NCBI GenBank assembly: GCA_021849425.1
Contig: JAJZSY010000009.1
Location: forward strand, 1 to 64,000
DNA: 64,000 nt
Reading direction: 5' to 3'
From: Pseudomonadota bacterium
GTDB taxonomy: Bacteria > Pseudomonadota > Alphaproteobacteria > Acetobacterales > Acetobacteraceae
The notes under the pieces are model-generated. The model was not told where the DNA came from and made no database searches. It saw only the letters and a program-made list of their open reading frames with translations. This document shows, one piece after another, positions 1-64,000 of this stretch. A program made the translations under genes and the position numbers. Within the stretch, counting starts at the first letter, position 1, and every line of letters starts with the position of its first letter.

Positions 1-263
1 TCGCGCAATGCATAGCGCCGCATGAAAGCCTCCGAAAAAGAAGGCTCTCCATGAATCACGGATTTGCTGATTTGCGAATCCCGGTCAGCCAATTTCTCGA
101 GATTGGCCAATTTGACGACACGCCCTAATCAATACGATATGAAAATTAATTTCGCATGAATCCTTCGGCGCGCCACCGCCCCGCGATACCTATTGATTTT
201 TTTGTGTCAGGCCTCGACTCTCACCCCACCCGCAGAGGCCGGGCATGACGGGGGGGGCGGAAG

Positions 264-1220
264 ATGAACGTGACGAGCGGCGATGAAACGGGGGTTGTGC
301 GGATCGGCATCGCGGCATCGGCGGCATTGCGAAGCGGCGCCGACTCGCCGCTCTTCGGCTTCCTGCGCGACTTCGCGCCATTTCTCGCCGCCCCCCGGGT
401 GCGGCTGCACGCGGTTGGCGCCACCTGCGATGCCATCCTTGCCTCCGGCCTGCTCGGCGGCAACCCGCCGGTTCGTCTGCGCCCCGCGCGTGAGGGTGGG
501 GTGATCACTCTCACGTCGATGGTGGTGCCGGATGCCGCCGGCCATGCGGCGCTCGATTTCGTGATCTACCTGATCGATCCGGTCGACCCGATCGGCGTTT
601 TCCCCGAGATGCAGGCGCTGAAGCGGCAATGCGTCGTGCATGGGCGAGCGTTCCTGACCAATCGTGGCGCCGCCTCGGAATGGTGCGCTCTGGTCTGGAA
701 TCGTCTGGCCGGAATCGACCGCACCGGGCTTGCGGCGCAACTCGTCCGCTGGGTGCGGCCCGAAGCGGTCGCGGCGGAAACGATCGGGCTGATCGCCCAC
801 GACACCCAGAAGCCGGTGATGCTCGATTTCGCCCGGCGGCACCACGCGCTGCTGTTGCGCTTCAGCCGGCGCCTTGCCACCGGAACCACCGGCGGGCTGC
901 TGAACGGCGAGGTGCCGGCGCGGCTTGCGGCCGAGGCGGCGGCATTCCGTTCGCGGCTGCCGCCGCCCGTGCCGGGCTGGACCACCGCCTTCCAGTCCGG
1001 CCCGCGCGGCGGCGATGCGCAGATCGCCGAGGAGGTGCTGGAAGGGCGTTGCCGGCGGTTGATCTTTTTCGAGGACCCGCATGTGGCGCGCGAGCATGAG
1101 GCGGATATCCAGCTGCTCGAGCGCGCAACCCGCTTCGCCCCGGAAGGCTGTCTCTGCATCAACGATGTGGCGAATGCGGAACTCTGGGCGGCTGGATTCG
1201 CGGCGCTGATCTCCGGCTGA
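264..1220 (+). CDS. Methylglyoxal synthase-like protein with two MGS-type domains
   Basis: The 318-residue product has a C-terminal half (about 172-318) that aligns by eye with methylglyoxal synthase, which makes methylglyoxal from dihydroxyacetone phosphate. Visible signatures are AHD (H179, D180), ATGTTG (205-210), SGPRGGD (245-251, catalytic Asp likely D251), IFFEDP (267-272) and the H278/D281 pair. The N-terminal half (about 12-142) has the same layout (IGIAAS at 14-19, VIYLIDP at 100-106, TNRGAASEW at 132-140) but lacks the His/Asp and GGD residues. It therefore looks like a degenerate second copy. Usual MGS proteins are about 150 residues. It is a single gene in front of a 460-base gap. 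That the C-terminal domain is active is an inference. Confidence 0.75.
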   Translation: MNVTSGDETGVVRIGIAASAALRSGADSPLFGFLRDFAPFLAAPRVRLHAVGATCDAILASGLLGGNPPVRLRPAREGGVITLTSMVVPDAAGHAALDFVIYLIDPVDPIGVFPEMQALKRQCVVHGRAFLTNRGAASEWCALVWNRLAGIDRTGLAAQLVRWVRPEAVAAETIGLIAHDTQKPVMLDFARRHHALLLRFSRRLATGTTGGLLNGEVPARLAAEAAAFRSRLPPPVPGWTTAFQSGPRGGDAQIAEEVLEGRCRRLIFFEDPHVAREHEADIQLLERATRFAPEGCLCINDVANAELWAAGFAALISG

Positions 1221-1680
1221 CCGGCCGCCCGGCCCGTTCGCGGGAGCGATCCTGGATAAATTCGCCCGAGCGATCCCGGACAAAAAGGTGCCGCTCTCTC
1301 ACGGCAGTCACCGAGTTGCCGACGACATTTTTCGGCGGCGGGCGCGGTCCCCGTGCGTTTTGCACGGCCTGCGGCGTGCGGTTGTTGCCAGCCGGCGCAC
1401 GCTTTTTTGCGCTCGTGCAGGATTGTATATAGACGTTAAAAATTAACGAACCGTTACGACAAGGCACAGACTTCCACATAATTTTGTGAACATTGGCCAC
1501 GTCATTCCGACGCACCGGCTCGACGCGGCGCCGCGCGGTTGATAAGCCGGTCCGCCCGGCGCGCGGCGCCCCCCAGGCGGGGCGGCCGCCGCGCGCCATT
1601 CTATTGACGAAGCACGTAGTCTTGCCCGAACGCGATACAGCCCGGGCCGGGCCATGCACCAGGAGGCAGCGAATCGGACC
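1221..1680. other. Intergenic region with a short direct repeat and an AT-rich patch
   Basis: No supportable gene is seen between the methylglyoxal synthase-like gene and the ATPase gene. The region holds a 17-base direct repeat near its left end and an AT-rich patch around 1420-1470 that could hold a promoter for the downstream gene. Open frames crossing it on both strands are low-complexity Arg/Pro/Ala translations typical of shadow frames in GC-rich DNA. Confidence 0.6.
1244..1284. repeat. Two-copy 17-base direct repeat
   Basis: GAGCGATCCTGGATAAA at 1244-1260 is followed 24 bases on by GAGCGATCCCGGACAAA at 1268-1284, with 15 of 17 positions identical. It lies just downstream of the methylglyoxal synthase-like gene. 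It may be a remnant of a mobile-element end, but no transposase or second end is seen. Confidence 0.5.
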
Positions 1681-3198
1681 ATGACCGTGGCAATCGAGAT
1701 GGGTGTGGCGGCCGGCAACGCGCCTGCCGTGCTCGACCTTGAGGAACTGCTGGCCACGAGATTGCTGGTCCAGGGCAATTCCGGCTCCGGCAAGTCCCAC
1801 CTGCTCCGCCGCCTGCTGGAACAGAGTGCCGCCTGGGTGCAGCAGGCGATCATCGACCCCGAGGGCGATTTCGTCACCCTCGCCGAGCGGTTCGGCCATC
1901 TGGTGATCGATGCCGAGGCGCATTCCGAGCCGGCGCTGCAACTCGCCGGCGAGCGCGCGCGCGCGCACCGTGTGTCCGCCGTGCTGAATCTCGAGGGTCT
2001 CGACGCCGAGAACCAGATGCGCCGCGCCGCCGCCTTTCTCGGCGGGCTGTTCGAGGTCCCGCGCGACCACTGGTATCCGATGCTGGTGGTGGTGGACGAG
2101 GCGCAGCTCTTCGCCCCCGCCGCCGCCGGCGAGGTGTCGGACGAGGCGCGCAAGCTCTCGCTGGGCGCCATGACCAACCTGATGTGCCGCGGCCGCAAGC
2201 GCGGCCTCGCCGGCATCATCGCCACCCAGCGCCTCGCCAAGCTCGCCAAGAACGTCGCCGCCGAGGCCTCCAACTTCCTGATGGGGCGGACCTTCCTCGA
2301 TATCGACATGGCCCGCGCCGCCGACCTGCTCGGCATGGAGCGCCGCCAGGCCGAGGCGTTCCGCGATCTCGAACGCGGGCATTTCATCGCCCTCGGCCCC
2401 GCCTTGTCGCGCCGGCCGCTGGCGCTGCGGATCGGCTCCACCGAGACCGAGGCGCGCCACGCCACCCCGCGCCTCACCCCGTTGCCCCAGGCCACGATCG
2501 AGGATGCGCAGACCGTCATCCTCGCCCCGCCGCCGCCCGAGGCCGCGCGCCCGCCGCGCCGCGCCCCATCCCCGCCGCCGCCCGACCTGCTGAGCCAGTT
2601 GATGGCGGCCCGGCCGGCGATGGAAAGCCTCGCCGCCGAGTCGCCGCCGCCGCAGAGCCCGGCCGAACGGGCCGCGCATCAGGCCCGGCTCGAGCGCATC
2701 CTCGCCGATCTCCTGGCCGATCCCGAGGCGGGGTTCCGTCCGGTCGGCGTGCTGTATCAGGATTTCCTGGTCCGCTGCCGTATCGAGGCGCTGGGCGCCG
2801 CCGCCCCCGACCTCGCCGCCTTCCGGCGGATGCTGACCCGCGCGCGCGCCGGGATCAGCGCGGCGATGGCGGAGGATGCGGTCTGGCAGGATGTGCTGTC
2901 CCGCGCCGCCATCCTGCCCGAGGACATGCAGGGGATTTTCCTGATGATCGCCCGCGCCGCGCGCGACGGCCAGCCCTGTCCCGGCGACCCCGCGATCGCG
3001 CGGGCCTATGGCACCCGCTCGCTCGGCCGCGCCCGCCGGCTGCTCGCCTACATGGAAGAGCAGGGGCTGATCGTCTGCCAGCTCGACGGGGCAGGGCGGC
3101 GCATCGTCACCCTGGTCGAACTCGCCTGGGCGACGGCGCCGGGGCTGCCCGACGCCGAGACACCGCCCTCGGCCCTCAGCCCAGCGCCAGCATCGTAA
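1681..3198 (+). CDS. HerA/DUF87-like P-loop ATPase
   Basis: This 505-residue protein has Walker A GNSGSGKS (32-39), a following IIDPEGDF (57-64) and Walker B MLVVVDEAQ (134-142). That is the pattern of HerA/FtsK-superfamily ATPases, hexameric motors for DNA translocation or end processing. The C-terminal third (about 320-505) is Pro/Ala-rich and then helical, with no domain I recognise. ATG 1681 is chosen because AGGAGG lies 14 bases upstream; an in-frame ATG at 1654 overlaps that ribosome site. No NurA nuclease is adjacent. The 3' end overlaps the converging maoC-like gene by 23 bases. The exact role is unknown. Confidence 0.75.
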   Translation: MTVAIEMGVAAGNAPAVLDLEELLATRLLVQGNSGSGKSHLLRRLLEQSAAWVQQAIIDPEGDFVTLAERFGHLVIDAEAHSEPALQLAGERARAHRVSAVLNLEGLDAENQMRRAAAFLGGLFEVPRDHWYPMLVVVDEAQLFAPAAAGEVSDEARKLSLGAMTNLMCRGRKRGLAGIIATQRLAKLAKNVAAEASNFLMGRTFLDIDMARAADLLGMERRQAEAFRDLERGHFIALGPALSRRPLALRIGSTETEARHATPRLTPLPQATIEDAQTVILAPPPPEAARPPRRAPSPPPPDLLSQLMAARPAMESLAAESPPPQSPAERAAHQARLERILADLLADPEAGFRPVGVLYQDFLVRCRIEALGAAAPDLAAFRRMLTRARAGISAAMAEDAVWQDVLSRAAILPEDMQGIFLMIARAARDGQPCPGDPAIARAYGTRSLGRARRLLAYMEEQGLIVCQLDGAGRRIVTLVELAWATAPGLPDAETPPSALSPAPAS

Positions 3199-3640
3199 GC
3201 CACTGCGCCACCAGCGCCGGTTTCGGCTGCCCCTCGATCTCCATCGTCACGTCATGCGTCAGCAGGATGCGGCCTTCGCCCTTCTCGGCGAGATCGGCCA
3301 GCGCGAACCGGCCACGGATGCGCGACCCGGCGCGCACCGGGGCCAGAAACCGCAGGCTGTTCATCCCGTAATTCACCGACATCGCCACCCCCGCGAGCCT
3401 CGGCAGCGTGTCGTAGGCCATGCGGCTGAGCAGCGAGAGGGTGAGGAACCCATGCGCGATGGTCCCGCCGAACGGGCTCTCCCGCGCCCGCTCGGGATCG
3501 ACATGGATGAACTGGTCATCCTCCGTCACCTCGGCGAAGGCGTCGATCCGCGTCTGGCCGACCTCGATCCAGCCCGAACAGCCGACCTCGGTGCCGACCA
3601 GCGTGCGATAGTCGGCGAGGGTGAGCGCCGGGGCGCTCAC
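3176..3640 (-). CDS. MaoC-family (R)-specific enoyl-CoA hydratase-like protein
   Basis: The 154-residue single hot-dog protein carries the hydratase signature [14 protein letters not shown], with the catalytic Asp/His dyad, and then [13 protein letters not shown]. This family hydrates trans-2-enoyl-CoA to the (R)-3-hydroxyacyl-CoA. Translation starts at GTG 3640, which overlaps the thiolase stop as GTGA, so it is the last gene of the minus-strand fatty-acid operon. A start farther upstream would lie inside the thiolase in another frame and is not needed. Confidence 0.85.
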
Positions 3641-4809
3641 AGAACCTCGAACAGGCCGGCCGCGCCCATGCCGCCGCCGACGCACATCGTCACCACCACA
3701 TGGCGCGCGCCGCGGCGCTTGCCCTCGATCAGCGCGTGGCCGACCATGCGCGCGCCGGACATGCCATAGGGATGCCCGATCGAGATCGAGCCGCCATCGA
3801 CATTGAGCAGCTCGTCCGGCAGGCCGAGACGGTCGCGGCAATAGAGCACCTGCACGGCGAAGGCCTCGTTCAGCTCCCACAGGCCGATATCGCCGACGCC
3901 GAGCCCGAAGCGCGAGAGCAGCTTGGGCACCGCGAAGACCGGGCCGATGCCCATCTCGTCCGGCTCGGTGCCGGCGACGGCCATGCCGACATAGCGGCCG
4001 AGCGGCTGCAGGCCGCGCTGTTCGGCGAGCTTCGCCTCCATCACCACGCAGGCCGAGGCGCCGTCCGAGAGCTGGCTGGCGTTGCCCGCGGTGATGCAGC
4101 CGCCCTCGCGCACCGGCTTGAGCCCGGCGAGGCCCTCGGCGGTCGTCTCCGGCCGGTTGCCCTCATCGGCGGCGAGGGTGACGGTCTGCTGGCTGGTGGC
4201 GCCGGTGGCGCGGTCCGTCACCGTCTTGGTCGCGGTGACGGGGATGATCTCGGCGTCGAACCGGCCGGCCTGCTGGGCGCTGGCGGTGCGAAGCTGCGAT
4301 TGCAGGGCGTAGGCGTCCTGCGCCTCGCGCGAGACGTTGTAGCGCTTCGCCACCACCTCGGCGGTGTCGATCATCGGCATGTAGGTGTCGGCGTGCAGGG
4401 CCAGCAGCTCGGGGTCGCGATCGACCCGCATCGCCTCGGTCTGCACCGTCGAGATCGACTCGACGCCGCCGGCCAGCACCACGTCCATCCGGTCGACGAT
4501 GACCTGCTTCGCCGCGGTCGCGATGGTCATCAGGCCGGAGGAGCATTGCCGGTCCATCGTCATGCCCGGCACGGTGACGGGCAGGCCGGCGCGGAGCGCC
4601 GCGGTGCGGCCGATCGTGTGCTGGCCGCCCTGGGGCAGCGCGCTGCCGATCAGGCAGTCGTCGATCTCGGCGGGGTCGATCCCGGCGCGGCGCACCGCCT
4701 CGCGCAGCGCGTGGGCGGCGAGGGTGGGGGCCGGCGTTGCGTTGAAGGCGCCGCGATAGGCGCGGCCGATCGGGGTTCTGGCGGTCGAGACGATCACGGC
4801 GTCACGCAT
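3637..4809 (-). CDS. Acetyl-CoA acyltransferase (thiolase)
   Basis: The 390-residue protein spans the normal thiolase length. The nucleophilic Cys is C89 in [25 protein letters not shown] (catalytic His) and the C-terminal TMCVGGGMG (acid/base Cys) are all present. It cleaves 3-ketoacyl-CoA with CoA, or condenses in reverse. It lies between an SDR and a MaoC hydratase with tight spacing, so beta-oxidation or a related acyl-CoA route fits. Substrate chain length cannot be read from sequence. Confidence 0.92.
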
Positions 4810-4848
4810 GGCTGTTCGCTCCTCTGGCGGAAAATGGGGTGGAGGGCC

Positions 4849-5640
4849 TCAGGGTTCGGCCGTCTCCACCGGGTTGGCGGCGACGAGGCCGCCATCGACG
4901 GTGAGCACCTGGCCGACGACATAATCGCCGGCGCGGCTGGCAAGATAGATCGCGGCCCCCGCCATGTCCTCGGCGCGGCCGATGCGGCGGGCGGGGATCG
5001 CGGCGGCGACCGTCTCGCCCCGGTCGCGGGCGGCGCGGTTCATCTCGGAGGGAAACGCGCCGGGGGCGATGGCGCTGGCGACGATGTTGTCGCGGATCAG
5101 CCGCGCCGCCATCCGCCGCATCAGGTGATGGATCGCCGCTTTCGATGCCTGATAGCTGTAGGTCTCCCACGCATTGACGCGCAGCCCGTCGATCGAGCCG
5201 ACGCAGATCACCTTGGCCGGGCGGTCGGGCCGCGCCGCCGCCTTCAGCGCGCCGTGCAGCGCCTGGGTCAGGAAGAACGGCGCCTTCACATTGACGTCGA
5301 ACACCTTGTCCCAGCCATGCTCGGGGAAGCTCTCGAACGGCGCGCCCCAGGCAGCACCGGCGTTGTTCACCAGAATGTCGAGCGCCGGCTCGCGTTCGCC
5401 GATGGCGGCGGCCAGCGCGCGGGCACCCTCGACGGTGGAGATGTCGGCCGGCAGGGCGATGCAATCGGGCCCGAGTTCGGCCGCGGCCTCGCGACACTGC
5501 GCCTCCTTGCGCGCCGAGATGTAGACCCGCGCGCCCTGGGCGAGGAACCCCTCGGCGATCATCCGGCCGATGCCGCGCGAGCCGCCGGTGACGAGGGCGA
5601 CGCGCCCCTGCAACGAAAACAGCGATGCCGGATCGATCAT
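4849..5640 (-). CDS. SDR-family oxidoreductase
   Basis: This 263-residue classical short-chain dehydrogenase has the TGGSRGIG nucleotide-binding motif near residue 18, NNAGAAWG, the catalytic Ser in VGSIDG and the YQASK catalytic Tyr/Lys. The C-terminal VLTVDGG is typical. It probably oxidises or reduces a 3-hydroxyacyl-CoA or related alcohol in the operon. It starts 12 bases after the TetR-type gene and ends 39 bases before the thiolase. It closely resembles the SDR encoded at 54199-54975. Confidence 0.88.
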   Translation of the reverse strand: MIDPASLFSLQGRVALVTGGSRGIGRMIAEGFLAQGARVYISARKEAQCREAAAELGPDCIALPADISTVEGARALAAAIGEREPALDILVNNAGAAWGAPFESFPEHGWDKVFDVNVKAPFFLTQALHGALKAAARPDRPAKVICVGSIDGLRVNAWETYSYQASKAAIHHLMRRMAARLIRDNIVASAIAPGAFPSEMNRAARDRGETVAAAIPARRIGRAEDMAGAAIYLASRAGDYVVGQVLTVDGGLVAANPVETAEP

Positions 5641-5652
5641 GCCGGTCCTCCC

Positions 5653-6960
5653 TTATGGTTCCGGGCCGCGAAGCGGCGCTTCTCTCTGTTCAGCTAAGCC
5701 AGGCGGGCCCGGCTGGCAAGCCGGTTTTGGATGAACGTACGGTTTTTCCGGGCGGATCGCCCCGGCAATCGCGGCGGCGAAATCCCCCCGCGCCAGCGCG
5801 AGCAGCGCCGTATCCGCCCCGGTGGCGGCGGCGCGGATCAGCTTGCCGACGAAGACGGCCTGCACCGCGAGCGGCCCGGCGGGGTGCGGCGGCGCCGCGC
5901 CGATCGCCGCCAGCCGCCGGCGCCAGGCCTGGTGCTGGTCGCGCAGCGTGGCCGCGAGTGCGGCGCGCAGCGCCACGCTCTCGCCGGGCGCCTGGGCGGC
6001 GCGCAGAAACACGGCGTAATGGCCGAGCGCCTCGCGCGCATGCTCCAGCACCTCGCGAAACCAGATCGCCGTGGTGAGATCGACCAGCCGCGCCTCGTCG
6101 ATCGCGGCGGGGTCGATCGCGCCGAAGCCCGCGCGGTAGCGCGCCTTCGCCCGCTCGAACAGCGCGACTTGCGCGGTGGCGAGCAGCGCGCCGATCGCCG
6201 GGAAATAATAGGCCGGCCCGCTGCGGGCGAGCCCGGCGCGCTGGGCGATGGCGGCCCAGCTCACCGCCCCGGCCCCGGACTCGACGAGAATGTCGATCGT
6301 CGCCTGCACGATCCGCGCGCGGGTCTCGCGCTGGCGCGCGGTGGCGGCGCCAGCCTCGCCCTCCGCCGCGGGATCGGCCGGGCCGAACCGCGCGAAGTCG
6401 AGCCTTCCCTCGATGAGATCGCGCGCCGCCTCCGGCTCCAGCCCGAGCGGATGGAGCAGGAAGGTCAGGCCGATCGCCCGGTCGATCGCCGCGCGGGCCG
6501 CGCCGCGGTCGAGCCCGAAGCCGAGATTCGCGCCGATGGCGTGCCAGATCTCGTCGAGCCGCGCGTACCAGCCCTGCGCCAGCCTCCGCCCCTCCGCGCC
6601 CCGCCCGCCATGCAGGATCAGCTCGCACCAGGCCAGCGAGCGCGTCCGCTCGCGGCCGAGCGCGTTGAGCACGACGCGGATCACAAGATCGTCGATCCGC
6701 CCGAGCCCGGTCGCCTCGCCGGCGCTGACGCGGCGTTCGAGCCGGGCGAACGCGTCGAGATAGCCGCTCATCAGATGGCGGGAGGCGCTGGCGATGAGTT
6801 CTGTTTTCGACTCGAAATGATAAGTCGTCGCGGCAAGGCTCACGCCCGCTGCTGCCGCCACCGCCCGATGGGTCAGCCCGGAAACCCCGCCCTTGGCAAG
6901 AACGCCGACGGCACCTTCATGAATCCGCTGCCGCGTGCGCAGGCTGCGATCCTGCACCAT
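5653..6960 (-). CDS. Tandem (double) TetR-family transcriptional regulator
   Basis: The 435-residue protein is about twice the usual TetR length and contains two TetR helix-turn-helix units. The first spans about 8-60 (THRAVAAAAGVSLAATTYHF). The second spans about 211-265 (WAAIAQRAGLARSGPAYYF). Each is followed by a helical ligand-domain-sized region. The reading frame is continuous, so this is a fusion rather than two genes. ATG 6960 sits 16 bases after the acyl-CoA dehydrogenase stop. An upstream open extension would overlap that gene. It probably represses the surrounding fatty-acid operon in response to an acyl-CoA, which is an inference from context. Confidence 0.85.
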   Translation of the reverse strand: MVQDRSLRTRQRIHEGAVGVLAKGGVSGLTHRAVAAAAGVSLAATTYHFESKTELIASASRHLMSGYLDAFARLERRVSAGEATGLGRIDDLVIRVVLNALGRERTRSLAWCELILHGGRGAEGRRLAQGWYARLDEIWHAIGANLGFGLDRGAARAAIDRAIGLTFLLHPLGLEPEAARDLIEGRLDFARFGPADPAAEGEAGAATARQRETRARIVQATIDILVESGAGAVSWAAIAQRAGLARSGPAYYFPAIGALLATAQVALFERAKARYRAGFGAIDPAAIDEARLVDLTTAIWFREVLEHAREALGHYAVFLRAAQAPGESVALRAALAATLRDQHQAWRRRLAAIGAAPPHPAGPLAVQAVFVGKLIRAAATGADTALLALARGDFAAAIAGAIRPEKPYVHPKPACQPGPPGLAEQREAPLRGPEP

Positions 6961-6976
6961 GCGCCGAAGCCCCCCG

Positions 6977-8776
6977 CTAGAGCGCGAACAGCGCGGCCGG
7001 CGCGTCGAGGCTGCTGGTCTCCAGCGTCGCGCACAGCGCGAGGCGCGCAACCGCCAGCGGCAGCTCATGCGCCATGAAATAACGACATGTCAGTATCTTG
7101 CCCTCAAGGAACAGGCGCTCATCGGCCGAGGCGTCGCCCCCGCGCGCAGCGGTGGCCGCCAGCGCCTGCCACAGCCACAGCCAGCCGATCACGACATGCC
7201 CGAACGCATCGAGAAACACAGTGGCATTGGCCAGCCGCCGGGGAATGTCGGCGCAGCCGAGCAGTGCTGCGGCCGTGCGCTCAAGCTGGTCGAGCGCGCC
7301 GCCAAGCCGCGCGGCCTCCGCCGCGAGGGTGGGCTGAAGCCCCGCCCGCGCCGCCGTCTCGCGCATCTGCGCGGCGAAGCGGCGCAGCGCCTCCCCATTG
7401 TCCCCGCCGAGCTTGCGGCCCACCAGGTCGATGCCCTGAATGCCGAACGTGCCTTCGTGAATATGGTTCAGCCGGTTGTCGCGATAGAGCCGCTCCAGCG
7501 GATAGTCCCGCGTGTAGCCATAGCCGCCGAGAATCTGCATCGCCCATTTGTTGGCTTCGAGACAGTGTTCCGAGGGCCAGGATTTCACCACCGGCGTCAG
7601 CAGCCCGAGCAGCGTGCCGAGCCATTCGGCCTCCGCCGCATCGGTCGCGATCTCCTGCCGGTCGACCAGTTGCGCGGCATAGAGGCAGAGCGCCTGCGCG
7701 CCCTCCACCGCCGCCTTCTGCGCCAGCAGCATGCGGCGGATATCGGCATGCTCGATGATCGGCACCGCCGCCGCCGCCGGGTCCTTCTGCCCTGCCTTGC
7801 GCCCCTGGATGCGGGTGCGGGCATACTCCGCCGAATGACGATAGCCGGCGAGGGCGGACATCGTCGCGGCATGGCCAACGCCGATGCGCGCCTCGTTCAT
7901 CATCTGGAACATGTATCCGAGGCCGCGATGCGCCTCGCCGATCAGATACCCGATCGTCTCGCCGCTCTCGCCGAAATTCAGCAGGCAGTTGGTGGTGCCG
8001 CGCTGGCCCATCTTGTGGTTCAGCCCGGCGAGGGCGATGTTGTTGCTCGCGCCGACGGCGCCGCTCTCATCGACCCGGCGCTTGGGCACGAGGAACAGCG
8101 AAATGCCGCGCGTCCCCGCCGGCGCGCCGGCGATCCGCGCCAGCACCATGTGCACGATATTCTCCGAAACCTCCTGATCCCCGCCCGAAATCCACATCTT
8201 GCTGCCGCGCAGCGAAAACGTCCCGTCCGCGCGCGGCGTCGCCGTGGTGGTGATGTCGGCGAGCGACGATCCGGCCTGCGGTTCGGAAAGACACATCGTG
8301 CCGAACCAGCGCCCCTCCAGCATCGGCGGCAGGAAGTTCTGGCGCAGCGCCGCGCTGCCGAAGGCGGCGAGCAGATTGGCTGCGCCGACGGTGAGAAACG
8401 CGTAATTGGCGACGGCGGTGTTCGCACAGGTGAAAATGCCGCTGGCCGCCGTGTGCAGCACCCGCGGCGCCTGCAACCCGCCATGCTCCAGCGCGAAGGG
8501 CAGGGCGAAGAACCCCGCGGCGGCGCAGGCGCGCAGCGCGCGCCCGGTCCCCTCCGGCATCTCCACCCGCCCATCGACGAAGCGCGGCTCCTGCGCGTCC
8601 ACCTCTGCGGCGATCGGCAGGAACAGCTCCTCGGCGATCGCCTGCGCGGTGTCGAGCATCTGGGTGCAGGCGTCGCGGTCGAACGCGGCGAAGCGCTCGT
8701 GGCGCAGCAGCTCGTCCATCCCGAGCAGGTCGAACAGAATGAAGTCGAGGTCGCGTCTGTCGACGATCATGGACAT
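6977..8776 (-). CDS. Acyl-CoA dehydrogenase, DmdC-like long form
   Basis: The 599-residue FAD enzyme has the acyl-CoA dehydrogenase core (FGTMCLSEPQAGS, KMWISGGDQ) plus an N-terminal segment beginning DFILFDLLGMDELL and a C-terminal extension. These features mark the 3-methylmercaptopropionyl-CoA dehydrogenase-like subgroup. The catalytic Glu is probably in HEGTFGIQG. ATG 8776 has GGGAGA upstream; earlier in-frame starts give low-complexity sequence. It is first in a five-gene minus-strand operon. The DmdC subgroup also acts on ordinary fatty acyl-CoAs, and no DMSP genes are nearby, so a general substrate is more likely. Confidence 0.88.
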   Translation of the reverse strand: MSMIVDRRDLDFILFDLLGMDELLRHERFAAFDRDACTQMLDTAQAIAEELFLPIAAEVDAQEPRFVDGRVEMPEGTGRALRACAAAGFFALPFALEHGGLQAPRVLHTAASGIFTCANTAVANYAFLTVGAANLLAAFGSAALRQNFLPPMLEGRWFGTMCLSEPQAGSSLADITTTATPRADGTFSLRGSKMWISGGDQEVSENIVHMVLARIAGAPAGTRGISLFLVPKRRVDESGAVGASNNIALAGLNHKMGQRGTTNCLLNFGESGETIGYLIGEAHRGLGYMFQMMNEARIGVGHAATMSALAGYRHSAEYARTRIQGRKAGQKDPAAAAVPIIEHADIRRMLLAQKAAVEGAQALCLYAAQLVDRQEIATDAAEAEWLGTLLGLLTPVVKSWPSEHCLEANKWAMQILGGYGYTRDYPLERLYRDNRLNHIHEGTFGIQGIDLVGRKLGGDNGEALRRFAAQMRETAARAGLQPTLAAEAARLGGALDQLERTAAALLGCADIPRRLANATVFLDAFGHVVIGWLWLWQALAATAARGGDASADERLFLEGKILTCRYFMAHELPLAVARLALCATLETSSLDAPAALFAL

Positions 8777-8992
8777 GGCGTCGTCTCCCTGGTGCGTCGC
8801 GACACTACCGGCCAGTGCCGCCCGTGTCGATCCGGAATTGAACATCCGTACAGTTTTCTCGTCCCCCCGCGCGCCCACCCCGCCGCCCCCTCCCGCGCGG
8901 CGTCTTGCCCCCGTCACATTTCATGGCCGGTTTGTCCTCCGCAGCCCTTGCCGCGGCCGCGAACTCGGTCTAATAGGGCCCTCACGCACGGT

Positions 8993-9068
8993 GGGGCCAT
9001 AGCTCAGTTGGGAGAGCGCCTGAATGGCATTCAGGAGGTCGTCGGTTCGATTCCGATTGGCTCCACCA
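8993..9068 (+). tRNA. tRNA-Ala (anticodon GGC)
   Basis: The sequence folds as a complete cloverleaf. The acceptor arm GGGGCCA pairs with TGGCTCC, with one G-T. The D arm contains AGCTCAGTTGGGAGAGC. The anticodon stem CCTGA/TCAGG encloses ATGGCAT with anticodon GGC, and the T arm contains GGTTCGATTCC. CCA is encoded at 9066-9068. It stands between the fatty-acid operon and a restriction-modification gene. tRNA 3' ends are common integration sites, but no integrase or repeated tRNA tail is seen here. Confidence 0.97.
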
Positions 9069-9195
9069 GCGATCTCAGAAAATTTAATCGCACATCGGCA
9101 AGCACGCTTTGCCCCGATCGCTTTCCGCATCCAACCAGCCGATCAATCAGTTTCGATAGTCCGCCCCCTCTCGCCGCCCAACCTCGCCGTCCCGT

Positions 9196-12100
9196 TCAGG
9201 CGCCGAGATTGAGGCGATAGATCCCCCGCCCGGCGCTGCCGACCATACCCATCCGCACCAGGCCGGCCAGCACGGAATTGACCTTCGGGCGAAGCGCGCG
9301 GCCCTTGAAGCGCAGCGCCAGATCGGCGGCGGCAATGCCGGCGGGCGCGCTGGCGAGCGCGGCCACGATTTCCGCCGTTTGCGCCACCTCGTCGGCGGGG
9401 AAAACCCGGCGGGCGGTCTCGGCCCGCGCGGCGCGATGTTCGCCGCCGGCAAGGTCGAGTGTTTCCTCCGCCCCGCCATGGCGCGGAATCTGATATGCCG
9501 GGCGCAGCCAGCGCACATTGCCGCGGGCTTCCTCGGCCCGCCGCGCGCGGTTGAGCGCAACCAGCCGGGCGAGGGTTTCAGCCTCCGCCAGATCGTGCGG
9601 CCAGCCATAAGCCTCGCTCACCGCGCGGTCGAGCGCCTGGTGCAGCTCGTCGAGAATCAGCACCAGCCCGTCATCGAGCGTCTGCCGGTCCGCCACGCTC
9701 AGCGCCGCCGGTTTTGCGCCGGCGCGGATCATCTCCCGGACATTGTAAAGCCCCGTCAACGTGAGGTGTGGATGCTCTTCCAGCACGCGCTTGCGGTGGG
9801 CATCGAGGTCTTCGGCAATGCCCGCGATTTCGCGCCGGAGCGCGGCGGGCGGATCGGGAAACGGAAACGGGTCGAAGCAGCGGGTTTTCGTGTATCGGGG
9901 ATCATTACCGACACCCAACCAGCCACCAGCACGAAGCGCCCAATCCGCATGAACCCTCGATTGCAAGATCCCGAGATGGAACGCATCGGCCGAACCGATC
10001 GCCACAAGCATGTTATCCGGCAGGATCGAGGCGTCGAGAAACTGGAAAATCCGATGCTTCGCCGTTTCGACCGTGGCGATATAGCGCGGCAGATCCGCAA
10101 CAAAGCCCCGCATCAGCGTGTTTCTACGGCCAAATAGCCACCAGAATTCTCGGCGATACGGCTCGTTATTTTCATCCCGCTCAGGCTTCACGTTTATCAC
10201 GATATGCTGATAAGCCTCAGGAAATCGAACGCGAATCTCATCAATCGACAATCCATCAAAATCGATCACCATGACGCCACGCGGCCGCGCGGTCAGATCC
10301 CGCCCGTTGCGATACTGCCTTATATGACGGTCGAGCCCGGCGCGGCGGCCCAGCCCCAGATGCGCCGCCTGCGCCGGCGTGACGATAAACCCCGCCCCAT
10401 GCAATGCCATCCCCCGCGAACACAAGCCTTCATTGGCGAGCAGGGGGGGCGCATCGCCAACGGGAGCCCCGATGGTCAAATCCGCATTGATCCGCCCGCT
10501 TCGCCCGTCAAGGTCGATATCCGGCGCGTCGGTATCGAGCCCGGCCTCGCCCGTCACGCTGAACAGCACGCCATCGCCCCTGCCAGCCTCGGCCACCGTC
10601 ATCGCAATGCGAACCGCGGCGGCATCGCGGGTCGCCCTGGTCCAGGGATGATCGGCAATCGCCATGACGATCGAAATCGGCTTCTTCCCGGCAAGGTGCC
10701 GCTCGATGCAGCGGCGCTGGAAGGTCTGGGTAATCGAATTGGTGGTCACGAAGCCGAACCGCCGCAGCGCGCTGCCCCTGGCCGTCAGCAATTCGGCGGC
10801 ATGATCCCACCAATACATCACGAAATCCGCCGCCTTGTTCATCTGCGGGTGCGCCCGCCACAGCGCTTCGACATAGGCGTTGCCCAGCCGCGCGCGGATA
10901 TCCTTGCCGCCGATGAAGGGCGGATTGCCAATGATGTATTCCGCCGCCGGCCAGGCCGGGCGGCGCCCGGTTTTCGGATCGAGCACCGCATCGCCAACCT
11001 TGATGTTGTGAAAGGCTTGCAGGATCGGTTCGCCCGGCATCCCCTTATGGGTGCGGAAATACCATTGCAGATGCCCGATCCAGAGTACCAGCTCGGCAAT
11101 GCCCGCCGCCCGTGGGTTGGCCTCAAGGCCCAGGAACTGGTGCGGATCGACGGTCTGGAAATCAAGGCTCGACAATCCTTCCTGCCCGCCCAGGCTCGTC
11201 AGCACGTCCAGCACCTCGCCTTCGAGCCGCTTGAGCAATTCCAGCGCGACATAAAGAAAATTCCCGGTGCCGCACGCGGGATCGAGCACGCGAAGCCGGC
11301 AGAGCGTTCCGGCGAAGGCCGCGACGGTGGCAATCGCGGCCTCGTCCCGGCCCTCGTCGTGCTGGCGTTCTGCGGTGACCAGCGTATTTCTCCACGCGGC
11401 CCGCAACGGCTCGATGATTGTCGCGACCACCAGCCGCTCGACATAGGCGCGCGGCGTGTAATGCGCCCCCAGGGCGCGGCGTTCGTCCGGATCGAGCGCC
11501 TGTTCGAGCAGCGTGCCGAAAATCGACGGGTCGACCTCCCGCCAGTCATGCTCGGCGGCGCGGCGCAGCTCGCCAATCGCCTCCCGGCTCAGCTTCAGCA
11601 CCGCCTGATCCTTGAAGAACTCGCCGTTGAAGCGCGGCACGCGGGCTTGCGCCGCAAGCGCGACACCGCCTTTGTCCATCGCCTGCCAGAGCTGCCCAAC
11701 CGTCGGCTCCAGCAGATCGGGGTCGGCTTCGCAGCGGTGCAGGATGGCCTTGAACGCATCCCGCGGCAGCAGGCCGCTATCCTCGGCAAACATGGTGAAC
11801 AGGCAGCGCATCAGGAACAGCGCGACCTCCTCCCGCTCATGTTCGGCCTCCAGCGCGCGTGAGATGGCGGCAAGCCGTGTCGCGATATCGCGCGTGACGC
11901 GGGCGGCATGCCGCGCCGGGTCGAGCGCGTGCGGATCGGTCCAGATGCGTCGCAGCCGCTCGCGGATATCGGGATCGCGGAGCTGTTCGAGCGTGATCCG
12001 GAAGCCGCGCCGGTCGGGGAATTGCGCGTAGTTTTTCCCCTGTCCGGAAAAATCGGCATAGGTCTCGATCACCTTGCCCACGTCACAGACCAGGATGAAC

Positions 12101-12558
12101 GGCGGCCAGCCATGCTCGACCGGCAGCCAGCGCGCATAATCGCTCGCCTGCCGGTGCGCGCTGAGCATCGGCACGTCAAAAGCCGATGCCGCGCCGCCGG
12201 CCCTTCGGCCTCGCCCCGGGCGCGGGGCGCGTTCGCCGAACAGGTCGGGGTCGGGCGCGGCCTCCTTCTTGCCGCCTTGCTGCCTCGTCTGCTTCGCTTC
12301 CAGCACGAAACAGCCGCGCTTGTAGAGGTCGATCCGGCCCGTCGAGATCGTGCCGTCGGCTGCGGCTTTCCGCACGGCGCGCTCGAACACGTAATCATTG
12401 CCCTCGGTGTTCGCCGACGCGGGATCGGGGCGGGGCACGTCGAGCACGTCGCAGAGTTCCGAAAGAAACATCGCATAATTCGCGCGCTCTGCCCCGCCCT
12501 CGCGGTCGCCCCAGCGCATGATGAATGTTTCGATCAGAGAGTTATTATTTTTAGACAA
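9196..12558 (-). CDS. MmeI-like type II restriction-modification fusion enzyme
   Basis: This 1120-residue protein combines an N-terminal nuclease and a gamma-type N6-adenine methyltransferase. The nuclease signature is D77-x9-E87-A-K89, the same D-x9-ExK spacing as MmeI. After a helical linker come GAHYTP (364-369), SAM motif I DPACGTGNF (426-434) and motif IV NPPF (545-548). Roughly 600-900 is a probable target-recognition region. A winged-helix-like tail ends the protein (about 1050-1120). One polypeptide would cut and protect DNA, with no separate partner. The frame opens with TTG 12558; ATG 12519 is an alternative start. The 5' end is AT-richer than its neighbours and the gene sits beside tRNA-Ala, which suggests transfer. 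Confidence 0.85.
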   Translation of the reverse strand: MSKNNNSLIETFIMRWGDREGGAERANYAMFLSELCDVLDVPRPDPASANTEGNDYVFERAVRKAAADGTISTGRIDLYKRGCFVLEAKQTRQQGGKKEAAPDPDLFGERAPRPGRGRRAGGAASAFDVPMLSAHRQASDYARWLPVEHGWPPFILVCDVGKVIETYADFSGQGKNYAQFPDRRGFRITLEQLRDPDIRERLRRIWTDPHALDPARHAARVTRDIATRLAAISRALEAEHEREEVALFLMRCLFTMFAEDSGLLPRDAFKAILHRCEADPDLLEPTVGQLWQAMDKGGVALAAQARVPRFNGEFFKDQAVLKLSREAIGELRRAAEHDWREVDPSIFGTLLEQALDPDERRALGAHYTPRAYVERLVVATIIEPLRAAWRNTLVTAERQHDEGRDEAAIATVAAFAGTLCRLRVLDPACGTGNFLYVALELLKRLEGEVLDVLTSLGGQEGLSSLDFQTVDPHQFLGLEANPRAAGIAELVLWIGHLQWYFRTHKGMPGEPILQAFHNIKVGDAVLDPKTGRRPAWPAAEYIIGNPPFIGGKDIRARLGNAYVEALWRAHPQMNKAADFVMYWWDHAAELLTARGSALRRFGFVTTNSITQTFQRRCIERHLAGKKPISIVMAIADHPWTRATRDAAAVRIAMTVAEAGRGDGVLFSVTGEAGLDTDAPDIDLDGRSGRINADLTIGAPVGDAPPLLANEGLCSRGMALHGAGFIVTPAQAAHLGLGRRAGLDRHIRQYRNGRDLTARPRGVMVIDFDGLSIDEIRVRFPEAYQHIVINVKPERDENNEPYRREFWWLFGRRNTLMRGFVADLPRYIATVETAKHRIFQFLDASILPDNMLVAIGSADAFHLGILQSRVHADWALRAGGWLGVGNDPRYTKTRCFDPFPFPDPPAALRREIAGIAEDLDAHRKRVLEEHPHLTLTGLYNVREMIRAGAKPAALSVADRQTLDDGLVLILDELHQALDRAVSEAYGWPHDLAEAETLARLVALNRARRAEEARGNVRWLRPAYQIPRHGGAEETLDLAGGEHRAARAETARRVFPADEVAQTAEIVAALASAPAGIAAADLALRFKGRALRPKVNSVLAGLVRMGMVGSAGRGIYRLNLGA

Positions 12559-12825
12559 TGTCTTGTCGCCTGAAATACACGCTGCAATGGCAGAATGTTA
12601 GGCAGGACAGACACGCTCCGGTCAAGCCGCAAGTTTGAGACCGCCGACCGGAAACCGGGATGCGATGCCCGCTTTCGCAGCATTGAAACGATAATCAAAC
12701 GGCATTGGAACCATCGAGGCGCAGGCGGCATCTTTGCGAAGTCGCACGAGGCGCCGCCGGCACGGCGGACGCGGGAGGCGGCAGGGATCCGCACCACGGA
12801 TCACGGATCACGCAAGGAGGATACG

Positions 12826-13128
12826 ATGAAAGCACTCTTTCTGCTCGGCGCCCTCGCGCTCGCCGGCACCGGCACCGCCTTGGCGCAGCCGGCCGCCGCC
12901 GCCTCGCAGCAACATACCGCCGCGATGAAGGCCGACATCACCCATGTCAACTCTCTCATCGCCAAGATCAACACGACCTACCACACCGATTTCGCCATCG
13001 CGCCGAAGATGGAGCATGAGGCGATGATGCACATGGCGCGCGCCGAGATGGAAATGGCGAAGGCGATCATGGACCTGCAGATCAACTTCAACCCGAGCCC
13101 GCTCGGCGGTTTTTCGGGCGGCAACTGA
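12826..13128 (+). CDS. Small secreted Met/His-containing protein
   Basis: The 100-residue product has a clear signal peptide (1-20, ending ALA). The mature part has a helical segment rich in Met, His and Glu (about 61-82, including MEHEAMMHMARAEMEM) that could bind a metal. AAGGAGG at 12814-12820 fixes ATG 12826. A strong hairpin follows it, and the lanthanide-type PQQ dehydrogenase gene converges from the other side. I do not recognise the family. Metal binding is inferred from composition only. Confidence 0.75.
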   Translation: MKALFLLGALALAGTGTALAQPAAAASQQHTAAMKADITHVNSLIAKINTTYHTDFAIAPKMEHEAMMHMARAEMEMAKAIMDLQINFNPSPLGGFSGGN

Positions 13129-13161
13129 TCGGAAGGCGCTTCGGCGGCAAGGCATGAAAAT

Positions 13162-13186
13162 GGCCGGAGCGCGATGCGCTCCGGCC
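13162..13186. terminator. Hairpin terminator between converging genes
   Basis: A perfect 11-base-pair stem GGCCGGAGCGC/GCGCTCCGGCC encloses the loop GAT. It lies between the small secreted-protein gene and the PQQ dehydrogenase stop. Read on the minus strand the stem is followed by ATTTTC, so it most likely ends the dehydrogenase operon. It may also stop rightward transcription. Confidence 0.7.
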
Positions 13187-13207
13187 GTGTCGCAGGCGCG
13201 AAGGGGC

Positions 13208-14914
13208 TTATTTCTTCGGCAGCGCGAAGATCGCCACCGCGTCGCCATACGGATAGCTGAGCTGGAAGTTGCCGCCGGCGGCAACCGCGACGTATTCGCG
13301 GCCGTTCACCGAATAGGCGACCGGCGGGGCGTTCACGCCGGCGCCGAGGTTGAACCGCCACAGGCGCTTGCCGGTCTTGGCGTCCATCGCGTCGAACCAG
13401 CCATTGCCCTCGCCGGTGAACACCAGGTTGCCGGCCGTGGCCAGCACGCCGCCCATCATCGGCTGCGGCAGCGTGTCGTTCCAGCGGATCTTGCCGGTAT
13501 CGACGTCGATCGCCGTCAGCGTGCCGTTCTGAATGCCGTGATCGACATTCTTGAACGTGCTGCCAAGGCGGATCTGGCCGGGGATGGCCGGGCTGCTCTT
13601 CTCGTTGGTGAAGGTCATGAGCTGGTTCATGCCCATCACGTAAACGTCGCGGGTGAGCGGCGAGAACGCCGGCGGCGACCACTCGGCGCCACCATTCGCA
13701 CCCGGCAGCATCTGCACGCCCTTCGGCGTCGGCTGCGCGAACATGTTCTCCTGCTTGTCGAAGGGCTGCGACTTGCGGATCAGCTTGCCGGTCTCGCGGT
13801 TCACGATGTAATACCACGCGGTCTTGCCCGCCTCGCCAACGGCGGGAACCATCTTGCCGTGGTCCCGCACGTCGAACAGCATCGCGTTGCTGACGGCGTC
13901 ATAGTCCCACACGTCGTGCTTCACTTCCTGGTAATACCAGACGAGCTTGCCGGTGTGGATGTTGAGCGCGACGATCGAGTCGGTATAGCGGTTGTCGCCC
14001 TTGCGTGCCGAGCCGTTGAGGTCGGGGTTCGGGTTGCCCGTCGCGAAGATCAGCAGGCCCCGCTTCGGATCGACGGTCGGCGTCGTCCACACGGTGCCGC
14101 CGCCGGTCTTCCACGAATCGCCTTCCCAGCCGGCCTTGCTGTCGGTGGTGTGGAAGCGCCAGATCTGCTTGCCGGTCGTCGCGTCATAGGCGGCGACGAA
14201 CCCGCGGATCGGCCACTCGCCGCCGGCGCTGCCGATGATGACCATGTTCTTGTAGACGGTCGGCGCCATCGTCTCCGAATAGCCATAGCGCGGATCGGCA
14301 ACCTTGGTCGACCATTCCTGCTCGCCGGTCTTGGCGTTCACCGCGACGAGATGATCGTCCAGCGTCAGCATGTAGACCTTGCCGTTCGAGGCGGCCGCGC
14401 CACGGTTCACCGGGCCGCAGCAGATCTGGATCTGGCCGTCGGTGTAGGTGTAGGTCCACAGCGTCTGGCCATTGGTCGCGTTCATCGCGATCAGCGCCTG
14501 CTTGGAGTTCACCATCGGCGTCGTCAGATACATCACGCCGTTGACCACCAGCGGCGTGGTCTCGAAGCTCGCGCTGTAGCCGGTCTGCGCGATGGCGACC
14601 GGAGCGAGATCCTTCACATTGGCCGACGTGATCTGCTTGAGCGGCGAGAAGCGCGAGTTGTCGAAATCGCGGCCATTGACCAGCCAGTTCGCATCCGCCT
14701 TTGGCGCCGCTTCCAGCATCGTGGTCGACACGTTGACGTCCGAGGTGATGGTCTTGCCGACCTTCGCGGTGAGCCCGCCGGTCTCCGACCCTTCGGCCTT
14801 CACCGCGCCGGCCTGCGCCGACTGCGCCAGCGCGAGGCCGAGCAGTGCTGCCGCCGGCAGCGCGGCAAGCCGCAGCCGGCGCGCGAGGCGGGATTGATTG
14901 TCCGTTGTTGTCAT
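13208..14914 (-). CDS. PQQ-dependent alcohol dehydrogenase with lanthanide-type active site
   Basis: The 568-residue periplasmic quinoprotein has a signal peptide (to about residue 36) and an eight-bladed propeller with repeated W motifs. Aligned by eye to MxaF, the active site is vicinal C165-C166, E233 (GGEWPIRG), N294 (ATGNPNP) and catalytic D337 in HDVWDYD. D339 sits two residues after D337, where the calcium enzyme MxaF has Ala. This extra Asp marks XoxF/ExaF/PedH-type lanthanide enzymes. It oxidises a primary alcohol and passes electrons to a cytochrome c, here encoded 66 bases upstream in the same operon. Lanthanide use is inferred; the substrate is unknown. Confidence 0.9.
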   Translation of the reverse strand: MTTTDNQSRLARRLRLAALPAAALLGLALAQSAQAGAVKAEGSETGGLTAKVGKTITSDVNVSTTMLEAAPKADANWLVNGRDFDNSRFSPLKQITSANVKDLAPVAIAQTGYSASFETTPLVVNGVMYLTTPMVNSKQALIAMNATNGQTLWTYTYTDGQIQICCGPVNRGAAASNGKVYMLTLDDHLVAVNAKTGEQEWSTKVADPRYGYSETMAPTVYKNMVIIGSAGGEWPIRGFVAAYDATTGKQIWRFHTTDSKAGWEGDSWKTGGGTVWTTPTVDPKRGLLIFATGNPNPDLNGSARKGDNRYTDSIVALNIHTGKLVWYYQEVKHDVWDYDAVSNAMLFDVRDHGKMVPAVGEAGKTAWYYIVNRETGKLIRKSQPFDKQENMFAQPTPKGVQMLPGANGGAEWSPPAFSPLTRDVYVMGMNQLMTFTNEKSSPAIPGQIRLGSTFKNVDHGIQNGTLTAIDVDTGKIRWNDTLPQPMMGGVLATAGNLVFTGEGNGWFDAMDAKTGKRLWRFNLGAGVNAPPVAYSVNGREYVAVAAGGNFQLSYPYGDAVAIFALPKK

Positions 14915-14980
14915 TTTGTGAGTTTCCCCTGTGGTTTTAGCCAGTCCCGGCCGCGCGCGCGGCCGGCGTTCCGTCCGGCG

Positions 14981-15406
14981 TCAGGACTTGCCGGGATAAG
15001 GCAGCATCTTGACGCAGGAGGCGGTCTTGGCGTCGAGCGCCGTGGCGCCGGACGAATAGCCGTTATGCTGCAGGACATACGCGAAGATCGCGTCATATTC
15101 CGCCGGCTTGAGGCTGCCCGGCGCCTGGTAGGGCATCTGCGACTTGATGAAAGCCAGCAGCTGCGCGCCGGTGATCTTGGTGAATTCGAGATACGACTTG
15201 AACTTCGCCCCGCCGATCGCCGGGCCCGACCCGCCCTCCATGTTGGTCATGTGGCAGGCGGCGCAGTTCGCATCGTAAAGGGTCTTGCCGGTCGCCGCCT
15301 GGGCGGCGGTGAAATCGCCGCTCGCGCAGCCCGCCGAGGCGATCCCCGGCAGCGCCAGCATCGCGGCGGCGGCGAGGCCAAGCATGGCCCTGTGTGCGTT
15401 GGTCAT
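14981..15406 (-). CDS. Periplasmic cytochrome c, partner of the PQQ dehydrogenase
   Basis: The 141-residue protein has a signal peptide (1-26), a single CAACH haem site (C48, C51, H52) and a probable axial Met at M91 (SQMPY). Two further Cys (C27 and one near the C terminus) could form a disulfide. It precedes the PQQ alcohol dehydrogenase on the same strand, the usual position for the electron acceptor. It is a small class I cytochrome, not obviously of the longer cytochrome cL type. Confidence 0.9.
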   Translation of the reverse strand: MTNAHRAMLGLAAAAMLALPGIASAGCASGDFTAAQAATGKTLYDANCAACHMTNMEGGSGPAIGGAKFKSYLEFTKITGAQLLAFIKSQMPYQAPGSLKPAEYDAIFAYVLQHNGYSSGATALDAKTASCVKMLPYPGKS

Positions 15407-15458
15407 GAATGTTCCCCATGTTCAGTAGGCCCGCAACCGGGCGTTGTTCTCATATTCG

Positions 15459-15473
15459 TTAGGCGGCACCTAA
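15459..15473. promoter_or_regulatory. Inverted repeat TTAGG-N5-CCTAA upstream of the cytochrome/PQQ operon
   Basis: A perfect 5+5 inverted repeat with five-base spacing lies 53 bases upstream of the cytochrome c start, in the divergent region shared with an SDR gene. A second small hairpin, GCCCG-CAAC-CGGGC, is at 15429-15442. The position fits an operator or promoter element, but no regulator can be assigned. Confidence 0.35.
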
Positions 15474-15620
15474 ATGAACCCCGCGGTCCTGTAAAGCGGC
15501 GACGATCGCGGCGGCGGCGAAATGTTCCGCTTCGCCACGCCGCCCCCGGCCGCGTCTGGCGGCAGGCGCGGGAATCGTCGTAGCCTGCCGCCAGTTCGGC
15601 GCACCGGAGTGGAGAATCGC

Positions 15621-16316
15621 ATGGCAACGCATCCGTCCTGTCTCATCCTCGGCGCCTCGCGCGGCCTTGGCCTCGCGATGGCGGAGGAATATCTCGCCCG
15701 CGGCTGGCAGGTGACCGCGACGGTGCGCGGCGCCGCCCGCACCGGCCTGCACGAGCTTGCCGCGCGGGAAGGCGGCCGCCTCGCCATCGAACAGCTCGAC
15801 ATCAACGATCCCGCCCAGCTCGCCGCCCTGCGCGCCCGGCTGGAAGGGCGGGTGTTCGACCAGCTCTTCGTCAATGCCGGAATCGCCAACGACCCGGCGG
15901 CGCCGATCGGCGCGGTCAGCACCGAAACCTTCGTCGACCTGATGCTGACCAACGCGCTCAGCCCGATGCGCGCGGTCGAGACGCTGGCCGACCTCGTGGC
16001 ACCGGATGGCGGAATCGGGCTGATGTCCTCCGGCCTCGGTAGTGTGGCCAACAACACGACCGGCATGTTCGAGGCCTACCGCGCCAGCAAGGCGGCGCTG
16101 AACACGCTGATGCGCAGCTACGCCGTCCGCCACAAGGGCTCGGCCCGCTCCCTCGCCCTCGTCGCCCCCGGCTGGGTGCGGACCGACATGGGCGGCCCGC
16201 AGGCGACGCTCTCCATCGGCGAGAGCATCCCCCGCGTGGTCGATCAGCTGATCGCCCGGCGCGGCACGCCCGGCCTCGCCTTCTTCGACTATACCGGCGC
16301 CGAACTGCCCTGGTGA
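15621..16316 (+). CDS. SDR-family oxidoreductase
   Basis: The 231-residue short-chain dehydrogenase begins with LGASRGLG, has NAGIAND, a Ser in MSSGLGS and the YRASK Tyr/Lys pair, and ends with a short C terminus. The sequence resembles C-factor/sniffer-like SDRs. ATG 15621 has GGAG about 8 bases upstream. Its stop lies 32 bases before the molybdenum hydroxylase start, so the two may be cotranscribed. The substrate is unknown. Confidence 0.85.
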   Translation: MATHPSCLILGASRGLGLAMAEEYLARGWQVTATVRGAARTGLHELAAREGGRLAIEQLDINDPAQLAALRARLEGRVFDQLFVNAGIANDPAAPIGAVSTETFVDLMLTNALSPMRAVETLADLVAPDGGIGLMSSGLGSVANNTTGMFEAYRASKAALNTLMRSYAVRHKGSARSLALVAPGWVRTDMGGPQATLSIGESIPRVVDQLIARRGTPGLAFFDYTGAELPW

Positions 16317-16348
16317 GGCGCTCGCTGGCCGCAAGGGAGGAGACGGAC

Positions 16349-18652
16349 ATGAACTTATCGGGCAACGCCTCGCGCCTCACCCAGTCGGCGCGCGACCGCA
16401 CCCGCTGGGTCAGCGGCGCCGGGCGCTATGTCGCGGACCTCCAGCCGGACGGCGCGCTGGCCGCCGCCTTCCTGCGCGCGCCCCACGCCCATGCGGCGAT
16501 CGCCTCGCTCGATGCCGCGGCGGCGCGGGCCATGCCGGGCGTCGTCGCGGTGCTGACCGGCGAGGATTGCGCCGCCGCCGGCTTCGGCAATTTCCGCGCC
16601 CTGATGCGCTACGGCGCCGAGGGCGCGCGCCCGCTCGTCGTCCCGTTCCGCCCGGTGCTGGCGCAGGGCAGGGTGCGCTATGCCGGCGAGCCGGTCGCCT
16701 GCGTGGTCGCCGAAACCCTCGCCGCGGCGATGGACGCGGCGGAGGCGATCGCGGTGGAGTACGAGATGCTGCCGCCGGTGGTCGGGCTCGACGCCGCGCC
16801 GGACGCGCCGCCGATCCATCCCGAGGCGCCGGGCAATCTCGCCTTCCTGCACGAGGCGGGCGATGCCGCGTCGGTCGCCGCCGCCTTCGCCACGGCGGCG
16901 CATGTCGCCGCGGTGCGGTTCGACCTGCCGCGCCTCGCCCCCTCCACGATGGAGCCCGGCGGCATCGTCGCACGGTATGACGCGGCTTCGGGCGTCTACC
17001 ACCTCGCCACCCCGCACCAGGGCATCAACGAGATCCGGCTCGATCTCGAGGCGGTGCTCGGCGTGTCGGCATCGCGCATCATGATCGAACTGCCCGATGT
17101 CGGCGGCGGGTTCGGCCTGCGCAGCCCGGCCTATCCCGAGCACGCCGCTCTCCTGCTCGCCGCCCGCGCCACCGGCCGGACCGTGCGCTACGTGCCGACG
17201 CGCGGCGAAGCCTTCCTCAACGACAATCACGGCCGCGGCACCAGGCTCGCCGGCCGCCTCGCGCTCGATGCCGATCTCCGCTTCACCGCGATCGAGATCG
17301 ACTACCAGACCGATCTCGGCGCCTATGTCACCACCGTCGGCGCCTTCGTCAACGTCCATAACGCGCTGCAATCGGGCACCGGCACCTACGCGATCCCGGC
17401 GGCGCATGCCCGTTTCGCGCAATATTTCACCAATGCCGGCCCGCTCGGCCCCTATCGCGGCGCCGGGCGGCCGGATATCGCGCTGCTGGTCGAGCGCCTG
17501 GTGGACGAGGCCGCCGCCGCAACCGGCGCCGACCCGCTCGATCTGCGGGCGCGCAACGCGATTCCTGCCGCCGCCTTTCCCTGGCGCACCGCCTTCGGTG
17601 CCACCTATGACAGCGCCGACTATGCCGCCCTGATCGCCGCCGCCCGGGCGGAATCGGGATGGGACGACATCGCCGCCCGCCGCGCCGAAGCCACCGCGCG
17701 CGGCGCGCTCCGCGGCCGCGGCGCCGCGCTCTTCACCGAAATCGCCGGCGGCGGGGCGGCGGCGCAGGACGAGGCGCTGGTCACCCTCTCGCTCGAAGGC
17801 GGCCACGCCGTCGCCCGCATCGAAACCGTCACCGGCGGCAGCGGCCAGAGCCAGGCGGAAACCTACGCCTTCATCCTCGCCCGCGAAACCGGGCTCGACC
17901 CCGCTCATATCGAACTCGTGGCGAGCCCGCCCGGCAGCACGCTCGCCGGCGCCGGCTCGATCGGCTCGCGCTCGACGGTGAGCGCCGGCAGCGCGGTGGC
18001 CGATGCGGGCGTCAGGCTGCGCGAGCGGCTGCTCGCCCTGGCCGGGCTGCGCGCCAATGAAGCACCCGAGGATCTCGCCATCGCCGGCGGCGCCATCCTC
18101 CGGCGCGACCGCACCCCGGTCATGACCCTCGCCGAGGCGGTGGCGGCCGCGGGCGGCGAAATCGCCGTCACCGGGGTCAAACCCGTCGCCGCGACCTTCC
18201 CCTCCGGCTGCCACATCGCCGAGGTGGAGATCGACCGCGAGACCGGTCTGGTCCGGCTGGTGCGCTATGTCGCCGCCGATGATTCCGGCGTGCTGGTCAA
18301 TCCCGTCGTCGCCGAGGGGCAGATCCATGGCGGCATCGTCCAGGGTGTGGGCGGCGTGCTGGGCGAGGGGATGCGCTACGACGAAGCCGGCCAGCCGCTC
18401 ACCGGCAGCTTCATGGACTACACGATGCCGCGCGCGGCCGACGTCCCCGGCTTCGTCACGATCGACCTGCCGACGCCCTCGCCGAACAATCCGCTCGGCG
18501 CCAAGGGCCTGGGCGAGGCGGGGACGACCGGCGCGCTGCCGGCGGTCGCCAATGCGGTGGCGGACGCCCTGCGGTCGATCGGTGCGACGCTGCCGCCACT
18601 TCCCTGCACCCCGCTGCGCGTGTGGGAGGCGATCCGCGCGGCGGATTCCTGA
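16349..18652 (+). CDS. Xanthine dehydrogenase/CoxL-family molybdopterin-binding subunit (orphan)
   Basis: The 767-residue protein matches the large subunit of molybdenum hydroxylases. The N-terminal aldehyde oxidase/xanthine dehydrogenase a/b hammerhead includes RWVSGAGRYVADL. The cofactor-binding part includes GGGFGLRS, GPYRGAGRPD and a C-terminal KGLGEAG that carries the expected catalytic Glu. GGGAGGAG at about 16335 supports ATG 16349; an upstream GTG overlapping the SDR stop is less likely. The 2Fe-2S and FAD subunits normally encoded with it are not adjacent: hemN follows on the other strand after six bases. The substrate cannot be named. Confidence 0.85.
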   Translation: MNLSGNASRLTQSARDRTRWVSGAGRYVADLQPDGALAAAFLRAPHAHAAIASLDAAAARAMPGVVAVLTGEDCAAAGFGNFRALMRYGAEGARPLVVPFRPVLAQGRVRYAGEPVACVVAETLAAAMDAAEAIAVEYEMLPPVVGLDAAPDAPPIHPEAPGNLAFLHEAGDAASVAAAFATAAHVAAVRFDLPRLAPSTMEPGGIVARYDAASGVYHLATPHQGINEIRLDLEAVLGVSASRIMIELPDVGGGFGLRSPAYPEHAALLLAARATGRTVRYVPTRGEAFLNDNHGRGTRLAGRLALDADLRFTAIEIDYQTDLGAYVTTVGAFVNVHNALQSGTGTYAIPAAHARFAQYFTNAGPLGPYRGAGRPDIALLVERLVDEAAAATGADPLDLRARNAIPAAAFPWRTAFGATYDSADYAALIAAARAESGWDDIAARRAEATARGALRGRGAALFTEIAGGGAAAQDEALVTLSLEGGHAVARIETVTGGSGQSQAETYAFILARETGLDPAHIELVASPPGSTLAGAGSIGSRSTVSAGSAVADAGVRLRERLLALAGLRANEAPEDLAIAGGAILRRDRTPVMTLAEAVAAAGGEIAVTGVKPVAATFPSGCHIAEVEIDRETGLVRLVRYVAADDSGVLVNPVVAEGQIHGGIVQGVGGVLGEGMRYDEAGQPLTGSFMDYTMPRAADVPGFVTIDLPTPSPNNPLGAKGLGEAGTTGALPAVANAVADALRSIGATLPPLPCTPLRVWEAIRAADS

Positions 18653-18658
18653 TCCCGC

Positions 18659-19993
18659 TCAGATCGCCGCCGCGTGCCGCCCGGCCTGGCCGAGCCAGGC
18701 ATCGAAGGCGGCGGCGGCATGGCGCAGGAACGGCCGCCCGGCCTCGGTGATGGCGATGCGGCTGCCCTCGCGGTGCAGAAACCCGTCGGCCTCCAGCGGG
18801 GCGAGGGACTCGCATTCGGCGCCGAACCGGCCGGAATCGCCGCCGAACGCGGCGAGATCGACCGCGAGATCGCACATCAGCCGCTCGATGATCGCCCCGC
18901 GCAGCCGGTCCTCGTCATCCAGCGCCAGCCCCTTGGCGGTGGCGAGCCCGCCGGCTTCGATCGCCGCGAGATAAGGCTGGGTGCCGACCGCGTTCTGCGC
19001 GTAGCCCTGCGGCAGACGCGAGATCGCCGAGGCGCCAAGGCCGATCAGCAGGTCCGAGGGGTCGACCGTATAACCCTGGAAATTGCGCCGCAGCGCCCCG
19101 GTGCCGGCGGCGCGTGCCATCGCGTCCTCGGGCCTCGCGAAATGGTCGAGCCCGATCCGCCGGTAGCCGGCGGCGACCAGCAGTTCGGCGGCGCGCTGTT
19201 GCTGGGCGAAGCGCGCCGCGACATCCGGCAGGGCACGCTCGGCGATCACCTGCTGGCGCTTGCGCGTCCACGGCACATGGGCATAGCCATACAGCGCGAT
19301 GCGGTCCGGCCCGAGGCCGAGCACCGCGCCGATCGTCGCTTCCAGCGAATCGATGGTCTGGAACGGCAGGCCATAGACGAGGTCGAAATTCACCGAGGCG
19401 ATGCCCGCCGCCCGCGCCGCCTCGGCGGCTTCCCTGGTCTGCGCCACGCTCTGGTGCCGCCCGATCGCCGCCTGCACCGCGGGCGCGAAATCCTGCACCC
19501 CGAGGCTGACGCGGGTGACGGCGAGATCGCGCAGCAGCCCCGTGGCGTCCCGCGGCAAAGTGCGCGGGTCGATCTCGATGGCGATTTCGGTCGCATCCTC
19601 CAGCACGAAATGCCGGGCGAGCGCCGCATGCACCCGGCGCAGCAGCGGTGCGGGCAGGGCGGTCGGTGTGCCGCCGCCCCAATGGATCTGCCCGGCCGGC
19701 AGACGATGCCCGATCGCGGCGGCGACGCGGCCGATCTCGGTCTCCAGCGCCGCCGCGTAGCGCTCCAGCGCGCCGACGCTGTGCACCGCGCTCGTGGTGC
19801 AGCCGCAGAACCAGCACATGCTGCGGCAGAACGGCACGTGCAGATAGAGCGAGGCGCGGGCATCGGGCAGAATCGCGGCAAGCCAGAGGGCATAATCCTT
19901 CGCCCCGGTCGCGGCGGAGAAATGCGGCGCGGTCGGATAGCTGGTGTAGCGGGGCAGCGGGCGGTCGTAGCGCGCGAGAAGGGCCTGTTCCAT
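18659..19993 (-). CDS. hemN: Oxygen-independent coproporphyrinogen III oxidase
   Basis: The 444-residue radical SAM enzyme decarboxylates coproporphyrinogen III to protoporphyrinogen IX without oxygen, in the cytoplasm. It has the extended cluster motif C56-x3-C60-x2-C63-x-C65, N-terminal YTSYPTAPHF, HWGGGTPT and the C-terminal HemN domain. These fit true HemN rather than HemW. The start ATG 19993 is preceded by a weak AGGG. A perfect FNR/FixK box lies just upstream, so low-oxygen induction is expected. Confidence 0.93.
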   Translation of the reverse strand: MEQALLARYDRPLPRYTSYPTAPHFSAATGAKDYALWLAAILPDARASLYLHVPFCRSMCWFCGCTTSAVHSVGALERYAAALETEIGRVAAAIGHRLPAGQIHWGGGTPTALPAPLLRRVHAALARHFVLEDATEIAIEIDPRTLPRDATGLLRDLAVTRVSLGVQDFAPAVQAAIGRHQSVAQTREAAEAARAAGIASVNFDLVYGLPFQTIDSLEATIGAVLGLGPDRIALYGYAHVPWTRKRQQVIAERALPDVAARFAQQQRAAELLVAAGYRRIGLDHFARPEDAMARAAGTGALRRNFQGYTVDPSDLLIGLGASAISRLPQGYAQNAVGTQPYLAAIEAGGLATAKGLALDDEDRLRGAIIERLMCDLAVDLAAFGGDSGRFGAECESLAPLEADGFLHREGSRIAITEAGRPFLRHAAAAFDAWLGQAGRHAAAI

Positions 19994-20027
19994 GCGCCCT
20001 GTCTGGCCCGCCCGCGCCGCCGCGTCC

Positions 20028-20041
20028 TTGATCGAAATCAA
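20028..20041. promoter_or_regulatory. FNR/FixK-type box upstream of hemN
   Basis: TTGATCGAAATCAA is an exact match to the TTGAT-N4-ATCAA consensus of FNR/FixK/Anr regulators. Its centre is 41.5 bases upstream of the hemN ATG. A class II activated promoter with the box at -41.5 would therefore start transcription at or beside the ATG. Anaerobic control of hemN by this family is well known. Confidence 0.85.
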
Positions 20042-20061
20042 GCGGCGCGGCGGCGGCGGCT

Positions 20062-21384
20062 TCAGGCGGCGGCGAACCGCCGCTCCATCTCCCGGCGTGC
20101 GGCGATCGCCGTTTGCAGCGCCGATCCGGCGGCGGCGAAATCGACATCGTCCCACCCCACCACCTCGCCCTCGGCGATGCCGCGCCGCAGCCGCGCGTGA
20201 TGCGCGAGCCCGATCGGCAGCGCGCCGACGGCAAGACTCGCCCGCGCCGGCAGCAGCTTGCCCCACACCGTGTAGCCGCCCTCGCCATCGAGCACCTCGC
20301 CCGCCGCCAGATCCCGCTTGGCGATGGCGGCGACATCGCCGGCAAAGCCGCGCGGCCGCCCGGTCGGCTCGTTGCGCAGCGCGACCGACAGCACCGAGAC
20401 GTTCAGCTCCAGCCCGATCAGGTGATAGGGCTTGTACATCGCGGCATAGCGGCCGGAGGCATCGGTCTTCAGCCCGTACTGCGCGAAGCACGCGGCGGCG
20501 TAGTCGTTCGGCGCCTCGAACACGGCATAGACGCCCCAGCGCAGGTCGCGGAACACCGGCCGCCCGTCGCGCTCCAGCGAGGAGACCACCTCGACCATGC
20601 CTGATCGCTCCAGCACCCCGCCGGCCGCGCGCGGGCGCAGCAGATGCGGCAAGTCGTCCACCCCGCAGGCGGGGAAATGCAGGCCGGACGAGGGCACGGC
20701 CAGCCCCGTCGCATTCGCGATCGCCGCCATCTCGATCGCGGATTTGGTGCCATCGAGAAAGGAGTTGAACATTTGCGGGTTCATCCCGCCCTCGCGCGCC
20801 TGCTCCGCCGTCAGCCCGTAATGCTGCCACACCGTGTCCGGGGTCACGCCATGATAGAGCGGCAGGTATTTCGTCCCCTTGCCGGCGGCGACCACGGAAA
20901 ACCCGCAGGCCCGCGCCCAGTCCACCATCTCGGCGACGAGGGCGGGCTGGTCGCCATAGGCCAGCGAATAGGTCACCCCCGCCGCATCCGCCTCGGCGGC
21001 GAGCAGCGGGCCGGCCAGCGCATCGGCCTCGACATTGACCATCACCACCGGCTTGCCGGCGGCGAAGGCGGCGCGCGCATGGGCGATGCCGGCGGGCGGG
21101 TTGCCCGTCGCCTCGATCACCACGTCGATATCCGCGCGCCGCAATTCCGCGCCGGCATCGTCGGTGAAGCGCGTCGCGGCGACAAGCGCGTCGTCCCAGC
21201 CAACGGCGCGGCAGGCGGCGCGCGCGCCGTCCGGCCTGAGATCGGCGATGGCGGCGACCTCGATGCCCCTGGTGTGCGGCACCTGCGAGAGGAACATCGA
21301 GCCGAATTTCCCGGCGCCGATCAGCAGCACGCGGACCGGCCGCCCGGCATCGGCCCGGGCGGCAAGGAGGTGGGAGAGATTCAT
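20062..21384 (-). CDS. NAD(P)-dependent oxidoreductase with C-terminal SAF domain
   Basis: The 440-residue protein begins with a Rossmann fold (LLIGAGKFGSMF) resembling homoserine dehydrogenase/Gfo-like enzymes. A central catalytic-type region includes AYGDQPALVAEMVDWA. It ends with a SAF-like domain (about 340-430, FAGDVAAIAKRDLAAGEVLDG). The precise reaction is unknown. It lies four bases after the dioxygenase gene and is probably controlled by the GntR gene above. The pair suggests catabolism or modification of a small carboxylate or sugar acid. Confidence 0.75.
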   Translation of the reverse strand: MNLSHLLAARADAGRPVRVLLIGAGKFGSMFLSQVPHTRGIEVAAIADLRPDGARAACRAVGWDDALVAATRFTDDAGAELRRADIDVVIEATGNPPAGIAHARAAFAAGKPVVMVNVEADALAGPLLAAEADAAGVTYSLAYGDQPALVAEMVDWARACGFSVVAAGKGTKYLPLYHGVTPDTVWQHYGLTAEQAREGGMNPQMFNSFLDGTKSAIEMAAIANATGLAVPSSGLHFPACGVDDLPHLLRPRAAGGVLERSGMVEVVSSLERDGRPVFRDLRWGVYAVFEAPNDYAAACFAQYGLKTDASGRYAAMYKPYHLIGLELNVSVLSVALRNEPTGRPRGFAGDVAAIAKRDLAAGEVLDGEGGYTVWGKLLPARASLAVGALPIGLAHHARLRRGIAEGEVVGWDDVDFAAAGSALQTAIAARREMERRFAAA

Positions 21385-21388
21385 CGCC

Positions 21389-22192
21389 TCATTCCGCCGC
21401 CGCGCGGGGCGTGTGCGCCGCAAGCCGCGCCAGCGCATCGTCCGCCACCGGCACGATCGGCGCGAAATCCCGGTGCGCGATGAACTCCGGCCGCGTCGGC
21501 GTGCGGATGTGGTTGGAAACCGCGTTGAGCGTCAGATACACGATGCGGCGCGGATAGGGCGTGATGTTCCCGGCCGAGCCATGCACGAGATTGCCGTGGA
21601 ACATCAGCACGCCGCCCGGCTTGCCGGTGGGCGCGACGATCCCGCCCTCGGCGACGAGCCGGCTCACCGTCGCCTCGTCCAGCGTCCAGAGCGGGTAGGA
21701 CGTGGTCTCGACATCGTGGCGCGCCTCCAGGTCGCCCGCATTGTGGCTGCGCGGCACCAGCAGCAGCGGGCCGTTGATCGGCATCACCTCGTCGAGAAAC
21801 ACCGAAATGTTCATCGCCCGCGGCTCCGGCATGCCGTCATCGCGCTTCCAGGTGCCGTAATCCTGGTGCCACTGCCACACCTCGCCGGTAAAGGCCGCCT
21901 TCGCGTTGATCTTGTACTGGTGCATGTAGACCTGCTCGCCGAAGATCTGCTCGACCGGCCGGATCAGCCGCGGATGCGCGCCCAGCGTGCCGAACGCCTC
22001 GTTATAGGTATGCGCGGCGAAGGCGGTGCGCGGCGCGCCGGTCTTCTCGCGCCAGACTTCGGGCCGGTGCTCGCGATAGATCGCCTCGGACTCGCGCTTG
22101 AGCAGCGCCACCTCCGCGGGGCTGAACAGCTCGGGCAGGAACAGCCAGCCCTCGCGGTGGAAATCCTCGATCTGCTGTGCGGTGAGTTGCAT
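21389..22192 (-). CDS. PhyH-family Fe(II)/2-oxoglutarate dioxygenase
   Basis: The 267-residue protein matches the phytanoyl-CoA/ectoine hydroxylase family. The facial triad is H109-x-D111 (WQWHQD) and H204 (GNLVHGSAGN); an Arg in YPRR (about 215) would bind 2-oxoglutarate. ATG 22192 has an AGGAGG-type site just upstream. It hydroxylates an unknown small molecule. Ectoine synthesis genes are not nearby, so ectoine hydroxylase is not supported. Confidence 0.85.
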   Translation of the reverse strand: MQLTAQQIEDFHREGWLFLPELFSPAEVALLKRESEAIYREHRPEVWREKTGAPRTAFAAHTYNEAFGTLGAHPRLIRPVEQIFGEQVYMHQYKINAKAAFTGEVWQWHQDYGTWKRDDGMPEPRAMNISVFLDEVMPINGPLLLVPRSHNAGDLEARHDVETTSYPLWTLDEATVSRLVAEGGIVAPTGKPGGVLMFHGNLVHGSAGNITPYPRRIVYLTLNAVSNHIRTPTRPEFIAHRDFAPIVPVADDALARLAAHTPRAAAE

Positions 22193-22229
22193 GTCGTTTC
22201 CTCCTGTTCTGTCGTTTGTCGGTTGTGGC

Positions 22230-22889
22230 TCAGCCCGTCCGCGCGCGTTCGGCGAGGCGGCGCGCGGTGATCGCGCCGGCATCGCTCGCATGCTCGCGCG
22301 CCGCCGCCTCGGCCCCCGCCTCGTCGCCCGCGCGCACGCGGGCGAGGATTTCGGCGTGCTCGCGCCAGGCCCGGGCGCGGTAGTCTTCGGTCTCCAGCAC
22401 CGCCGCCATGGCGCGGGCGAGGGCGGGAAAATGCGGGCCGGTCATCGTCTCGAAGACCGGGTTGCCCGAGGCGCGGTAGAGCGCGCGGTGAAAGGCGAGG
22501 TCGAGCCGCAGCAGGGCGGGAACGCCGCCGGCCGCGCCGGCGGCGGCGATGATGGCGTCGAGCGCGGCCAGGGCGCCGGCATCCCGCCGGGCGGCGGCGC
22601 GGCGCGCGGCAAGCCCGTCGAGGGCGGCGCGCACGTCATGGATCTGGACGATCCGTTCGGGGTCGACCGGCGCGATCTCGAAGCCCTTGCGCCCGCTCTC
22701 GCGCAGCAGGCCCTGGCGGTGCAGCAGATGCAGCGCGTGGCTCACCGGCTGGCGCGACACGCCGAGCCGCGCGGCCAGCTCGCCCTGGCGGATGCGCATG
22801 CCCGGCAGCAGGTCGCCATCGGCGATCGCCTCCACCACCCGTTCATAAACCTGGTCGATCAGCGTCTCCGCGGTCTCGATCCGCTCCAT
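22230..22889 (-). CDS. GntR-family (FadR/FCD type) transcriptional regulator
   Basis: The 219-residue regulator has an N-terminal winged helix (about 8-70, including LAARLGVSRQPVSHALHLL) and a C-terminal all-helical FCD ligand domain whose metal-binding His residues include DLAFHRALY. It lies 37 bases upstream of the dioxygenase start on the same strand and probably regulates that gene and the following oxidoreductase. An upstream in-frame extension to 23000 is Arg-rich and unlikely to be translated. Confidence 0.88.
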   Translation of the reverse strand: MERIETAETLIDQVYERVVEAIADGDLLPGMRIRQGELAARLGVSRQPVSHALHLLHRQGLLRESGRKGFEIAPVDPERIVQIHDVRAALDGLAARRAAARRDAGALAALDAIIAAAGAAGGVPALLRLDLAFHRALYRASGNPVFETMTGPHFPALARAMAAVLETEDYRARAWREHAEILARVRAGDEAGAEAAAREHASDAGAITARRLAERARTG

Positions 22890-23098
22890 CCCCGTTCCCG
22901 CCGCATTCGGAATTCCAAAAATCCTGCGCCATGTCCGCCGCCGCGTCAAATGCCGTCTCCCGCGCGCCGTCCGCCGATCCGGTGCGGCGGCCGGCGACAA
23001 GGTTTGGTGACAAGGATTTATGGATTCCGCCGCAGTTCAGTCACAGAAATGACACGCCCCGCCGCTTCAATGCTGCCGCAACTGAAAGGAGAGCGCAG

Positions 23099-23449
23099 AT
23101 GGAACGAACCACGATCGGGCTTCTCGGCGCGCTGGGCGGTCTCGCCGCCGCCGCGCCCGCGACGGCCCTGGCCGAGCCCGCGCCGCTGCCGCCGGCCGCG
23201 AGCTATGCCGAGCTGCTCGCCCCGGTGGACGCGCCCGCCGCCATCCTCCGCGCGCATGACGCGCTGCTCGCCCGCGCCCCGGCCGAGGCGCCGGCAAGGC
23301 TCGACCTGGTCGACCACCACCATCACCACCACCACGCCTATCGCCGCTATCGCTACTACCAGCACCACCACCACCATCATCACCACCATCACGGCTATTA
23401 CGGGTATTATGGCTATTACGGCTGGTATCCGCGGCCGGACTGGCGTTGA
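23099..23449 (+). CDS. Small secreted poly-histidine/tyrosine-rich protein
   Basis: The 116-residue product has a signal peptide (1-25, ending ALA), a short Ala-rich helix, then H73-H79 (seven His), an Arg/Tyr-rich link, H89-H98 (ten His) and a GYYGYYGYYGW tail. Such tracts chelate Ni, Zn or Cu. AAAGGAGAG upstream supports ATG 23099. The His tracts mix CAC and CAT, which argues against a simple sequencing artefact. I do not recognise a named family; periplasmic metal buffering is an inference. Confidence 0.75.
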   Translation: MERTTIGLLGALGGLAAAAPATALAEPAPLPPAASYAELLAPVDAPAAILRAHDALLARAPAEAPARLDLVDHHHHHHHAYRRYRYYQHHHHHHHHHHGYYGYYGYYGWYPRPDWR

Positions 23450-23474
23450 ACCGCCGCCGGGTGAGGGGAGGGCG

Positions 23475-24197
23475 ATGACGACGAAGGTAAGGCTGCGCTA
23501 TTTCGAGCCGGGGCTGGCGCCGCGGCGCACCCGGCTCGACGTGCCGGGCTGGGGCGGCGCGCCCGAGAAGCGGGGCGACGGCGCGCACGAGCAGCCCTGG
23601 CACTGCGCCCCCTTCGTCGAGGGCGCGCAATACGGGATCGAGGTGTTCTACCCCTATGAGAACGAACTCCGCGTCACCCGCCGGGATGGCCATGTGGCGC
23701 TGGAGAGCGACTGGGGCGCCGATCCGGGCACCAGCGTCAACTGGCCGCCCTTCCGCCCCTTCGGCCCCGGCTACTACACCTGTCAGCTCCTGCTCGACAT
23801 CGCGGTTGACGAGCCGATGGCCGTCCGCGCCGAGCCCCACCCCCGCTACTTCACCGACGAGACCGGCGACGTGCCGCTGGCCGTCCCCGCGCTGCTGCGC
23901 ACCGCCTGGTGGCCGATGATCTCCTTCGTCGTCTTCAAGGCGCCGCCTGCGGGCGTCACCCATGTCTTCCGCCGGGGCGAGCCCTTCATCCAGCTCGTCG
24001 TGGTGCCGGCCGATCCCGCGCTCGAACTCGCGCCGATGCCCCCCGAGGAAGCCGCCGCGCGCGAGCTGCGCGCCCGCCGCATCCACGCCAGCCGCGACAC
24101 GCTCGGCCAGTCCTCCCGCTGGACCTCGGCCACCGGCACGATCTTCGACGGCACCTATCGCAACCTGCTGCGCGCCGCTCGCGGCAAGCCGGTCTGA
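23475..24197 (+). CDS. Conserved hypothetical protein (DUF6065-like)
   Basis: The 240-residue protein has no signal peptide. It is rich in aromatic residues, with segments such as GIEVFYPYENELRV, SVNWPPFRPFGPGY and FRRGEPFIQLVVVP. The order of a Trp-rich surface, a beta region and a GEPF segment reminds me of DUF6065, but this is from memory and unverified. GGGGAGGGCG precedes ATG 23475, 25 bases after the poly-His gene, so the two may be cotranscribed. The function is unknown. Confidence 0.65.
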   Translation: MTTKVRLRYFEPGLAPRRTRLDVPGWGGAPEKRGDGAHEQPWHCAPFVEGAQYGIEVFYPYENELRVTRRDGHVALESDWGADPGTSVNWPPFRPFGPGYYTCQLLLDIAVDEPMAVRAEPHPRYFTDETGDVPLAVPALLRTAWWPMISFVVFKAPPAGVTHVFRRGEPFIQLVVVPADPALELAPMPPEEAAARELRARRIHASRDTLGQSSRWTSATGTIFDGTYRNLLRAARGKPV

Positions 24198-24295
24198 CCC
24201 CTCGATTCACACCGCCACATATTGCAATTAACTAAAATTTAATCATATCACGCGATAGTGTATCGCTTTACGCAAATGAAATCGCGCCCCAGAGA

Positions 24296-25300
24296 TTGTC
24301 CTTGTTCGATCAGTCGTCGATCATCCTCACGGTGGAAGTCCTGCAAACCCTGCTGGATTCGCTGCCCAATCCGGTCTTCCTGATCGACCGCGATCACCGC
24401 CTCGTCCTGGTCAATCAGGCGATGGCGGATTTCGTCGGCTATCCGCGCGAGTCGCTCGTCGGCCGCAATGGCGAGGGGCGGGTGCCGCGCGCGCTGCTCG
24501 AAGGCTACTGGCGGGTGGACGACCGCGTCTTCGCCACCGGCGAAAGCGACGAGACCGAGGAAATCGTCACCGGCGCCGGCGGCCGGCAGCGCATCGTGAT
24601 CACCCGCAAGCGCCTGATCCAGCTCGACACGCTGGCCGGTCCCACGCCGTTCATCATCGCCGCCCTGTCGGACGTGACCCGCTTTCGCGAGGCCGAGGCC
24701 CGCGCCCGCCACCTCGCCGCGCACGACAATCTCACCGGCCTGCCCAATCGCGGCCAGTTCACCCAGCGCCTCGCCGAGGCGCTCGCCGCGGCCCCGCGCA
24801 GCGGCGAACTGGTCGCCGTCCTGCTCGTCGATCTCGACGGATTCAAGCCGATCAACGACCAGTTCGGCCACATCGTCGGCGACAGCGTGCTGCGCATCAT
24901 CGGCCGTCGGCTCAGCGGGGTGATCCGCGCCGGCGACACCGTGGCCCGCCTCGGCGGCGACGAGTTCTGCGTGATCCAGCGCGGCATCTCGCACGAGGAT
25001 CACGCGCTCGCTCTGGCCGGCCGCATCGTCACGACGATCGGCCAGCCGCTGGCCACACGGCCCGCGCCGCTCACCGTCACCGCCTCGGTCGGTCTCGCGC
25101 TCTGCCCGTCCGACGGCGACGATCCCGAAACCCTGCTCGAACGCGCCGACCGCGCGCTCTACGCCGCCAAGCATGGCGGGCGCGGCGGGTTCCGCCGCTA
25201 CCATGCCGGCCTGCAACGGCCACTGGCGCCGCCGGACATGGTGGCCCTGCTGCGCGACCTGCCGGCCGATCCGCCGCCCGCCCCGGCGGAGGCGCCGTGA
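24296..25300 (+). CDS. PAS-GGDEF diguanylate cyclase
   Basis: The 334-residue protein has an N-terminal PAS domain (about 15-125) and a GGDEF domain (about 138-300) with an intact active site GGDEF at 220-224 and an inhibitory-site RxxD at 211-214. It makes cyclic di-GMP from two GTP. No membrane segment is seen. The frame opens with TTG 24296; no ATG is in frame near it. The stop overlaps the next gene's ATG as TGATG, so the two are translationally coupled. Confidence 0.85.
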   Translation: MSLFDQSSIILTVEVLQTLLDSLPNPVFLIDRDHRLVLVNQAMADFVGYPRESLVGRNGEGRVPRALLEGYWRVDDRVFATGESDETEEIVTGAGGRQRIVITRKRLIQLDTLAGPTPFIIAALSDVTRFREAEARARHLAAHDNLTGLPNRGQFTQRLAEALAAAPRSGELVAVLLVDLDGFKPINDQFGHIVGDSVLRIIGRRLSGVIRAGDTVARLGGDEFCVIQRGISHEDHALALAGRIVTTIGQPLATRPAPLTVTASVGLALCPSDGDDPETLLERADRALYAAKHGGRGGFRRYHAGLQRPLAPPDMVALLRDLPADPPPAPAEAP

Positions 25301-28158
25301 TGACCGCGCAGGACGCCGCGCATCAGCCGACGCTCTGCCAGGTGCTCGCCGGCGCCCGCGGGTTCGCCGCCTGGGAGATCGATCCGCTCGCCGGGCGGGT
25401 CCGCCCGCTCGCCGGCGGCGCGCCCGGTCCGGACTCCAACCAGCCGGCCGCCGAGTCGCTCGCCGCCTTTCTCGCCGGCATCGATGCGGACGACCGCGCC
25501 CGCGTTGCCGCTGCGCTCGACGCCGCGGCTGCGCCCGGCAGTATGGGGCTCGACATCGCCTTCCGCCGCGCCGGGGCCGCGCCCGGCGCCTTCTGGCAGC
25601 TCGCCCGCTTCCACGTCGTCGGGCGCGATGAGGCCGGGCGGCCCCTGCGTCTCGCCGGCATCATCGCGGATATCGGCGCCCTGCCGGATCTTGCCGCCGG
25701 CGCCCTCGGCAGCACCGAGAACGACCGTCTCGCCGCCCTCGCCGCCGAGCTTGCCCGCCGCACCGAGGAACTCGCCAGCGCCCATCGCCTCGCCCGGGTC
25801 GGCGCCTGGCGCTGGGATCTCGCCCGCCATCGCGTCTGGCTTTCAACCGAAACCCTCTGGCTGCTCGGCATCGAGGGCGCGGCCGCGGAGATGGATTACG
25901 ACCAGCTTCGCCGCATCATCCACCCCGACGACTATCATTACGCCATGGCCTGTTTCCGCGAAGCGGTTCAAACCGCGACGCCGGTCACGCTGGAATACCG
26001 CACCGTCCTGCCCGATGGCGCCATCCACGCCGTGCTTACCCATGCCGAGCCGGTGATCGGGGCCGATGGCCGCGTCGCTCAGCTGCGCGGCACCACCCAG
26101 GATGTCACCCCGTTCCGGCGGGTCGAGGCGGCGCTGCGCGAAAGCGAGGACCATTACCGCCACATGGTGGAGCTGCACCCGCAAATCCCCTGGACGGCGG
26201 GGCCGGATGGCGGGATTCTCGAAGTCGGCCCGCAATGGCTCGCCATCACCGGCATGACCCGCGAGGAGACCATGCCCTTCGGCTGGACCTCCGCCGTCCA
26301 CCCGGACGATCTCCCGCCCACCCTTGCCGCCTGGCAGCACAGCCTTGCCAGCGGCGATCCGGTCGATGTCGAGTTCCGCATCCGCGCCGCCGATGGCGCC
26401 TATGCCTGGGTGCGCGCCCGCGCCGCCGCCCGCCGCGATGAGGCCGGGCAGATCCTGCGCTGGTACGGCACGCTCGAAGACATTACCGACCGCTGGATGG
26501 CGGAAAACGCGCGCAAGGCGTCCGAGGCGCTGGCCCTGCGCGTGCTTGAGGCCAGCGGCGACGCGGTGATCGTCTTCGATGCCGCCGGCGCCGTCACCTT
26601 CGCCAATGCGCGCCTCGCCCCCCTGCTCGGGCTCGACGCGCCGCCGGAGGGCCTCGCCGCCGACGGTCTCTTCGCCTCCGCCCATTGCCGCGAGCTTTGC
26701 GCCGCGCTGAAGCGGGCGATGGAAACCGGCGCCGGCGCCCATTTCGAGCTGTTCTGGCCGCCGACCGATCGCTGGCTGGAAGCCACCATCGTCGCCGAAG
26801 CCAGCGACATCTCGCTCTTCCTGCGCGACGTCTCGGAAAAGCGCCTCGCCCAGCAGCAGCTCCGCTACGCCGCCAGCGTCGACTACATGACCGGCGCCGC
26901 CAACCGCGCCTCCCTGTTCTCCCGCCTGGCCGAGCAGTTGCAGTGCCAGCAGCCCGGAAACCTCACCGCGCTGCTCTGCCTCGATCTCGACTATTTCAAG
27001 GAAATCAACGACCAGCACGGCCACCCGACCGGCGATGCCGTGCTGCGCCAGCTCGTCAGCCGGCTGCGCCTCTGCCTGCGCTCGCGCGATCTGCTGGCCC
27101 GTTGCGGCGGCGATGAATTCGTCATCATGCAGACCGGCGTCTCCGCCCCGCCCGACGCCCTGGCGCTGGCCGACCGCATTCTCGCCGCGCTGCGCCAGCC
27201 TTTCGAGGTCGATGGCATCTCGCTGCCCGCCGGCGCCTCGATCGGCGTCGCCGTCGCACTCCCCGGCCAGGCCGACGCCGACTCCCTCTACCGCCAGGCC
27301 GATCGCGCGCTCTACGTCGCCAAATCCCGCGCCCGCGGCACCTACCGCCTGTTCCACCCCGACATGCTGCAAGCCGACGAGGCCAGCCGCCGCCTGCGCG
27401 CCGAGTTGTCGGGCGCGCTCGGCCGCGGCGAATTCGCGCTCGATTTCCAGCCCATCGTCCATCTCGCAACCCGCCGCACCGTCGGCGTCGAGGCGCTGCT
27501 CCGCTGGCACCATCCCGCCCGCGGCCTCATTCCGCCCGCCGAGTTCATCCCGCTCGCCGAGGAAAGCGGGCAGATCGCCGCCCTCGGCGCCTGGGTGCTG
27601 CGCCGCGCCTGTGCCGCCGCCCGCGCCTGGCCGGACGACGTCAAGATTTCCGTCAATGTCTCACCCCGCCAGTTCGAGATCGGCGACATCCGCGCTACCG
27701 TCACCGAAGCCCTCGCCGCCGCCGGCCTGCCCGCGAGCCGTCTCAAGCTCGAAATCACCGAATCCGTGCTGCTCTCGCAGAACGCCGCCAGCGCCCGCCT
27801 CCTGCAAGACCTGCGCGAACTTGGCGCGATGCTGGTGCTCGACGATTTCGGCACCGGCTTTTCCTCGCTCTCCTATCTCGACACGTTCAAGGTCGATGTC
27901 GTCAAGATCGACAAATCCTTCCTCTCCCGCATCCGCGCGCCCGGCGACCGCCAGCCCATCTTCGAGGCGATCATGGGCATGACCGCGGCACTCAACCTGC
28001 CCGTCACCGCCGAAGGCGTGGAAACCGCCGTCCAGCTCGACTACGTGACCAGCCTCGGCTGCGACTGGGCGCAGGGCTATTTCTTCTCCCCCCCGGTCCC
28101 CGAGGCCGAATTGCGGCGCCAGCTCCGCACCCCGGCCGCCGCCGCCCGCAACGGCTGA
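25300..28158 (+). CDS. PAS-GGDEF-EAL cyclic di-GMP enzyme
   Basis: The 952-residue protein contains PAS-type modules (about 160-275, 280-400, 410-515), a GGDEF domain (active site 603-607, RxxD at 594-597) and an EAL domain starting near 700. The EAL motifs EALLRW (731-736), DDFGTGFSS, KIDKSF and AEGVET are intact. Both cyclase and phosphodiesterase activities are therefore possible. It is coupled to the preceding PAS-GGDEF gene and lies directly upstream of the secreted adhesin-like locus. Control of that locus by c-di-GMP is plausible but inferred. Confidence 0.88.
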   Translation: MTAQDAAHQPTLCQVLAGARGFAAWEIDPLAGRVRPLAGGAPGPDSNQPAAESLAAFLAGIDADDRARVAAALDAAAAPGSMGLDIAFRRAGAAPGAFWQLARFHVVGRDEAGRPLRLAGIIADIGALPDLAAGALGSTENDRLAALAAELARRTEELASAHRLARVGAWRWDLARHRVWLSTETLWLLGIEGAAAEMDYDQLRRIIHPDDYHYAMACFREAVQTATPVTLEYRTVLPDGAIHAVLTHAEPVIGADGRVAQLRGTTQDVTPFRRVEAALRESEDHYRHMVELHPQIPWTAGPDGGILEVGPQWLAITGMTREETMPFGWTSAVHPDDLPPTLAAWQHSLASGDPVDVEFRIRAADGAYAWVRARAAARRDEAGQILRWYGTLEDITDRWMAENARKASEALALRVLEASGDAVIVFDAAGAVTFANARLAPLLGLDAPPEGLAADGLFASAHCRELCAALKRAMETGAGAHFELFWPPTDRWLEATIVAEASDISLFLRDVSEKRLAQQQLRYAASVDYMTGAANRASLFSRLAEQLQCQQPGNLTALLCLDLDYFKEINDQHGHPTGDAVLRQLVSRLRLCLRSRDLLARCGGDEFVIMQTGVSAPPDALALADRILAALRQPFEVDGISLPAGASIGVAVALPGQADADSLYRQADRALYVAKSRARGTYRLFHPDMLQADEASRRLRAELSGALGRGEFALDFQPIVHLATRRTVGVEALLRWHHPARGLIPPAEFIPLAEESGQIAALGAWVLRRACAAARAWPDDVKISVNVSPRQFEIGDIRATVTEALAAAGLPASRLKLEITESVLLSQNAASARLLQDLRELGAMLVLDDFGTGFSSLSYLDTFKVDVVKIDKSFLSRIRAPGDRQPIFEAIMGMTAALNLPVTAEGVETAVQLDYVTSLGCDWAQGYFFSPPVPEAELRRQLRTPAAAARNG

Positions 28159-28208
28159 CGCGCTCCACATCTGGGCCCGCCAACTCCGCCACGTCCTTGA
28201 GGCGCATG

Positions 28209-28254
28209 GAGCATCACCCGATCGGATGGAGTCATCTGATCGGAAAGTGCTCTA
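28209..28254. repeat. Palindromic repeat element, left side of the adhesin locus
   Basis: An imperfect inverted repeat has left arm GAGCATCACCCGATCGGATG and right arm CATCTGATCGGAAAGTGCTC, separated by about six bases. Its outer GAGCA...TGCTC arms and CCG-to-CGGAT core resemble the three tandem palindromes at 36257-36385. Similar dispersed GAGCAT palindromes are known to me from alphaproteobacterial intergenic regions. It lies 50 bases after the GGDEF-EAL gene and could also act as an mRNA 3' hairpin. Confidence 0.6.
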
Positions 28255-28258
28255 TCCT

Positions 28259-28473
28259 CGGCGGAATCCGCAAATATTTTATCCTGAAAATGATAATATA
28301 AAATATTTAAATTATTCGATATTTCTAGAAAAACTATTCCTATTGTTTGCGTCTTGTCCTAAAAAATTTACAATCATAGCATTGAACATAATATATACAA
28401 TTAATTGCATACTAAAACATGCCAAACGCAAAATCCCGGGCTATGAACAAAGCGTATCATTCGAGGTTTGGTG
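28259..28473. promoter_or_regulatory. Strongly AT-rich upstream region of the adhesin locus
   Basis: About 180 bases after the palindrome are far more AT-rich than the rest of the window. A tentative sigma-70 promoter is TTTACA (28367-28372) and TAATAT (28389-28394) with 16-base spacing, about 80 bases before the first gene. No coding frame here is convincing. Such AT-rich tracts often bind nucleoid silencers and mark acquired DNA. Confidence 0.4.
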
Positions 28474-29037
28474 ATGTTCAGAAGAAAGCTGAGGCACTGC
28501 ACGCGGCTTTTCATTGTCCTGGCTGCGATGACGGCAGGAGCGCGGGCAAATGGGTATGGAACGGATTCGCCTTATCAACTCCCGACGCCAGCCGATCTTG
28601 CCAATCTCGGTGCCGTGGAAAGCATAATTCTCCAAAAACAGGCAGGAATGTATCATTCTCCTGTATATAATTCCTACAGTACAACAAATATCGCAAAGCA
28701 GACGAACTGCAATGTTGCGCCAACAACGTATGGAAATTCGGGAACGACGGGAGCAACGGCCGGCTCCCCGAGTACTGTCGGGGCCACGCCGAGTGCGATA
28801 GGCAATTCAAGTTCAACGCAGTCTTCGCTGTCGGCATCGACCGCAGGCACGCCCCTGACCACGACGGGGCAGACAAACAGCGGAGCGGTCGGAACCGTCC
28901 TGAATGGTTCGACAAGCACGTCGATCGCCGGAACCTATTCCCAGGCGCTTAACAGTAACCAGACCAATGGGGGGACGCAGAGCGCGTCAGTAAGCAACAG
29001 TACTGCATGTTCTGTTGGTTCCGGATCGCTGAACTAG
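28474..29037 (+). CDS. Secreted Ser/Thr/Asn/Gly-rich protein of the adhesin locus
   Basis: The 187-residue product has a basic N terminus and signal peptide (about 1-27, ending ARA). After an N-terminal region with a YNSYSTTNIAKQTNCN segment comes a low-complexity Ser/Thr/Gly/Asn/Ala stretch (about 85-185) like the large repeat protein downstream. Two Cys are present, one near 80 and one near the end. GAGGT six bases upstream supports ATG 28474; upstream GTG and TTG are alternatives. It ends two bases before the CsgG-like gene. By position it could be an HfaA- or minor-subunit-like protein; sequence alone does not show it. Confidence 0.7.
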   Translation: MFRRKLRHCTRLFIVLAAMTAGARANGYGTDSPYQLPTPADLANLGAVESIILQKQAGMYHSPVYNSYSTTNIAKQTNCNVAPTTYGNSGTTGATAGSPSTVGATPSAIGNSSSTQSSLSASTAGTPLTTTGQTNSGAVGTVLNGSTSTSIAGTYSQALNSNQTNGGTQSASVSNSTACSVGSGSLN

Positions 29038-29039
29038 CC

Positions 29040-30434
29040 ATGACCCAGACAACTGAAAATCGTCTTCTTCCCCTGCCACGCAACCTGGTGGCGCTGGCGA
29101 CATCCCCGCGCTGCTTGATTCGGCGTGTTTCACGAGCGCGCATGCTGCGCGGCACCGCGGTGCTGCTCTTGAGCAGTCAGGCGCTGGTAGGCTGCGCGTC
29201 CATCGGCATGCAGCGGGTTGAGCCCGGAGAGGCGCCTATCGTGCTGGGTCCCAAGGTCAGATACAATCTGACGCCGGTCGATCCGGCCTTCGCCTGCCTC
29301 GCCGACGAGATCGTCCGCGACGACAAGCCGCGCCTGACCTTCGCGGTCGGCGACATCAAGGACTACACGGGCCGCTACAACATCAACGAGGGCAACGCCA
29401 TCACGCAGGGCGGCGCGCTGATGGTCGAGACGGCTCTGGGGCATCTCGGCAACGCGATAACGCAGGTTGAGCGCGTCGATCCTCATATCACCCAGATGGA
29501 GCTGGGTTACACCGACCAGCGAGAGCTGGGCGATGGCCGTCCGCACCAGTTGAAGCCGGGCGCAGGCCCGGTGCCGTGGATGCCCTATTATGGCGGCACG
29601 ATCCTGCGTTCACAATATTACATCATCGGCGGCATTACCGAGCTGAATTACAATATTCAAAGTGGTGGCGTGCAGGTCATGCAGAATCTGTCCGGCCCCT
29701 CGGCAACCACCTTCACCGAAAACATCGCGATCGACCTCGAGCTTGTGGATACCCAGACGACACAGATTGTCAAAACCGTCAGTCTCGAAAAGCAGATCGT
29801 CGGCTATCAGGTGAGCGCCGGCATTTTCCGGTTCTTCGGCAGCAACCTGTGGGATGTGAACATCGGGGCCAAGAACGAGGAGCCGCTGGAGCTTGGCGTG
29901 CGCACCACGCTGGAACAGGGGACTCTGGATCTGGTGGCGGCAGCCGAGCATCTGAGTCCTCTGCCCTGTATGAAAAAGGTCCGGGATCGCATCTCCGAAA
30001 AGACGGCCGATCAGCTGCGCAAGACGCCAAACCACGTAAAGATCATCCAGCCGCCAATGCCTCCCGGCGCTGAGCAGCCGCTTGCCAGGCCGCTTGCGGG
30101 CGCCAGCGGGGGCGCCATGATCAAGCTGGCCTTCGATTTCGGTTCATCGGAGATCCCGCCAGGAGATGGCGGTCTCCTAACAAAGATCGCGCAGATGGCA
30201 GCAAAAGCCCCGGTAACGGTCGAGCTGCTGGCGCCCGCCCTCGAGGATTGGTCTCCCATGAACCGTTACGGGTTCGTCCAGGCCCGCATAGCCGCGCTGA
30301 AGTCGGGTCTTGCAACCCATGGCATGGCGGCGCCGGTGGTCACCACCCAGTGGGCCCCGTCCGATACCGACAGCAAAATCTATCATGAGGGCTCAAGTTA
30401 TCAGAAGGTGGCAATCGTTACGATTAATAAATAA
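29040..30434 (+). CDS. CsgG/HfaB-like outer-membrane secretion lipoprotein with OmpA-like C terminus
   Basis: The 464-residue protein has a lipobox LVGC with lipidated C52. The body (about 95-310) matches CsgG/HfaB, the nonameric outer-membrane channel for curli or holdfast-anchor proteins. Examples are VETALGHLGNAI, the IIGGITELNYNIQSGG strand (195-210) and GYQVSAGIFRFF (255-266), which parallels the CsgG signature. Unlike CsgG (about 277 residues), a tail (about 358-464, starting LAFDFGSSEIPP) looks like a degenerate OmpA/MotB peptidoglycan-associated domain. ATG 29142 is an alternative start with a shorter leader. It probably exports the flanking repeat-rich proteins. Confidence 0.82.
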   Translation: MTQTTENRLLPLPRNLVALATSPRCLIRRVSRARMLRGTAVLLLSSQALVGCASIGMQRVEPGEAPIVLGPKVRYNLTPVDPAFACLADEIVRDDKPRLTFAVGDIKDYTGRYNINEGNAITQGGALMVETALGHLGNAITQVERVDPHITQMELGYTDQRELGDGRPHQLKPGAGPVPWMPYYGGTILRSQYYIIGGITELNYNIQSGGVQVMQNLSGPSATTFTENIAIDLELVDTQTTQIVKTVSLEKQIVGYQVSAGIFRFFGSNLWDVNIGAKNEEPLELGVRTTLEQGTLDLVAAAEHLSPLPCMKKVRDRISEKTADQLRKTPNHVKIIQPPMPPGAEQPLARPLAGASGGAMIKLAFDFGSSEIPPGDGGLLTKIAQMAAKAPVTVELLAPALEDWSPMNRYGFVQARIAALKSGLATHGMAAPVVTTQWAPSDTDSKIYHEGSSYQKVAIVTINK

Positions 30435-30506
30435 TATAAATAAAAGAAAATACAAATGACGACATCGTAAAGCTACCGAAACCTTACGAATCAGATAGAC
30501 TCAAAA

Positions 30507-30522
30507 CATCCAAAACTGGATG
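30507..30522 (+). promoter_or_regulatory. Small hairpin in the leader of the giant repeat protein
   Basis: CATCCA-AAAC-TGGATG forms a six-base-pair stem with a four-base loop, ending 26 bases before the TTG start of the large repetitive gene and just upstream of its GGGAGAGAG ribosome site. The 114-base gap around it is AT-rich. It could influence translation, but this is only a structural observation. Confidence 0.3.
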
Positions 30523-30548
30523 GGTAATCTTCAAAATGGGAGAGAGTT

Positions 30549-33500
30549 TTGAAAACCGCAAAGCTACGAACTAATCTGCTGGGATCTACAGCGGCAAGTT
30601 TGCTATTCTTCGGTGCCATGTATGGCGGCCAGGGATTTGCGCAGACTGCGAAAACAACTGTCGGCGCAACGTCCGCCGTGGCGGCCGGCCCCGGCGCGGC
30701 GACTGGGTATACATCTAACTATTTCAACGCCCAGAATACCCCGTCCAGCACGGCAACAGCTAATCTGGCGATCTCGGCCACCGCGTCCAACCAGACCTCT
30801 GGCGCGACGTTCACCGGCACCGGTGGTACCGGCACTGTTGCCAATTCGTCAACGACAACCGCGAACACCATCGCTGCGCAGGCCACGGGCAACACCCTGA
30901 CCAACACGGTCGATCTGGCGACGATCGGCGGCACGACGGCGGGAACAACCGGCAACGGCCTTGCGGTCCTGACCCAGGAAGCCAATAACGCAACGACGAA
31001 TGGCGCAAATACCTACGTCGTTGCCGTCAACGCGACCACCACCGCCAACACGCTCCAGAACGTCACGACGGACGCCGTCAGCGGTTCCAGCCTCGCCCAG
31101 AGCGCCAACGCCATTTCGTCGTCGGCGACCGGAAATGCGAGCAACACCACCATCAGCGGTGCTGTTCCGGTAACCTACGTCGGTCAGGGTGCGGCTGGCA
31201 GTGCCGTTCTCTCGTCTCAGGCGACAACGGGCAACGCCCTCGACGCCTCCGCCAATATTGCCCTGAGCAACGCGCAGGCCAATAATTCCATCGCCGGAAC
31301 AAGCGCTGCTTCCACCACGAACAACACGGTCAATCTCGCGGTAAATTCCTCGGCCGGGACAAACGCGCAGACGCAGTCGCTGACTGCGGCGCAGACGGGC
31401 AACACCGTGTCGGCCTCCTACACCGGCAATACCGCGACCAGCACGCTTTCGGTTGCCTCCGGCTCGGCGCCCAGCCTCGATGGCAGCGCGCTGGTCAGCA
31501 ACCTGCAAAGCAACACCCAGACGACCGCGCCGACAGGTGCGACGACGAGCTCTGTGACTGGAAACAGCATCACCGCGTCCGTCGCGTCGGGTGCTTCGAC
31601 CAACAACCCGATCACGCTCTCGAACGGCAGCCTGACCCAGTCGGGCAACGCGATCAGCGGCTCCTCCACGGGCAATACCGCGACCAATCTCGCCGAACTC
31701 GCCGGCACGATGAACCTCGCCGGTGCGACCACGACGCAGGCGAACACGTCGGCTTCGGGCACGCCCACGAATACCCTCCAGGCTGATTTCGGGATCGCCA
31801 GCCAGCAATCCCAGGTCAACTCCATCGCCGCTCAGTCGTCGGTCTCCGGTAACAGCATCACCTCCCTCGCGCAGAACGTGAGCGGCTCGACGGTGAGCGG
31901 AACCGGCAACACCATCAACGCGTCGGCCACCAACAATAGCGTGTCGAACGCCGTCACCATCCCGACTTCGGGCGCCAATGCCGCCACGCTCGATGGGCTG
32001 ATCGGCATCAACAGCCTGCAGACCGCGACCGGCTCGGCCGTCACCGCCAACAACTCCGGCAACACCGTCTCGCTGACCGCCGGAACCGATGGAACCACGA
32101 CCCCCCTCGCCACCGCCACGGTCAGCAACTCCACCCTGGCTTTGACGGGTAACGGCACCAGCGCGTCGGCGGTTGGCAACAACGCGGTGAGCGCAACCGG
32201 CGGCGCCGGCAACGCGCTGACGGTGAGCGGCACCAACGTGAACGCATACCCGAATGCGGGTACCGCGTCGCTGGCGGGCCTGACCTATGATGGAACCACA
32301 CTGACGGCCGCCGCCGGCCTGTCCGTTGGCAACAACCAGAGTTCCAGCACCTCGCCGGTCACCGCCACCAACAGCGGCAACGCGATCAAACTGACTGCCA
32401 ATGGAACCACTCTTACCGGTGACACCCTGAGCCTGTCCGGCGCGGCCGGCACCTACGCGGCCCAGGCTATCGCGCAGAGCAACAACGCGTCGAATGCGCT
32501 CAGCGTGAATGCTGACCAGTTGGCCGGCTCCGCGGGTCTCGCCAGCGTGCAGACCGACGCCAGCGGCGCCTCCGCCACGCTGCTGAACCCGAATATCGAG
32601 ATCGCGGCGAATACGACGGGCAACAACCCGATCTCGAACTCCTCGATCACCCTCGGCGGCGCCAACGGCAACATCCTGCGGTCTCTGGCGTATGGCAACG
32701 CCAATGCCAACACGCTGAACTCGACCTCGACCGGCCTTAACGTCTACACGGCGACGGCCCCAGCCACCGCTGTGTCTCTGGCGTCGACCAGCAATAGCGC
32801 GGATGCGGCGCTGGCATTGTTCAACAGCCAGTCCGAAACCGCGAGTGTGACCGCGAAGGCGACAACCACGAACCCGCTTCTCATCGCTCTCGGTGCGGGC
32901 AATGTGAGCGGCTCGACCGTCAGCAACACCAATAACCAGTTTGTTGCGGCGGGCTACGGCAACCAGACCAGCAACGCTGCCAACGTGTCGACCACCGACC
33001 TCGCGCAGCCGACTGCCGGAGCAACAACGCCGGCGGCAGCCTTCCTGCCCGTGGCGGCGGTTGCCAACACCTCGACGTTGAGCGGCGCGGTTTCCAGCAC
33101 CGTGAGCGGTGCCTCGGCGAATACGGGTCTGTTCAACCTGACGACGGCGACCGGAACGGGCACCGTCAGCGGCTCGACGCTGAGCCTCAGCGGCAATAAT
33201 GCGCTGGCCCAGGCCAACGGCAACCTTGCTTCCGCCAACAACCTGACCGTCACCGGCACCAGCCTGATCGATGCAAGCGGGACGGCCATTACCGCGCCTG
33301 TGTCCTATAATGGAACCACGGCGTCGGTGAACGCGGGCTTCAGCGTGGCCAACACCCAGTCCGCCTCCAATACTGTCTCGGCAACCCAGACCAATACTGG
33401 CGCGCTTCTCAGCCTCGGCGGCACCGGTGCGGTCTCGAATTCGACCCTGCAGGCGCAGAACAACAACTTCAACGCGTCGGCGACCACCAACAGCGCGTCG

Positions 33501-35546
33501 AATAACCTCGTGATCGGCACCTCCACCACGCCGGTTGCGGTGCTGACAAGCTCCGCCGGCGGGCTCAATGTCCAGACGGTGACGAGCGCTGGCGGCACTT
33601 CGGCGTCTGTCGGTAATGCCGGCTCCCCGGCCGTGACGTCAACCACCGGCGTCAACGGTAATTACACCGGGTCTTCGATTGCAAGCACCAATAACACGAT
33701 TACACTGACTTCGGGCCAGACCCTTACGTTCAGCACGACAGGGACGGGCCTCACGCCGGCTCAGTTGGCCTCTGTCATTTCGGCTACGGGTGGTGGCACT
33801 GTCTCGGTTAGTGGGACCAATGTGGTGTTGACGCCGGGAACGTCGTCGTCGACATTTACATTCCCGACGGGAACGACCTTTACGATCAATACGGCGGCGA
33901 AGACTGTCGCAACCGCAGGAACAATTACCGTTCCTGCCCTGAACACCACGCCGTTCGTTCAGGTTGCCACGTCTGGTAATCTGACCAACAGCACCTTGTC
34001 GGTGACGGGTAACAACTATGGCGCGGTCGCGCAGGGCAACGTTGGCACCACCAACGTCTCGGTGACGGCGGATACTGTCAACGGCGGCGCCCTTGCGGGA
34101 ACCCAGAGCAGCGCAACCGTTGCGTCGACCACCTCGCAAACGGCCACGGCCGATCTGTCGGCGGTCAACGCGCAAACCAACGCCTCGATCACCAGCGCCA
34201 CGGCCTATGGTGGAGCCGAGATCACCAGCTCGGCAACCTCGCCGGCGATTTCGGGATCGACCCTCAGCGTGTCGAATAACTCGCTGAACGCGACGGCCCA
34301 GGCCAACGTCGCGACGACTGCCCTCACGGTCAACGGCACGATTTCGCAGAACAATACGACAGCGGGGACCTACGCGACGTCCGGCGCCCTGGTGTCGAGC
34401 CAGAATGCGACCAATAACGTGACGGCTACCGCGGGTACCGTGGCCACCTCGCCCACGACCACATCGTCGGTCGGCCAGACCGTGACCTCCCCGGGCGCGA
34501 TCGGCTCCAGCTCCAGCCTGGCGCTGAACGGCAACACCACAACGGCCACGGCGAATGCCAACAGCGCGACCAACACGCTGACGGCAAACGCGACGAGGCT
34601 GGACAACCCCACAACCAGCGCGGCGTCGATCACGACGAATCTGCAAACGGTCAATGCGGCATACGCGTTGAACAACACGCAGTCCTCGTCCGGTGCCACC
34701 ACCGGCGTGACCGCCCAGGCCAACAGCTCGGTCAGCAACAGCGATACGGCTGGCAGCACCGGCCTGCAGAGCAGCTCGGTTGTTCTCAACGGTAACACGA
34801 CGACGGCGAACGCCATCGCCAACACCGCGGCGAACACGCTCAACGTCGCGGGCTCGACCGTGAACGCGCCGGCAGCATTGCTGAATAACCAGAACAACGC
34901 CGACTCGGTTTCCGCGGCAGGCACCTCGAACGTTCAGTTCAGCCTGACCGGCGGCACCGCGACCACTCCGGCGGCCTCCGGCTCGACGATTGCACTGACG
35001 AACAATGCTCTGAATGTGCAGGCGGCGGGCAACTCCAGCGTGAACGCACTCAACGCCCTGCCGACCGCGAGCTTCGGCACCCAGGCGGCCGGTGCTTCGG
35101 CTGGCGGAACGACGGCCACCACGGCGCAGTTCGTGGCTCTGAACGCCCAGACCAACAGCGGGTCGGTCAGCGCGACGAGTTCTGAATTCGGTGCAACCGC
35201 GCCCACCAGCCAGTTCAGCGTGGCTCTGAACGGTGCAACCGGCGGTACGGCACAGGTTCAGAACACCAGCGTGAGCGTCATGGGCAATGCCGTCAACGTG
35301 AACGCCTTCGGCAACTCGGCCCAGAACACGGTGACCCTTGCTGGCCTGAATAGTGGCAACGCAACCAGCGCGTTGCAGAACACCCAGGCCAACACTGGCA
35401 ACGTGACCGCCACTGCCGGCTACAACGCCTTCGGCGTCACGACCGGTGCTCCTGGCGCAACTGGCAGCACTGTCAATGTCGCGAATAACAGCATTGTTGC
35501 CCGGGCGACCGGCAACAGCGCCATCAACACGGTTGTTGCTCACTAA
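30549..35546 (+). CDS. Giant repetitive secreted Thr/Ala/Ser/Asn-rich adhesin or fibre protein
   Basis: The 1665-residue protein has a signal peptide (1-31, ending GFA) and then an almost uncharged sequence of Thr, Ala, Ser, Asn, Gly and Val. I find no Cys or Trp in it and only a terminal His. A unit of about 26 residues recurs roughly 18 times, with approximate form [GN]S[ST]-[LVI]-x-[LV]-x-[GN]N-x3-[AV]-x-A-x2-N-[SA]-x2-N-x-[LV]. Between copies are blocks with N-x-Q-S or N-x-Q-T followed by V-[ST]-A. This regular polar/hydrophobic alternation suggests a beta-solenoid or amyloid-like fibre, as in CsgA or HfaD. Start is TTG 30549 with a GGGAGAG site; no ATG fits. It is probably exported through the CsgG-like channel. 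Confidence 0.8.
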   Translation: MKTAKLRTNLLGSTAASLLFFGAMYGGQGFAQTAKTTVGATSAVAAGPGAATGYTSNYFNAQNTPSSTATANLAISATASNQTSGATFTGTGGTGTVANSSTTTANTIAAQATGNTLTNTVDLATIGGTTAGTTGNGLAVLTQEANNATTNGANTYVVAVNATTTANTLQNVTTDAVSGSSLAQSANAISSSATGNASNTTISGAVPVTYVGQGAAGSAVLSSQATTGNALDASANIALSNAQANNSIAGTSAASTTNNTVNLAVNSSAGTNAQTQSLTAAQTGNTVSASYTGNTATSTLSVASGSAPSLDGSALVSNLQSNTQTTAPTGATTSSVTGNSITASVASGASTNNPITLSNGSLTQSGNAISGSSTGNTATNLAELAGTMNLAGATTTQANTSASGTPTNTLQADFGIASQQSQVNSIAAQSSVSGNSITSLAQNVSGSTVSGTGNTINASATNNSVSNAVTIPTSGANAATLDGLIGINSLQTATGSAVTANNSGNTVSLTAGTDGTTTPLATATVSNSTLALTGNGTSASAVGNNAVSATGGAGNALTVSGTNVNAYPNAGTASLAGLTYDGTTLTAAAGLSVGNNQSSSTSPVTATNSGNAIKLTANGTTLTGDTLSLSGAAGTYAAQAIAQSNNASNALSVNADQLAGSAGLASVQTDASGASATLLNPNIEIAANTTGNNPISNSSITLGGANGNILRSLAYGNANANTLNSTSTGLNVYTATAPATAVSLASTSNSADAALALFNSQSETASVTAKATTTNPLLIALGAGNVSGSTVSNTNNQFVAAGYGNQTSNAANVSTTDLAQPTAGATTPAAAFLPVAAVANTSTLSGAVSSTVSGASANTGLFNLTTATGTGTVSGSTLSLSGNNALAQANGNLASANNLTVTGTSLIDASGTAITAPVSYNGTTASVNAGFSVANTQSASNTVSATQTNTGALLSLGGTGAVSNSTLQAQNNNFNASATTNSASNNLVIGTSTTPVAVLTSSAGGLNVQTVTSAGGTSASVGNAGSPAVTSTTGVNGNYTGSSIASTNNTITLTSGQTLTFSTTGTGLTPAQLASVISATGGGTVSVSGTNVVLTPGTSSSTFTFPTGTTFTINTAAKTVATAGTITVPALNTTPFVQVATSGNLTNSTLSVTGNNYGAVAQGNVGTTNVSVTADTVNGGALAGTQSSATVASTTSQTATADLSAVNAQTNASITSATAYGGAEITSSATSPAISGSTLSVSNNSLNATAQANVATTALTVNGTISQNNTTAGTYATSGALVSSQNATNNVTATAGTVATSPTTTSSVGQTVTSPGAIGSSSSLALNGNTTTATANANSATNTLTANATRLDNPTTSAASITTNLQTVNAAYALNNTQSSSGATTGVTAQANSSVSNSDTAGSTGLQSSSVVLNGNTTTANAIANTAANTLNVAGSTVNAPAALLNNQNNADSVSAAGTSNVQFSLTGGTATTPAASGSTIALTNNALNVQAAGNSSVNALNALPTASFGTQAAGASAGGTTATTAQFVALNAQTNSGSVSATSSEFGATAPTSQFSVALNGATGGTAQVQNTSVSVMGNAVNVNAFGNSAQNTVTLAGLNSGNATSALQNTQANTGNVTATAGYNAFGVTTGAPGATGSTVNVANNSIVARATGNSAINTVVAH

Positions 35547-35565
35547 CTGGAGCAAGAACACCTTG

Positions 35566-35595
35566 GAGGGGAAGCATTCGCTTCCCCTCTTTTTT
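35566..35595 (+). terminator. Rho-independent terminator after the giant repeat gene
   Basis: A perfect ten-base-pair stem GAGGGGAAGC/GCTTCCCCTC with loop ATTC is followed by six T. It begins 20 bases after the stop of the large repetitive gene and ends 30 bases before the next start. It separates the export/adhesin transcript from the peptidoglycan-binding gene, at least partly. Confidence 0.92.
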
Positions 35596-35624
35596 GCTTA
35601 ACCGCTTGGACATGGAGTTCATTG

Positions 35625-36251
35625 ATGGGTTGTCGTACGTCTCGTCTCGTCAAGGTCGCAACTGTCGCTCTCGCGTGCGGCTGGTTCGCTTCGCACGCAG
35701 CCCGGGCCGCCGATGCCAGGGGTAATTTCGCCGTCAATGGCATTGGCGCGACATCCTGCGCGGATACGGTCAACGCCATCAACCATGGCCAGGTCGCCGT
35801 GCGTGCGGAGTTGTCGAGCTGGCTGATGGGATATATCAGCGCCCTCAATCGTGTTGATCCCAATACGTTCGATATCGTGCCTGTTCAGTCCGCGAACGCG
35901 ATGACAAACCTCGTTGTCAACATCTGCGCCAAGAACGGCAAGGCGATGGTCGCCGGAGTTGCGAACTCGATTATCGACACGCTGAAACTCGGCGCGATAC
36001 ACACCTCGTCGCCGCTGGTGACGGCGTCGTTCGGCGGCAAGTCCGTCGCGATCCGCGAGACGACCCTGAAGCGTCTTCAGACCTACCTGAAGAAGCATAA
36101 ATATCTTTCAGGCCCGGTGGACGGCCAATTCGGCCCCAGCACTCAAGCCGCGATCAAGGCGTTTCAGGTCAAGCAAAAGCTGGTTGTCAACTCTCTTCCC
36201 GACGCCGAAACGGTGATCCAGGCCGTCGTCGTTCCCGCGATGAAAAAATAA
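35625..36251 (+). CDS. Secreted protein with HdeA-like N-terminal region and peptidoglycan-binding domain
   Basis: The 208-residue product has a signal peptide (1-29, ending ARA). An N-terminal domain (about 40-120) has two Cys and a WLMGYISALN segment, resembling HdeA/Rap1a-like periplasmic folds. The C-terminal PG_binding_1 domain (about 142-195) includes LQTYLKKHKYL, GPVDGQFGPSTQAAIKAFQ. GGAG upstream supports ATG 35625. It lies just after the adhesin terminator with similar base composition. It may anchor the surface structure to the cell wall or act as a periplasmic helper; this is inferred. Confidence 0.78.
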   Translation: MGCRTSRLVKVATVALACGWFASHAARAADARGNFAVNGIGATSCADTVNAINHGQVAVRAELSSWLMGYISALNRVDPNTFDIVPVQSANAMTNLVVNICAKNGKAMVAGVANSIIDTLKLGAIHTSSPLVTASFGGKSVAIRETTLKRLQTYLKKHKYLSGPVDGQFGPSTQAAIKAFQVKQKLVVNSLPDAETVIQAVVVPAMKK

Positions 36252-36256
36252 AGTGG

Positions 36257-36385
36257 ATAGAACATCATTCAACCGGATAGGGATGCTCTATTTCTCAACA
36301 TGGTAGAGCATCATCCGCCGGGATAAGGATGCTCTATTTTTCAATATGATAGAGCATCATCCGACCGGATAACGATGCTCTATTT
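36257..36385. repeat. Three tandem palindromic repeats with 46-base period
   Basis: Copies at 36257-36293, 36303-36340 and 36349-36385 each contain TAGAGCATC...GATGCTCTA arms (first copy degenerate, TAGAACATC) around a CCG/GGAT core. The period is exactly 46 bases with short AT-rich links, and each copy is followed by a T run. The palindrome at 28209-28254 is related, so repeats of this family lie on both sides of the adhesin locus. They may be REP-like elements and may also end transcripts. Confidence 0.85.
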
Positions 36386-36459
36386 CACAGTGCCATGGAT
36401 CATCCCGGAACCCGGCCCCGCTCAGCGCCCCTGTCTGCGCGGGCAAGGCTCCGAAACAC

Positions 36460-36493
36460 GAACCGCCGGCGCGGTCCCCCGCGCCGGCGGTTC
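36460..36493. terminator. GC-rich hairpin terminator after pgk
   Basis: A perfect 13-base-pair stem GAACCGCCGGCGC/GCGCCGGCGGTTC with an eight-base loop lies 22 bases beyond the pgk stop on the minus strand. Read on that strand the stem is followed by GTGTTTC, a modest T stretch. It most likely ends the tkt-gap-pgk transcript and may block transcription from the left. Confidence 0.75.
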
Positions 36494-36515
36494 AATCCAT
36501 TCCGCGCGGTGCCGA

Positions 36516-37709
36516 TCAGTGCTGGCCGAGTGCCGCGACGCCGGGGAGGGTCTTGCCCTCCATCCATTCGAGAAAGGCGCCGCCGGCCGAGGAGACATAG
36601 GTCAGCCGGTCGGTCACGCCGGCCAGGCGCAGCGCCGCCACCGTGTCGCCACCGCCGGCGACCGAGATCAGCCCGCCCGCCGTCGCCTCCGCCACCGCGG
36701 CGGCGAGTCGCATGGTCGAGGCGTCGAAAGGCGGGGTCTCGAAGGCGCCGAGCGGGCCGTTCCAGATCAGCGTCTTCAGCTCCCTCACCGCGGCGATGAT
36801 CGCCGCGGTGGTGGCCGGGCCGACATCGAGCGCCATCGCCTTCGCCGGCACCGCGTTCGCCGGCACGGTTTCGGTGGGCGGGTTCGGCGCGAAGGTTTCG
36901 CTGACCACGAAATCCGACGGCAGCAGGATGCGGCAGCCATGCGCCGCCGCCGATTCGACGATGGCGCGCGCGGTGTCGTGCAGCGCGGGCTCCTGCAACG
37001 ATGTGCCGAGTTCGGCGCCCTGGGCGGCGAGGAAGGTGTTCGCCATCGCGCCGCCGATCACCAGCAGGTCGACTTTGGTGATCAGGTTGGTCAGCAGGTC
37101 GAGCTTGGTGGAGACTTTCGAGCCGCCGACGATGGCGCCGACCGGCCGCTTCGGGTGGCTGAGCGCCGCTTCCAGGGCGGCGAGTTCCGCCTGCATCAGC
37201 CGCCCGGCATAGGCCGGCAGGAGATGGGCGAGACCCTCGGTGGTGGCATGGGCGCGGTGCGCGGCGGAAAAGGCGTCGTTGACGAAGATGTCGCCATTGG
37301 CGGCGATCGCCTTCGCCAGCGCGGGGTCGTTGCTCTCCTCGCCGGGATGGAAGCGGGTGTTTTCCAGCACGAGGATGTCGCCCTCCGCCAGCGCGCCGAC
37401 GGCGGCTTCGGCCGTGGGGCCGACGCAGTCACCGGCGAAGGCGGTGGGCCGACGCAGCACCGCGCCGAGCGCCTCGGCAACCGGACGGAGCGACATCTCG
37501 GGCACGACCTTGCCCTTCGGCCGGTCGAAATGCGACAGCACGATCACCTTCGCACCCTTGCCGGCGAGTTCGACGATGGTCGGCGAGAGGCGCTCGATGC
37601 GGGTGAGGTCGGTGATCCGCCCGTCGCGCAGCGGCACGTTGAGGTCGGCGCGCACGAGCACGCGCTTTCCCCTGACATCGACCCCGTCGAGCGGGCGCCA
37701 GTCCGCCAT
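36516..37709 (-). CDS. pgk: Phosphoglycerate kinase
   Basis: The 397-residue enzyme interconverts 1,3-bisphosphoglycerate plus ADP and 3-phosphoglycerate plus ATP. It has the N-terminal [11 protein letters not shown], the basic-patch [26 protein letters not shown] and the C-terminal nucleotide loop [11 protein letters not shown]. The length is normal. ATG 37709 overlaps the gap stop by one base (TGATG), so the two are coupled. It is the last gene of tkt-gap-pgk. Confidence 0.97.
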
Positions 37710-38722
37710 CAGAGCGACCCGAACAGGGCGGCGGTGTCGCTCATCCGGTTCGAGAAGCCCCATTCATTGTCGTACCAGCCCATGACGCGGGTGAGCGCGT
37801 TGTCGATCACCGCGGTCTGCGGCGCATCGAAGCTGCATGAATAGGCGACATGGTTGAAATCGGCGCTGACCAGGGCCTCGGTCGAATAGTCGAGAATGCC
37901 CTTGAGCTTGCCCTCGGAAGCCGCCTTCATCGCCGCGTTGATCTCGTCCCTGCTGGCCTGCGTCTTCAGGTTCACGTCGAGCGAGACGAGCGAGACATTC
38001 GGGGTCGGCACGCGGATCGCGGTGCCGTCGAGCTTGCCCTTCAACTCGGGCAGGACGAGGCCGACGGCGCGGGCCGCGCCCGTGGTGGTCGGGATCATCG
38101 AGAGCGCGGCGGCGCGGGCGCGGTGACGGTCCTTGTGCAGGGTGTCCACCGTCTTCTGGTCGCCGGTATAGGAGTGGATCGTCACCATGTAGCCACGCTC
38201 GATCCCGAAGGTCTCGTGCAGCACCATCGCCATTGGCGCGAGGCAGTTGGTGGTGCAGGAGGCGTTGGAGATGATCGTCATGTCCTTGGTCAGCGTGTGG
38301 TGGTTCACGCCGTAGACGATGGTGGCGTCCACCCCGTCCGCCGGGGCGGAGACCAGGACCTTGCGGGCGCCGGCCTCGATCAGCTTCGCCGCGGCGTCGC
38401 GCTTGGTGAACAGGCCGGTGCATTCCATCGCCACGTCGACACCCTGCATCGGCACCTTCGCCGGGTCGCGCTCGGCGGAAACCCGGATCGGCGCATAGGT
38501 GCGGCCGGCATTGGTGATGACGATGCTGTCGCCCTTCACCTCGACGGTGCCGGGGAAGCGGCCATGCACCGAGTCGTAGCGCAGCAGGTGGGCGTTGTCC
38601 TCGACGCTTCCGAGGTCGTTGATCAGGACGCATTCGACGTCGGAACGCCCGCTCTCGATCATCGCGCGCAGCACGAGGCGCCCGATGCGGCCGAATCCGT
38701 TGATCGCGACTTTGACGGTCAT
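37709..38722 (-). CDS. gap: Glyceraldehyde-3-phosphate dehydrogenase, type I
   Basis: The 337-residue enzyme has the NAD-binding GFGRIGR (9-15), an Asp at residue 36 typical of NAD preference, and the active-site SNASCTTNC with C156. It oxidises glyceraldehyde 3-phosphate to 1,3-bisphosphoglycerate. It lies 57 bases after tkt and overlaps pgk by one base. The central tkt-gap-pgk order is common in Alphaproteobacteria. Confidence 0.96.
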
Positions 38723-38779
38723 ATGATGAAGTCTCCCTCGAAAACGTTCAGGTAAGCTCTGGGCTGTGACAGGGGGGAA

Positions 38780-40813
38780 TTACAGCTTCGCTTTCACTGC
38801 CGCAACGACCGCCTCGGCGGTGATGCCGAAATGCTGGAACAGTTTCTGGTAGGGCGCGCTGGCGCCGAAGCCGTGCATGCCGATGAAGGCGCCATCCGCC
38901 CCGAGCAGACGCTCCCAGCCGAAGCCGACCGCCGCCTCCACGCCGATGCGCGGGCCTTCGCCCAGCACCTCGGTGCGGTAGCCGGGGTCCTGGCGTTCGA
39001 GCAGTTCGAAGCTCGGCACCGAGGCGACGGCGACGGCGATTCCCTCGGCCGCCAGCATCTCGCGCGCCTTCAGCGCGAGGGCGACTTCCGAGCCGGTGGC
39101 GAGGATGGTGGCGCGCCGCTGCCCCTCGGCCGGAGCGACGACATAGCCGCCGCGGGCGGAGAGGTTTTCAGCGCCATGATCGCGCGGCAGGGTCGGCATC
39201 GCCTGGCGGCTGAGCACGAGCAGCACCGGCCCGTCCTTGTGCCGCAGCGCGATGTCCCAGCATTCGGCGGTCTCCATCGCGTCGCCGGGGCGCAGCACCA
39301 GCACGTTCGGCATGGCGCGGAACGAGGCGAGATGCTCGACCGGCTGGTGGGTCGGCCCGTCCTCGCCAAGGCCGATCGAATCGTGGGTGAGCACGAAGAT
39401 CGAGCGCACGCGCATCAGCGCGGCAAGGCGGATGGCCGGGCGGCAATAATCGGAAAAGATGAAGAACGTGCCGCCATAGGGGATCAGCCCGCCATGTAGG
39501 GCAATGCCGTTCAGCGTGGTCGCCATGCCATGCTCGCGCACGCCGAAATGCAGATAGCGCCCGGCATGGTCCTTCGCCGTGAACACGCCCATCGACGTGA
39601 CGAAGGTGTTGTTCGAGGGGGTGAGGTCGGCCGAGCCGCCGACCAGTTCCGGCACCACCGGCACCACCGCGTCGAGCGCCATCTGGCTGGCCTGGCGGGT
39701 GGCGATATTCGGCTTCCCGGCGGCGATCGTCTCGCGCAGGGCTTCCATCGCGGTCGTGTATTCGGCCGGCAGGTCGCCGGCGAGGGCGGCGTCGAAGGCG
39801 GCGCGCCGGTCGCTGGCGGCGTGGCGCTTCGCCCAGGCGCGGCGCGCGCCGGCGCCGCGCGCCCCGGCCGCGCGCCAGGGGGCGAGGATCCCGTCCGGCA
39901 CGGTGAAGGGCGGCGCGGTCCAGCCGAGCAGCGCCTTGGCGGCGGCCGCCTCGTCGGCGCCGAGGGGCGAGCCGTGGGTGGCCGGGGTGCCGGCCTTTTT
40001 CGGCGCGCCGAAGCCGATGATGGTGCGGCAGGCGATCAGCGTCGGCTTGCGGCTGCGCAGGGCGAAGCGGATGGCGGCCTCGATCTGCTCGGGGTCGTGC
40101 CCGTCGATCCGGCGGGTGGCCCAGCCATAGCCGGCGAAGCGCTTCAGCACGTCGTCGGTCATCGCGATGTCGGTGCCGCCGTCGATCGAGATCTCGTTGT
40201 CGTCGTAAAAGACGGTGAGCTTGTCGAGGCCGAGATGGCCGGCGATGGCGCAGGCCTCGTGGGACACGCCCTCCATCATGTCGCCATCCGAGGCGATGAC
40301 CCAGGTGCGATGATCGACCAGCCCCTTGCCGAAGCGGGCGGCGAGCATGCGCTCGGCGAGGGCGAAGCCGGTCGCCGTCGAGATGCCCTGGCCGAGCGGG
40401 CCGGTGGTCATTTCGATGGCGGGATGCTCGATCCGCTCGGGATGCCCGGCGGCGCGCGCGCCAAGCTGGCGGAACTGGCGCAGATCCTCGATCGACATGC
40501 CCTCGTAGCCGGTGAGGTGCAGCAGCGCGTAGAGCAGCATCGAGCCGTGGCCGGCCGAGAGGATGAAGCGGTCGCGGTCCGGCCAGTGCGGGTCGGCCGC
40601 GTCGAACTTCATGAACTTCGTCCACAGCACCGTGGCGACATCGGCCATGCCCATCGGCATGCCGGGATGGCCGGACTTCGCGGCCTCGACGCCGTCGATC
40701 GCCAGCGCGCGCACGGCGTTGGCAAGCTGTCGGGTCTCGGTCATCGGCCGGGCGAGGACCGCCTTCTGGCGCTCCAGCGCAATCTCGTTGCCGGCGGTGT
40801 CGCTACTGGCCAT
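38780..40813 (-). CDS. tkt: Transketolase
   Basis: The 677-residue thiamine-diphosphate enzyme exchanges two-carbon units in the pentose phosphate pathway and, where present, the Calvin cycle. It shows SGHPGMPMGMA, the cofactor motif starting GDGDMMEG-like (SDGDMMEG) with the distal NEIS, and the C-terminal EDGPTHQPVEHLASFR. The length is normal. AGGAGG eight bases before ATG 40813 fixes the start. A perfect 12-base palindrome lies just upstream. Confidence 0.96.
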   Translation of the reverse strand: MASSDTAGNEIALERQKAVLARPMTETRQLANAVRALAIDGVEAAKSGHPGMPMGMADVATVLWTKFMKFDAADPHWPDRDRFILSAGHGSMLLYALLHLTGYEGMSIEDLRQFRQLGARAAGHPERIEHPAIEMTTGPLGQGISTATGFALAERMLAARFGKGLVDHRTWVIASDGDMMEGVSHEACAIAGHLGLDKLTVFYDDNEISIDGGTDIAMTDDVLKRFAGYGWATRRIDGHDPEQIEAAIRFALRSRKPTLIACRTIIGFGAPKKAGTPATHGSPLGADEAAAAKALLGWTAPPFTVPDGILAPWRAAGARGAGARRAWAKRHAASDRRAAFDAALAGDLPAEYTTAMEALRETIAAGKPNIATRQASQMALDAVVPVVPELVGGSADLTPSNNTFVTSMGVFTAKDHAGRYLHFGVREHGMATTLNGIALHGGLIPYGGTFFIFSDYCRPAIRLAALMRVRSIFVLTHDSIGLGEDGPTHQPVEHLASFRAMPNVLVLRPGDAMETAECWDIALRHKDGPVLLVLSRQAMPTLPRDHGAENLSARGGYVVAPAEGQRRATILATGSEVALALKAREMLAAEGIAVAVASVPSFELLERQDPGYRTEVLGEGPRIGVEAAVGFGWERLLGADGAFIGMHGFGASAPYQKLFQHFGITAEAVVAAVKAKL

Positions 40814-40836
40814 GTCATCCCTCCTGTTCGGGCCCC

Positions 40837-40848
40837 GGTCTTAAGACC
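40837..40848. promoter_or_regulatory. Perfect palindrome GGTCTTAAGACC upstream of tkt
   Basis: This 12-base palindrome lies 23 bases upstream of the tkt start codon, in the divergent region shared with an ABC transporter gene. Farther up, TTAAGC occurs twice (40888-40893 and 40898-40903), ten bases apart. Position and symmetry fit a regulator site, but the protein is unknown and chance cannot be excluded. Confidence 0.35.
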
Positions 40849-41103
40849 CGCGCCCGGCATCGGCAAGTCAGCTTTGATTCATGCCCGTTAAGCATAATTA
40901 AGCCCGATGGGACGCGCGCCATGACCCCGCAGGTTTGCAGCCGGGGCGCGATGTTCAACCGCCGCGCCGGCGGCCGGGCTCACGATGGCGCGAGAGCGCC
41001 GCGCCGGAGTGTGCCGGAAGGCAAATGATATCGCGGCGCCGGCTGGTCTTGCGGCATCCGCGCCTATATGGGGGCGGGAACACCTGTGGATGCGGAGACA
41101 GAG

Positions 41104-42855
41104 ATGGACGACGAGCTCGCCCGGACCGGATTTTTCCACCGCCTGATTTATGTCGCGAAGCCGTTTTTCCGTTCGGAAGAACGGGCGATGGCGTGGGGGC
41201 TGCTGATCCTCAACGTCGTCATGGTGCTGGTGATCGTGGCGATGAACTATGCCCTGACGGTCTGGAACGGATCGTTCTTCGATGCGATGCAGCGCTACGA
41301 CGTGGCCAAGATCTGGCGCCTGTTCTGGATCTTTCTCGGGCTGGCCGCGATGGTCGTGGTGATCAACACCGCGAGCCAGTATCTCGTGCAGATCTTCCAG
41401 ATCCGCTGGCGGCGCTGGTTGACCGGGCACATGGTCGATGGCTGGATGGCCCGCCAGGCGCATTACCGGATGCAGCTCGACGACCGCGATGTCGACAACC
41501 CCGACCAGCGCATTTCCGACGATATCGACTTCTTCACCGGCCAGACCGTGAACCTGCCGCTCAACGCCCTGCAGTCCGTCGTCACGATCGTCTCGTTCTC
41601 GGTGATGCTCTGGATGCTCAGCCGCAATCTCCGGCTGTTCGGCGTCTATGTCCCCGGCCTGCTGCTCTGGATGAACCTGATCTATGCGATCGGCGGCACA
41701 TGGCTGATCCTGATCATCGGCAAGCCGCTGTTCTGGCTCAACAATATCCAGCAGCGCATGCAGGGCAATTTCCGCTTCGAGCTGGTCCGCGTGCGGGATA
41801 ATTCCGAGGCCATCGCAACCGCGCAGAGCGGCGAGGCGGAGGCGAAGCGGCTCAAGCGGAACTTCGCGCCGGTGGTCGAGATTTTCTATCGCCGGGTCTA
41901 CCGCACCGTGTTCGTCAACACGTTCAACTTCTCCTTCAACACGCTTGGCGGGCTGCTCGCCTTCGGCCTGGTCATCCCCTCCTACCTCGCCAAGCGGATC
42001 CTGATCGGCACGGTCTCGCAGACCAACAACGCCTTCGGCCAGACCCAGCAGGCCTTCGCCTTCATTCTCAACAATTTCAGCTCGATCGGCCAGGGCTACC
42101 TGTCGATCACCGAGTGGCGCGCGGTGGTCGACCGCCTCTACGCGCTGGAGGTGAGCCTGCGGCATCATCACGCCGCCGCCGCCGCGCCGCGCATCGTCCA
42201 TGCGCGCGGCGACGATGCGGAACTCTCGGTCGAGCGCCTGTCGCTCACCCTGCCGGATGGGCGCAAGCTGCTCGATGCGCTCGATCTCCGGGTCGCGCCC
42301 GGCGAGCGGCTTCTGGTCAGCGGGCCGACGGGTTCGGGGAAAAGCACGCTGGTCCGCGCCATCGCCGGTATCTGGCCGTTCGGCGAGGGGCGGGTGACGA
42401 CGCCCGCCGGGCGGATGCTGTTCGTGCCGCAGCGGCCATATCTTGCGAATGGCAGGCTGATCGAAAGCATCGGCTTTCCGTATACCGACACCCTGGCCCC
42501 GGCGGAGGTGGCGGCGGCGCTGCGCCGCGTGGGGCTCGGCCATCTCGTCGACCGGCTGGAGTCCGAGCAGCCCTGGGACCGCGAGCTCTCGCTCGGCGAA
42601 CAGCAGCGCATCGGCTTCGCCCGCTGCGTCTTGCTTCGCCCGGATGTGGTCATCCTCGACGAGGCGACCTCCTCGCTGGACGAGGCCTACGAGGCGTCGA
42701 TGTATCGCATTCTGCTCGAAGACCTGCCGGCGGCGACCATCATCAGCGTCGGTCACCGGTCAACCATCATCCGCTATCACGCGCGGCGGCTGCTGCTGAC
42801 CGGCGATGGCGGCTGGCGCATCGAGACGCTGGCGGTCGCAGACCCTGTCAAATAG
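41104..42855 (+). CDS. SbmA/ABCD-type ABC transporter (membrane and ATPase fused)
   Basis: The 583-residue protein has an N-terminal transmembrane domain of the ABC_membrane_2 kind (about 1-330, at least five hydrophobic helices) with NPDQRISDDI, as in SbmA/BacA/YddA and peroxisomal ABCD proteins. The C-terminal ATPase has Walker A GPTGSGKST, a signature LSLGEQQRIGFAR and Walker B VVILDEATSSLD. This group imports peptides or cobalamin-like compounds; the substrate here is unknown. ATG 41104 has GGAG upstream; ATG 41068 is an alternative. Confidence 0.88.
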   Translation: MDDELARTGFFHRLIYVAKPFFRSEERAMAWGLLILNVVMVLVIVAMNYALTVWNGSFFDAMQRYDVAKIWRLFWIFLGLAAMVVVINTASQYLVQIFQIRWRRWLTGHMVDGWMARQAHYRMQLDDRDVDNPDQRISDDIDFFTGQTVNLPLNALQSVVTIVSFSVMLWMLSRNLRLFGVYVPGLLLWMNLIYAIGGTWLILIIGKPLFWLNNIQQRMQGNFRFELVRVRDNSEAIATAQSGEAEAKRLKRNFAPVVEIFYRRVYRTVFVNTFNFSFNTLGGLLAFGLVIPSYLAKRILIGTVSQTNNAFGQTQQAFAFILNNFSSIGQGYLSITEWRAVVDRLYALEVSLRHHHAAAAAPRIVHARGDDAELSVERLSLTLPDGRKLLDALDLRVAPGERLLVSGPTGSGKSTLVRAIAGIWPFGEGRVTTPAGRMLFVPQRPYLANGRLIESIGFPYTDTLAPAEVAAALRRVGLGHLVDRLESEQPWDRELSLGEQQRIGFARCVLLRPDVVILDEATSSLDEAYEASMYRILLEDLPAATIISVGHRSTIIRYHARRLLLTGDGGWRIETLAVADPVK

Positions 42856-42868
42856 GCGTTCCGCCGGT

Positions 42869-43774
42869 TCAGCCGAAGACGAACCAGAGCCGGAACAACA
42901 GGTTTTCAAGGGCGGTCTGCCGCGACAGGCCGGGGCAGCGCACGGCGCTCAGGCGTGGCGCCAACCCGCCCTCGAGCCCGGCGGAGATGCGGGCGAGATC
43001 GTCGCGCGCCGTCGCGGCGAGCAGGTCGCCATGCGCCTCGAGCTGGCGGACATGGCGCCGCATCATGGACATGAAGATATCCGGGCCGCGCTTGATCGCG
43101 CCGACGGCGCGCGCCACGGTCGTCCGCGGCGATCCGATCAGGTTGCCCTCGTGCTGCCGGTACAGCACGACGGGCCTGGGATCGACGGTGATGGAACCGC
43201 CGCACGCGCTGACGACGATATAGCTCCACCAGTCATGCACCGTGCCGGCCGGGCCGGGGATACGCCGGATCAGGTCGGCGGCGGCGCGGTTCATCACCGC
43301 GGTGTTGCCATGCACGACGTTCTGCGTAAGGCAGGCGGGAAAGCCCGGCTTGCGGCCGGGCAGGCTGGAAAGCCGGCGGTTCTGGAGCCTGGCATCGACC
43401 AGATACTGGCGCGCGGTGTAGAGGTGCGCCCCGGTTTTCTGCCCGCTCAGCGCGAGGCGGGCGCGCGCGAGCTTCTCGGGCAGCCAGACATCGTCCTGAT
43501 CGGCAAAGGCGATGATCCGGGCGTCCTGGGCTTCGGCGAGAAGGGAGAGGAAACTCTGCCCCGCGCCCAGATGGATTCGGGAGTTGGCCGCCTCGCGGCA
43601 CCGTTCGGCACCGATCCGGCGGGTGAAATCCTCCATCATCTCACGCGTCGCATCCGACGAGCCATCATCGCGCCAGAGCAGACGCCAGCCCCGATCCGTC
43701 TGGGCTTCGAAGCTCGCGAGCTGCTCGGGCAGAAACCGCGCCCCGTTATAGGTGGAGAGAAGGATGGTGATCAC
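42869..43774 (-). CDS. Family 2 glycosyltransferase
   Basis: The 301-residue protein begins ITILLSTYNGARFL, has WRDDGSSDAT and the metal-binding ADQDDVW, all typical of rhamnosyl- and other GT2 enzymes of O-antigen or exopolysaccharide assembly. GTG 43774 overlaps the rfbD stop as GTGA, so it is the last gene of the dTDP-rhamnose operon. Rhamnose transfer is a reasonable inference from that context. Confidence 0.88.
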   Translation of the reverse strand: MITILLSTYNGARFLPEQLASFEAQTDRGWRLLWRDDGSSDATREMMEDFTRRIGAERCREAANSRIHLGAGQSFLSLLAEAQDARIIAFADQDDVWLPEKLARARLALSGQKTGAHLYTARQYLVDARLQNRRLSSLPGRKPGFPACLTQNVVHGNTAVMNRAAADLIRRIPGPAGTVHDWWSYIVVSACGGSITVDPRPVVLYRQHEGNLIGSPRTTVARAVGAIKRGPDIFMSMMRRHVRQLEAHGDLLAATARDDLARISAGLEGGLAPRLSAVRCPGLSRQTALENLLFRLWFVFG

Positions 43775-44676
43775 GGCGCGTCGCCCTGCGCGATGAGGGC
43801 GGGGACGATGCGTGAGGTGGCGTCCCGCCAGTGGGGCAGCGCGAGGCCGAAGGTTTGTCTGAGTTTCGTGCAATCGAGTCGGGAATCGGCGGGGCGGCGG
43901 GCGGGTGTGGGCCAGTCCGCGGTGGCGATGGGGACGATGTCGGGGCGGGGCGTGCCGTGGCGGGCGGCGATGGCGAGGATTTCGGTGGCGAAACCGTGCC
44001 AGGACGTGTCGCCGGCGCTGGTGGCGTGGATGATGCCGGCGAAGCCGGGCTGCCAGCCCGCGGCGAGGATGCGGGAGGCGATGGCGAGGATGGCCTCGGC
44101 AAGGTCTTCGGCGGCGGTGGGGGCGCCGCGCTGATCGGCGACGACGCGCAGCGCCGGCAGGCGGCGTGCGGCGGCGATCATGGTGCGGGCGAAATTCCTG
44201 CCGGTGGCGGAGAAGACCCAGGCGGTGCGCAGGATGATGGCATCCGCGCCGGAGGCGAGCACGGCCGCCTCGCCGGCGGCCTTGCTTTCGCCATAGACGC
44301 CGAGCGGGGCGATCGGGTCGGTTTCGGTGTAGGGCGCGCCCTTGCTGCCGTCGAACACATAGTCGGTCGAGACATGGATGAGCGGAATGCCGTGCGCGCG
44401 GCAGAGGGCGGCGAGGGCGGCGGGTCCGTCGCGATTGGCGCGGAAGGCGGCGTCGGCGCTGGTCTCGGCGGCGTCGACGGCGGTCCATGCGGCGGCGTTG
44501 ACGACGAGGGCGGGGTCGGCGGCGCCGAAGGTGGCGGCGATCGTCTCCGGCGCGTCGAAATCGAATCCGGGGCGGCCGACGGCGCGGGCCGGGATACCGG
44601 TTCTGGCCGCATGGGCGGCAAGGGCGTGGCCGAGCTGGCCGCTCGCGCCGGTGATCAGGATCGGGCGGGTCGGCAT
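43771..44676 (-). CDS. rfbD: dTDP-4-dehydrorhamnose reductase
   Basis: The 301-residue extended SDR makes dTDP-L-rhamnose, the last step of the pathway. ITGASGQLG (8-16), NAAAWTAVDAAE, VSTDYVFDG and the YGESKAAGE catalytic Tyr/Lys are present. It is one base downstream of rfbC and overlaps the following glycosyltransferase by four bases. Confidence 0.95.
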   Translation of the reverse strand: MPTRPILITGASGQLGHALAAHAARTGIPARAVGRPGFDFDAPETIAATFGAADPALVVNAAAWTAVDAAETSADAAFRANRDGPAALAALCRAHGIPLIHVSTDYVFDGSKGAPYTETDPIAPLGVYGESKAAGEAAVLASGADAIILRTAWVFSATGRNFARTMIAAARRLPALRVVADQRGAPTAAEDLAEAILAIASRILAAGWQPGFAGIIHATSAGDTSWHGFATEILAIAARHGTPRPDIVPIATADWPTPARRPADSRLDCTKLRQTFGLALPHWRDATSRIVPALIAQGDAP

Positions 44677-44677
44677 G

Positions 44678-45232
44678 TCAGAACCCGAACCACGGTTCGG
44701 CCGCGGCGAGGCGGGGCAGCAGCGTGTCCTTGTCCGAGAGCAGGGCGGCGCCGGCGGGAACCGGCCAGGGCAGGGCGAGATCGGGGTCGTTCCAGATCAC
44801 GCCGCGTTCGGAGGCTTTGTCGTAGGGGGCGGTGACCTTGTAGACGACTTCGGTCTCGGGCTCGGTGGTGCAGAACCCGTGCAGGAAGCCGGGCGGAATC
44901 CAGAGCTGGGCGCCATTGGCGGCGGAGAGTTCGGCGGCGGCGAAGCGGCCGAAACTGGGCGAGCCGTGGCGGATATCGACCGCGACATCCCAGATCGCGC
45001 CGCGCACGCAGCGGACGAGCTTGCCCTGGGCGAAGGGGGCGATCTGGCAGTGCAGGCCGCGGATGGTGAAGGGCCGGGTAGAGCAGGAGTGGTTGTCCTG
45101 CACGAAGGTTTCGCTGAAGCCGAGGGCGGCGAGCTTCGCCTGGTTCCAGGTTTCGCTGAACCAGCCGCGGGAATCGGCGAAGCGCGGCGGGGTGATGAGT
45201 TTCACCTCGGGCAGGTCGAGCGGCTGGATCAT
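44678..45232 (-). CDS. rfbC: dTDP-4-dehydrorhamnose 3,5-epimerase
   Basis: The 184-residue cupin epimerises dTDP-4-keto-6-deoxyglucose. Visible motifs are FVQDNHSCS, the IRGLHCQ catalytic His, [12 protein letters not shown] and [13 protein letters not shown] 45232 overlaps the rfbA stop by four bases (ATGA), and the gene is one base from rfbD. Confidence 0.95.
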
Positions 45233-46110
45233 GCGGCCTCGGCGTCGGCGAGTTCGCGCAGCGCGCGGCCGAGATCTGTCTTGCCGAGCCGCTTGGCGTG
45301 GTGGCGCAGCGTGTCGGCGTCGATGAAGCCCATGCGGAAGGCGACCTCCTCGGGGCAGCCGACGAGCTGGCCCTGGCGGGCCTGGATGGTCTGCACGAAG
45401 GTGGCGGCCTGCAGCAGCGAGTCCGGGGTGCCGGCATCGAGCCAGGCGGTGCCGCGGCCGAGCCGCTCGACGGTGAGGGAGCCGTCGTCGAGATAGAGCC
45501 GGTTGAGATCGGTGATCTCAAGCTCGCCGCGCGCCGAGGGGCGGATGCGGTGGGCGAATTCCGTCACCCGGCGATCGTAGAAATAGAGGCCGGTCACCGC
45601 CCAGTGCGAGGTGGGGGTGGCGGGTTTCTCGACGATGCCGGTGGCGCGGCCGGCCTCGTCGAAGGAGACGACGCCGTAGCGTTCGGGGTCGCGCACCTGA
45701 TAGGCGAAGACGGTGGCGCCGTCCTTGCGGCTGGCGGCCTGGCGCAGCGCGATGGAGAGATGGTCGGCGTGGATGAGGTTGTCGCCGAGGGCGAGGGCGC
45801 AGGCCTCGCCGGCGAGCCAGTCCTCGCCAATCAGGAAGGCCTGGGCAAGGCCGTCCGGCGCGGGTTGGGCGGCATAGTCGATGCGGATGCCGTATTGCGC
45901 GCCGTCGCCGAGCAGGCGGCGGAACTGCGGCAGGTCCTGCGGGGTGGAGATCAGCAGCAGGTCGCGGATGCCGGCGAGCAGCAGGGTCGACAGCGGATAG
46001 TAGATCATCGGCTTGTCATAGACCGGCAGGAGCTGCTTCGAGGCGGCGAGGGTGGAGGGGTGCAGGCGGGTGCCGGAACCGCCGGCGAGGATGATTCCCT
46101 TGCGAATCAT
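45229..46110 (-). CDS. rfbA: Glucose-1-phosphate thymidylyltransferase
   Basis: The 293-residue nucleotidyltransferase makes dTDP-glucose. It starts [13 protein letters not shown] (6-18) and contains [19 protein letters not shown] and the EITDLN and [10 protein letters not shown] signatures. ATG 46110 overlaps the rfbB stop by four bases; an upstream in-frame ATG would extend into rfbB and is Arg/Pro-rich. Confidence 0.96.
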
Positions 46111-47162
46111 GCCGCGTGCCCGAGGCGCTGGCCGGCATAGAGGCGGGCGCGGATGGCGCGCCACCAGGGCTCGTTGGCCAGATACCAGTCGATGGTGCGG
46201 GCGAGGCCGGCCTCGAAATCGTGCGCGGCGCGCCAGCCGAGCGCGGCCTCGCTGCGCGCGGGGTCGATCTCGTAGCGGAAATCGTGTCCCGGCCGGTCGG
46301 TCACGAAGCTGATCAGCCGCTCGCGCGGGCCGGCGGGATCGGGCCGGCGGTCATCGAGCAGGCGGCAGATGGTGCGAACGACGTCGAGATTGGTGCGGGG
46401 CTGCCGGGCGCCGATGGCGTAGGTCTCGCCCGGCGTGCCGGTGAGGGCGACGGCGAGGAGCGCCTCGGCGTGATCCTCGACGAAGAGCCAGTCGCGCATG
46501 TTCGAGCCATCGCCATAGACGGGCAAAGGCTGGCCTTCGAGCGCGTTGATCAGCACCAGCGGGATGAGCTTCTCGGGGAACTGCCACGGGCCGTAATTGT
46601 TGGTGGTGTTGGAGACGATGGTCGGCAGGCCGTAGGTGTGCTGCCAGGCGCGGACGAGATGGTCCGAGGCGGCCTTGCTCGCGGCATAGGGGCTGCGGGG
46701 GTTGTAGGGGGTGGTTTCGGTGAAGGGGGGATCGCCGGGTTCAAGCGCGCCGAACACCTCGTCGGTCGAGATGTGGTGGAAGCGGAAGCGCCCGCGGCCG
46801 GCTTCGTCCAGCGTGGCGAACCAGGCGCGGGCGGCCTCCAGCAGGACGAAGGTGCCGGTGATATTGGTGTCGATGAAATCGCGCGGCCCGTCGATCGAAC
46901 GATCGACATGGGATTCGGCGGCGAGATGCATCACGATATCGGGCCGGTGCGCCTCGAAGACGGCGCGCATCGCCGCGGCATCCGCGATGTCGGCATGAAC
47001 CAGGTGATGGCGCGGATGCCCCAGCGCCTCGCCCAGCGCCTCATGCGACGCCGCATAGGTCATCTTGTCGACCGTCACCACCTCATGAGCCGTATGGCCA
47101 ATGACGCGCCGGACAACAGCAGACCCAATGAAACCACAACCGCCAGTAATGAGAAATTTCAT
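46107..47162 (-). CDS. rfbB: dTDP-glucose 4,6-dehydratase
   Basis: The 351-residue extended SDR converts dTDP-glucose to dTDP-4-keto-6-deoxyglucose. It shows [29 protein letters not shown] and the catalytic [12 protein letters not shown]. It is the first gene of rfbB-A-C-D-GT2. Its upstream region is unusually AT-rich. Confidence 0.96.
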
Positions 47163-47483
47163 TTCAGATCAGGTATATCTTCAAAAATAAACGAGGCCGG
47201 TAATCCGGCTCGCTCAAATGTTAAAAATTATAGACAATTCGAAAACATTCTAGCCGCGGAAGAAGATTGAATCGCCTCACCTTCCACGTTTCAAACTAGC
47301 ATCTCCATTCGTACAAGAAAACGGGCCAATCTAAGAAAGATTGAAATAATATTTTATATAATTCCAAAAAGATACTACAACGTTAAGACAATACAAAAAC
47401 ATAGCGTAGGTTTTATTTTTTATACAATCAATGTTGCCTTCGAACACTTTCCGATCCCGAAGGCGCGAAAACCGCTCCGCAAT
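47163..47483. other. AT-rich intergenic region upstream of rfbB
   Basis: About 320 bases without a credible gene; most of it is much richer in A+T than the window average, especially about 47160-47430. It lies between the 3' end of the giant glycosyltransferase gene and the rfbB start and probably holds the rfb promoter. I see no convincing terminator hairpin or repeat in it. Confidence 0.6.
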
Positions 47484-50400
47484 TCAGCGTCGGCGCCGAT
47501 CTGGTGAACCGCCGGCGGCTTTCCGCCTTCCGCCCGGGCTGGGGCCGGAAGTCTCGCCGCCGAGGCCGGCTTTGCGGGCGAAGTCGTCGCGCCAGCGCCT
47601 CTGGGCGAGGCGGATATCGCCGTCGAGGTCCAGCAACCCGTCGGCGATGTTATGGATCCGCGCGATTTCCGCCAGATGCGAAGCGGCGTCGAGCGTGCCG
47701 GTGGCGCCGGTCGCGTGCCGGCGGTGGATGTTCAGCGGCTCGGCGATCCACACGACATCGCCGGACGCGTGGGCCAGCAGGTCGAGATAAAGCCGCCAGT
47801 CTCCGGCGAGGCGGAAGGTCGGGAGTTCGTCGCCGAGGCGCGCGAGGCTGGCCAGCAGGCAGTCGCGCCGGAAGAGCACGCCGCTCACATTCAGCACGAG
47901 ATTGCGCACCGCGAGAAAGCGGCTGGCAAAATCCCGCGCCGCCATCGTCATGGAGGCGGCGAGTTCCGGCGCGCCGGCCTCAAGGTAATATCGCCGGTAA
48001 TCCGGCATCAACGGGTTGTCATCGGCATCGATGGCCCGCGACTCGGCGATTGCCATCACCGCGTCCGGCGCGCCGGCAAGCGCGTCGACGAGAGCCGCGA
48101 GAAAGCCGGGCGCGGCATCGTCATCCGCCTCGGCGATCCAGACGAACGTGCCCCGCGCCGCCTCCGCCGCCTCGCGCCATCGGCCGAAAGGCGAGCCGGT
48201 GTTCCTCGCGTTGGCGCGGATCACAAGGCTGCGCCGCCACGCCGCCGCGGTCTCGCGCGCGATCTCGACCGACCGATCGGTCGAGGCATCGTCGAGCAGG
48301 GTGATCTCCTCGACCGGATGGGTCTGGCCGAAAATGCCTGCGAGCCGCCGCGGCAGATGTTGGCCGTAATTGTAATTGGTGACGAAACAGGAAATGCGCG
48401 CAAGCTCGGGCCTGGCGAGCGCCAGCAGGCGGCGGGCATACGCATTGAAATCGAAACGCCGCGCGGCCTCGGCGGCGATGCCCGGCCGCGCCGCCGCGAG
48501 GGCCGCATGGTCGAGCCGGGCCGCGATCGCGGCGGCGAAGCCGGCAACGTCGCCGGCGGGCACGCTGTCGCCCGCGCCGGTCTCGCGCAGCAGGTCGGGA
48601 ATGCCCCCGGCGCCGGCGAAGGCGATGGCCGGAAGGCCGGCGCCCATGGCCTCGATCACCGTGGTCGGCAGCGGGTCCTCGCGCGAGGTCAGCGCGTAGA
48701 GATCGGCGCCGCAATAGGCGGGCGCCACGTCGCTGGTGAAGGGAAGCAGATGGAAGCGGCCGCTCTCGCGCGCCGCCTCGATCTCGGCGCCAAGATAGTC
48801 GCGGATCCAGAGATGGGTCTCGCCGAGCCAGACGAAGTGGACATCCCGCCGCCCGGCGCCGAGCAGGCGGAAAACCTGCATGAACAGGTCGAAGCCCTTG
48901 CGCAGGTCGCCGAACCCGACGCCGAGCACGACGAAGGCGCGCGCCGGAATGCCGAGACCGGCACGGAAGCGTTTGCGCGCCGCCGGGTCGTAGCCGACAT
49001 TCTGATAATTGCCCTGGGGGATGACATGCGCCGCGGGGGCGATGTCCAGCGCCGCGCATAACGTGTCGCGCACGTGATCCGACGAGAACACCGTCGCGGC
49101 CGCCGCCCGCATCCCCTGGCGCGCGACGCCGCGCAGCGATCTCTCCTCCACCAGCCGCGGCATCTCGTGAACCAGCAGCAGGCTGCGGATTCCCTGCTCT
49201 GCCAGCTTCACGCAGACCCGCGCGGAGGCGAGGCTGTTGACGATCGCGGCGTCGATCCCCTGGGCGCGGTAGGCGGCGACATGACGCAGCAGCGCCGCCT
49301 CGTTGGGAGCGAGATCGACAATGCCCTCGGCCTCGTAGTCCGGCACCAGCTCGCCGCCGCTCAGCAGCAGGATGCGCGGCACGATGCCATGCTCCCGGCG
49401 CAGCGCGCGGGCGAGGTGCAGAAGCAGCATCTGCGCGCCATGGGGCAGGGCGTCATGCCCGACCAGCAGCAGATTGTGCGCGGCGCCGGCGGCCGCCCGG
49501 CCGGTGATCGCGCGGGCGGTGGCATTGAGAAAGGCGGCGCCGTAATGCAGGTCGGGTTCGAGATAGGCGCCCTCGGCCCATTCGTTCCATGCGTTGATGC
49601 AGACGATCGGCTCGCCCCAGACCGGGTTGCGTCTGGCCCGCCCGATCAGCGCGGCCAGCCAGGCCTGATATGTCGCGGGCGTCGCGTCGTGCAGCACAAC
49701 GCCCGCGCCCTCTCGGCGCGGGTCGTTGTCCCAGCCGGTCACGGCGGTGCGGATCAGCGGATAGGCGGGATCTGGATCGGCGAGCGAGGCGGCGATGATG
49801 TCGTTGTAATGATAGACATCGGCCGAAAACTCGGGGTCGAAAAGGTCGAGCGAGGCGTTGAGTTTCGGCGCATCCACCACAAGCTTGTGCGGCGGGAACT
49901 CGACGGCGCCGTCCAGCCCGTGCCGCCGCGGATCGTGGTCGTGGAAGCTCTGGGCCATGAAGAGCAGGGGATTTTCGCCGTGGCGTTCCATGAACAGCCG
50001 GCGCCAGCGCGCGATGGTCGGCTCCGGGTCGGGAATGAGCGCGGCCCGATAGATCATCAGCAGCGGCCGGCCTTCGAGCCGGATATAGCGCGGATCGGCG
50101 AAGTGCCGGGCGAAATCGTCGATCAGCGCCGTATCGTCCTGCGGAAGGTAATCCTGCGCCAGCAGGATTTCGCGCTCGAGCCCATCCCACCGGCGGGTCC
50201 AGTTCTCGTTCGCCCACATCAGGCAGAAACTCATGTCGAGCGCCGGATCGGCGAGAAACCGCTCGACCGGCTTTTCCAGCAGCCGCCGGCGGTTGAACCA
50301 GTAGTAATAGAACACGAAACCGCCGAGGCCCGCCTCCTTTGCCATGGCGATCTGGCGCGGCATGACCGAGGGATCGTCGAGCGAATAAAACCCGAGATCG

Positions 50401-51293
50401 CGCGGCGCGCGGGGCTGGTAATGCCCGGCGAAGCGCGGCGTGGCGCGGGCCAGGTTGGTCCATTCGGTAAAGCCGGTTCCCCACCAGGCGTCGTTTTCCG
50501 CGATCGCGTGAAACTGCGGCAGGTAATAGGCCAGAACGGTGGCAAGGCGCGGCGCGCCCGGCGGCAGCGGCTGGCGCGGCTCGAAACTGTCGGCCGGCCG
50601 TGTCGCAGCCCGCACCGCGCCGGCGATCAGCCGTTCGGCGGCGGGCCGAACCGGCTGGAACCCGCCGTCGCGATGCGCGAGATAATGCAGGAACGGATTG
50701 CCGCCGCCGATCTCGGCGGCATAGCGGGCGGCGTAGAAGGCGATGTCGAAACCGGGGCAGGGGTCGCGCCGCTCGGCGGCGCCGAAGGCGCAGAAATGCT
50801 CGAAAGGATCGTTGCCGGAGGCCGCGACGTCGGGGTTGTGATCCAGATACCATTGCGGGTCGAACAGCGGCACCGGGCTGACCTTGCCGGTTCGCCGGCG
50901 GGCGAGGTAATCGGCCAGGGCGTTCCGGTTTTCCGGGATGCCGTAGGCCTCGCGATACCAGGCGGCGTGGAACAGCGGCGATGGATCGCGCCCCTCGCGG
51001 TCGCCGAACTGGATGTAATGAAGCAGAGGATTGACGTTCGAGGCGGCGATGTCCGGGTTGCGGGCGAGGTAATACGCGGGATCGAAGTATGCGTTGGGCC
51101 GCAGGCCGGCGCGCCAGCCGCGGTTGCAGAAATCATCGAGCGGATCGTCCCCTTTCGCCAGGTCGCGCGCCTGCAGCGTATAGTGGCCCGGATCGAACAG
51201 GGCGCTCGCGCTGATGATGTCGCGTTCGTGCGCAAGGCTGGAAGCGGGCGTCGTGGGGCTGGCGTGTCTCATCCGGTCGGATGTTCCTTTCAT
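47484..51293 (-). CDS. Multidomain polysaccharide protein: repeats, WbsX/GH99-like, GT4 and GT2
   Basis: The 1269-residue protein has an N-terminal region (about 30-215) with repeated FDPxYYLxxNPD...HYxxxGxxEGRxP units. Then come a WbsX-like domain (about 250-600, AYYLPQFHAIAENDAWWG, GFTEWTN, WANENWTRRWDG), a GT4 domain (about 615-965, ending EDPLPTTVIEAMGAGLP) and a GT2 domain (about 980-1230, FVTNYNYGQHL, LDDASTDRS, EADDDA). Such fusions are found in O-antigen or exopolysaccharide clusters. A single protein could build several linkages. It stands alone on the minus strand, upstream of the rfb operon. Confidence 0.88.
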   Translation of the reverse strand: MKGTSDRMRHASPTTPASSLAHERDIISASALFDPGHYTLQARDLAKGDDPLDDFCNRGWRAGLRPNAYFDPAYYLARNPDIAASNVNPLLHYIQFGDREGRDPSPLFHAAWYREAYGIPENRNALADYLARRRTGKVSPVPLFDPQWYLDHNPDVAASGNDPFEHFCAFGAAERRDPCPGFDIAFYAARYAAEIGGGNPFLHYLAHRDGGFQPVRPAAERLIAGAVRAATRPADSFEPRQPLPPGAPRLATVLAYYLPQFHAIAENDAWWGTGFTEWTNLARATPRFAGHYQPRAPRDLGFYSLDDPSVMPRQIAMAKEAGLGGFVFYYYWFNRRRLLEKPVERFLADPALDMSFCLMWANENWTRRWDGLEREILLAQDYLPQDDTALIDDFARHFADPRYIRLEGRPLLMIYRAALIPDPEPTIARWRRLFMERHGENPLLFMAQSFHDHDPRRHGLDGAVEFPPHKLVVDAPKLNASLDLFDPEFSADVYHYNDIIAASLADPDPAYPLIRTAVTGWDNDPRREGAGVVLHDATPATYQAWLAALIGRARRNPVWGEPIVCINAWNEWAEGAYLEPDLHYGAAFLNATARAITGRAAAGAAHNLLLVGHDALPHGAQMLLLHLARALRREHGIVPRILLLSGGELVPDYEAEGIVDLAPNEAALLRHVAAYRAQGIDAAIVNSLASARVCVKLAEQGIRSLLLVHEMPRLVEERSLRGVARQGMRAAAATVFSSDHVRDTLCAALDIAPAAHVIPQGNYQNVGYDPAARKRFRAGLGIPARAFVVLGVGFGDLRKGFDLFMQVFRLLGAGRRDVHFVWLGETHLWIRDYLGAEIEAARESGRFHLLPFTSDVAPAYCGADLYALTSREDPLPTTVIEAMGAGLPAIAFAGAGGIPDLLRETGAGDSVPAGDVAGFAAAIAARLDHAALAAARPGIAAEAARRFDFNAYARRLLALARPELARISCFVTNYNYGQHLPRRLAGIFGQTHPVEEITLLDDASTDRSVEIARETAAAWRRSLVIRANARNTGSPFGRWREAAEAARGTFVWIAEADDDAAPGFLAALVDALAGAPDAVMAIAESRAIDADDNPLMPDYRRYYLEAGAPELAASMTMAARDFASRFLAVRNLVLNVSGVLFRRDCLLASLARLGDELPTFRLAGDWRLYLDLLAHASGDVVWIAEPLNIHRRHATGATGTLDAASHLAEIARIHNIADGLLDLDGDIRLAQRRWRDDFARKAGLGGETSGPSPGGRRKAAGGSPDRRRR

Positions 51294-51302
51294 GCCGCGG
51301 CG

Positions 51303-52934
51303 CTAGGTCGGCTGCGGGCGGAGATCGAGCGCGCAGCGCTCCGCGAGCGCCAGGCCCGCGGCGAGCAGCTTCGCCTCGTCGAACAGTTCCCCCCACAGGC
51401 AGAGCGCCGCCGGCACGCGCCGCGGCGGCGCCTGTTCGGGTGGCGCGAGCCCGGCCGAGGGGCGCGGCGGCGCGCTGGTGAAGCCCACGGGCGTGCACAG
51501 GCAGGGATGGCCGGTAAAGGCCGCCAGCGTGTGCAGCGGACCGGCAGCGAACGGGGCGGCCAGCAGATCGACCGCGGCGAAGCCGTCGCGCATCGCCTGC
51601 ATCCCGCGCCGGCGCAGCCGGTCGAGCTGCACATGATCGACCGCCGAGAGAAACCGGGCGAGGCGGAACTGGTTCGGCCAGGCCGCCTCGTCCTGGCGGG
51701 CGAGAAGGTCATCGCGGCCCGAAAGCGTGAGCGGCTCGAAGCTGGCGGCGGCCTCGGCCATCAGCAGCGACACGAGCGTTTCCCAGGGCAGCGGCGGCAG
51801 CGTCACCCGGACGAGGGTGGCGCCGAGCGCGCGGAGCCGCTCCAGCGCCCGCCGCGCTTCGCCCGCTCCGGCGCCGGCGAAATCGCCGTCGAGAATGCCG
51901 ATCCGCAGCCCCTCGGCGCCGCCCGCGACATCGCCGCCGAAAGGGATGTCGCGGCTTGACGGATCGCCCGGATCGGCGCCGTTGAGGGCGGCGAGAACAA
52001 GCGCCGCGTCGGCGATGTCGCGGCAGAGCGGCCCGACGCGGTCGAGGCTCGGGCACAGCTTCATGACGCCGCTGCGGCCGATCCGCCCGAAGCTCGGCCG
52101 CAGGCCGATGGCGCCGCAGCGCGCGGCGGGGGCGACGATCGAGCCGAGGGTTTCGGTGCCGAGCGCGAACCCGCAAAGCCCGGCGGCGACGGCGGCGGCG
52201 GAGCCGGATGACGAGCCCGACGCCCCCTCGTCGGGATTCCAGGGATTGCGGGTGCGTCCGCCATACCAGACATCGCCATAGCCGAGCGCGCCCACCACCG
52301 TCTTGCCGAGCAGCACGGCGCCGGCCGCGCGCAGCCGCCGCACGACGGCCGCATCCTCCGGCGGAACCCGGCCGCGAAACGGCTCCGCGCCCCAGTCGGT
52401 GACGATGCCGGCGGTGTCGATCAGGTCCTTGCAGGCCCAGGGCACGCCATGCAGCGGCCCGGCCCAGTCGCCCCGCGCGGCGCGGTCGTCGAGGGCGGCC
52501 GCCTCGGCCAGTGCCGCCGGGTTGAGCCGGGCGAAGGCGCCGATCGCGGGATCGAGCCGGGCGATCCGGTCGAGATAGATGCCGGTCAGCCGCGCCGCGG
52601 TCAGTTGCCCGTTCCTGATCCACGCCGCCTGGGCGCGGGCCGGGGCAAAGGCGATCGCCGCGTCGTCGGCCCCGGGAAAGGGGCATGCCGCGCCGGGCAG
52701 GGTCAGCGGTCCGCGCCCAGGCGTCTCGAAGCCGGGCAGGCGCGGGTCGAACACGCAGGCCGGCGCCAGATCATCGTCCAGCTCCACCGCGCGGCGGGCG
52801 CGGGCAAGATCGATCTGCGCGGCGATGGTGGCGGCGATCAGCGCCCGCTCCGGCGCGGTCTGCTCGATGCCGAGGATGCGTTCGGCGGCGGCGATATCGG
52901 CGCGCGTCGCGTCGTGCCGGTTCTGTTTGTCCAC
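51303..52934 (-). CDS. Amidase signature-family enzyme
   Basis: The 543-residue protein has the Ser-cisSer-Lys triad context: Lys in ACKDLIDTAG, the Gly/Ser-rich GASGSSSGSAAAVAAGL and the nucleophile region TETLGSIVAPA. An N-terminal segment of about 100 residues precedes the amidase core, as in AtzF-like and other variants. It hydrolyses an unknown amide or ester. The start is GTG 52934. It ends nine bases before the giant glycosyltransferase start, so cotranscription is possible. Confidence 0.88.
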   Translation of the reverse strand: MDKQNRHDATRADIAAAERILGIEQTAPERALIAATIAAQIDLARARRAVELDDDLAPACVFDPRLPGFETPGRGPLTLPGAACPFPGADDAAIAFAPARAQAAWIRNGQLTAARLTGIYLDRIARLDPAIGAFARLNPAALAEAAALDDRAARGDWAGPLHGVPWACKDLIDTAGIVTDWGAEPFRGRVPPEDAAVVRRLRAAGAVLLGKTVVGALGYGDVWYGGRTRNPWNPDEGASGSSSGSAAAVAAGLCGFALGTETLGSIVAPAARCGAIGLRPSFGRIGRSGVMKLCPSLDRVGPLCRDIADAALVLAALNGADPGDPSSRDIPFGGDVAGGAEGLRIGILDGDFAGAGAGEARRALERLRALGATLVRVTLPPLPWETLVSLLMAEAAASFEPLTLSGRDDLLARQDEAAWPNQFRLARFLSAVDHVQLDRLRRRGMQAMRDGFAAVDLLAAPFAAGPLHTLAAFTGHPCLCTPVGFTSAPPRPSAGLAPPEQAPPRRVPAALCLWGELFDEAKLLAAGLALAERCALDLRPQPT

Positions 52935-53009
52935 TCAAACCTCCCGTCAGTCTGTTTCGCCGATCCCGAAGTCATTGCCAAGAGCCGTGGCGGCGCCATC
53001 TGCCAGGGC

Positions 53010-54191
53010 ATGACCCCTGAACCGATCCCCACCCGTGAAGCCGGGCTCCGGCATCTCGCCGATTTCCTGCCCCGCGCCGGCGCGCGCTACGCCGCCGGCC
53101 GCAATACCGATCCGGGGCCCGAGACCAAAGGTGCCGTTTCACGCCTGTCGCCCTGGCTGCGCCACCGGCTGCTGACCGAGGCCGAGGTGGCCCGGGCCGC
53201 CTTCGCCGCCCATGGCGAGGTTGCGGCGAAATTCATCGACGAGGTCGGCTGGCGAACCTACTGGAAAGGCTGGCTCGAACAGCGCTCCGGCGTGTACGAC
53301 CTCTATCGCGCCGGCTTGCGGCGGGCCGAAAACCGGCTGGCGACCGAAGCGGGGCTGCGGCGCGCGTTTCACGATGCCTGCGCCGGCAATACCGGGATCG
53401 ACTGTTTCGATTCCTGGGCGCGCGAGATCGTGGCGCGGAACTACCTGCACAACCACGCGCGGATGTGGTTCGCCTCGATCTGGATCTTCACGCTGCGGCT
53501 GCCCTGGGAACTCGGGGCGGATTTCTTCCTCCGCCACCTGCTGGATGGCGACATCGCCTCCAACACGCTGTCATGGCGCTGGGTGGCGGGGCTGCACACG
53601 CCGGGCAAGCACTATCTCGCGCGGGCGGAAAACATCGCGCGCCACACCGGCGGGCGGTTCGATCCGCGCGGGCTGCTCGACGAGGCGGCGGAACCGCTCA
53701 CCGAAACGCTGACGCCGGCGCCGGCGCTGAAGCCGCGCTTCGATCCGCCGCCTGCGGGCGAGGTCGCGCTGCTGCTGCACGAGGAGGATTGCGCGGCCGA
53801 GACGCTCGATCTCGCCGGCTGCGAGGTGCGGGCGGTGGCGGCGGTGGCGATGCCGCAGGCACGGGCGCGCGGCGGCGTCGCACCCGCGGTGGAAGCCTTC
53901 GCCCGGGGCGCGGTGATGGACGCGATGGCGCGCGCGGCGGCGCGGTTCGGCGTTGAGCCCGCATTGCTGGAAGCGGACGATCTCGCCGGCTGGGCGGCGG
54001 CGCACCGGCTGAAGGTGGTCACCGCGCATCCGCCGGTCGGGCCGGTCGCAGAGGCGCTGGCGGCGGCGGATGTGCCGGCGCTGCGCGTCGCCCGCGCCTG
54101 GGACCGCGCCTTGTGGCCGCATGCCGGGCGCGGGTTCTTCGGCTTTCGCCCCCGGATCGGCGACGCCGTGGCCGCCGCGTCCGGGGACTGA
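53010..54191 (+). CDS. Photolyase/cryptochrome-like FAD-binding protein, probably circularly permuted
   Basis: The 393-residue protein starts directly with the photolyase FAD-binding helical domain (about 1-240). Signatures are TKGAVSRLSPWLRHRLLTE, VGWRTYWKGW, HNHARMWFASIW and DGDIASNTLSWRWVAG. The usual N-terminal alpha/beta domain is missing there. Instead the C-terminal 140 residues (VALLLHEEDCAAE to the end) look like a Rossmann-type domain. The order appears swapped relative to ordinary photolyases. ATG 53010 has only a weak ribosome site. Whether it repairs DNA or senses light is unknown. Confidence 0.75.
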   Translation: MTPEPIPTREAGLRHLADFLPRAGARYAAGRNTDPGPETKGAVSRLSPWLRHRLLTEAEVARAAFAAHGEVAAKFIDEVGWRTYWKGWLEQRSGVYDLYRAGLRRAENRLATEAGLRRAFHDACAGNTGIDCFDSWAREIVARNYLHNHARMWFASIWIFTLRLPWELGADFFLRHLLDGDIASNTLSWRWVAGLHTPGKHYLARAENIARHTGGRFDPRGLLDEAAEPLTETLTPAPALKPRFDPPPAGEVALLLHEEDCAAETLDLAGCEVRAVAAVAMPQARARGGVAPAVEAFARGAVMDAMARAAARFGVEPALLEADDLAGWAAAHRLKVVTAHPPVGPVAEALAAADVPALRVARAWDRALWPHAGRGFFGFRPRIGDAVAAASGD

Positions 54192-54198
54192 CCGCGGC

Positions 54199-54975
54199 TC
54201 AGATCACGCCGGAGCCGCCATCGACCGCGAGGATCTGGCCGGTGATGTGACCCGAGGCGGCGGTGCAGAACAGCAGGGCGGCGCCCTTCAGGTCGGCGTC
54301 GTTGCCGAGCTTGTTCATCGGCGTCTTCGCCAGGATCTTCTCCTCGAACTGGCCGAGAATGCCGCGCGTCATCTTCGAGGGGAAGAAACCCGGCGCCAGC
54401 GCGTTCACCGTGATGTTGTGCGGCCCCCATTCGGCGGCGAGCGCGCGGGTCATGTTCACCACGGCACCTTTCGAGGTGTTGTAGGGAATGGTGCCGGTGA
54501 TGTCAGGGTGATGGCCGCGCAGCCCGGCGATCGAGGCGATGTTGAGCACCTTGCCGAACTTGCGGGGGATCATCGAGCGCGCGGCGATCGCCTGGGTGAG
54601 GAAGAACATGTTGTTGACGTTGAGGTTCATCACCCGCGCCCAGGCCTCCGGTGTCACGTCGACCGCCGCGGCCCCCCAGGTGGCGCCGGCATTGTTGACC
54701 AGGATATCGACCGGGCCGGCCGCCAGCACCGCGTCGGCCAGCGCCTTCGGGCCGTCTTCCTTGCCGAGATCGCTGACATGGGCGGTGGCGGCGATGCCGA
54801 GGCCGGCGAGGTGCTTCACCGCCTCGTTCAGCTCGTCCTGCTTGCGCGCCGAAATCGCGATGGTGGCGCCAAACTCGCCGAGCGCCTCGGCGATCTGCAG
54901 GCCGAGCCCGCGCGAGCCGCCGGTGATCAGGGCGCGCTTGCCGGTCAGGTCGAACAGGGTTTTCAGAGCGGTCAT
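54199..54975 (-). CDS. SDR-family oxidoreductase
   Basis: The 258-residue enzyme has TGGSRGLG, NNAGATWG, the Ser in IASIAG and catalytic YNTSK; the end ILAVDGG is typical. It closely resembles the SDR of the fatty-acid operon at 4849-5640. It is divergent from the acyl-CoA ligase, with 117 bases between starts, so both may share a regulatory region. It is probably an acyl-CoA or gluconate-type dehydrogenase; this is not resolved. Confidence 0.88.
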   Translation of the reverse strand: MTALKTLFDLTGKRALITGGSRGLGLQIAEALGEFGATIAISARKQDELNEAVKHLAGLGIAATAHVSDLGKEDGPKALADAVLAAGPVDILVNNAGATWGAAAVDVTPEAWARVMNLNVNNMFFLTQAIAARSMIPRKFGKVLNIASIAGLRGHHPDITGTIPYNTSKGAVVNMTRALAAEWGPHNITVNALAPGFFPSKMTRGILGQFEEKILAKTPMNKLGNDADLKGAALLFCTAASGHITGQILAVDGGSGVI

Positions 54976-55092
54976 TCGGGTTTCCTCATCGTTGCTGGCC
55001 CGGTCCGGGCGGGATTGACGGGCGCGATACGCTCCTATCCTATGGTGCGCAAGCCCTCCTGCCAATCGGGGGCGAACCGGAGGATACGACCC

Positions 55093-56733
55093 ATGAACGA
55101 GGTGCACGAACCGTTCCGCTACCGGCTGCTGATCGGCCAGCTGCTGAAAATGCCGATCGCGCAGGCAAGCCGGCGGGAGATCGTCTATCGCGGCGACACC
55201 CGCCTCACCTATACCCAATTCGTTGCCCGCGTGCACCGGTTCGGCGGCCTGCTGGGCGCGCTCGGGGCCGGCATGGGCACGCGCGTCGCCTTCATGGACT
55301 GGGACAGCCACCGCTATCTCGAGGCCTATTTCGCCGTGCCGATGTCCGGCGCCGTGCTGATGATGGTGAACATCCGCCTCAGCCCCGAGCAGATCGCCTA
55401 CACGATCGATCATTCGGATGCCGAAATCCTGTTCGTCCACGCCGATTTCCTGCCGGTGCTGGCGGCGATCCGCGAGCGGTTGCCCAAGCTGCGCCAGGTC
55501 GTGCTGATCCGCGACGACGACAGCGCCGTGCCGGAGGGGTTCGCCGGCGAGTATGAAACGATGCTGGACGCCGCGCCACCGCTCGCCGCGTTCCCCGAAT
55601 TCGACGAGGACACGCTGGCAACCACCTTCTACACGACGGGGACGACCGGCCTGCCCAAGGGGGTGATGTTCACCCACCGCCAGCTCGTGCTGCACACGCT
55701 GATGGTGCTCACCGGCATCAACGTCTCGGGGCTGAATGGCGGCCTGTCGCGCGAGGATGTCTACATGCCGCTGACGCCGATGTTCCATGTCCACGCCTGG
55801 GGTTTCCCCTATGCGGCGACGATGCTCGGCATGCAGCAGGTCTATGTCGGCCGCTTCCAGCCCGACACCGTGCTGCGCCTTCTGGCCGAGGAAAAGGTCA
55901 CGGTTTCGCATTGCGTGCCGACGATCATGCACATGCTGCTCAACGCGCCGGCCGCGAAGGGCGCGGATTTCAGCCGCTGGCGCGTCGTCATCGGCGGCTC
56001 GGCGCTGCCGCGCCCGCTCTGCGAGGCGGCGCTCGCGCGCGGCATCGACATCTATGCCGGATATGGCATGTCCGAAACCTGCCCGGTGATGACGCTGGCG
56101 CAGTTGCGCGGCGATATTCTCGACACCCTGCCGGACCGGGAGGAGGCCGAGATCGGCTACCGGATGGCCGCCGGCCTGCCGGGGCCGCTGGTCGAGGTCC
56201 GCATCGTCGACGACGAGATGAACGACGTGCCGCATGATGGCCGCTCGGTCGGCGAGGTGGTGACGCGCACGCCGGCGCTGACCGCCGGCTATGCCGGAAA
56301 CCCGGAAGCCTCCGCCGCCTTGTGGCGCGGCGGCTGGCTGCATACCGGCGATATCGGCACGATCGACGCGGATGGCTATCTGCGGATCGTCGACCGGGTG
56401 AAGGACGTGATCAAGACCGGCGGGGAATGGATTTCCTCGATCGGGCTGGAGGAGATCCTGCTCACCCATCCGGCGGTCTCCGAGGCCGCCGTGGTCGGCA
56501 TCCCCGACGAGCGCTGGGGCGAGCGCCCGGTGGCCTTCATCGTGCCGCGCGCGGGACTGGACGCCGACGAGGCGGCGCTGCGCGCCCACGTCCAGGCCCG
56601 CGCCGATGCCGGCGCGATCTCGCGCTACGCCGTGCCGGACCGGGTGTTTCTGGTCGAGACCCTCGACAAGACCTCCGTCGGCAAGCTCGACAAGAAGACG
56701 ATGCGCGCGCGCGCCGCCGGGGCGGGTGGCTGA
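55093..56733 (+). CDS. Fatty-acyl-CoA synthetase (AMP-binding ligase)
   Basis: The 546-residue ANL enzyme has the AMP-binding P-loop YTTGTTGLPKG, the YAGYGMSET acid/base motif, the WLHTGDIG motif and the C-terminal catalytic Lys in TSVGKLDKK. This is the medium/long-chain fatty acyl-CoA ligase pattern. GGAGG precedes ATG 55093. It probably activates a fatty or branched acid for the catabolic genes downstream; the substrate is inferred. Confidence 0.9.
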   Translation: MNEVHEPFRYRLLIGQLLKMPIAQASRREIVYRGDTRLTYTQFVARVHRFGGLLGALGAGMGTRVAFMDWDSHRYLEAYFAVPMSGAVLMMVNIRLSPEQIAYTIDHSDAEILFVHADFLPVLAAIRERLPKLRQVVLIRDDDSAVPEGFAGEYETMLDAAPPLAAFPEFDEDTLATTFYTTGTTGLPKGVMFTHRQLVLHTLMVLTGINVSGLNGGLSREDVYMPLTPMFHVHAWGFPYAATMLGMQQVYVGRFQPDTVLRLLAEEKVTVSHCVPTIMHMLLNAPAAKGADFSRWRVVIGGSALPRPLCEAALARGIDIYAGYGMSETCPVMTLAQLRGDILDTLPDREEAEIGYRMAAGLPGPLVEVRIVDDEMNDVPHDGRSVGEVVTRTPALTAGYAGNPEASAALWRGGWLHTGDIGTIDADGYLRIVDRVKDVIKTGGEWISSIGLEEILLTHPAVSEAAVVGIPDERWGERPVAFIVPRAGLDADEAALRAHVQARADAGAISRYAVPDRVFLVETLDKTSVGKLDKKTMRARAAGAGG

Positions 56734-56855
56734 ATTCGCAAAATTCGCAATCCGGTCGCGAGGCTTTGATCCAACTTGCTGCAATTCGCTTGTCATCTGC
56801 GAACCGCCGGGTCTATTGCGACTGACCATCCCCTGCAACCAAGAGCGGAACCGCC

Positions 56856-58355
56856 ATGAAACTTCACGAAGTCCGTGTTCACCCCTCGAAATCGCTGCTC
56901 AAGCGCGACAATCAGCTGGCCTGGAAGATCGCCGGCGTGGCGGCGGACAAGGTGACCGTCGACAAGGACGTGACGGCGATGATCATCAACCGGATCATCG
57001 ACAACGCGGCGGTTGCGGTGGCCTCGGTCAATCGCGGCCCGGTGGTCTCGGCGCGGGCGATGGCGCTCGGCCATGCCAAGCGCGGCGGGGCGACGGTGTT
57101 CGGCCTGCCGGCGCGCAAGACGGTGAGCCCGGAATGGGCCGCCTGGGCGAACGGCACGGCGGTGCGCGAGCTTGACTACCACGACACCTTCCTCGCCGCC
57201 GACTATTCGCACCCGGGCGACAACATTCCGCCGATCCTCGCGGTCGGCCAGGTGATGGAGCGCTCCGGGCGCGACCTGATCCGCGGCATCGCGACCGGAT
57301 ATGAAATCCAGATCAACCTCGTCCGGGCGATCTGCCTGCACGAGTGGAAGAAGGATCACATCGCCCATCTCGCCCCCGCGCAGGCGGCGGGCATCGGCGC
57401 GCTGCTCGGGCTGAAGCAGGAGACGATCTTCCAGGCGGTGCAGCAGGCGGTGCATGTCAGCTTCACCACGCGCCAGAGCCGCAAGGGCGAGATCAGCTCG
57501 TGGAAGGCCTTCGCCCCCGCCCATGCCGGCAAGCTCGCGATCGAGGCGGTCGACCGGGCGATGCGCGGCGAGGGCGCGCCCAGCCCGATCTATGAAGGCG
57601 AGGACAGCGTGATCGCCTGGATGCTCGGCGGCAAGGATGCCGTCTACCACGTCCCGCTGCCCGGCAAGGGCGAGGCCAAGCGCGCGATCATGGACAGCTA
57701 CACCAAGGAACACTCGGCCGAATACCAGAGCCAGGCGCTGATCGACCTCGCCTTCCGGATGCGCGAGCAGATCGAGAATTTCGATGCGATCGAGAAAATC
57801 ATCATCCACACCTCGCATCACACCCATTACGTGATCGGAACGGGGGCGAACGATCCGCAGAAGATGGACCCGAAGGCGAGCCGCGAAACGCTCGACCACT
57901 CCATCATGTACATCTTCGCCGTCGCCCTGCAGGATGGCGCCTGGCACCATGTCGACAGCTACGCGCCGAAGCGGGCGCGGCGGGCGGACACGGTGGCGCT
58001 GTGGCACAAGATCGAAACCGCCGAGGACCCGGAATGGACGCGCCGCTACCACGCCGCCGATCCGGACGAGAAGGCGTTCGGCGGCCGCGTCGAGATCCGC
58101 TTCAAGGATGGCGCCACGCTGGTCGACGAGCTGGCGGTGGCCAACGCCCATTCGCTGGGCGCCCGCCCCTTCGAGCGCGCCGACTACATCCGCAAGTTCG
58201 AGACGCTGACCGATGGCATCATCTCCCCGCGCGAGGCGGCCCGTTTCCTCGAGGCGGTGCAGGAGCTGCCGCGCCTGCCGGCCGGCGAGCTGGACCGGCT
58301 GAACGTCGCCCTGCCCGCGGGCGCGCTGCTCGAAGGCAAGCCGGGCATCTTCTGA
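56856..58355 (+). CDS. prpD: 2-Methylcitrate dehydratase
   Basis: The 499-residue MmgE/PrpD-family protein contains [39 protein letters not shown] and [12 protein letters not shown], and has the PrpD length. It dehydrates 2-methylcitrate to methylaconitate or 2-methyl-cis-aconitate in the propionyl-CoA-degrading methylcitrate cycle. It starts the plus-strand catabolic run, 19 bases before prpC. Confidence 0.93.
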
Positions 58356-58374
58356 GACGCAAGGAACAGACAGC

Positions 58375-59526
58375 ATGAGCGAGACCACGACGGCGCCGAA
58401 GCCGAAAAAGTCGGTCGCCCTTTCGGGGGTTGCCGCGGGAAACACCGCGCTGTGCAGCGTCGGCCGCAGCGGCAACGACCTGCACTATCGCGGCTACGAC
58501 ATTCTCGACATCGCCGAGACGTGCAGCTTCGAGGAGATCGCCCATCTGCTCATCCATGGCACGCTGCCCACCGCGGCGGAGCTTTCGGCCTATCTCGCGA
58601 AATTGCAGGCGCTGCGCGGGCTGCCGGAGGCGGTGCGCCGGGTGATCGAGGCGCTGCCGGCGGCGGCGCACCCGATGGATGTGATGCGCAGCGGCGTCTC
58701 CGCCCTGGGTTGCGTGCTGCCGGAGGCGCACGACCACAACCCGGCCGGCGCGCGCGACGTGGCGGACCGGCTGATCGCCTCGCTCGGTTCGATGCTGCTC
58801 TATTGGCATCATTTCAGCACCAATGGCCGTCGCATCGATGTCGAGACCGACGATGCGTCGATCGGCGCGCATTTCCTGCACCTGCTGCACGGTCGCCGCC
58901 CGGTCGATGCCTGGGTGCGGGCGATGCACACCTCGCTCATCCTGTATGCTGAACACGAGTTCAACGCTTCCACCTTCGCCGCCCGCGTCGTCGCCGGCAC
59001 CGGTTCGGACATCCATTCGGCGATCACCGCCGGCATCGGCGCGCTGCGCGGGCCGAAACATGGCGGCGCCAACGAATTCGCCTTCGAGGTGCAGAAGCGC
59101 TACGCCGACCCCGACGAGGCGGAGGCCGATATCCGCCGCCGGATCGAGGCGCGCGAGGTGATCATCGGCTTCGGCCATCCGGTCTACACCATCGCCGATC
59201 CGCGCAACGTGGTCATCAAGCGCGTCGCGCAGTCGCTCTCCGAGCAGGCGGGATCGATGAAGATGTTCAACATCGCCGCGCGCATCGAGAGCGTGATGCA
59301 CGACGCAAAGCGGATGTTCCCCAATCTCGACTGGTTCTCGGCCGTGTCCTACCACATGATGGGCGTGCCCACCGCGATGTTCACGCCGCTCTTCGTGATC
59401 GCGCGGACCGCCGGCTGGAGCGCGCATGTGATGGAACAGCGCGCCGACAACAAGATCATCCGCCCCTCGGCCAATTACGTCGGGCCCGAGGATCGCAAGT
59501 TCGTGCCGCTCGACAAGCGCGGCTGA
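58375..59526 (+). CDS. prpC: 2-Methylcitrate synthase
   Basis: The 383-residue citrate synthase-family enzyme condenses propionyl-CoA and oxaloacetate. The His residues are in WHHFSTNG and GPKHGGANE, and [12 protein letters not shown] carries the third substrate/active-site His. Its place between prpD and prpB fixes the assignment; some citrate synthase activity is usual for this group. It starts 19 bases after prpD and ends 10 bases before prpB. Confidence 0.95.
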
Positions 59527-59536
59527 GGAGGGTTCG

Positions 59537-60451
59537 ATGAGCTATCTGCAAGCATCCGACCTGCCGGCGCGCGCCGCCGGCCAGCGCTTCCGCGAGCTTG
59601 TCGCGCGCGGGCCGATCGTGCAGATCCCCGGCGCGCATAACGGGCTCGCCGGCCGCCAGGCGATGCGGGCCGGTTTCGAGGCGTGCTACCTCTCGGGCGC
59701 GGCGATGACCGCCTCGATGGGGCTGCCAGATCTCGGCATCATCACTGTCGACGAGGTATGCTTCTTCGTCCGCCAGGTGGCGCGGGCCTCGGGCCTGCCG
59801 GTGGTGGTCGATGGCGATACCGGCTACGGCGAGGCGCTCAACGTCATGCACATGGTGCGCAGCTTCGAGGATGCCGGGGCCGGTGCCGTGCATATCGAGG
59901 ACCAGCTGCTGCCGAAGAAATGCGGCCACCTGAACGACAAGAAACTCGCCGATCCGCGCGACATGGCGGCGAAGGTGGCGGCGGCGGCGCATGCGCGGCG
60001 GGATCTCTACGTCATCGCGCGGACCGATGCCGCGGCGAGCGAGGGGATGGACGGCGCGGTGGCGCGGGCCAGGATGTATGTCGAGGCCGGGGCGGACGCG
60101 ATCTTCCCCGAAGCCCTCTACAGCGCCGAGATGTTCCGCGAATTCGCCCGCCGGATGCCGGGCGTGCCCCTGCTCGCCAACATGACCGAGTTCGGCCGCA
60201 CCCCGTTCTTCACCGCCGCCGAATTCGAGGAGATGGGCTACCGCATGGTGATCTGGCCCGTCACCTCGCTGCGGGTGTCGGCGAAGGCGGTGGAAACTCT
60301 CTACGCCGCGATCCGGCGCGATGGCGGTGCGCAGAACTGCGTCGAGGCGATGCAGACGCGCGCCGAGCTGTACGAGACGATCGACTATGCCGGGTTCGAG
60401 GCGCTGGATGCGACGATCGTCAAGACCATCGTCCCCGAGCCGATCGGCTGA
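59537..60451 (+). CDS. prpB: 2-Methylisocitrate lyase
   Basis: The 304-residue isocitrate lyase/PEP-mutase family enzyme cleaves 2-methylisocitrate to succinate and pyruvate. The loop motif KKCGHL (usually KRCGH) carries the active-site Cys; VDGDTGYGEALN and IEDQLLPK bind metal and substrate. GAGGAGGG precedes ATG 59537. It completes a prpDCB set without the aconitase. Confidence 0.94.
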   Translation: MSYLQASDLPARAAGQRFRELVARGPIVQIPGAHNGLAGRQAMRAGFEACYLSGAAMTASMGLPDLGIITVDEVCFFVRQVARASGLPVVVDGDTGYGEALNVMHMVRSFEDAGAGAVHIEDQLLPKKCGHLNDKKLADPRDMAAKVAAAAHARRDLYVIARTDAAASEGMDGAVARARMYVEAGADAIFPEALYSAEMFREFARRMPGVPLLANMTEFGRTPFFTAAEFEEMGYRMVIWPVTSLRVSAKAVETLYAAIRRDGGAQNCVEAMQTRAELYETIDYAGFEALDATIVKTIVPEPIG

Positions 60452-60478
60452 CGGAGACGCCGCTTTCGGGAGGAACCG

Positions 60479-61654
60479 ATGAACGCCACGCCGCCATCCG
60501 ACGCAACGCCGCAATTCGCGCTCGACGAGGCGCAGCGCGCGATTGCCGAGATGGCGCGCGGCTTCGCCGATGAAAAACTGGCGCCGCACGCGGTGGCGTG
60601 GGACGAGGCGAAGCATTTTCCCGTCGATGCGATCCGCGAGGGGGCGGCGCTCGGCATGGGCGGGATCTATGTGCGCGAGGAGAGCGGCGGGTCGGGGCTG
60701 ACCCGGCTCGACGCGGCGCTGATCTTCGAGGCGCTGGCGACCGGCTGCCCCGCGGTGTCGGCCTATATGTCGATCCACAACATGGTGGCCTGGATGGTCG
60801 ATCGCTTCGGCGACGACGCCCAGCGCCGCGACGTCCTGCCGGCGCTGGTCAGCATGGAGCATCTCGCCAGCTACTGCCTGACCGAGCCGGGCGCGGGATC
60901 GGACGCCGCGGCGCTGAAAACGAAGGCCGTGCGCGATGGCGACGATTACGTGCTCGATGGCGTCAAGCAATTCATCTCCGGCGCCGGGGCGACCGACCTC
61001 TATCTGGTGATGGCGCGCAGCGGCGGCGCCGGCGCGCGCGGAATTTCCTCCTTCCTGGTGCCGAAGGATACGAAGGGGCTCGGCTTCGGCGCCAATGAGC
61101 GGAAGATGGGCTGGAACGCGCAGCCGACGCGCCAGGTGATCTTCGAATCCTGCCGCATTCCGGCGCGGTTCCGCCTCGGCGCGGAAGGCGAGGGGTTCCG
61201 CATCGCGATGAGCGGGCTCGATGGCGGGCGGGTGAATATCGGCGCCTGCTCGCTCGGCGGCGCGCAGGCGGCGCTGGAGAAGGCGCTGCGCTACATGGGC
61301 GAGCGCGAGGCGTTCGGCCGCCGGCTGGAGGAGTTCCAGGCCTTGCAGTTCCGGCTCGCCGACATGGCGACCGAGCTGGAGGCGGCGCGGCTCTTCCTGT
61401 GGTCCGCCGCGGCTTCGCTCGATCGCGGCGCGGCGGACGCGACACGCCGCTGCGCGATGGCGAAGCGCATCGCCACCGATACCGGTTTCGAGGTCGCCAA
61501 CAACGCGCTGCAACTTTTCGGCGGCTACGGCTATCTCGCCGAATACGGCATCGAGAAGATCGTGCGCGATCTGCGGGTGCACCAGATACTGGAAGGGACG
61601 AACGAAATCATGAGACTGATCGTCGCGCGCGGCCTCATCGGGCGGAACGCATGA
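60479..61654 (+). CDS. Acyl-CoA dehydrogenase, probably isobutyryl-CoA dehydrogenase
   Basis: The 391-residue FAD enzyme has YCLTEPGAGSD, FISGAGATDLYLVMAR and the C-terminal VHQILEGTNEIM, which carries the catalytic Glu. The following genes encode 3-hydroxyisobutyryl-CoA hydrolase and 3-hydroxyisobutyrate dehydrogenase, so isobutyryl-CoA oxidation in valine breakdown is the best assignment. Its stop overlaps the next ATG as ATGA. Confidence 0.88.
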   Translation: MNATPPSDATPQFALDEAQRAIAEMARGFADEKLAPHAVAWDEAKHFPVDAIREGAALGMGGIYVREESGGSGLTRLDAALIFEALATGCPAVSAYMSIHNMVAWMVDRFGDDAQRRDVLPALVSMEHLASYCLTEPGAGSDAAALKTKAVRDGDDYVLDGVKQFISGAGATDLYLVMARSGGAGARGISSFLVPKDTKGLGFGANERKMGWNAQPTRQVIFESCRIPARFRLGAEGEGFRIAMSGLDGGRVNIGACSLGGAQAALEKALRYMGEREAFGRRLEEFQALQFRLADMATELEAARLFLWSAAASLDRGAADATRRCAMAKRIATDTGFEVANNALQLFGGYGYLAEYGIEKIVRDLRVHQILEGTNEIMRLIVARGLIGRNA

Positions 61655-62724
61655 GCGGTGAGATCACCACGGATGTCGAGATCCGGGTCGAGGGCCGGGT
61701 CGGCCGGATCAGCCTGAACCGGCCGCGCGCGCTCAACGCCCTGACCCACGACATGGAAGTGGCGATCGATGCCGCGCTGCTGCGCTGGGCGGATGATCCT
61801 TCCGTCGCCTTCGTGATGGTGGACGGGCGGGGCGAGCGCGGGCTGTGCGCGGGCGGCGATATTCGCGCGCTCTACGACGCGGCGAAGAGCGGCGGCGAAC
61901 GTCTGGCGTTTCCGTTCTTCGGCGACGAATACCGGATGAACGCCCATATCGCGAATTATCCGAAACCCTTCGTCGCGCTGATGGACGGGATCGTGATGGG
62001 CGGCGGCGTCGGCATTTCGGCGCACGGCTCGCACCGGATCGTCACCGAGCGGACGATGCTGGCGATGCCGGAGGTCGGCATCGGCTTCGTGCCGGATGTC
62101 GGCGGCACCTTCCTCCTCGGGCGGATGCCGGGCGAGACCGGCATCCACGCCGCACTCACCGCGCACCGGATGACCGGCGCCGACGCGCTCTCCTGCGGCA
62201 TCGCCGATCATTACGTCGAAAGCCGGCATTTGCCGGCGCTGACGGCGGCGCTGGCGGCACTGGTGGACGGCGCGGATGTCGACGACTGCATCGCCGCCTT
62301 CGCGACCCCGGCGCCGGACTCGCCGCTGCTTGCGGCGCGCGGCTGGATCGACGAGTGCTACGGGCGGCCGACGGCGGAGGCGATCGTCGCGGCGCTGGAA
62401 GCGCATGCCGACCCTGCGGCGCGCGAGGCGGCGGCGACGATCAGGCGCATGTCCCCCACCTCGGTGAAGCTCAGCCTGCGCCTCGTGCGCGCGGCGCGGG
62501 GCGATGCGAAGGTGGAAACCGCGATCGACCGCGAGTTCCGCGTCGCGGTGCGCTGCGTCGCCGCCCATGATTTCGTCGAGGGCGTGCGGGCGCAGCTCGT
62601 CGACAAGGACCGCAATCCGCGCTGGCAGCCGGCGACGCTCGACGGCGTGGATGATGAAACGCTCGATGCGTATTTCGCGCCGCTCGGCGCCGACGAGCTG
62701 GGGCTCGATGCACTAACAACCTGA
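61651..62724 (+). CDS. 3-Hydroxyisobutyryl-CoA hydrolase
   Basis: The 357-residue crotonase-fold protein has the oxyanion loop MDGIVMGGGVGIS, the catalytic-region EVGIGFVPDVGG and the C-terminal DKDRNPRW, which together distinguish the hydrolase from plain enoyl-CoA hydratases. It releases 3-hydroxyisobutyrate in valine degradation. The start overlaps the dehydrogenase stop by four bases. Confidence 0.92.
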   Translation: MSGEITTDVEIRVEGRVGRISLNRPRALNALTHDMEVAIDAALLRWADDPSVAFVMVDGRGERGLCAGGDIRALYDAAKSGGERLAFPFFGDEYRMNAHIANYPKPFVALMDGIVMGGGVGISAHGSHRIVTERTMLAMPEVGIGFVPDVGGTFLLGRMPGETGIHAALTAHRMTGADALSCGIADHYVESRHLPALTAALAALVDGADVDDCIAAFATPAPDSPLLAARGWIDECYGRPTAEAIVAALEAHADPAAREAAATIRRMSPTSVKLSLRLVRAARGDAKVETAIDREFRVAVRCVAAHDFVEGVRAQLVDKDRNPRWQPATLDGVDDETLDAYFAPLGADELGLDALTT

Positions 62725-62737
62725 CAGGAGGACACGC

Positions 62738-63637
62738 ATGGCACGGATCGGATTCATCGGCCTGGGCAATATGGGCGGCCCGATGGCCGCCAATCTGGTC
62801 CGCGCGGGCCATGCGGTGCTCGGTTTCGACACCGTGCCGGCGGCGCGCGAGGCGGCGGCGGCCGCGGGTGTAACGATCGTGGAGCTTGCCGCCGAGGCGG
62901 CGCGCGACGCGGATGCGGTGATCACGATGCTGCCCTCCGGCCCGATCGTGCGCGCGGTGTATGAGGCGGCGGACGGCATCCTGCCGGCGGCGCGGGCCGG
63001 CACGCTGTTCATCGACTGCTCGACGATCGATGTCGATTCCGCCCGCGCCGCGCATGCGATGGCGGCGGGGCGGGGCATGCTCTCGCTCGATGCGCCGGTC
63101 TCCGGCGGGGTGGGCGGCGCCAGCGCCGGAACGCTGACCTTCATGGCCGGCGGCACCGCCGAGGCGTTCGAGCGCGGCGAGCCGCTGCTGGCGGCGATGG
63201 GAAGGCGCATCGTGCATTGCGGTGCCGCCGGGGCCGGGCAGGCGGCGAAGATCTGCAACAACATGATCCTCGGCATCTCGATGATCGCGGTGAGCGAGGC
63301 CTTCGCGCTGGCCGACCGGCTCGGGCTGGAGCGGCAGAAACTGTTCGACGTGGCGTCTACCGCCTCGGGCCAGTGCTGGTCGCTGACCTCCTATTGCCCG
63401 GTGCCGGGGCCGGTGCCGGCGAGCCCGGCCAATCACGACTACCGGCCGGGCTTCGCCGCCGCGCTGATGCTGAAGGATCTCGGCCTCGCGATGGAGGCGT
63501 CGGCGGCGACCGGCACCGAAACCGCGCTCGGCCGCCACGCGCGCGACATCTACGCCGCCTTCGCCGAAACCGGGCATGGCAGCGAGGATTTTTCCGCGAT
63601 CTTCCGCGCGATCTCGGCGGCGTCGAAGCCCGCCTGA
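62738..63637 (+). CDS. mmsB: 3-Hydroxyisobutyrate dehydrogenase
   Basis: The 299-residue beta-hydroxyacid dehydrogenase has the N-terminal GFIGLGNMGGPMA, the substrate loop DAPVSGGVGGA and the catalytic Lys in GAGQAAKICNN. It oxidises 3-hydroxyisobutyrate to methylmalonate semialdehyde. The ribosome site AGGAGG is close to ATG 62738. The semialdehyde dehydrogenase (mmsA) is not in the window. Confidence 0.94.
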   Translation: MARIGFIGLGNMGGPMAANLVRAGHAVLGFDTVPAAREAAAAAGVTIVELAAEAARDADAVITMLPSGPIVRAVYEAADGILPAARAGTLFIDCSTIDVDSARAAHAMAAGRGMLSLDAPVSGGVGGASAGTLTFMAGGTAEAFERGEPLLAAMGRRIVHCGAAGAGQAAKICNNMILGISMIAVSEAFALADRLGLERQKLFDVASTASGQCWSLTSYCPVPGPVPASPANHDYRPGFAAALMLKDLGLAMEASAATGTETALGRHARDIYAAFAETGHGSEDFSAIFRAISAASKPA

Positions 63638-63668
63638 ACGGCGCGGAACCAGAACAAGGGAAACGTCC

Positions 63669-64000
63669 ATGACCGACTTCATCGCCGCGCGGCAGTTCCT
63701 GCTCGACCACCGGGCCGATCTTGCCGCCGCCTCCGCCGGCTTCCGCTGGCCGGAGGCGCGGGATTTCAACTGGGCGCTCGACTGGTTCGACGCGCATCTC
63801 GCCCGCGACGCCGCCAGCGCGCAGCGCCCGGCGTTGTGGATCGCCGATCCGGCGGGCGGGGAGGATGTGCGGCTGAGCTTCGCCGACCTTTCCGCCCGGT
63901 CGAACCGCACGGCGAATTTCCTGCGCGCCCAGGGCGTGCGGCGGGGCGACCGGCTGATCCTGCTGCTCGGCAATATCGTGCCGCTCTGGGAGGTGATGCT
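63669..64000 (+). CDS. AMP-binding acyl-CoA synthetase, 5' part (cut by window end)
   Basis: Only the first 110 codons are visible. After the start at 63669 there are RWPEARDFNWALDWFD, LSFADLSARSNRTANFLR and RGDRLILLLGN, the opening of acyl-CoA synthetases of the medium-chain/acetyl-CoA type. It lies 31 bases after mmsB, so it probably belongs to the same operon. The catalytic P-loop lies beyond the window and the substrate is unknown. Confidence 0.8.
   Translation, partial: MTDFIAARQFLLDHRADLAAASAGFRWPEARDFNWALDWFDAHLARDAASAQRPALWIADPAGGEDVRLSFADLSARSNRTANFLRAQGVRRGDRLILLLGNIVPLWEVM

Follow-up and report, generated by a model that had tools for sequence, protein, structure and literature searches.

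A putative CsgG/HfaB-superfamily export cassette with a giant repeat protein in a member of the Acetobacteraceae

The locus and its genomic setting

The window analysed here, a stretch of 64,000 nt from the Acetobacteraceae contig JAJZSY010000009.1, contains four consecutive plus-strand ORFs at 28474-36251, which we call a, B, D and E and which had been described in an earlier note on this DNA. All four are present, and the earlier observation of the locus is confirmed overall. The features are listed below; the signal peptides of a, D and E and the lipobox of B were judged by eye.

24296-25300, plus strand: PAS-GGDEF gene for c-di-GMP turnover (Pfam); context, membership in the cassette not shown
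25297-28158, plus strand: PAS-GGDEF-EAL gene for c-di-GMP turnover (Pfam); context, membership in the cassette not shown
28474..29037, plus strand: gene a, 187 aa, secreted, Ser/Thr/Asn-rich (ORF)
29040..30434, plus strand: gene B, 464 aa, CsgG/HfaB-family lipoprotein (Pfam CsgG, NCBIfam HfaB)
30105..30431, plus strand: tail at the C-terminus of B (residues 356-464), a candidate OmpA-like domain from its predicted topology and from alignment with B relatives
30549..35546, plus strand: gene D, 1,665 aa, secreted giant repeat protein with a TTG start (ORF)
34554..35543, plus strand: C-terminal 330 aa of D, all-beta repeat fold in a structure model (mean pLDDT 90.1, pTM 0.86)
35622..36251, plus strand: gene E, 209 aa, secreted, with a conserved N-terminal part and a PG_binding_1 domain (Pfam, 2e-13)
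36256..36386, no strand: 46-bp palindromic repeat, 2.8 copies, a dispersed element with a related copy at 28209

The GC content of the locus is 0.619 versus 0.657-0.724 elsewhere in the window (201 overlapping stretches of the same length), in line with the distinct composition previously claimed. Flanking repeats had also been thought to set the locus apart. The repeats exist, at 28209 and at 36256-36386, but matches with three or fewer mismatches occur at four other places in the genome; the element is thus no marker of the locus, and this candidate was rejected.

Both genes for c-di-GMP turnover sit just upstream of the cassette (24296..28158, plus strand), and relatives of both, 73-74% identical, are present in genus-mate G232, whose whole genome lacks B. 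The search for a clean empty site in this genus-mate yielded none, because the pgk flank is missing there too. Of the 80 related loci, 20 have an EAL gene inside their fetched flanks (one representative was checked by Pfam, and many of the 20 are close relatives). Inspection by eye around the Acidocella loci L119 and L126 revealed neither GGDEF nor EAL genes. Control of the cassette by c-di-GMP is retained as a weak point only.

Conservation of the cassette and features of its proteins

A scan with the window's B alone as query returned no relatives. An alignment as query returned 214 named loci, of which the best 80 were examined. Among these 80, which span the Alpha-, Beta- and Gammaproteobacteria, gene a is found just upstream of B on the same strand in 79, at a distance of 15-151 nt from the aligned B core, and a D-type protein, whose failure to co-occur with B had been named beforehand as a point of refutation, is found downstream of B in 69. 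Position and composition guided the initial choice of the D ORFs; 64 of the 69 are 1,000-2,792 aa long. Seven of the 11 loci with no D-type ORF end at a contig edge, and in L147, L152 and L153 a and B are present with no D called in the fetched DNA. At the level of sequence, a-B-D is a conserved unit. The cassette is rare and patchy, and is sometimes carried on a plasmid or near conjugation genes; proteins of the cassette on a Variovorax plasmid are annotated as hypothetical or 'S-layer family'. Variovorax paradoxus VAI-C has its copy on a plasmid (CP063168.1).

Gene B had been proposed to encode a CsgG/HfaB-like lipoprotein, and a failure of the CsgG profile was the other point of refutation named beforehand. 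Pfam CsgG (PF03783) does match B, at 3.3e-16 (59.7 bits, cut-off 20.8), as does NCBIfam HfaB (NF037935) at 5.9e-59 (199 bits, below its 300-bit cut-off). Cys 52, at the lipobox, is invariant in 40 aligned B proteins, and a structure model of B resembles CsgG (4uv2) with Z 14.4 and rmsd 5.0 over 173, the whole model having a mean pLDDT of 70.5 and a pTM of 0.47. By these profile matches B belongs to the CsgG type and is a clear HfaB homologue.

A C-terminal tail of more than 70 aa is carried by 35 of 40 B proteins, and in the window's B 10-residue pLDDT means are 91-97 from residue 361 on, with a predicted beta-alpha-beta-alpha-beta-beta topology. Pfam OmpA was found in 18 of 40 scanned B proteins at E 0.1; the window's own B has no such match at this threshold, and OmpA is not among the PDB matches listed for B, whose listed rows cover residues 77-308. 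The tail of the L062 protein matches P6 (8e-15) and Pal (4e-11) in the PDB. An arginine is kept in all 35 tails of more than 70 aa; the canonical aspartate stands at the aligned column in two and an acidic residue one position earlier in 26 others, while seven (the window's B, three from Acidocella, L130, L146 and L147) have no acidic residue at either position. The arginine and the acidic residue are the ones that bind peptidoglycan in domains of the OmpA type. As the B tail of the window is among these seven, the idea that it binds peptidoglycan is downgraded.

The PG_binding_1 domain of E agrees with its earlier description as a secreted peptidoglycan-binding protein. Relatives of E follow D in 12 of the 80 named loci, and also in L014, L016 and L064, and the complete a-B-D-E order occurs in Acidocella L119.

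Neither a nor D has a Pfam or NCBIfam match at E 1. In the window's D, 21 candidate repeat units were recognised, of which 12 score more than 5 bits; the starts of the units are mostly 60-100 aa apart. At least three internal repeat copies were detected in 69 of 70 D proteins versus 0 of 70 shuffled sequences, upholding the claim of a 1665-residue repeat protein. Relatives have D ORFs of 285 (a contig-end fragment) to 2,792 aa. Two cysteines are present in 80 of 80 aligned members of the a family and a W-Q-F motif lies near the N-terminus in more than 90% of them, the window's copy being degenerate (PYQL, by eye). Half-repeats of the form Q-x-N-x-G are common to a and D: they occur in 76 of 80 a proteins versus 45 of 400 shuffles, and at least one D-type repeat unit is present in 70 of 80 versus 1 of 400 shuffled. 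The D-repeat model matches the window's a once, at 6.2 bits.

The structure model of D covers 330 of its 1,665 residues and, in a Foldseek search of the PDB and viral libraries, had no match at E 0.001. In a second-look structure comparison the D C-terminus was matched best by the CsgA fibril of E. coli (Z 10.7; 102 residues superposed at rmsd 8.3), tied with a SufD beta-helix (Z 10.3); the comparison tool warns that repeats below about Z 13 may have only an arrangement in common. D is thus long and repetitive, and an all-beta structure is predicted for its C-terminal part.

A proposed export-and-assembly role and its alternatives

The known cargoes of CsgG-type pores are small amyloid subunits and holdfast-anchor proteins; the nucleating or tethering part is played by CsgB for curli and by HfaA with HfaD for the holdfast anchor. 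We consider it probable that the genes described here form a CsgG/HfaB-superfamily cassette dedicated to export and assembly, in which the B pore would export D, and a would nucleate or tether D as a surface adhesive fibre. D would pass the inner membrane via Sec, be threaded unfolded through an outer-membrane oligomer of B and fold outside the cell into one very long beta-repeat fibre, while a would leave by the same B pore and nucleate or tether D there. The assembly may be tied to peptidoglycan by the B tail where this is OmpA-like, as in many relatives, or by E in the window's branch. Its product could serve as an adhesin on the cell surface or as a fibre in biofilms, and in some hosts c-di-GMP may act as the switch. 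The earlier interpretation, a curli- or holdfast-like export system with a giant fibre, is partly supported.

More tentatively, this may be a third machine of the CsgG superfamily beside curli and the holdfast anchor: a pore with its own peptidoglycan-binding tail, a giant fibre formed by one beta-repeat chain of up to 2,800 residues and a two-cysteine nucleator bearing the half-repeat of the fibre, spread between proteobacterial classes partly on plasmids and near conjugation genes. If true, a one-chain cargo of one to three thousand residues in a conserved cassette with a horizontally scattered distribution would widen the export range of this pore class and offer a natural test of the chain length that a CsgG-type pore can thread. 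It would also suggest a means of tying such a pore to the cell wall, and unnamed proteins of Variovorax, Novosphingobium, Sphingomonas and Acidocella would gain a role in attachment that can be tested.

The cassette could instead produce a curli-like functional amyloid, with many D molecules polymerising into fibres, D as the repeat subunit and a as the nucleator, a plausible reading that we nevertheless regard as unlikely. It would fit the CsgG-type pore, the small partner with the repeat of the large protein, and the all-beta model of D, for which the second-look comparison gave the CsgA fibril as its best match. However, the curlin repeat (PF07012), CsgE (PF10627) and CsgF (PF10614) have no matches in the own genome (94% complete), with the E. 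coli control matching each, in line with the absence of csgA, csgE and csgF noted earlier. Pfam finds no curlin repeat in the window's D or in four other D proteins, and hhalign of the D repeat with curlin-looking proteins gave 0.1%; the 'csgA' label of L020-L023 was assigned by eye. Moreover, one chain of 1,000-2,792 aa could itself be the fibre with no need to polymerise.

A true holdfast anchor, in which an HfaABD variant would attach secreted polysaccharide to the cell and D would be an enlarged HfaD, seems improbable. The HfaA-HfaB-HfaD order seen in L055, L056 and L059 is matched by the window's cassette, B is homologous to HfaB, and the own genome encodes two Poly_export proteins in polysaccharide-type clusters (by eye). 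The repeats may be weakly alike as well: the D repeat model scores 13.1 bits (shuffle maximum 2.9) on an HfaD-like protein beside a canonical HfaB in L056, a protein that itself falls below the HfaD cut-off (47.7 of 100 bits), and hhalign of the D repeat gave 62.7% with an HfaD set whose members were in part selected for position and composition. Yet the score on the sole HfaD that passes the cut-off (L055) is marginal (5.9 bits, highest shuffle 4.3), and three other candidates score no higher than their own shuffles; the 'HfaD' label of L057-L059 was assigned by eye. The HfaA model (NF037934) has no match in the window's a at E 1 or in the a proteins of L119 and L062 at E 10, the control HfaA proteins of L055 and L056 passing, and hhalign of a with HfaA gave a weak 20.8%. 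The HfaD model (NF037936) matches in none of eight genomes at E 10, with the Caulobacter vibrioides control matching, nor in the D proteins of the window (E 1) or L119. In the tree the cassette B proteins (94/86) group apart from the four HfaB over the cut-off (99/99), and Variovorax, Sphingomonas and Acidocella are not known to make holdfasts. A second kind of HfaB locus (L017, L019) has other cargo, its five large proteins being without the D repeat.

We think it highly improbable that the fibre belongs to the mating apparatus of a mobile element and stabilises mating pairs. In the 10 kb or so upstream of the cassette, VirB8- and VirB9-type genes occur in 10 of 80 loci (Pfam on four representatives), VirB10-type genes in nine and VirB6-type genes in seven, and the Variovorax plasmid would fit such a role; but the four of the 10 VirB-linked loci in the tree (L107, L120, L123, L148) all fall within one clade of seven (95/92), and inspection by eye showed no conjugation genes near the cassettes of the window, L119 or L126. 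That D is a low-complexity ORF lying by chance beside an unrelated CsgG gene is scarcely credible: D is composition-biased, unnamed in Pfam and was first chosen by position and composition, but the gene order is conserved across three proteobacterial classes and the repeats are absent from shuffles.

Comparison with known systems

The cassette shares with curli a CsgG pore fold, in B, and a repeat protein accompanied by a small partner with its repeat. It differs in that its own genome is without the curlin repeat, CsgE and CsgF, and in that D is far longer than the upper size of 529 aa given for CsgA homologues (PMC3521004). On these profile searches the cassette is not curli. Domains of the Pal/OmpA type resemble the C-terminal domain of many B proteins, which is here fused to a CsgG-type protein and is degenerate in the B of the window and of Acidocella.

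In layout the cassette is like the Caulobacter-type holdfast anchor HfaA-HfaB-HfaD, with a small secreted protein, a CsgG-type lipoprotein and a repeat protein in the same order. The earlier note had called this likeness to hfaABD only loose, a view that stands in so far as the cassette reaches none of the three curated Hfa thresholds, and that falls short where gene order is concerned. Its claim of a much larger cargo is borne out, with 1,000-2,792 aa in 64 of 69 D ORFs versus 374 model positions for HfaD. Further differences are the tail of more than 70 aa in 35 of 40 B proteins, often OmpA-like, and the conserved cysteines and motif of a. Taken as homology and gene order, these comparisons support a cassette that is related to Hfa, yet different.

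Gene content and composition of the cassette

The cassette is a real, conserved unit of the CsgG/HfaB superfamily that includes a giant repeat protein. The four plus-strand genes described in the earlier note were all present in the window, which belongs to a 2.9-Mb draft genome of 65 contigs that is 94% complete. These genes and the associated repeats are as follows:

28474-29037, plus strand: gene a, small secreted protein
29040-30434, plus strand: gene B, lipoprotein with Pfam CsgG and NCBIfam HfaB matches
30549-35546, plus strand: gene D, 1,665-aa repeat protein
35622-36251, plus strand: gene E, secreted protein with a PG_binding_1 domain
28209 and 36256-36386, and contigs C56, C60 and C30:86354 of genome G000: palindromic 35-46 bp repeat element

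The proposed CsgG-like nature of B was borne out by a profile match (Pfam CsgG, 3.3e-16) and B also matched the HfaB model of NCBIfam (5.9e-59; 199 bits against a curated cut-off of 300). This is the only CsgG protein in the genome, where the curlin repeat, CsgE and CsgF had no match, in agreement with the reported absence of csgA, csgE and csgF. E matched PG_binding_1 (2e-13), and a and D had no Pfam or NCBIfam match at E 1. Composition does set the locus apart, the GC content of the cassette being 0.619 versus 0.657-0.724 for 201 overlapping stretches of the same length elsewhere in the window; in the 315 bases upstream it is 0.403. The 46-bp flanking repeat, cited in the earlier note as a second distinguishing mark, is real but not special to the locus, because matches with up to three mismatches at four other sites in the genome identify it as a dispersed element. 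Directly upstream of the cassette are slightly overlapping c-di-GMP genes encoding PAS-GGDEF and PAS-GGDEF-EAL proteins (24296-28158), adjoining counterparts of which, 73-74% identical, occur in a genus-mate (G232) without the cassette.

Distribution and genomic surroundings

Alignment of B with named genome contigs gave 214 related places, of which the best 80 (loci L075-L154) were examined; counts over these loci do not represent independent events because many are close relatives. Hosts of the best 80 were Variovorax, Novosphingobium, Sphingomonas, Acidocella, Aureimonas, Limnohabitans, Halomonas, Pseudoxanthomonas and others. Of these best 80 of 214 loci, 79 have a recognisable a protein, on the same strand as B in all 79 and ending 15-151 nt ahead of the aligned B core; the sole locus without it, L121, starts 471 bases before B. 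The giant gene co-occurs with the lipoprotein, as the earlier note required, with a D-type ORF (chosen by position and composition) downstream of B in 69 of the best 80 loci and a length of at least 1,000 aa in 64 of the 69 (maximum 2,792 aa). Among the other 11, seven (L094, L109, L116, L122, L140, L143 and L145) reach a contig edge within 330 bases of B, L108 has a 432-aa ORF with three repeat units, and no D could be seen in the DNA retrieved for L147, L152 and L153. In 12 of the best 80 loci D is followed by an E homologue, and the Acidocella locus L119 has the order a-B-D-E. None of five genes flanking the cassette in the window had a match at 1e-5 in L119, L121, L126 or L016, indicating that the cassette acts as a unit in differing surroundings. 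One branch has an unnamed secreted protein of 402-464 aa after B (L062:9078-10286, L063:5908-7125, L152:11300-12691 and L153:11301-12566); in L062 and L063 it separates B from D. A second D-type protein lies downstream of the first in L090 (16738-21144), L154 (16008-19922) and L075 (16217).

At 20 of the 80 loci the flanking DNA retrieved holds a gene of one EAL family, a count with one member Pfam-checked and no background rate for comparison; in L119 and L126 no GGDEF or EAL gene was seen by eye. Upstream of the cassette, VirB8- and VirB9-type genes were found at 10 of the 80 loci, VirB10-type genes at nine and VirB6-type genes at seven (four members checked with Pfam). The VirB8/VirB9-linked loci (L107, L111, L117, L120, L123, L124, L125, L131, L139 and L148) have a short-D cassette, with a D of approximately 1,000 aa in nine and 454 aa in L148, and come from Sphingomonadales plus one Pseudoxanthomonas locus. 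A plasmid of V. paradoxus VAI-C carries a (identified by position), B and D, of which a and B are labelled hypothetical protein and D 'S-layer family protein', with EAL genes on either side.

Within the family, the window's B (P0002) matched 11 of 299 genomes, its own included, and none of the six other genomes of the genus. Neighbourhoods were of three kinds: cassette-like (window, G195, G167 and G283, the contig of G167 ending inside D and that of G283 starting inside B, which leaves a out of sight in G283), a second kind carrying different cargo (G111, G103 and G033), and a third with curlin-looking proteins nearby by eye (G266, G162, G121 and G113). The B gene of G283 (L016:2-1354), cut by the contig start, looks frame-shifted by eye at its end within the OmpA-like tail. 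Second-kind loci from the same family (L017, L018 and L019) have a separate OmpA-looking protein, a small protein with a QGYxEQRTL start, a long-tailed HfaB and further large STN-rich proteins; the D repeat was absent from all five of the latter that were tested (L017 and L019). Alignment of the D C-terminus with the 299 family genomes, which misses diverged D proteins such as that of G195, matched only the window and G283, with no case of a D lacking B. Across the class, 42 of 385 genomes had an HfaB-model match, which passed the cut-off in 19, and related cassettes with a giant protein were also found in G336, G463 and G635. HfaB-type genes in L066, L067, L070, L072, L073 and L074 are followed by a 319-584 aa protein with an FDxVNWxW-like start, often with a small PWS/PYSF-type protein and with LuxR-looking regulators near by eye, and G313 has five HfaB-model matches. 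A seven-row profile of a has a rare and patchy distribution in the phylum sample (3 of 398 genomes, the window's own counted).

In a B tree of 52 rows, with a midpoint root and several long branches, 45 cassette-type proteins formed their own group (94/86), apart from four HfaB proteins over the cut-off (99/99) and three second-kind proteins; the window's B was beside Acidocella (96/97), and alpha-, beta- and gammaproteobacterial rows were intermingled. This mixing of classes, the patchy spread and the Variovorax plasmid copy point to horizontal transfer of the cassette.

A repeat shared by D and a, and the tail of B

With a profile built from the C-terminal 75 aa of 58 D proteins, and counting units above 5 bits, we found 12 units (21 hits of any score) in the window's D (P0003) versus a shuffle mean of 0.1 (n=20). 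With the last 60 aa left out, at least three units were present in all but one of the 70 D proteins (P0003 plus those of 69 loci) versus 0 of 70 shuffled copies, the exception being a 285-aa contig-edge fragment. Among the 1,082 ORFs called in the 80 loci, 79 had at least three units, and these were D ORFs, their pieces or second copies, save four a proteins (L107, L111, L118 and L139). At least one unit occurred in 70 of 80 a proteins, at least two in 35 and at least three in five, versus any unit in 1 of 400 shuffled copies; the window's a (P0001) has one unit of 6.2 bits. The motif Q-x-N-x-G was likewise present in 76 of 80 a proteins versus 45 of 400 shuffles. Because units and motif both exceed the shuffles, a carries the half-repeat of D, as would be expected for a nucleator or tether. 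A GN...A...GN end motif is found in the last 60 aa of 57 of 67 D proteins of at least 900 aa. The AlphaFold model of the C-terminal 330 of the 1,665 aa of P0003 is all-beta (mean pLDDT 90.1, pTM 0.86) with no Foldseek PDB match at E 0.001; a second structural look placed the E. coli CsgA fibril top (Z 10.7, rmsd 8.3 over 102), level with the beta-helix of SufD (Z 10.3, rmsd 2.4 over 125). This predicted fold is consistent with a beta-solenoid-like repeat, amyloid not being proven.

The CsgG profile matched every one of the 40 B proteins scanned, from the window (P0002) and from 39 of the 80 loci, and 18 of these proteins also matched OmpA at E 0.1 (best 4.3e-20). The model of the window's B (mean pLDDT 70.5, pTM 0.47) fits CsgG (Z 14.4) and, from residue 361, has 10-residue pLDDT means of 91-97 and a predicted beta-alpha-beta-alpha-beta-beta topology. 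This tail had no OmpA match and is alignable to the OmpA-like tails of relatives; the B tail of L062 has PDB matches to P6 and Pal (best 8e-15). Of 35 B tails, 28 have an acidic residue in the usual position or next to it. The window's tail lacks one, and in its branch the separate PG_binding_1 E proteins may replace the B tail in wall binding.

Relation to Hfa and curli

NCBIfam models confirmed both HfaA and HfaD in L055 and HfaA in L056, whose HfaD scored 47.7 bits, under the cut-off of 100. The HfaA and HfaD models had no match in P0001, P0003, the a and D proteins of L119 or the a protein of L062, and HfaD matched in none of eight cassette or related genomes. The D repeat profile scored 13.1 bits against the L056 protein (shuffle maximum 2.9) and 5.9 bits against the L055 HfaD (shuffle maximum 4.3); three other HfaD candidates were not above their own shuffles and four curlin-looking proteins were below theirs. 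With hhalign, the D repeat gave 62.7% against the HfaD set versus 0.1% against the curlin-looking set, and a gave 20.8% against HfaA versus 33.7% against the D repeat. Among the open-access matches listed, no title or abstract start described this cassette, which does not prove novelty, and the words HfaB and OmpA are absent from the main text of PMC3521004.

By the membership tests made, the cassette appears to belong to neither curli nor Hfa, and it probably works in a manner akin to a curli or Hfa exporter, such that D would be exported, form fibres and mediate adhesion. As in the Hfa holdfast anchor, the cassette has a B protein that matches the HfaB model, but below the curated cut-off. 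The CsgG domain is common to the cassette and curli, whereas the other curli components sought had no match in the window's genome, and the CsgA homologues described in PMC3521004 reach a maximum of 529 aa and 22 repeats, in contrast to cassette D proteins of up to 2,792 aa.
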